Source: Cloeon dipterum
Lineage: Eukaryota > Arthropoda > Insecta > Ephemeroptera > Baetidae
Assembly (NCBI RefSeq): GCF_949628265.1
Contig: NC_088789.1
Span: 16,484,886-16,548,885 of the forward strand
Direction of reading: 5' to 3'
DNA: 64,000 bases
The notes under the pieces are model-generated. The model did no database searches and was not told the origin of the DNA. It worked only from the letters and a program-made list of their open reading frames with translations. Made by a program: the position numbers and the translations under genes. The first letter of the stretch is position 1. Every line of letters starts with the position of its first letter. Positions 1-64,000 of this stretch are shown piece by piece.

Positions 1-652
1 TTCTTCTCAACTCGTCTTGACATCTTGACCTTATTGTGTGACAAAATTTCAAATTTATACAGAGCTAAAAATTATTCATTGTTGTTTTGTTTTTGAGGGA
101 GATGGATGACAGGCTTTCTCAAATGTGTATTATTTGTTTTCAATCGCAATTGTTAAAAATAAAATTTTCAATCTAATCTTGATTTCTGAGTTTCGGAAAT
201 ATTAAAATTGAGCTCTGTTCAACTCGTCTTGAAGTCTTCTAGGAACCAAAATGGTATTAAGGCAGTTGTCACCTTTTGCAAACATTTTTTTATTTTGTAA
301 TTTTTTTAGCATTCTGCCCTAAGGGGTTGAATGTAAATCATGCTCTAACTATTTCAATTAACTAAACTATGATAAGATTCTTCGAACGATGTTCAGTTTT
401 TGCATTTAAAACGCTTAGAACTTGAGGTTTGATCGACACTTGATTTTGACAGTGGCAAAAACGAACACCATTTTCCAAACAGAGGGTTTCCATAATAACA
501 GGATTTTACAAAAGAGAGCCGTGGAAATTAATATGCGTTCTGATTGATGTGCGTAATTTCGGGCAAGAAATGAAAGTGACGGAGCGAGGCCAGTCAAACG
601 AATCCATTTAGCCAATCCTTCTTTGCGTCGGAACACAAAGCGCGTGCTGCCG

Positions 653-668
653 CCCCCCCCCCCCCCCC
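653..668. repeat. Poly-C homopolymer (16 C)
   Basis: An uninterrupted run of about 16 C in a GC-rich block. The length may be unreliable in an assembly. Confidence 0.9.
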
Positions 669-3600
669 ACGGCCTCCCCTGCAGCGAGAGCGCCTCTCCA
701 TTTGCGGGAAATGTTCTCGAGTGGGACTCGCGAGCGAGCGCGTGTTACTCTGTATGAAAAGAGCATTAGGCGTGCAATATGTTCATCTGTGACATTTACA
801 TTCGCCCGCGAAACATGTACTCGACGCGCGTATGACAAAATGCAGGCCTTGTTGTTATTTACGGGCCAACGGGGAATTTGAATTTATTTGCAGCGCGCCG
901 ATGAAATTGCAACCCTTTTTCACAGTTAGCAGCAGCGGCGGCAGCGAAAGTTGGAATTTATTCGCGGTGCATTCGAATTACACCAGAGTCGGCGGCTCGT
1001 TAATGCGGCGGCACGCGATATGATCATAAAAAGCGATGACGATTTTTGTCCGCGCGCTGATAATAATTATTTGTTTGCATAATTAAAAGCGGCAGGCTGA
1101 GATAAGCCCGCGTGCTGCTCGACAATTAGCGCAAAAATTCTCGCGGCGCAGCGGCATGCGGTTTTTAACAAGTTTATGGCGGAGCAATCTGCGCGCTTTA
1201 TGCTAGCCCCTTTTTTGTCTGCCGCTTTCGGCCAGCCGTCGCGCGTTTTGTGCGCAAAACAAACACCATTACGCCACGAATTCGCGAGCTAATCTGCGAA
1301 AGATAATCGCTGAATGCACTCCACACTTTACACCAGCTAATTGCGCATTGTAAATTGGGTGCTGCATGATTTCAAAAAGTGCAGGGATGAAGTCTCGCGC
1401 GGTGCTTAATTGGACACGTAAATTGCAGGCAAACACTGCAGCAAAGTTGAAATGGAAAATGCGCTGCCTCGTGATTTAATTAGTCATTCGTTTTGCAGCT
1501 TCTCTCTCCATGCTTTAAACGTGTTTCATTACATCAGATTTTGATTAATATGATCTTGCTTTCCAATAATTATACAAGTTGAAAATCGCTCTAACTCGTT
1601 TGTCCCAATTACGTGCTGAACAACGGAAATCTTACCTTAAGGTGCTCTGAGCACTCATCATTCGACAGTTTTTCCGCTGCAGACGACCGCAGGTCACAAG
1701 AGCTCGCCCTCTCGCATTTTATTCGAATTCAATTTTCCGCCCACCTCGTTAGAGAAGTAATCCCGGCGGCAGGCTTCAGTCAACCAGCCGCTCTGCACCC
1801 TTTCGCCAGGCAGGCTGACTCGAATGTAGCACAGCAGCCAGCCTCTGGGGAAGGAGCAAACAGCGGCTCTTGATATCATTGCCAGCTCCTTTCTTTTCAT
1901 ACGCCTGCTGACCTTTAATTAAAGTTGCGGTAGCAGCAACGCCGTTCGTTCATTCGCTCACGGCAGGCAGCTTGGCAGCTGCGAATGTTGCAAGTCTTTG
2001 TGCTTGGAAAACGCAGCAGCCCTTTGTGGAGCATCAAACCAAACAAGCCCGGGTGGTGGGCGTAATTCACAGCTCCTCACGCACTCTGCAGAAATGAAAA
2101 TTCATCTGGCGGCGAGGGTTGCGCTCGAGAGACAGGCCGTGATGGATTTGGCACTGCAGGAGAGGACGATGCGGCTAAGCGGATCCAATTTATTTTCCCT
2201 TCTAATTCGTGTATTGGACCTTGTAGTTGCGGATCAAACGAAAATGTCTTCCTGCTAGAGGATCTCGGGCCTGCGTTAGAAATGAATCAGTTATGTTGAC
2301 AGAAAAACTATAGGGGGCTGGCGGAAATTGGCAAAGCCAATGGTGCTCTTAGAAAAGCATCTCTCAGTCTCAGTGTTGGTAGAGTTTATAAAGTCTCTAT
2401 ACTAAAGAATTATTTAATTGCTATGGTAAAAAACCTGATGGAAAGATCCCTTGCACCTCGTACTCATGATTCAGACAAAATCCGCCCAAAATTTAGGCCT
2501 GCAATCTAAGGAATAACTTTTCCTTAATCCCGGTGTGTAATCCTCCTTTAGCTGACTGCATTTGCGTATTTCTCCGACTCTTAGGCCGTGCTTTTGTGTT
2601 TTTGTCTGTTTGTTTGTTTGTTTTCCGCGTTTGGTGCGTGCGTAATCCTAAAAAAGAAAGGAATATAATCTCGACCCGCACGCCAGCCGGCTCTATCAAT
2701 CCTCGCGCGCAAAGTACATATAATCTCGCCGCCAACTTTGTAGGCCAGGCAATGCTTCTTGTGCTCGTTGTTAGCCGTCAGTCAGTCCATTCCTTTCTCG
2801 CGCACGCCAAACTTTTGATCTAGGCGCGCCTGCCTGTGTAATGACTTGTTGTCGATACGAGCGTTGCTTTGCGCACAAAAGCAGTGTTTGAGCCGCACAA
2901 GCGCCGCTTGCAGTCAAAACTGCGCCGCACCAGCTAAAGCACACGTCCTTTTGTTGAAAAATGCTGCGGCACCCACGCGAAAATCAATTAGCCGCCGACG
3001 GCCGCTTTGTGTGCGTGTGTTTTTGCAAACGTGTTTTTGTCAGCGCTTAACCTTCGCCTGTGCGAATTTCCCAATGGTGTTTCCGTATTCATTCCGTTAA
3101 AAACTCTGGAGCACGTCCGCTCGCTGGCACACGGCCGCTCTTTTTTTAATACAAACTCTGCGATAATTTGGCCCGGCAACTTTTTCTTTGCGCTCGTCAG
3201 GGGGCCGGGCGAGCGACCAGCCGGTGTTTATTTGCCTCGTGCAATTCCAAGAGCCGATAAATTTCGCCCGATATTATTAGCAGCAATAAGTTGCGTGAAG
3301 ATAGAGCGAAAAGCGGCCGGGAAAATAATGAAACCGCCCGCCGTTGGCGGAGAAAAAGCATGAGAAAAGCATAAAGTGTTGCAGTGTGTGCTGCCCGATA
3401 TTATTTTAGATGATTATCGGGCCTGCTGCCTGCTCTCTTCCTTTTTTTCCTTTTCGCAGCAGCGGCTGCAACGACGAGGGGACTCTCTGCGGTGTAGTTT
3501 AGCAGGAAATCTGTGATGGAGCCACCCCTTACTTAATATAGCGCCTCATCAGGGATGAGAGTTGTGGCCAAATGGTCAGCAGGCAGCGGCCGGGGGTGCA

Positions 3601-4171
3601 TTAGCAGGGTCGGCCGGCGAGGGATACACACGCACGCACATCCACGTCCACCTCTTGTGTCAACGTGCAATTCCTGGCCGCAGCCGACCTGCTCCGACCA
3701 GCTTGACTCTCGATGCAATTTCCGCCATTAACCCCCGTTAGTGGTAATTAGATCTGCGTCGGGGATTGTGTTTGGTCGGTATGAGTTACTTTTCACTTTG
3801 TCAACTCGAGTAATTGCCTTTTGCGTCCCTCCGAGCACGAAAGGCCGAGAGAGCTTTCCGTCGTTAACTTCTCATGCAAATTTTTAGAGAAATAAAGAGA
3901 GCATTTTTCCTCAACCTCCTGAGAACTGAACAATTGGATGCACTTGTGTCTCGATCCATTTGTCGTTGAAACGCGTATTCACAAAAGCACCGAAAGTATG
4001 ATAAGTAATTCCCTTTGTAAATAAAAATATTGTGTCCCAAAGCTCCGGCACATATTTTTCTTCCTAGAGCAGGCAAGAAGCGTAACAGAAATTCGTGTTT
4101 TTTATCTGTTCCTGAGTTAAAAGCTTTTTAGTCACTGCTTCTTTTCCCGTATTCATGAAAGCTGCCCCGCC

Positions 4172-4197
4172 GAGAGAGAGAGAGAGAGAGAGAGAGA
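4172..4197. repeat. (GA)13 microsatellite
   Basis: Perfect GA dinucleotide run, directly visible. GA runs are potential GAGA-factor sites in insects, but no functional claim is made here. Confidence 0.95.
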
Positions 4198-5079
4198 CCT
4201 CCATTATTCAGCACTACTATCTCCTTTCTCTACGTTCGTCCCTCCTCCTCGCCTAGCCTAAGATTTACTCGTCGCCCGTGTCCTTTGTGCCTCATCTTTT
4301 CCTCTTTGTAGTGTCCACCACCGCGGCGACGTCGACTTTGTATTGCCCCCGAACATGAGATCATAACTTAGCCAGTGCCTGCTGCCGTTTCAATATTATC
4401 CTAACACCAAACAGTCTAGCGCTGCTCTCCTTTTATTTGCTTTATGAGCGTAGTTGGTTCGAGGATTATTGTTTTTATTCGCACAAAGCTGCCAGTTACG
4501 CCCATTCAATCTAATTTAATACGAAATTGCCTTCGCCAGCCAGATCGAGACGAACGAGCGTAAAAGAAGCAGCGCACTTTTTTGTCCAGTTCCACCGGCG
4601 GTAAATCCTTCTGCTACCGGCTCGAATTGATTGGTTTAGATTTCTCACTGCTGCTTTTTGCTCCGCTCCGTAACGCAAACTTTTTGTTTCCCGCCTCTCT
4701 AATTTGCTCCGGTTTTTCGTGCAGCAAAAAAGCGAGTTTAACGCGGCCGTTTAGGGATGATAAATGCTTCTTAATAGTCCTTGGACGGCTTCCCTTGCTT
4801 CCCGTCCTGCCAAGGTCGTCAGTCATTTGTCGTTGTGTTTCTGATCGCTATCCTCGAGCCTCGGGACGAACTCAATTTACGTTTTTCTCAGAAACAAAGA
4901 ACGGATGCTGCTTTTTATTCGCTCCATCGCGACATTTCCCCGCTGAATACTGGCGCTCTCTCGGTTATTGTCAACAGATTCGGTGCGTTCCCCACTGGCG
5001 CCCAGAGAAGTGGCAAAGGCAATCACAACTTACAGATGGATTTTATATTTATGACAACGAATCATAAATATGTATTGTC

Positions 5080-5651
5080 ATGATCTGCAGAGAGATGAAA
5101 GAGCGCGCTATACAGAGAGCGGCAAAAAACGTCGGCGGCGGGGGCTGCGCGCCACCCTCTCCGGTGCTGCGGCAACCGTCGGTTCCAGAACGGCCGAGAA
5201 CGAACAGAAGGTCGAAAATCCCGAATCAAAATCACTTTTTGACCGAGCTGTCACGATTTCGGCGCGATTCGGCCGGCGAGTGCGCGCAAAACGGTCGGGA
5301 AAAGCTGGGAAAAGTTAAAGCGCAGCTCGATTTTCCATCCCCCTTGCTTGCTGGCTGGCTGGCTCGGCTCGGAGCGTGGTGCGCCGGCGGTCGATGTTGG
5401 CGAACTCGAGAGCGAGAGAGCTACAGGGGTTTGTGTGATATATCCAACAGTCGGTAGGCACACACCGCTCGCGCCGCACGCCCTCGCTCGTCACACCCGC
5501 GCGTCCGTCGTCGGAGGAACACGTCAAGTGGGCCACCGCGCGCCTTCCGAGGGCTCTGTGATTCCTCGCGGGTCGAGGGCCGCTCCTCCTGCTTTTCGGG
5601 CCGCGCTGACAAGCAACCCTTTTCGCCGTGGCGGCAAAAGCAGCCGACAAC
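5080..5651 (+). promoter_or_regulatory. Promoter and 5' leader of the long MAX-1 isoform
   Basis: A GC- and CpG-rich block stands out from the AT-rich flanks and directly precedes the first coding exon at 5652. It contains GAGAG motifs near 5405-5425 and no protein-like open frame. I infer core promoter plus 5' untranslated leader. The exact start site cannot be read from the sequence, and no clear TATA box was seen. Confidence 0.4.
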
Positions 5652-41557
<35,906 letters not shown>

Positions 41558-43316
41558 CCCTCGGCCACTGATAGTCCAGTAGCAGCGACAAGCAAATCGC
41601 CAGCACCCAAGAAGCCAGCAAATAATGTCCAAACCAATGGCTGCTGTCAGCGCTCAAGGCACATAACATACAAACCAGGCTGTAAATTTTAAAGGAAAGA
41701 AAATAACAATGAATTACAAAAAGTGCTAAAACAATGAAGGACATTTCGATTTAAAAGTGGTTTAGGCCCATGTGCGGGAGATTTTGATATTACCAATTGT
41801 GTAACTCGGTAAATTTATATGTTAAGGTACGACTTGTAATAAGCTAAAAAAAAACACACACACACACACAGTTCTTGCAACTGCGAGCATTCCTAAGTTG
41901 TTCTCGATTGATATTAAATAAGTATATATGTATTTTTGCTTTAACTGCATAACAATGAGAAAAGCTCTGATTTTGAAACGTGTATTGACAACTTTACTGG
42001 TTTTTTTCATAACTGATATAATATAGACAAAATATTTAAGCACTTGTGGCGTTTTCTTCATAATTAATAATATACCTCTAATTAAAGAAAGCGAAATAGT
42101 AAATAATTTAAGTTGGAATTTACGGTCGATTTCTTGAAAAAATTTTTATTGGAAAAATTTTAAGAACAAAAATCAATTGAATATTTATTCACTTTTCCTA
42201 TATTTAATGCTAAATATTTTCCGAAAAAAGGGATAATATTGGAAAAGCAAGTCGACGGAAACCTTTTGAAATGACGCCAAACTCAATGATTTAAGACGAT
42301 TTTTAGTGTTTCGGTACTCAGGGCCACGTCAGGGTTGGAGCATGGAGGCTGCATTCAACCTCAAATGGTAAGATTTGGTTACCATAATTAGTGTGATTCA
42401 GAAAATTTAATACAAAAAATTGATTTATTCACTGTTTGATCAAAGGGCATATATATGAAAATTAGGAAAATTAAATAATTGTTCAGGATCAGAAAGTATA
42501 TAGATTAAGTTTGATATCTTTTACTCTGTCAAAAGTTGCAGTCCATATATAATCTAACTATCTTAAGTCTTTCATTTTCGGATGTTTTTTAGATAACTAA
42601 AATCGGGAATACTTCTTTTCCCAATCTTCAAACATTCAAAATTGGAATTTCCCCATCTCTAAAACAATTAAAGTGCTTTTCGAAAATTTAAACGTCAAAA
42701 ATTTGCATCAATTAATGCCGTTCAAATTCACTTCAAAGTAATGCTAAAATAAATATTTTGATTAATTTCAAAGATAAATGAATTAAATCGACAATAATAT
42801 TGTCGTATGTACTGTATTTCAATATTAGCTTAATGTATAAAAATTTGGGTGGTGAAAATTTAAGCGGGTCGATAATTTTAACTCGCACTCTCATCAAAAT
42901 TCCCACATTACATTATTTCAGTATTCCACCCCTAACTTTGATGTTATCGTAATATTTTCGCGCCACTAAGTTTGCGTGCGCCATCTACACTCGAGGCTAC
43001 GCAACTGGGGGCGTTGATTCTTCACATTCAGCTGACCTCCAGCTAGAATTCGAGTTTCTTGGCCCTTTCCAGCCCTCAGAGGAGCCTACAAGTGACTGCG
43101 GGTAGCTTAGGGTGACCAACCGTGGACGCGAGGCCACTGAGGACACAGCGGGCGCCAGCGTTAAGGGCACAACTGGCCCCTCCTTCCTCCCTCTCCCCGA
43201 AATCCAGCTCAACCAGCCATTACGTCGCACCAGCTCACATGACCTGTTGTTTGTCCCCGTGATCACTTGAGCAGGTTCCCTGGCAAATTCAAAATTCGCT
43301 AAAAGTTCCCGCAGCC
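41558..43316. other. Spacer: MAX-1 3' end to USF promoter
   Basis: Contains the presumed MAX-1 3' UTR with a (CA)8 run at 41855-41870, AT-rich spacer, and from about 42950 a more GC-rich block leading to the USF start codon at 43317, taken as the USF promoter and leader. No gene is recognised inside. Confidence 0.5.
41855..41870. repeat. (CA)8 microsatellite
   Basis: Perfect dinucleotide run preceded by an A-tract, in the probable MAX-1 3' UTR. Confidence 0.9.
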
Positions 43317-46300
43317 ATGGACATGATGGATCCGCTGGAGACCGGGTGAGTGACCCCGAAATCTAGCCCGCGGCCTCTAATGGCCCTCCCTAAACGTGTC
43401 TCTCGGTCTGAGATCAGCGATAGACCCTTCTGCACGTTCGACTAATTTGTCCCTTAGGGTGTCTATCTATGTACATGCACTATTAGTGGGTGGACATCCC
43501 GTGGCGTGTGCCAAATTGGGCTTCACACTTCATAGAAATTTTATTTTTCTTTGGTTTGTCTGCCTTAAATGCATTTACATATATATCGACTCTGAAATGT
43601 GGTGCTATAGCCATGTTTGACAATGGGGGCTAAAAGAAACCTTACACGTGTTGAAATAAATTTTTTAAATACATAGTTGACTGTCTGCTTTAAGTTAAGA
43701 TCAATTATGATACACAATATTATGTGTTTTTTGTTAATAATTAAAAAATAGTAAATTTGGTTTAAAACGATAAAAATTGTATTTTTGTACCTTTTTGAAT
43801 TCCAAACTGATTTTATCAATTAAATTTTGATTCCCGTTTGAATGTTTCAGACAAGACCAGAAAGATGGTGAGTGTGAATCGCCAGAGGCGGCCGCGATGG
43901 TGGCCGCCGAGACTTGCTTAGTGGTGGACGGTGATCTGAACATAGTGTCAGAAGAGCAGGAGGAGGTGCCGGCGGCGGCCGTCATTCAGCGGCACCAGCC
44001 CGTCGTGGTGGCCGCCGGCACCAAGCGGCCGCGTCAGAATCGCAGAAATGTTATTCTGCAACAGGCGACCATGGAAAACGCCACCCTCGTAGAAACTGAC
44101 CCTTTCGAATCGGTTGGAGGTCCGTCGATTCCCCCTCTTTTCCTCTCTCTCTCATTTTCTCGAACACCCTAATTTGTTTTAGCTTTGGTGGATTCAGTTT
44201 GCTTTGGACTCGTCAGACGCGTCTGGCGTAATTTGCAAGTAGATGTTGAGTGAGCACTACTCAGGTGAACTCAGCACCTCAATGGCCAATTTTTTCTTAC
44301 TTGCCATTCCATATCTATTAAGACTATGTATCAATTGTTCTAGAATTCAATATTTTTTGTTGATGAAAATTTTTGGAAACAAAAAGTTGCATATAAGGTA
44401 TTTTTAATAACGTTTGTTTACAAGGTGCACATTTCACGGTCTCTTGAAGAATTGAAACTAAAAAAATAGTCGTTCGTCTATAATTCACAATCTTAGTAAA
44501 GATCTAATATCTGCAACTCCAAATGTTGTGTTTTTGAACCAGTTGGCCGTAGTGCTCACCAAAGTTTTCTGTTCTTTAAACAGTTTCGTTATCAGCAAGG
44601 CTTGTCTCAGAAAAAGGTAGCTGTTTTTGGGTTGTTTTGTAGGGAACGTTTGGTTGCGTTACTCCTTCAATGATGCAGGATTTGCTCTCTGATATTCCTC
44701 AACTTCAGAAGCAGGTCCAAAGCTCTTTGCACAAACCTCTTTTCTAACGAAAGCATGACTCTTGTTCTTGATTTCCCTATCGTTGCGTGTTTCCAATCTT
44801 TCTATTTTCGCAGACACGGGCAACACCGTCACCTACAGGGTGGTCCAGGTATCCGCTCCCGGGACAGGATCTGTGACTGATGAAATGGACGGCATTTCCC
44901 AAATAATCCACCCGACGACCAACTTCACCACTGGGGCGACAGCCTCAGGGGTGCAGGCTGTGCTCACTTCACCAATCAACGGCCAGTTTTATGTGATTGG
45001 CTCTCCTCAAGAAGTGTTCACAGGAACCAACACCAGAAACATTGCGCCAAGAAACCAAAGTGAAACTGTGAGAGGGACAACGGTAAGAAAATCGTTTGTA
45101 CTTACAAGTAATTCCAAGAAGTCGTGCTTGGAGGCGGAATAATTCCGACTAGCCCTCGGACTCCAGGAGATGCAAAGAAATGTGCATTGACTCACCCCCA
45201 GCAGGTTTCCACCTTTCCTGCCAGGAATCCTGAGACTTTCAGGCATTTCAATTATCGGCGTTTCATTTGAAAGACCTCGGTTGAAATTTTTAACTACCAA
45301 AACCGTCATAGTCGTATCGTGTAAAGTCATTTTATGTTAAAACTCTTTTTTCAGAGACGTGATGAAAGAAGACGAGCCACCCACAACGAGGTGGAAAGAA
45401 GAAGGAGAGACAAGATTAATAGCTGGATCATGAAACTTGGAAAAATTATCCCTGATTGCGGGAACGAAGGCGGAAAGCAAGGACAGGTTAATTTTGAGGG
45501 GCAGGTGACTAAAAGTTTAAGTTCTAGGAATGCTCTTCAGAAAATGGTTGGACTGCATTTTGGTTTTGTTTGGAATTACCAATATACTCAAACGCATGAA
45601 TATTTGTATTTAATAACTTACTACTAGTTTAGTTCATGAAGTTAGTTTAGGAAGTGCATGGTTATTAGTTTTTTGAATTCTCACAAGGAAAATCTTGTGA
45701 TTTGACGTTTTAGTTTTTGGTAAAATTATTAGTATTGCATAGCATCCAAAGAGTTCAGAGATATCACTAGGGGAAATTTTATCTTTTAGATTTTGCGAGC
45801 TATGAATTTCCAAATATTTAAAATCCTTACGATATTAAACACGGGAAATATTTTTAAATTAAATTGTGAATCCAGTCATTCAATCCCGATGATTTTCTAT
45901 TGGAACACTCATTAAAATGTATCGACCGATGGGTCAATTTTTTATAATTCCAGACAGTTCTAAGTTTATATACTTTTGCCGGAAAATTTTGTGATGGCTC
46001 ATCAAGTGGTTAAGATAATTTTTTTAAATTTCTGTGCTGACTGCCAGCTTATATTATTGTTTCATTGTTTTTTTTTACTAGGAAAAATAATATAAAATTA
46101 ACATAAATATTCCATGTAGGAATATTGAGCTAAGAATAAATTTTAAAGAAATGACAATTTTCTGAAAATCTAAAATATTGCTAAAATCGTTAAATCGAAA
46201 ATGTTCCACCACAGTATCAGGAAAAGCTACACGAATTCGATTGGTTCGCTAAAATCTAAAACATGTCAGTCAAAATGATTTACTTAAAACATCACCATAA

Positions 46301-46665
46301 ATATAAATTTATAAAGACTTAACATTACTCGTATCTTCTGTAGTAAGTAGAACATGTAGAATATCAAGCTCATTAAATAAGGAGGTAAATAATAACTCAA
46401 CCCTCTTTCACAGAGTAAGGGAGGCATCTTGGCCAAAGCCTGCGAATACATCACAGAATTGCGGACCCTTAATCAACGGATGGGCGAAAACATGAAGGAG
46501 AATGAGAGACTTGTGATGCAGTTGGAGGCGTTGCGGCAGCAGAACGACGAGCTGCGTCGGGAGAAGCTGGCCCTGCACACGCAACTGACCCAGAATGGAA
46601 TTGTGCCTGTCGTGGAAGCAGATGCCAGCGCTGAAATTGTAATTGATCAGGACAGCCTGACATAA
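43317..46665 (+). CDS. Usf: Upstream stimulatory factor (USF), bHLH-leucine zipper
   Basis: Nuclear transcription factor of the USF family, which dimerises and binds CACGTG E-boxes. Exons 43317-43345, 43851-44119, 44814-45082, 45355-45486 and 46414-46665 join in frame to 316 residues (human USF1 is 310). The start MDMMDPLETG follows a GC-rich leader. The USF-specific region reads NTVTYRVVQVSA with GQFYVIGSPQEVF (about 100-190). The basic region is RRATHNEVERRRRDKINSWI (about 195-215); it retains the His, Glu and Arg that contact the E-box. Helix 2 reads GGILAKACEYITELR, followed by a zipper with the LEALRQQNDELRREKLAL run. The stop TAA is at 46663-46665. An in-frame alternative donor at 45504 would add six residues in the loop. 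An AATAAA at 47225-47230 may be the polyadenylation signal. Confidence 0.95.
45487..46413 (+). other. USF intron 4 with a dispersed repeat
   Basis: AT-rich intron of about 930 nt splitting the bHLH loop from helix 2. Its middle (about 45920-46260) resembles the segment near 56485-57003 and is annotated separately. No other content is recognised. Confidence 0.6.
45920..46260 (+). repeat. Dispersed repeat, copy 1
   Basis: It shares ordered blocks with 56485-57003 in the same orientation. Near the start: an ACTTTTGCCGGAAAATTTTG block versus ACTTTTACCAGAAAATTTG, then TGGCTCATCAAGTGGTT versus TGGCTCATTAATGGTT. Near the end: TTGCTAAAATCGTTAAATCG versus ATCGCTAAAATCATCAAATCG, and ATCAGGAAAAGCT.CACGAATTC in both. 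It is non-coding and of unknown class. Confidence 0.65.
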
Positions 46666-47370
46666 CCATTTGGCATTGTTAGTACTGCGAGTGCCTATCA
46701 GCAAATAATCAGATGTTACCATCTAATAGTAATCTGTGGGGATTGTCTTTGGAATTCGCATTTGCCAACAACTTTACCAATAATCAACATCCAGTCATTT
46801 TTGGGTATCACTCCAGTGCTCCAATTTAGATTTTTTTTGTAACAATGCTTAATTGTATGTCGACTTGACCTGAATCAATTATTATTTTTTTCTCTTGATT
46901 TATGATACTTTAGTGGATTTCATTGCTATTTCAGTAATCAAATATACTTCTTGTAAGCAGATTTTAATATGAGTTGTAATGAATATGCAGTCAGATAGAC
47001 CTAATTATCTGTTATTTCACTCACACAACAATAATTCCTTTTTTCTGATGGTTATTTCTGTTGTGTTAATCCGCCTTTTGACTAGAAGGAAACTTTTTTG
47101 CGGCTGTTGCATCAAAATTGTTTTCAGGTTGCCTGTGTACAAATTTGTGTAAATAATCAGTAGCAGAGTAAAGCCTAACTTGGATTTAATTTCTCTCAAC
47201 CAAACTCAAAGAGATTTTTTCATTAATAAAAATTTAGATTTCAAGCAATTAGAAATTTCAGCTATGGAGAATAATTTACAATAACAGACTTGGATATTTT
47301 ATAATAATTATATTTTATAACCAAAAATTTGGTAATAGCACAATTAAATCACAGGATATTAATTTATAGT
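46666..47370. other. Spacer between convergent USF and VPS25 3' ends
   Basis: AT-rich, probably the USF 3' UTR followed by the VPS25 3' UTR on the other strand. No open frame resembles a protein. Confidence 0.6.
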
Positions 47371-48261
47371 TCAGAAAAACTTGACGCCCTGGTTATCGTC
47401 GTACATCATCATTTCAGCCTTTCTCTCAACTTCCAAGGTGCGGATTGCTCGAATGATGATCTCGGTGTCCAAACCATAAAATTCTTAAAAAGCAATAATT
47501 TTGAGTTGAAAAAATTAAAAAAAGAAACAATATTTATTGCATTAATTTCATACCTTCATCAGTTGTGTCATCCCCAGACACGAGCTCAAATAACGTGCAT
47601 ACTGAGTTGGTCATCCCTCTAGCTTGTGCCCAGTTGTAAAGCAACTTGCCCCACTCTTCAGGAGACTTCCAAAATATAAGCCACCTGTGAAGAAAAGCAA
47701 TTAAGCAAAAAGCCAATTATGAAGTGACCAAACTTAAGCGTGCCTATTTTTTGTTTTGTCCAAAGGCTCTGCATTTCCAGTCTTTTGCAAGTTCTCCAGG
47801 ATTAATAAAATACCCTCTTGAGACAACTTTCGGTTGATCGTGGAATTGAAGAAAAGAGGACTGCTTTGCGCCTCTCTCACGTCCAATGTGCTTTCTTTTG
47901 TATGCTTGTAATAATCCAGGACAATACTTCGCCACGCCAAGAGCTGCTTAGCCCTCGTTTCTGCGTGAGGTTGCAAGCTGGAATAGACAAATAATTTTCA
48001 GTGATATGCATAGAACACGAATAATAATATAATCTATAAAGCTTAAATTGTAAAGGTGTTTATTAAATTTTAACTTCATACACCCATGTTTTATGACATC
48101 ATAACGTAACCATGTAGCCTGTTTTTAAAAACAGCAAGATTTTATTTATTTCACTCTCTTTTTAAGAAAGAAAGGAAGACCACCACCTCCAATATTAACA
48201 AACTAATTATAATTTCTTACGTGAAAAAGGGAGGAAAATCGTACTGCCACGGCCACTGCAT
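47371..48261 (-). CDS. Vps25: ESCRT-II subunit VPS25
   Basis: Subunit of the endosomal ESCRT-II complex (two VPS25, one VPS22, one VPS36), which links ESCRT-I to the ESCRT-III subunit VPS20/CHMP6 during multivesicular body sorting. Exons in transcript order: 48261-48221, 47977-47744, 47684-47554, 47483-47371. They give 172 residues (human 176). The start MQWPWQYDFPPFF carries the PPFF motif that binds the other ESCRT-II subunits. The winged-helix regions read EAQSSPLFFNSTINRKL and SPEEWGKLLYNW, and the C-terminus QGVKFF is the family end. Exon 2 to 3 uses a GC donor (at 47743-47742) and the last intron ends in AAG, both unusual. The alignment to the family leaves no gap, so I trust these joins. 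It is divergent with the GCP6 gene. Confidence 0.93.
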
Positions 48262-48574
48262 TTTTCTTCTGTCAAAATTTTGTTTTCATTGATGTTATGT
48301 TCCGGCTGCCACGCCCATATTCTGTCGCCTCGCCAGTGCCCTCTGGACTTGGACTTGGTTCAAAATTGATTTTGGCTCCAAAATAGAAATTGCTGCGACT
48401 TGCACAGCAGAGTGAATATTTTTTTATTTTGGTCTAACAATTGAGGTGTTTGCTTTATCACATCGCGCCTTTTGTTCTTGTTTACGACTGCATCGTAGCA
48501 ATGGGGTCTGCGTGTAACAAAATATATGCTGTGACCGCTGAGTGGAAACGCCAGAAAGAGCAGTAGAGTGCAAA
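48262..48574. promoter_or_regulatory. Divergent promoter interval of VPS25 and GCP6
   Basis: Only 313 bp separate the two start codons, which point away from each other, so both core promoters and leaders must lie here unless one starts further away. No TATA box is obvious. It is a compact bidirectional promoter by arrangement; motif content was not resolved. Confidence 0.6.
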
Positions 48575-51500
48575 ATGTCAACGAGTGAGGAGCAAGATGA
48601 GACGAGGGAGATTCTGGAGATTTTGTCCGAAGACAGCATTCTTTTACTTACGAAAAAACTAGCCAGCTCTTTGAACAGGGCAAGAAATGGTCAGGCTGGC
48701 AAAGTCACTCATCTCAAGATTTACGAAGGACTGTTGTCAAAACGAAGTAGCCCGGGTAAAAGATAAAACTGGTTCTTTTGCTGGTCTGTTCATACTATTA
48801 TTTGTGATTTTTCCAGATCCTGACGGTGATGAGATTTTGTCCCTATGCATAAAAAACGCAGATCACGACGCACAAACAACCAACCGACTGTTAAAACTGA
48901 TCGCACAACTCTCAAATGTTGAAAGAGGCAGGGAAATCATTCAGTTCCTGGCTCTCATGGGGAGTAAGAAGCAGAAGAACCCTGAGAACCAAATTGACGT
49001 TCCCAGAGCCAGGAACGTTGGCATATTTCATTGTCCAGCCGAAATGCTTGATGGCTCACGTTTTGCTGAACTGCCCCATCAGAAGGCTAAGGATTTTTAC
49101 CGCACAAGTTTCAGTTTTGATGCCGAACCTGGCACAAACCTTCCACAGTGCTCAAAGTTCTTTCAAAAAAACAATAAGTATGGTCATAAGCTGTCCAATC
49201 GCAAATCATTTTGATCAAAGTGTTGTCTTAAGCAGGGATTCCAAAAAGTCAAGGCAACAACAGCCAGAGCGCAAAGACCAAGGCTACAGCTCCAGTGAAG
49301 AATCTGAAATTGACTGGGTCGCAGTGTCACATATGGGTCCACCACCGCGGCACAGAACCTGGGAGCAACTCGGCCAGATCGCTGCCACCACAGAAAAGCC
49401 ACTGCTGACAGACACTGCTGTGATCAAGACGCACACAAATCAAATTAGCAGGACTGAGTTCATGACTCGCTTGGGATACATGCTGATTGGAGTCCAGTCT
49501 GATAGTTTTCTTTATTGCGAGGTACTGTGCATGATTATTTAACTTTTGAACTGCATTTAATTGTTAATTTTTAGGAGAGAAAGTCTTTCTATCTTGCCAA
49601 AGATGTGCAAGTTGTGGGAATCAGCCAGCAAGCAGTCGCGGAAATGGTCAAGCCAATGATTGCTTGCGGATCTAGTCATGTGATGCTTTCCAAATTTGTT
49701 GAGAACCGCCACGAGAGAAGCAGGATTTTACAGGTTTGACCATTCATGTACGCATTTATGATGAGTATTGCAATAATGAACATTATATATCTAGGCCATC
49801 CAAAAAGCTGTGGAAAAGTTGCTGCTTGTGCACAGAAAGTCTGTTCAAAATTTAATCGCCCACCACAGGGACAGAGTATTGGCTCTGGTGAGCGCTATGC
49901 ATTGGATTGGACCTCCAATAGTTGCTGTTTCTGCATTTTGCTGTCCTGCCACTGGCAAAAGACTGAAAGGGTTGACAGCTTTGGAGGAGTTGAGCAAAAT
50001 TTGCTCTGAAATCATTCCAGGCCGCATGGCCAGTGTGTTCTATTCCTTGCTCAAGGCTGCAGCTGAAGCCTATTTGAGGTAAGTTGGTCACCTATAGGCG
50101 CAATTGAGTGCTAAAATGCAATTTTCACAGAATACTCTGGGAGTGGATTTTTGAAGGAGAACTACCGGAAGGCAAAAAGGCAGAGTTCATGATCCAGCCA
50201 CAACCAGGCATGCTAAGCCGCCGTGACCGAGCTTTCTGGGCTGACTCGTTTGTCATTCTTGAAACTCGAGTGCCCAGCTTCATGAAAGGGCTAGAGGAAT
50301 CTGTCAAGGAGTGTGGAATAGCGATATCGTTCCTAAAATTGTGTCAGAAAAATGTAAGACATCCAATTTTGTAATTCTGCTTAGTGTGGGAAATTCAGAA
50401 GAACATCACATTTCTAAACTGAATTGAATTAATAAGTGGGGGGTCAATACAAGGGCTTTGATATATTACTGTCTAAAATTTTGTAACTTTTTGTTGAACA
50501 CCATTTTGATATTTTAGCATGTTGTCAGGGTTCACAGGGTTGTCTATATAACCAAGTTTAACGGAAAAATTGGCCGTTTTCCCAGAAAACCAGGGTAAAA
50601 TCTGGGAAGATAAGCCTCTTAGAGCTTAAACGTTTAGAAATTATTTGGGTACTAATGAAGCCATTCCAATGGTGTGCAGATTAAACCAATAAAGAGCCCA
50701 CAGACATTAATAAAATGGAAATTTAATTAAATCAATAGCGCAAGGAGAATACTAAATATATGCATTATCTTTCCAGCATCCACTTTTGAAACTGAAAAAC
50801 AGACCACCAGTTGTCTGCTGCTTGAATGATGCTGAGTTGGACCGTTTGAAAGCGCAATGCGTTATGTATGAGCAAGAGGCTGCAGAACTTTGTGGGCCTC
50901 CTGTGACGGCAGCAGAGCAGCTGGAAATCAATCAAGAGCAGCAACAAGCCTTCTTGGCCATGGTGACCAGGGTTCGAGAGGAAAGACTAATTGAAATCAG
51001 AGGTAAACTTAATTTATCGCCCATTTGAATGGCACTAATTGGCTGGTAATATCAGCTGCTTTGGAGAAAGAAAGAAAGCTGAAGGCTGAAAGGGCAAGAA
51101 AGTTGAAAGAGGAGCTGGCTAATCAGATTGAAGAGGTGAAAGCACGTAAAGCCGCCCAGCTGAAGAAGGAGCAGGAAGAGGAGGAGAAATTCGTGCAGGA
51201 GCTGAAGGAGTTGCAGGAAAAACAGCTTAAACTGCTGGAAGAGGAAAAGTAAGAGTGTGGAATTTAACACCGGCTCCAAATACTTATCTATTATTGTAGG
51301 GAGCGAATGCGGCGCCACTATGATATGAACAGCAAAGAGCCTGAGGATAAACTTGCCAATGCTGAAGCTGAAATCCAAAGTCTCAGAGAAGAACTCGATT
51401 TTTTGACTGGAAAATCCATAGTTGCAGAAGAAGATGAATGTGACGGCAGCAGTATCAGTCAACAGAGCATGGTGAATGACAACCTGCCAGCCAATGAGGA

Positions 51501-53527
51501 TGAAAACAAGAATCCTGTCGCTGCCGAGGGTCAAGATGACAACGCCAATCTTAGTCCTAGGAAAGTGCCGACCTCTTTGCCTATAAAATTGGACCGCAAC
51601 GAAGGGGATTTGTCCACAATAGACAATACTGCTGCGATTGAGGCTGCGAAGAACAAAGCCAAAGTGTTAAGTCACGAGTACAACCTTATCCAAAACTACG
51701 ACGAATGTGATTCAGATAGAGTAGCAAAAAAGCCATCAACGTTGCAAGATAATCAGCAGTTGAGTGAGATGTTCAAACTCAGAGCTGACGAGGCAGCTCG
51801 CAACAAGGCCCGCGTAATGAATCACGAGTTTTTCTCTGATTTCGATCAGCTAGACAATGCCAAGGAGCTTTTGGACAACAAAACTGCGGACGCGTCCCCA
51901 ATGGAAGAATTAGCAACGCCCGTGGAAATGTTCGCCTCCACAGACACCGAGAATTGCGAACCTCTGGAGACGCCAGACACGGAAACTCAGCCGTCCGCGA
52001 TGTCCATCAGCTCTGAGGAGAGCAAGTGCGGAACCCCGCTGGATATGCCTGTGAAACCGTTCCCAGCCTCAGCCAGCAGCTTTTCAGTGAGCAGCATCAT
52101 GTCGACGATTTCTGAGCCGCTGCGTTGGCAGTCGGTCACCAGCAAGGAAAGCGTCAACCTGTCCATCAAGGAGAACAGCTTTGACTGCAGCAACCACATC
52201 AAAAACAGCTTTTTGCAGCACACCGTGTCGGTTGTTCTGAACACGCAGGTGCAGCTGGCCAACCAGTACGTGCTGCACGTCTTCCTGCACGACCAGTCCA
52301 TTCTGAGCCACTTTAAGTCTCTCCGCAAGTACTTCCTCCTTCTCGACGGAGAGTTCGCCACTCGGCTCACGTCGCAGCTCTGCACCGAAATAGAGCATTT
52401 CCAGGACAGGCCGGGCAACCTGCTCAACTTCACGGCGATGAATTTGATTCTGCAGAATGCTCTTGTTGGCTCCGAAGATCCTAACAAAGAGCGGCTCTCG
52501 CTGAGTTTCCGCTCTATTCCAAACAAATTCAACGTGTCTGACTCAAACCTGCTGGAGTGCATTCAGCTGCAGTACGAAGTGAGTTGGCCCCTGAACAGCG
52601 TGCTCACCAGACACATCCTTCAGTACTACGACCTGCTGTTTACGTTCGTGCTGAGTCTGCGCAGGGTCATTTGGGTACTGGATCAAACCTTCCGCCACCT
52701 AAAGACCTGCGACTCCGGCGTGGTAAAAAAGATCTTGAACAACAGCCCGCAGCACAGGACGCTGTGTCAGCACCACTTTGAAATGAGCGCCTTTTTCCGC
52801 GCCTTCCACTCGTACATCCTGAACGTGGCCATAGTGCAGCAGTGGCCCAAGTGCGAGGAGGCCATCAAGAAGGTGACCAGCCTGGATGGACTGTATGAAG
52901 TGCACCACAAGATGTTCGTCCGAAGCGTCATCTACCGTTGTCTGCTGCGTAAGGAGGCCGTCAAAATCCAAGAGCTGCTCGGGGCCACAATCAGGCCTGT
53001 GCTGCGTTTCTACACTCTGGTCATCGCTCACGAATGGGAGTTGAAGGTAGGTTAAGCACAAATATTTAATAAATTTAGGAGTGAATTGAAAATTTTCGGA
53101 AGAACCAAATTATAAATAAAACTTTCCAGTTAGTTAGTTATTTCATTATTGAAATCGCATGGTAGCTTCCTTTGAATTTTTTAATAATTAGTTTTTGATG
53201 ATATACCTAATTTACTTGAATTCTTCGATTTGAATTTATTTTAAATTAAATTCAAATTAGTGATCTATTTAATTTTTATTTTTGTAGGATGATGTATATG
53301 AGCACCCGCAGTTTAAGAATCTGTCTCTCGCATACAAGAAGTACCACGAAAGGACCAATTTACTGGCGAAAAATCTGTCTAAATTAGCATCTAGAGGATA
53401 CCAGAGCGATCTGCAAGATCTGTGTGATTATCTCAGGATGAACGACTTTTACTCTGTGCTGACCGTGGAGCCCACTCAGCCTCATCAGTCCCTTGTTTCA
53501 TCTACTGCAAGCACACTTAGCAAGTAA
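48575..53527 (+). CDS. Grip163: Gamma-tubulin complex component 6 (GCP6, fly Grip163)
   Basis: Subunit of the gamma-tubulin ring complex, which nucleates microtubules at centrosomes. Exons: 48575-48755, 48817-49177, 49236-49521, 49575-49733, 49795-50078, 50131-50353, 50777-51002, 51056-51248, 51300-53046, 53288-53527; about 1,299 residues (fly Grip163 about 1,350, human 1,819). The N-terminal GRIP region spans about 280-500. A charged coiled coil (KERKLKAERARKLKEELANQ) lies at about 575-660. An acidic linker with two NKA.V..HE repeats precedes the C-terminal gamma-tubulin-binding GRIP domain (about 900-1290), with the hallmark LQYEVSWPLNSVLTRHILQY. The 58-nt intron 49178-49235 is needed to restore frame. 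The terminal codons can be bypassed by a GTAAGG donor at 53524. I chose the ATG at 48575 as the first in frame; a GTG lies upstream. Confidence 0.92.
50354..50776 (+). other. GCP6 intron (423 nt)
   Basis: AT-rich intron; no exon or clear repeat was recognised. A short imperfect stem near 50570-50610 (TTTTCCCAGAAAACC then CTGGGAA) is visible. Confidence 0.55.
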
Positions 53528-53949
53528 GGATGTTGTTTTTAAGACTAGAACAATGTACTTACACCTTCAAGTTGCCTTGATACTCATTTTTAGCGTTTTA
53601 TCTGCAAAGTATGTTTAAAAATCTGTTAAAAAATAATTTTACTCTGAATTTGCATTAAAAATTGTTGACGGTTTATCTATAAAGGTAAGGGCATATCAAA
53701 GATATTTTAATATTTTTCGCTCACGTTTCCATTGCAATTCTTTTTATTCAAAATAAAAACCACTAGATGGAGATTTGCAAAAGAAAATTGGTTTTATTCA
53801 TTTGACGACGTGCGCACAAACCAGGGCAATAGGTGCGGCCTTAACAAGTAATTAATACGCTGCTGAAACAATATGTTAGTGGCATCACAGAAATTATTGC
53901 ACCGTGGAGTCTGATGGCATATCCTGTTCAAGGGTAGTTATTTATGCAA
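53528..53949. other. Convergent 3' UTRs of GCP6 and the decarboxylase gene
   Basis: AATAAA at 53752-53757 (+) probably ends the GCP6 transcript. AATAAA on the minus strand at 53797-53792 probably ends the decarboxylase transcript. The two signals are within 50 bp, so the mRNAs may overlap or abut. A possible nine-residue alternative last GCP6 exon lies at 53594-53617. Confidence 0.6.
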
Positions 53950-56228
53950 CTAACTCAGCGCCAAGAAGTGCATGAAGTCTTTTTTGTTCTGAATCGGCGT
54001 TCTAGTTGGCCGGCCCAGATTCTTCCTGCTTCCAGGTGACACTTTGATCTCAAGCGCTATTGGTCCCTTGGTTGAGTGCATCCATTCCACTCCCGCTTTA
54101 ATTTCCTCAAGCGTTGTTGCGGATCGGGCCTGGAAATAAGCATTTTGATTTAAAACATCAATTTTTCTTATAGTTTTAACTTGATACCTCTTTATAGCCG
54201 CAAGCCAAAGCAATTTTCACGAGCTGGAATTTGTTCTCGTCGAGTGCTGCTGATGGCTGGCCCCCGACTGAGTCGTGGGTTCCATTGTTGATGATAATGT
54301 GTTTGAAATTCTGCGGCTCTGTTTGTCCAATGACTGCAAGCGCTCCCATGTGCATGATCACGCTCCCGTCACCGTCGATGCAAAATATCTGGAGAATTTA
54401 GAGCAAATTGTTGTTCACTTATGACGAAATTTCACGGGTTGGCGGATAAAATTGGCATGAGAAGTCAAGAAAATTCATCGAAATTAATAGCAGTCTCTAT
54501 TCATAGATTGCGTCACCAGATAATTTCGTCTAGGATTTTCTGGATAATTTTGAAAAACTTTTAGATCTCTGTATTTAATCTCCCTGTTAAGTGATTTATA
54601 AAATAAGGTATGTTTTATATGGTTTCCTCTCGCCAAGCCCGATCGAACTAACACCAAATTTGATGTTCTCGGTCAAAGTCTAAATGATTTTTTTTTCTAA
54701 GTAACATTTTAGAAATAATGGGCTCATGCCAGTTTTGAAATTTTTTAAATGTTGTCCCATGACTTGCGTGAAAATTTCAGTCTGTTTCTATTTTGTTATC
54801 AAGGAAATAAGCTTAAAAATTCGAACCACGAATTTTTCGTGCTTTGCAAATTTAGTTGACTCCAAATCTCGGGTTCTAACCATCAGATAGCAAACGCTGC
54901 ACATCGTAGGACTTGTCTCTGATTTCAGAAGTAAATTTCCTCGGGTATGCTTGACCCTCGTGCTAATTTTGTTCCCCGACTCGTGGCATTTGTCTCAAAA
55001 AATTGATTTAGACTGGTACCTGTCTCTTTGGTCTTTGAATCGCAATGCCCAGCGCAATGCTGGACGCGTGTCCCATCGAGCCCACCGTCAGGAAGTCGCG
55101 CTCGTGACCCTGACTGACTGACTTCCTGTACTCAAAAAGCTCCCTGGACAACATGCCGGTGGTGGAGACGACGACGTCGCGGTCCTTGAGGTTGGCCACG
55201 ACCAGCTTCACAGCGTCCTCTCTCTTTAGAGGACACCTAGCGATTACATTGATTGGTTTTGTCACAAAGACTGCTGAAATTATAATTTATACTTGGCAGG
55301 CGGGGGTGGCAGCACGTGGGGCAAGAAGGTCTGCCTCTTGACAAGCAGGCAGTAGGCGCTGTTATTGTGCTGCATGTGCTTCTTGGCCGTGTACAACGCA
55401 TCCCTGGCGCCCTCGAAGTAGTCCGGCAGAGACTGGAAGGGGATTCCCAGTGCAGCTGAATTTTTACTGATTAGATTTGGGTGATTTACTCTGTCCGAAA
55501 TTGGGATTCGGGAACTGTAAACTTATCCAAAAACCAGACTGGAATTTGTCCGAAAATGTATTAAGTTCAGGTAAACTCCGAAATTTTAAATTTTAGGTGT
55601 GTAGTGTAAACTATCATAGGACAAACTCCGATTCAGAATAATTCTAGGCATACGGACAATTTCCAAAACCATGTTTCAGATATAGTCCACGGTGGTCCCA
55701 TTAGATTGCGTTTGATTTAAAAATGTTTGCTGTGTTTACCCAGCAAGCCAGGGGTAACCTGGCCCTGCAGCAGGTGCTGTGGTTCATCCCTCTTGCCTGG
55801 CTCACCGCGCCAACCGACCAACAGCAACAGCGGCATGCTGTACACCTCCCGCGAGGTCATTGAAACAAGTGGATTCACTGTGTTCCCCAAGCCAGAATTT
55901 TGCAAATAAACAAGAGCGGATTTGTTGGTGGCCAGGTGGTATCCGGCCGCAATACTCACGGCATTGCCTTCGTTCGAGGCGATGATGTGGTTCGAAGCTG
56001 GCACGTTGCTCGTCACGAAAGCACAGAAATCTGCAAATGGGGATGCTTGACGTCAATTACCCTTCGGGAACTTCAGTTACCTTTGAGCAATGAGTCCGGC
56101 ACCCCGCAGAAAAAGTCGATTCCAATGTCTCGGACAGCCTGGTAGAACTCTCCAGGGTCGAGGAAGTCGCGGACAAGTTCTGTGAGGTGACCAGCCTCAG
56201 CATTTCTTTGCTGCTGTTCCTGGACTTG
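53950..56228 (-). CDS. Phosphonopyruvate decarboxylase (ThDP enzyme), 5' end unresolved
   Basis: Phosphonopyruvate decarboxylase converts 3-phosphonopyruvate to phosphonoacetaldehyde and CO2, pulling forward the PEP mutase step of phosphonate synthesis. Exons in transcript order: 56228-56081, 56030-55740, 55455-55293, 55236-55020, 54388-54188, 54129-53950; 399 codons including a final phase-correct TAG. The N-terminal pyrimidine-binding half has DFFCGVPDSLLKDFCAFV, then ASNEGNAVSIAAGYHLAT with the catalytic ThDP Glu, YLQNSGLGNTVNPL and LLVGWRGEPGKRDEPQH. The C-terminal half has VSTTGMLSRELFEYR, FLTVGSMGHASSIALGIA and the ThDP motif IDGDGSV...IINNGTHDSVGGQP. Bacterial enzymes have about 375-400 residues, so it is nearly complete; the initiating exon lies upstream of 56228 and was not found. 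Sulfopyruvate decarboxylase is the nearest alternative, but the linked, single-chain architecture and the motifs favour phosphonopyruvate. Confidence 0.85.
54389..55019 (-). other. Intron of the decarboxylase gene (631 nt)
   Basis: AT-rich intron between the SMGHASS exon and the ThDP-motif exon; no exon recognised. Confidence 0.6.
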
Positions 56229-56484
56229 CTAACACGGAAACTCTTAGGATTCAACTTCGACATTTTAGTTTTTGGAGAAATTATTGAAATCGTGTTGTAT
56301 TCAATGAGTAATGAGATATCTGTAGGAATACATTTTCAATTTGATGAAGTTTGCGAGATATTGGTGAAAACCCATATATGAGATTTAATTAAGGGAGAAT
56401 GATTCAAAAATCGTATGTATTGTGAAGCTAATTTTCATTCGATCGTGATATTTTATAGGTAGACTTTACTTGACAAGACAAATC

Positions 56485-57003
56485 GATGTAAGGGTAATTT
56501 TTTCCGGAAACCCCGATTTTTTAACTTTTACCAGAAAATTTGTCAGTGGCTCATTAATGGTTTAATTTAATTTAAAAATTTCTGAGATGAAAACCACGTC
56601 GTGCTTCTTGTTTGTCAATAAGAAAAATATCTTGATATTTTCTTTATAATTACAATCTTTGTATAAAATCTATTTTTTAAATAAAAAGGAATATAAGTTT
56701 TTATAGACATGTATAAATTACGAAATCGTTTCAGCTTTCAGGATATTAGTTTTTTGCTCTATTATTAACCATTAAGAGCTTAAAATGGCCTATACCAATT
56801 GATTTGTATCATCAAACAGTGTATGAAAACGAAATTTCAGCTAAATTGAGCAAAAATTATTGTTAGGTTAATTTTGAAATTTTGAGCCATGTTCTTAATA
56901 TATTTAAAAATCGCTAAAATCATCAAATCGATAAACTTCCACACTGAATGTGATTCTTAACATCAGGAAAAGCTTCACGAATTCAATGGTTTCGCCGAAA
57001 ACT
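56485..57003 (+). repeat. Dispersed repeat, copy 2
   Basis: It shares start and end blocks with the USF intron repeat at 45920-46260, in the same orientation; the middle differs in length by about 180 bp. Shared blocks include ACTTTTACCAGAAAATTTG and ATCAGGAAAAGCTTCACGAA. No coding capacity is seen. Confidence 0.65.
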
Positions 57004-57313
57004 AAACGTTGAATCTTAAGAGTTTCCTTGTAGGTACATAACAGATTTCAACTGTGCTCCCAGCTTTAAATTGGTTGAGAAAGTTGGTTTTCAAAATTCT
57101 GAATTGAAACTTAATAAAAAAAATCACTAATACTCGCTGGAGGGACGAGTTTAAAAAAGAACCTGCTCTCGAGAACGATCCCTTGGCGGCGTCACAGTTG
57201 TCAAAAGTCGCGAGTTTTTGACGCAACAGAAACCTGTCCGGGTAACCTAACGGAGAGAAAAAAGTTTTTTAACACCACCATATTTAACACGTATGTTTGC
57301 TTTTCTTACTCCT

Positions 57314-57496
57314 CTAACGAGTGAGAACATTTTGAGTCGGCTTTCCCTGCGGCTGCTTCAGATATAGTGAGAGTTGGGATCTGTCTAGCCCGAGAGCAGT
57401 CAAATCATAGATGATAACCCTTTGGCCCTGTGTCGTTATCACCTTGACTGGGGCAGCAAGACAATTGGTGGACTTGACATGAACTTGGGAACCACA
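57314..57496 (-). other. Orphan minus-strand open frame, 60 codons
   Basis: Between stops, the minus strand reads a protein-like segment that includes VKVITTQGQRVIIYDLTALG and, after LDRSQ, LSLYLKQPQGKP. Composition and hydrophobic pattern look more coding-like than the AT-rich surroundings, but there is no start codon in frame and no clear splice donor in the phase needed to join the decarboxylase. I do not recognise the family. It could be a stray exon, a gene remnant or chance. Confidence 0.25.
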
Positions 57497-57888
57497 TCAA
57501 ACTACTGATTGAGGCATTTCCTTTTTACCCGAGAATGGCGTGATGATCTCCAAAACAAACCACACGCGCGCCAAAGCTTTGATAAATTTAATCGACTTTC
57601 ATCCTTATTATCTCTAACACGCGAAAAAATGGAAACGAAATGGTACGCAAACAATGATAAACAACTGGTTTTGTAATTTAAAATCGCATCAATCGATTTA
57701 ATAAGAATATACTTCACATAAAATTGTTACAAATTGCAAAACACAGGCGAAGTTTGATAATTAAGCAAATGAGGACGCGTGCAGTAATTTGTAAACCATG
57801 GAAATATAAAAAAAATCACTTCACCGGCACTTGCAACCTTGGCAGCATAATAATTTAAGTCTTGCCTGTCTTTATTATGGGGAACAAA

Positions 57889-60800
57889 TTACCGACGGGC
57901 GAAGTTAACAACATACTCTCTGGCCTTAACTTTGAAAGCTTCCTTGTCTTTTTGATACATATCTGCTGCTTCAATATTCAACGGATCCTCAAAGTTCAAC
58001 AAGTCCTGAAACAAGAAATAATTGAAAAATCGATTTATGTGCAGCGCAGTCTCCATGCAGCTTATCTTAAATTACAAAGTCATTAGAATAAAATCTGAAA
58101 ATTGTTCACTACTTCAATAAACCTTGGACAGTTGAAATAATAATTATAATAAAAATAGCCTTTCTTTGATTTGCATGTGAAGTAATTCAAATTGTCTCTC
58201 ACACAACACAATTTTTGTGGAGTGTTATTATAACAGTCCGCAGTAGGGTATTTCCGAAAGAGATCTTCAATGATCTACAAATTTTAAATTTTTGTTCGAG
58301 CACTATCCTGATTTTTAAGTATTTTTTAGGGTAATACACAGGTGTCAAAATAAGTAAATTTGTCAGTAAAATGTAAAAAACGTTTTCTAGAAAATAGATA
58401 GGGAAAACCTGGTGAAACGGTCATCTGCGTTAAAATTATTTTTGTATTATAATGATGCTAGGAACATCAAATTTTGTGCCAAAAGATGCCCACTTAGACA
58501 GCCTTCAACTTCAAAATTTTAACCGTTTTTTTAGCATCAGGTCAGACATGACCATCAAAATAGGAAAGAAATTGAACCCATTGTCGTTAAGGTTGTCCTT
58601 GAGCAATCGATTTCATGAAATTCCCATTTAAGCCACTTAACCGACGCCTGACGGGCATAGTATTTGTTCAATTAGCAAGATCTGCACACTGTTGTAATGG
58701 CAAAGTCAAAATCTTTCAGAATATGTGCAGTTTGACCCTTAGGAAGTCGTCATGGAGCTCAGGAAATGCCCTGATATGCGAGCAATCTCATTCCAGAGCA
58801 CCATGTAGACACATAGAGGGTCCAATTGAGGTGAATATTAACATGAAAGCTTTTGTCTAGGCCGTTGACATTGAAAATCAAACCAATACAGATCCTAACA
58901 GGAGTTAGTTAAGTGGCTACACATGTGCATTGAATTAAATCGATCGCTCAAAGGCTACCTTGACGCCAGGGCTCAATTCACCTAAGCCAGTCAGTTTTTA
59001 TAAAACTTGAGGATGTTTTTTAATGACTTACTGTAAAGAGAGAGTTCAGGCCCCACACAACGTCTTTTAATCTGCGAGTGGGTGCCCAGCCAAGTCCGTC
59101 TATAGAACTCTGTCGAAGCAAACTCAAACAAATTTCTCCATCAACACTAATATTGGGATGCCACAACTTGGTTAAACATCTGACTTTTGGCGGCTGAAAA
59201 TTCGAGACGCACTGTGAGAAGGCACCGAAATTGGCTTCTTTACTTACTGCCATGTTGTATTCCTCTGGAACATATATGTGGAATTTGAAGTGACCCTCAT
59301 ACCAGTAGCCCTCGTCTGGGGTCACTGTCAGGAAAAATTCATGCAGTTTATGAGTATCTTCAAAGAAAGTACTGCACGTGGGTGGCAGCTCCGCTTCCAT
59401 TTCTTGGACCTGAGAAAGATAAATTCTAATTAATATCAACATTCTGTAAAAAAATTAAAATGAATTAGCGATATAGTAAGGGTTCGACTTTACACTGAGC
59501 GAGAATAGCGACATATTTCTTTGCGGTTCATAATTTTACAAAACTGTTATTGAGCCATAATCAGTCAAAGCAACAAATTTCTGTCCAGGGGTCAATGGAT
59601 TTTGATGAAATTTTTTTGCGTTAATTTTGCCCTAATTGACCGACAAAACAGTTGAGAAAACTCCGACTTTCCAATTTTTGCGGGTTTTGCGGGCGTTCAA
59701 ATGTCAAAATCTGGGAATTTAGAGTACTTCATAACTTTGCTCAGGGTAGTCCTAGAACAAAAATTAAAAAAACTCGTAAACTCGTCTCAACAAGGCAAAC
59801 AACTTTTACATTAACTTAATTTTTGTTAATAGGACCACCACAACCCGAGATTCGGGTGCACAAAGTTTTTTTTTTAATCGAGGCGGATGCAATAGAATGC
59901 TTGATGAGCACCAAATCTCGAATTGTGCACTAAAAATCTCGACGCAAATTATAAAATAAATAAACAGCACACCACTCAAATTGTCCTGACATCCCTTTCG
60001 GGATTAAAGGGTGCAATCCCATTCAACCCCTACTACACACCCCATCCCAAGCGCGCTTTTTTTTTGTAATCATTTTTGAGCGGAAAAGTGTAATTTAATC
60101 ACTTCCGAGAGTGTAGAATTCGAGATTTGGTGCTCATCAAGCATTTTATTGCATCGGTCTCGATAAAAAAAAAACTTTGTGCACTCAGGTTGTGGTGGTC
60201 CTATTTACAAAAATTAAGAACCGTTTGACTCGATTTAAAGTGAACTAAGTAACAGAATTGGTTTGAAGACAATTACTCGTCAACGTCATGCTAAGGTGTT
60301 GAAACGGACGAAAAATTCTAAATTTCACGTTATTTGGGGGGTTTAAAGGGGGTTGGGGGTTGGTGGGTCTCATACCCCTTTAGTGCACTTAGGAGCGTCG
60401 AGAGGAGTCTAACTGTATGCGGTTTTTGAAATTCGGATGACTAGAAGTCGAGATTTGGCCAATCATCGTTTTTTACCAACCTCGAAAAACAAGGATTTTT
60501 GAAGTTTTCATTTTTAATTAAAAAAAAAAAAAAATAGGAAAAATCGCCATTCCAAATTTTAACGTTATTAGCTTAATTTTTTGTGCTCTACAAAATGGCT
60601 ATGAAAAAAATAAAAAAATCAATACATTCATTTTCAAATTTGAGTTTAAAATCAAAAAAATTAATTTTTATGATCTTGACCTTTGACTTAACACTTTGAG
60701 GTCAATATAAAAGTTGTTTGCCTTGTTGAGACGTGTTTACGGGTTTTTTAATTTTTGTTCTAGGACTACCCTGAGCAAAGTTATGAAGTACTCAAAATTC

Positions 60801-61342
60801 CCAGATTTTGACATTTGAGCGCCTGCAAAACCCGCAAAAATTGGAAAGGCCGAGTTTTCTCAACTGTTTTGTCGGTCAATTAGGGCAAAATTAACGCAAA
60901 AAAATTTCATCAAAATCCATCGACCCCTGGACAGAAATTTGTTGCTTTGACTGATTATGGCTCTAATTAGATTTGGTTGTGCTTACAAGTTTAAGTCACA
61001 AAACCTCAAATTCTCAAAATATCTTTCAAAAGGGCAATATTTGTTATAAGTGCACTTATCCTTTTTAAATAATATTCATAATATTATACTGTGTGCATTG
61101 TACAGTTTTTATCAAGCGACGAAATAAATTTAGAACGGTTGCAAAAGAAAATAACACACAATGGTATGTACATACTCGATTAACAATTCTTTTAAGTATT
61201 ATTCAGTCTTATCATTGCCACTGAAAATATTGCAAATTGAAGCTGCGTACAAACAAACCTCTTTGATTAATAATTTGTCTCTGACGGAGGCCCTTCTGCT
61301 ATTTCTGCCATCATTGTTGAGCATTTTGGTCAGCGTTATCAT
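57889..61342 (-). CDS. Ube2f: NEDD8-conjugating enzyme UBE2F
   Basis: E2 enzyme that accepts NEDD8 from the UBA3-NAE1 E1 and, with RBX2-type E3, neddylates cullin 5. Exons in transcript order: 61342-61259, 59409-59248, 59193-59032, 58005-57889; 174 residues (human 185). The N-terminal extension MITLTKML, followed by [13 protein letters not shown], is the UBE2F-type E1-docking peptide and helix 1. The UBC core has [19 protein letters not shown], the HPN motif ([18 protein letters not shown]) with catalytic Cys104, and [19 protein letters not shown]. The end is EYVVNFARR. The 54-nt intron 59247-59194 is stop-free and in frame. Upstream, an acceptor near 61379 suggests a separate 5' UTR exon. 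AATAAA lies just after the stop at 57876-57871 (-). Confidence 0.95.
58006..59031 (-). other. UBE2F last intron with an inverted-repeat element
   Basis: About 1 kb intron. Its second half (about 58567-58985) is an inverted-repeat element listed separately. The rest is AT-rich with nothing recognised. Confidence 0.6.
58567..58985. mobile_element. Inverted-repeat element in the UBE2F intron, about 420 bp
   Basis: Left arm (about 58567-58642) and right arm (about 58907-58985) are inverted. Matching blocks are AATTGAACCC versus AATTGAGCCC, a CGTTAAGGTTGTCCTTGAGC versus CGTCAAGGTAGCCTTTGAGC block, AATCGATTT versus GATCGATTT, and AGCCACTTAAC in both. The interior has no convincing open frame. It fits a MITE-like or foldback element. 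Confidence 0.65.
59552..60963. mobile_element. Nested foldback element, about 1.4 kb
   Basis: The outer arms (59552-59811 and 60707-60963) are inverted copies of about 260 bp. Tips are GAGCCATAATCAGTCAAAGC on the left and its complement on the right. A second inner inverted pair (about 59826-59935 and 60110-60212) of about 105 bp includes TAGGACCACCACAACC and GCTTGATGAGCACCAAATCT. The two sides are unequal: about 490 bp of unpaired sequence lies between the inner right and outer right arms. No protein is encoded. It looks like a long-TIR or foldback DNA element, possibly one element inside another. Confidence 0.8.
59826..60212. repeat. Inner inverted repeat of the foldback
   Basis: Arms of about 105 bp separated by about 170 bp. 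Both arms contain a poly-A/T run next to CTTTGTGCAC and the block TTGATGAGCACCAAATCTCG. It may be a separate element inserted in the outer one, or its inner stem. Confidence 0.7.
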
Positions 61343-62440
61343 CTTGATTTCGTTTTGCTCACTTTCCTCCGATTCTAAAAAATTAAATGCAATGTTATTA
61401 ATAGCTCGTTTAAAACTGAAATCAATAGTGATTTAAAAAGGCTAAGAAAGCCTTAAAGTTGCGTCATTATAGTCAATCCAAAATGTTAACGTGCAATTAT
61501 CTCACCGGCGTGCGCTGCAGTTTTCAGAAGCAGCTAAACATTACAGGCAACTGATAGGCGATCCCCTTGGTTTCAGCGACTTTCGCAGAATTTTGTGACA
61601 ACTTAACAACAGCGAAATCAGCGAAATTCGACACAGTTCCGACTCAAACTACTAAACAAAGTAAAGGACCAAGCTCGTGTGATTTCTAAAATTCTGCTAG
61701 ACCACGGAGGATAAGATATAAGATCACAACAAAACTAACCTAGCAGCATTCGACGGCAGAGACATCTACAACTACAACCTGCTTGGAAGTCGTTTCGTTT
61801 GCGCGCGAAAGCACGAGCAATTCTTTAAATAATTGTGATTTTCAGGAGTAAAGAGGTGGCCGCAGACTTCAGCTTAAATAAAAACGAAATATTTGGCATA
61901 TTTTTTGTTTTGTTGATTTATATTAAGAGGGGATTTTGAATTTTTATCACAGGGAGGTAATTTATAATTATGCGAGTTGCGGGGTTGTCAATGTTTCAAT
62001 GTTAATACCGAATCTCGATTGTTTCCCTCTTTTCCATTATTTTTCGCAATTTTTTTTTTTCAATTTTTCAAATGTTCAGCCTTCCATTATTTCTTATTAA
62101 TTTTGTATGTCAGTAGCCACTGTCGAATTAATTTTTAGTGAAATCCACCACAAGGGCGCGGGTTCTTATTTATTTTTACGAATTTAAAATAAGTAAAATC
62201 AGATGCGTTTTTACGATTCATAGCCTTAGCTTATTTTGTTTTTGAGCTTTTATTTCTCAAACATCGTACAAAATATTCATCACCTGCCTCTCAGTCTAGG
62301 AAAATATGTAAAAAAAACAGGACAGCGCTATAGTTTTGAGTGCTTTATTTAATAAACAATTGCTCAGAGTATTGATATACTGAATTCATACAAATAATAT
62401 GTATTAAACTTTTGGCTAAGACGGTGTCATTACATTGTTA
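61343..62440. other. Spacer between the UBE2F 5' end and the SOD-like 3' end
   Basis: Contains the UBE2F leader: an acceptor near 61379 (-) and probably a non-coding first exon toward 61700-61830. It then holds AT-rich spacer, and an AATAAA on the minus strand at 62349-62344 that should end the SOD-like transcript. No further gene is recognised. Confidence 0.5.
62344..62349 (-). terminator. Polyadenylation signal of the SOD-like gene
   Basis: AATAAA on the minus strand about 92 nt downstream of the SOD-like stop codon. Confidence 0.55.
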
Positions 62441-63238
62441 TTATTTGTGTCCAAAGTGGTGCCTTCTTCTCCTCGCAGCGGCGCTCTCTTCCGCTGAAGG
62501 CGCCGATCTCCCCAATATCCCACAAGCAACAGAGGTTGACTCTTTTTTGCTCATATCGTGGAACGCGATTCCGCGGGCTAAAACGCTTCGATGTCCGCTG
62601 AAGGCCAGCTTTGGGCCCAGAGTCATCTCCACCAATAGCTTTCCTTCGTCATCCACCTGGAAGGAACCCAGGTAGCCGGCGGGTATTTCAGGGCTCGGTA
62701 TCGAATTGGCCGGCTGTAAATTTCAAAATGGGAAAATTTCATTCAAAGCAACTCAGCTTGACTTTTGCTGGTTCCAGAAATGTTTGCTTTTTGAAAATCA
62801 GACCATTTTTTAAAAAATATGGTTTTAATAAAAACTTTAAATTTTTCCAAAAAATCCTTTAAAAAATTTAAATCATGCCATTGCCCGACTCTTGGCCTCA
62901 TTTTTAGGGCTTATATAACAAGTGCAAAATTCTTACCATTAACATATAGAACAAATAAGCCAGATTGAAATATGGAATTTAATAATGATTATTGAATTTT
63001 AGACGTGACTATATGTTACCTGGTCGGGCTTGAAGACAGGACCCAGCTTCCTGCAATCGCCATTTTCGTGTACCGAGAGGCCAAGGTTGAGCCCAGAAGG
63101 GAGTCCGTGCAGCTCAGCGCGCAGTTGCATCTTCGCGCCGCCGGCATCTTCCTTGACGATGATTTCGCCGTGCAATTTGTCTTCTAGGGATCTTAGCACC
63201 GCCACGGCTTTTTTGCCTACCGCCGATTCCGCGTCCGC
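62441..63238 (-). CDS. Cu/Zn superoxide dismutase-like protein, ligand-poor, 5' incomplete
   Basis: Two exons are clear: 63238-63020 and 62713-62441, both phase 0, ending in TAA after a basic tail (ARRRRHHFGHK). The fold is recognisable: KKAVAVLRS, then LHGEIIV, a GLSVHENGDC loop, LGPVFKPD, FSGHRSVLARGIAFHD and VACGILG. Against canonical SOD1, the first Cu His (H46) is Ser, the bridging His63 is Val, the Zn region has no His/Asp in the expected places, and the Arg before the final Cys is replaced. Only H48, H120 and the disulfide Cys pair appear kept. It is therefore probably not an active dismutase; insect SOD-related (Rsod-type) proteins are a plausible relative. The first exon is unresolved; one candidate is the ATG near 63432 (-) below a TATA box. 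Confidence 0.75.
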
Positions 63239-64000
63239 CTGAACAATTTTTCACAGAACCACGTGTATAATTAACTTTGGCATTGGTCGAGTGCAAATAA
63301 GAAAATTGAGCGCGCACGTTCCTCTTTAATTTTTTGTCGGTGCTGGACGAACGAGCGTCTTGTTGTCTGTCAAGGAAAAACGACTTTGTCTCGATAAAAG
63401 CGAGATGATGCTACAGCATGATGTCATCTCGCAGCTTATTCTCTTTTATATTGGAACATCTTTGCCGCCGCTGAGAAAGAATACCCTGCTCATGGCCACA
63501 GCCTCAAACGAGCAAATAAATTTCCTGATGGCAGCATCGGTGTGTGTGTGCATTAATGCTTAATGATGTCACGCTTAAAATTGGTTATTAAATAATTCCT
63601 GCAAATCCAATATATTCAACGCTTTTAACTTTAGTTAAGTGCGTGCATCACGAATTAACGATTATTGTTCCTAATACGCCAGATAGGAATTTTAAACATT
63701 TTTTTATGAAAATGAAGAAAATTTTATGTGGAAGGTTTGGGCTTTAATTAAAAAAAAAATGGGGACCAATGTAGAATAATGTAGATTTTTTTTAGTGTTT
63801 TTACCCATTTGGGTATTCGCGGGTTTCTTGCCCATTTTTCAAAATTCGGGTTGTATTCTTTTTAACATGATTTTATACGTTTAAAAAAAGAGATTTAGTC
63901 AATTAGTTAGTGTACCAGGTATTTTTTTTCGTTTTCAATAAATAAAATTTATAATTGCGGATTTGTTTTAAGAAAAATTTACCAATTTAGATAAAAAAAT
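63239..64000. other. Upstream flank of the SOD-like exons
   Basis: A minus-strand TATAAAAG at 63450-63443 is followed by an ATG near 63432 opening about 25 codons to a possible GTTCGT donor that would join exon 63238 in phase. That peptide (MTSCCSIISLLSRQSRF start) is only weakly signal-like. A short palindrome lies at 63401-63431. The last 400 bp are AT-rich with nothing recognised. Confidence 0.35.
63443..63450 (-). promoter_or_regulatory. Candidate TATA box for the SOD-like gene
   Basis: TATAAAAG on the minus strand, about 205 nt upstream of the first confirmed exon. Supported by motif only. Confidence 0.35.

Follow-up and report, generated by a model that had tools for sequence, protein, structure and literature searches.

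The window, by which we mean the whole stretch of DNA that was analysed (C4:16484886-16548885, 64,000 nt), contains a spliced Cloeon dipterum gene of the phosphonopyruvate decarboxylase (Ppd) family, lying between two host genes. The features are listed below by their positions in the window.

57310..57330, minus strand: candidate first coding exon of Ppd (MFSLVRG), weak, with a loose donor score and 5 of 8 consensus bases
56081..56228, minus strand: Ppd exon 2, the first one found; acceptor TTAG, donor AAAG/GTAACT; encodes QVQEQQQ...VPDSLLK
55740..56030, minus strand: Ppd exon 3, with the EGNAVSIAAGYHLA motif; matches TIGR03297 positions 11-112
55293..55455, minus strand: Ppd exon 4, from the splice model
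55020..55236, minus strand: Ppd exon 5, with VGSMGHASSIALG; matches TIGR03297 positions 170-242; preceded by a 56-nt intron
54188..54388, minus strand: Ppd exon 6, with the GDGS...NNGTHDSVGGQ cofactor motif and a PF02775 match; matches TIGR03297 positions 239-311
53950..54129, minus strand: Ppd exon 7, stop codon included; matches TIGR03297 positions 300-360
51268..53527, plus strand: adjoining host gene, gamma-tubulin complex component (PF04130, 107.4 bits)
59020..59454, minus strand: adjoining host gene, ubiquitin-conjugating enzyme exon (PF00179, 68.4 bits)

Joined, the six Ppd exons give 1200 nt including the stop codon and encode 399 residues without an internal stop. The five introns measure 50, 284, 56, 631 and 58 nt, and all five have GT...AG ends. 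A sequence-only reading of the window had proposed six exons, joined by GT-AG introns, that encode a nearly complete enzyme; its exons and introns stand, the 56-nt intron included, but the gene model is incomplete, the start exon being missing. The motifs it had named are all present, namely EGNAVSIAAGYHLA, VGSMGHASSIALG, and GDG with NN 25 residues further on. In the spliced protein GDG is at residue 279, NN at 307 and EGNAVS at 70, and we take the Glu of EGNAVS, in the N-terminal domain, to be a catalytic-site residue.

The frame has no Met before the conserved part begins, which means that one or more upstream exons are missing. The MFSLVRG candidate would give an intron of 1081 nt, and one other start-exon candidate was found at the loose donor score; at a stricter donor score the upstream region yielded none. 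The alignment with prokaryotic relatives starts at about query residue 17, which indicates that the missing part is the very N-terminus. Of the two neighbouring genes, both eukaryotic, the first matches the C-terminal domain of the gamma-tubulin complex.

Elsewhere in the window, two exon-like frames on the plus strand (45325-46665) encode a bHLH leucine-zipper factor with a Pfam HLH match that looks like USF, and a minus-strand frame (62999-63250) resembles copper/zinc superoxide dismutase, scoring 24.9 against a Pfam cut-off of 28.9. In the assembly, 5 of 25 scored candidate loci for the 7tm_6 receptor family exceeded the cut-off, and to our knowledge this family is confined to insects, so the matches point to an insect host. 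The 14 control genomes, all prokaryotic, were silent, which carries little weight. The assembly comprises 190.1 Mb in 10 contigs, five of them chromosome-sized (43.2, 37.5, 37.1, 36.4 and 33.2 Mb) and five below 1 Mb, and the karyotype of Cloeon dipterum is reported as 2n = 10 (PMC6446309), which agrees with five chromosomes, a number shared by other insects. None of the contigs C1 to C10 has more than four TTAGG words in its opening 1200 bases, no telomere array was seen there, and several contigs begin in AT-rich or satellite-like repeats.

The spliced Ppd protein scores 458.5 bits against TIGR03297 (cut-off 312.5, E = 1.5e-137) and covers model positions 1-360 of 360, which excludes a chance match and bears out the enzyme identity first proposed for the locus. 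A genome-wide search with TIGR03297 gave four exon matches, every one of them within Ppd, making it the single locus among those scored. Of the 55 columns invariant in 28 prokaryotic Ppd rows (a set that leaves out two partial rows, four second-type rows and two ComDE rows), 54 are kept in the insect protein, the exception being Ser for Thr. Two other TPP_enzyme_C loci (C1:34799976-34800476 and C2:9662357-9662524) were considered as second Ppd copies and rejected; their peptides look to us like ordinary animal ILVBL and HACL1, and for the first of them Pfam gave nothing beyond TPP_enzyme_C.

The cofactor motif is common to the insect protein and to AepY of bacteria and archaea (TIGR03297, for example the Segatella copri aepY beside aepX). 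The insect protein shares 51% identity with the plasmid-borne Segatella copy, and with other loci as much as 53%. Unlike AepY, the insect Ppd has at least six exons, GT-AG introns and an N-terminal extension, and its gene is unlinked to that of the PEP mutase.

A PEP mutase had been predicted to lie elsewhere in the genome, and a search of the assembly with PF13714 identified one such gene on the chromosome that carries Ppd, about 6 Mb from it. The companion search for an AEP (2-aminoethylphosphonate) transaminase, with TIGR03301, gave five exon matches on C2, and these led to a gene above the family cut-offs.

C4:22523452-22525682: PEP mutase gene, four exons, with EDKLFPKTNS; TIGR02320
C2:8962640-8958299: AEP transaminase gene, six exons, complete protein, over three AEP-transaminase cut-offs

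The PEP mutase scores 396 bits against TIGR02320 (cut-off 319.55) and 228.8 against the phosphonopyruvate hydrolase model (cut-off 374.4). In the PDB it matches 1m1b best (485.3 bits), and the next enzyme of a different kind is 5unc (252.7). It is identical to 1m1b at all 18 compared positions, which were chosen from active-site work. EDKLFPKTNS is the insect form of EDKXXXXXNS, a motif described as specific for PEP mutase and as setting the mutase apart from its relatives (PMC6697681). The N-terminus is glycine-rich, and no start exon was found among the reading frames inspected. Pfam gave an arginase-family match near the gene; a syntaxin-like peptide in the same neighbourhood had no Pfam match and was discounted.

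The AEP transaminase scores 438.6 against NF010006 (cut-off 296), 418.1 against TIGR02326 (400.8) and 413.4 against TIGR03301 (360.8). Near it is a marginal Hop2 match (23.4 bits, cut-off 22.8). A COX1-like fragment in which TGA is read as Trp (C2:8963136-8963273) lies about 0.5 kb upstream and is probably a nuclear copy of mitochondrial DNA. No other COX1 match was listed for the assembly, which therefore seems to lack a mitochondrial contig. The three enzyme genes, with their splice models, the families to which they belong and the residues they conserve, are directly visible in the assembly; all are spliced and lie, unlinked, on chromosome-scale contigs.

The Ppd gene could have come from a bacterial contaminant or symbiont, or from a recent transfer into one lineage. 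The sequence collections searched held no eukaryotic Ppd relative, and in a 37-row tree the query fell within a 31-row Ppd group (100/99), among prokaryotic sequences, where its placement is unsettled, its branch is long (0.94) and it is the only animal row. We nevertheless consider such an origin unlikely. Spliceosomal introns interrupt Ppd, the PEP mutase and the AEP transaminase alike, the neighbours of Ppd are eukaryotic, and the arginase-family and Hop2 matches lie near the partners. Ppd and the adjoining gamma-tubulin-complex exon have the same third-position GC (0.67), and the PEP mutase pairs with 1m1b in a tree of its own (99/100, see below). A coral Ppd has been reported with six introns and grouped with the Bacteroides fragilis enzyme, the same type as the insect's, alongside the other two enzymes (PMC3640398). 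That comparison is by description, not sequence, and sets the insect gene beside an intron-bearing animal gene in a cnidarian host. The introns, the eukaryotic neighbours and the partners in the same chromosome-scale assembly thus uphold the earlier view of Ppd as a host gene rather than contamination. A recent transfer of Ppd alone may still have taken place.

Over 288 residues, the insect PEP mutase and 1m1b share 72.9% identity. We take the PDB entries 1m1b and 1pym to be the PEP mutase of the blue mussel, from which the insect enzyme differs by its glycine-rich N-terminus. In a 31-row tree the insect enzyme and 1m1b form one branch (99/100) against 29 prokaryotic sequences. Prokaryotic sequences of the same type show 59-66% identity, and the best plasmid record 66.7%. 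The 73% identity to 1m1b and the 99/100 pairing suggest that the insect PEP mutase is an inherited animal gene.

In one bacterial class, 24 of 369 genomes had a PEP mutase match at E <= 1e-60, and 20 of these became loci, with flanks of about 1.5 kb, so that most Ppd matches in them are partial. A Ppd-like gene stands beside the insect-type PEP mutase in 18 of the 20 and is 30-38% identical to the insect Ppd. All four plasmid loci with an insect-type PEP mutase (61-66%) likewise carry a Ppd of 33-35% identity. Thirty loci have a closer Ppd (38-53%); 24 of them show a PEP mutase match of 31-38%, in seven cases a short one of 83-113 residues, and the remaining six showed no match. No sampled prokaryotic locus paired the insect's type of PEP mutase with the insect's type of Ppd. 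Among the best 15 of 412 matching plasmid records, the nearest relatives of the AEP transaminase are PhnW (Bacteroides finegoldii 48.5%, Azospirillum 47.8%), and transaminases adjoining Ppd genes are 30-40% identical to the insect enzyme (9 + 3 loci).

The apparent mixed ancestry of the three enzymes is the least expected result. Since the insect mixes types of PEP mutase and Ppd that are kept apart in the sampled prokaryotes, the animal AEP pathway could be a chimera of at least two prokaryotic-type pathways that arose early in animal evolution and was then inherited into insects; we regard the case for and against this as evenly balanced. Its parts would be a mussel/Burkholderia-type PEP mutase, a Bacteroides-type decarboxylase and a PhnW-type transaminase, which in bacteria works in breakdown. 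Since the coral Ppd, too, has reportedly been placed with that of Bacteroides fragilis (PMC3640398), this mix of enzyme types may extend across animals.

The resemblance of the transaminase to PhnW, which stands beside phnX in all three plasmid loci examined, also bears on the possibility that these enzymes break down or detoxify environmental phosphonates. There is a precedent in bdelloid rotifers, for which the use of AEP and phosphonopyruvate via transaminase or Ppd, and then phosphonoacetaldehyde hydrolase, has been proposed (PMC3499245). The transaminase reaction is reversible, and a PhnW-like enzyme is therefore compatible with a biosynthetic role. The insect PEP mutase keeps the residues of a true mutase, and a search of the genome for phosphonoacetaldehyde hydrolase (TIGR01422), with exons read singly, gave no match, under a weak control in which none of the 14 control genomes exceeded the cut-off. 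The lack of a hydrolase match would favour biosynthesis, and we think a breakdown role very unlikely.

It is also highly improbable that the gene encodes a sulfopyruvate or other 2-oxo-acid decarboxylase that merely resembles Ppd. These enzymes belong to the same superfamily, and the protein does match the ComDE models for sulfopyruvate decarboxylase (beta, TIGR03846, 120.7 bits; alpha, TIGR03845, 89.5) as well as acetolactate synthase models. Neither ComDE score reaches its cut-off (221.5 for beta, 147.95 for alpha), and both are far beneath the TIGR03297 score. In the 37-row tree ComDE falls outside all Ppd rows at 100/100, although the outgroup consists of only two concatenated ComDE rows and the program warned of long branches meeting there and of odd composition in six rows. 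A tree had been proposed as a check on the enzyme's identity, and in it the query groups with Ppd and apart from the sulfopyruvate decarboxylases. The sequence-only reading had left the choice between a phosphonate and a related 2-oxo acid undecided; the sulfopyruvate scores below cut-off, the separation from ComDE and the PEP mutase and AEP transaminase in the same genome together favour the phosphonate. Least credible is a decaying, unexpressed relic, for although the first exons of Ppd and the PEP mutase were not found, the six Ppd exons form an open frame of 1200 nt, have consensus GT...AG ends and retain 54 of the 55 invariant positions, and the PEP mutase and AEP transaminase genes are likewise open.

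We conclude that the gene very probably encodes Ppd and so would supply the second and committing step of AEP biosynthesis in Cloeon dipterum. The chemistry and direction of the reactions are inferred from the known pathway. PEP mutase would convert phosphoenolpyruvate to phosphonopyruvate, with an unfavourable equilibrium. With thiamine diphosphate and a divalent metal, Ppd would then convert phosphonopyruvate to phosphonoacetaldehyde, and the irreversible loss of CO2 in this step would pull the pathway forward. The AEP transaminase would form AEP from phosphonoacetaldehyde. On this gene content, Cloeon dipterum can probably make AEP on its own. Because the N-terminus of Ppd is missing, its location, mitochondrial or cytosolic, is a guess.

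The AEP would then probably be joined to glycans or lipids, the acceptor molecule being guessed. The sequence-only reading had named an AEP lipid as its example, but the precedents we found among related animals have AEP on glycans. A search of the genome for a PntC-like AEP-cytidylyltransferase, with one bacterial domain as query and without a positive control, found none. We know of no slime organ in Cloeon dipterum, unlike in velvet worms. Velvet worms, panarthropods like Cloeon dipterum, likewise have all three enzymes; AEP is reported on the glycans of their slime proteins, and transcripts of the three have been reported from slime glands as well as from further tissues (PMC10540779). In the locust, AEP has been found on the N-glycans of apolipophorin III (Hard 1993, cited in PMC6994554). 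The locust offers an insect AEP product that needs such a pathway, known as a compound, whereas Cloeon dipterum is known from its genes alone. As AEP is on glycans in both the locust and velvet worms, the likeliest form in Cloeon dipterum is, solely by analogy, also glycan-linked.

AEP in insects and velvet worms had thus already been reported, and the Ppd gene described here is a further case. A search of the open-licence literature, main texts only, turned up no publication that describes a Ppd gene from an arthropod genome, which is weak evidence of novelty. The genes lend support to the suggestion, made in the velvet worm report, that phosphonate production is an old panarthropod trait (PMC10540779), and the mixed ancestry of the three enzymes, if it holds, would bear on how animals gained carbon-phosphorus bond synthesis. 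According to a review, it is not known by what route glycans receive their AEP (PMC6994554). With a complete gene set on insect chromosomes, in a species already established as a laboratory model (PMC6446309), the AEP-to-glycan question would become a gene-knockout problem, and an old observation of AEP in insects would be made genetically testable.
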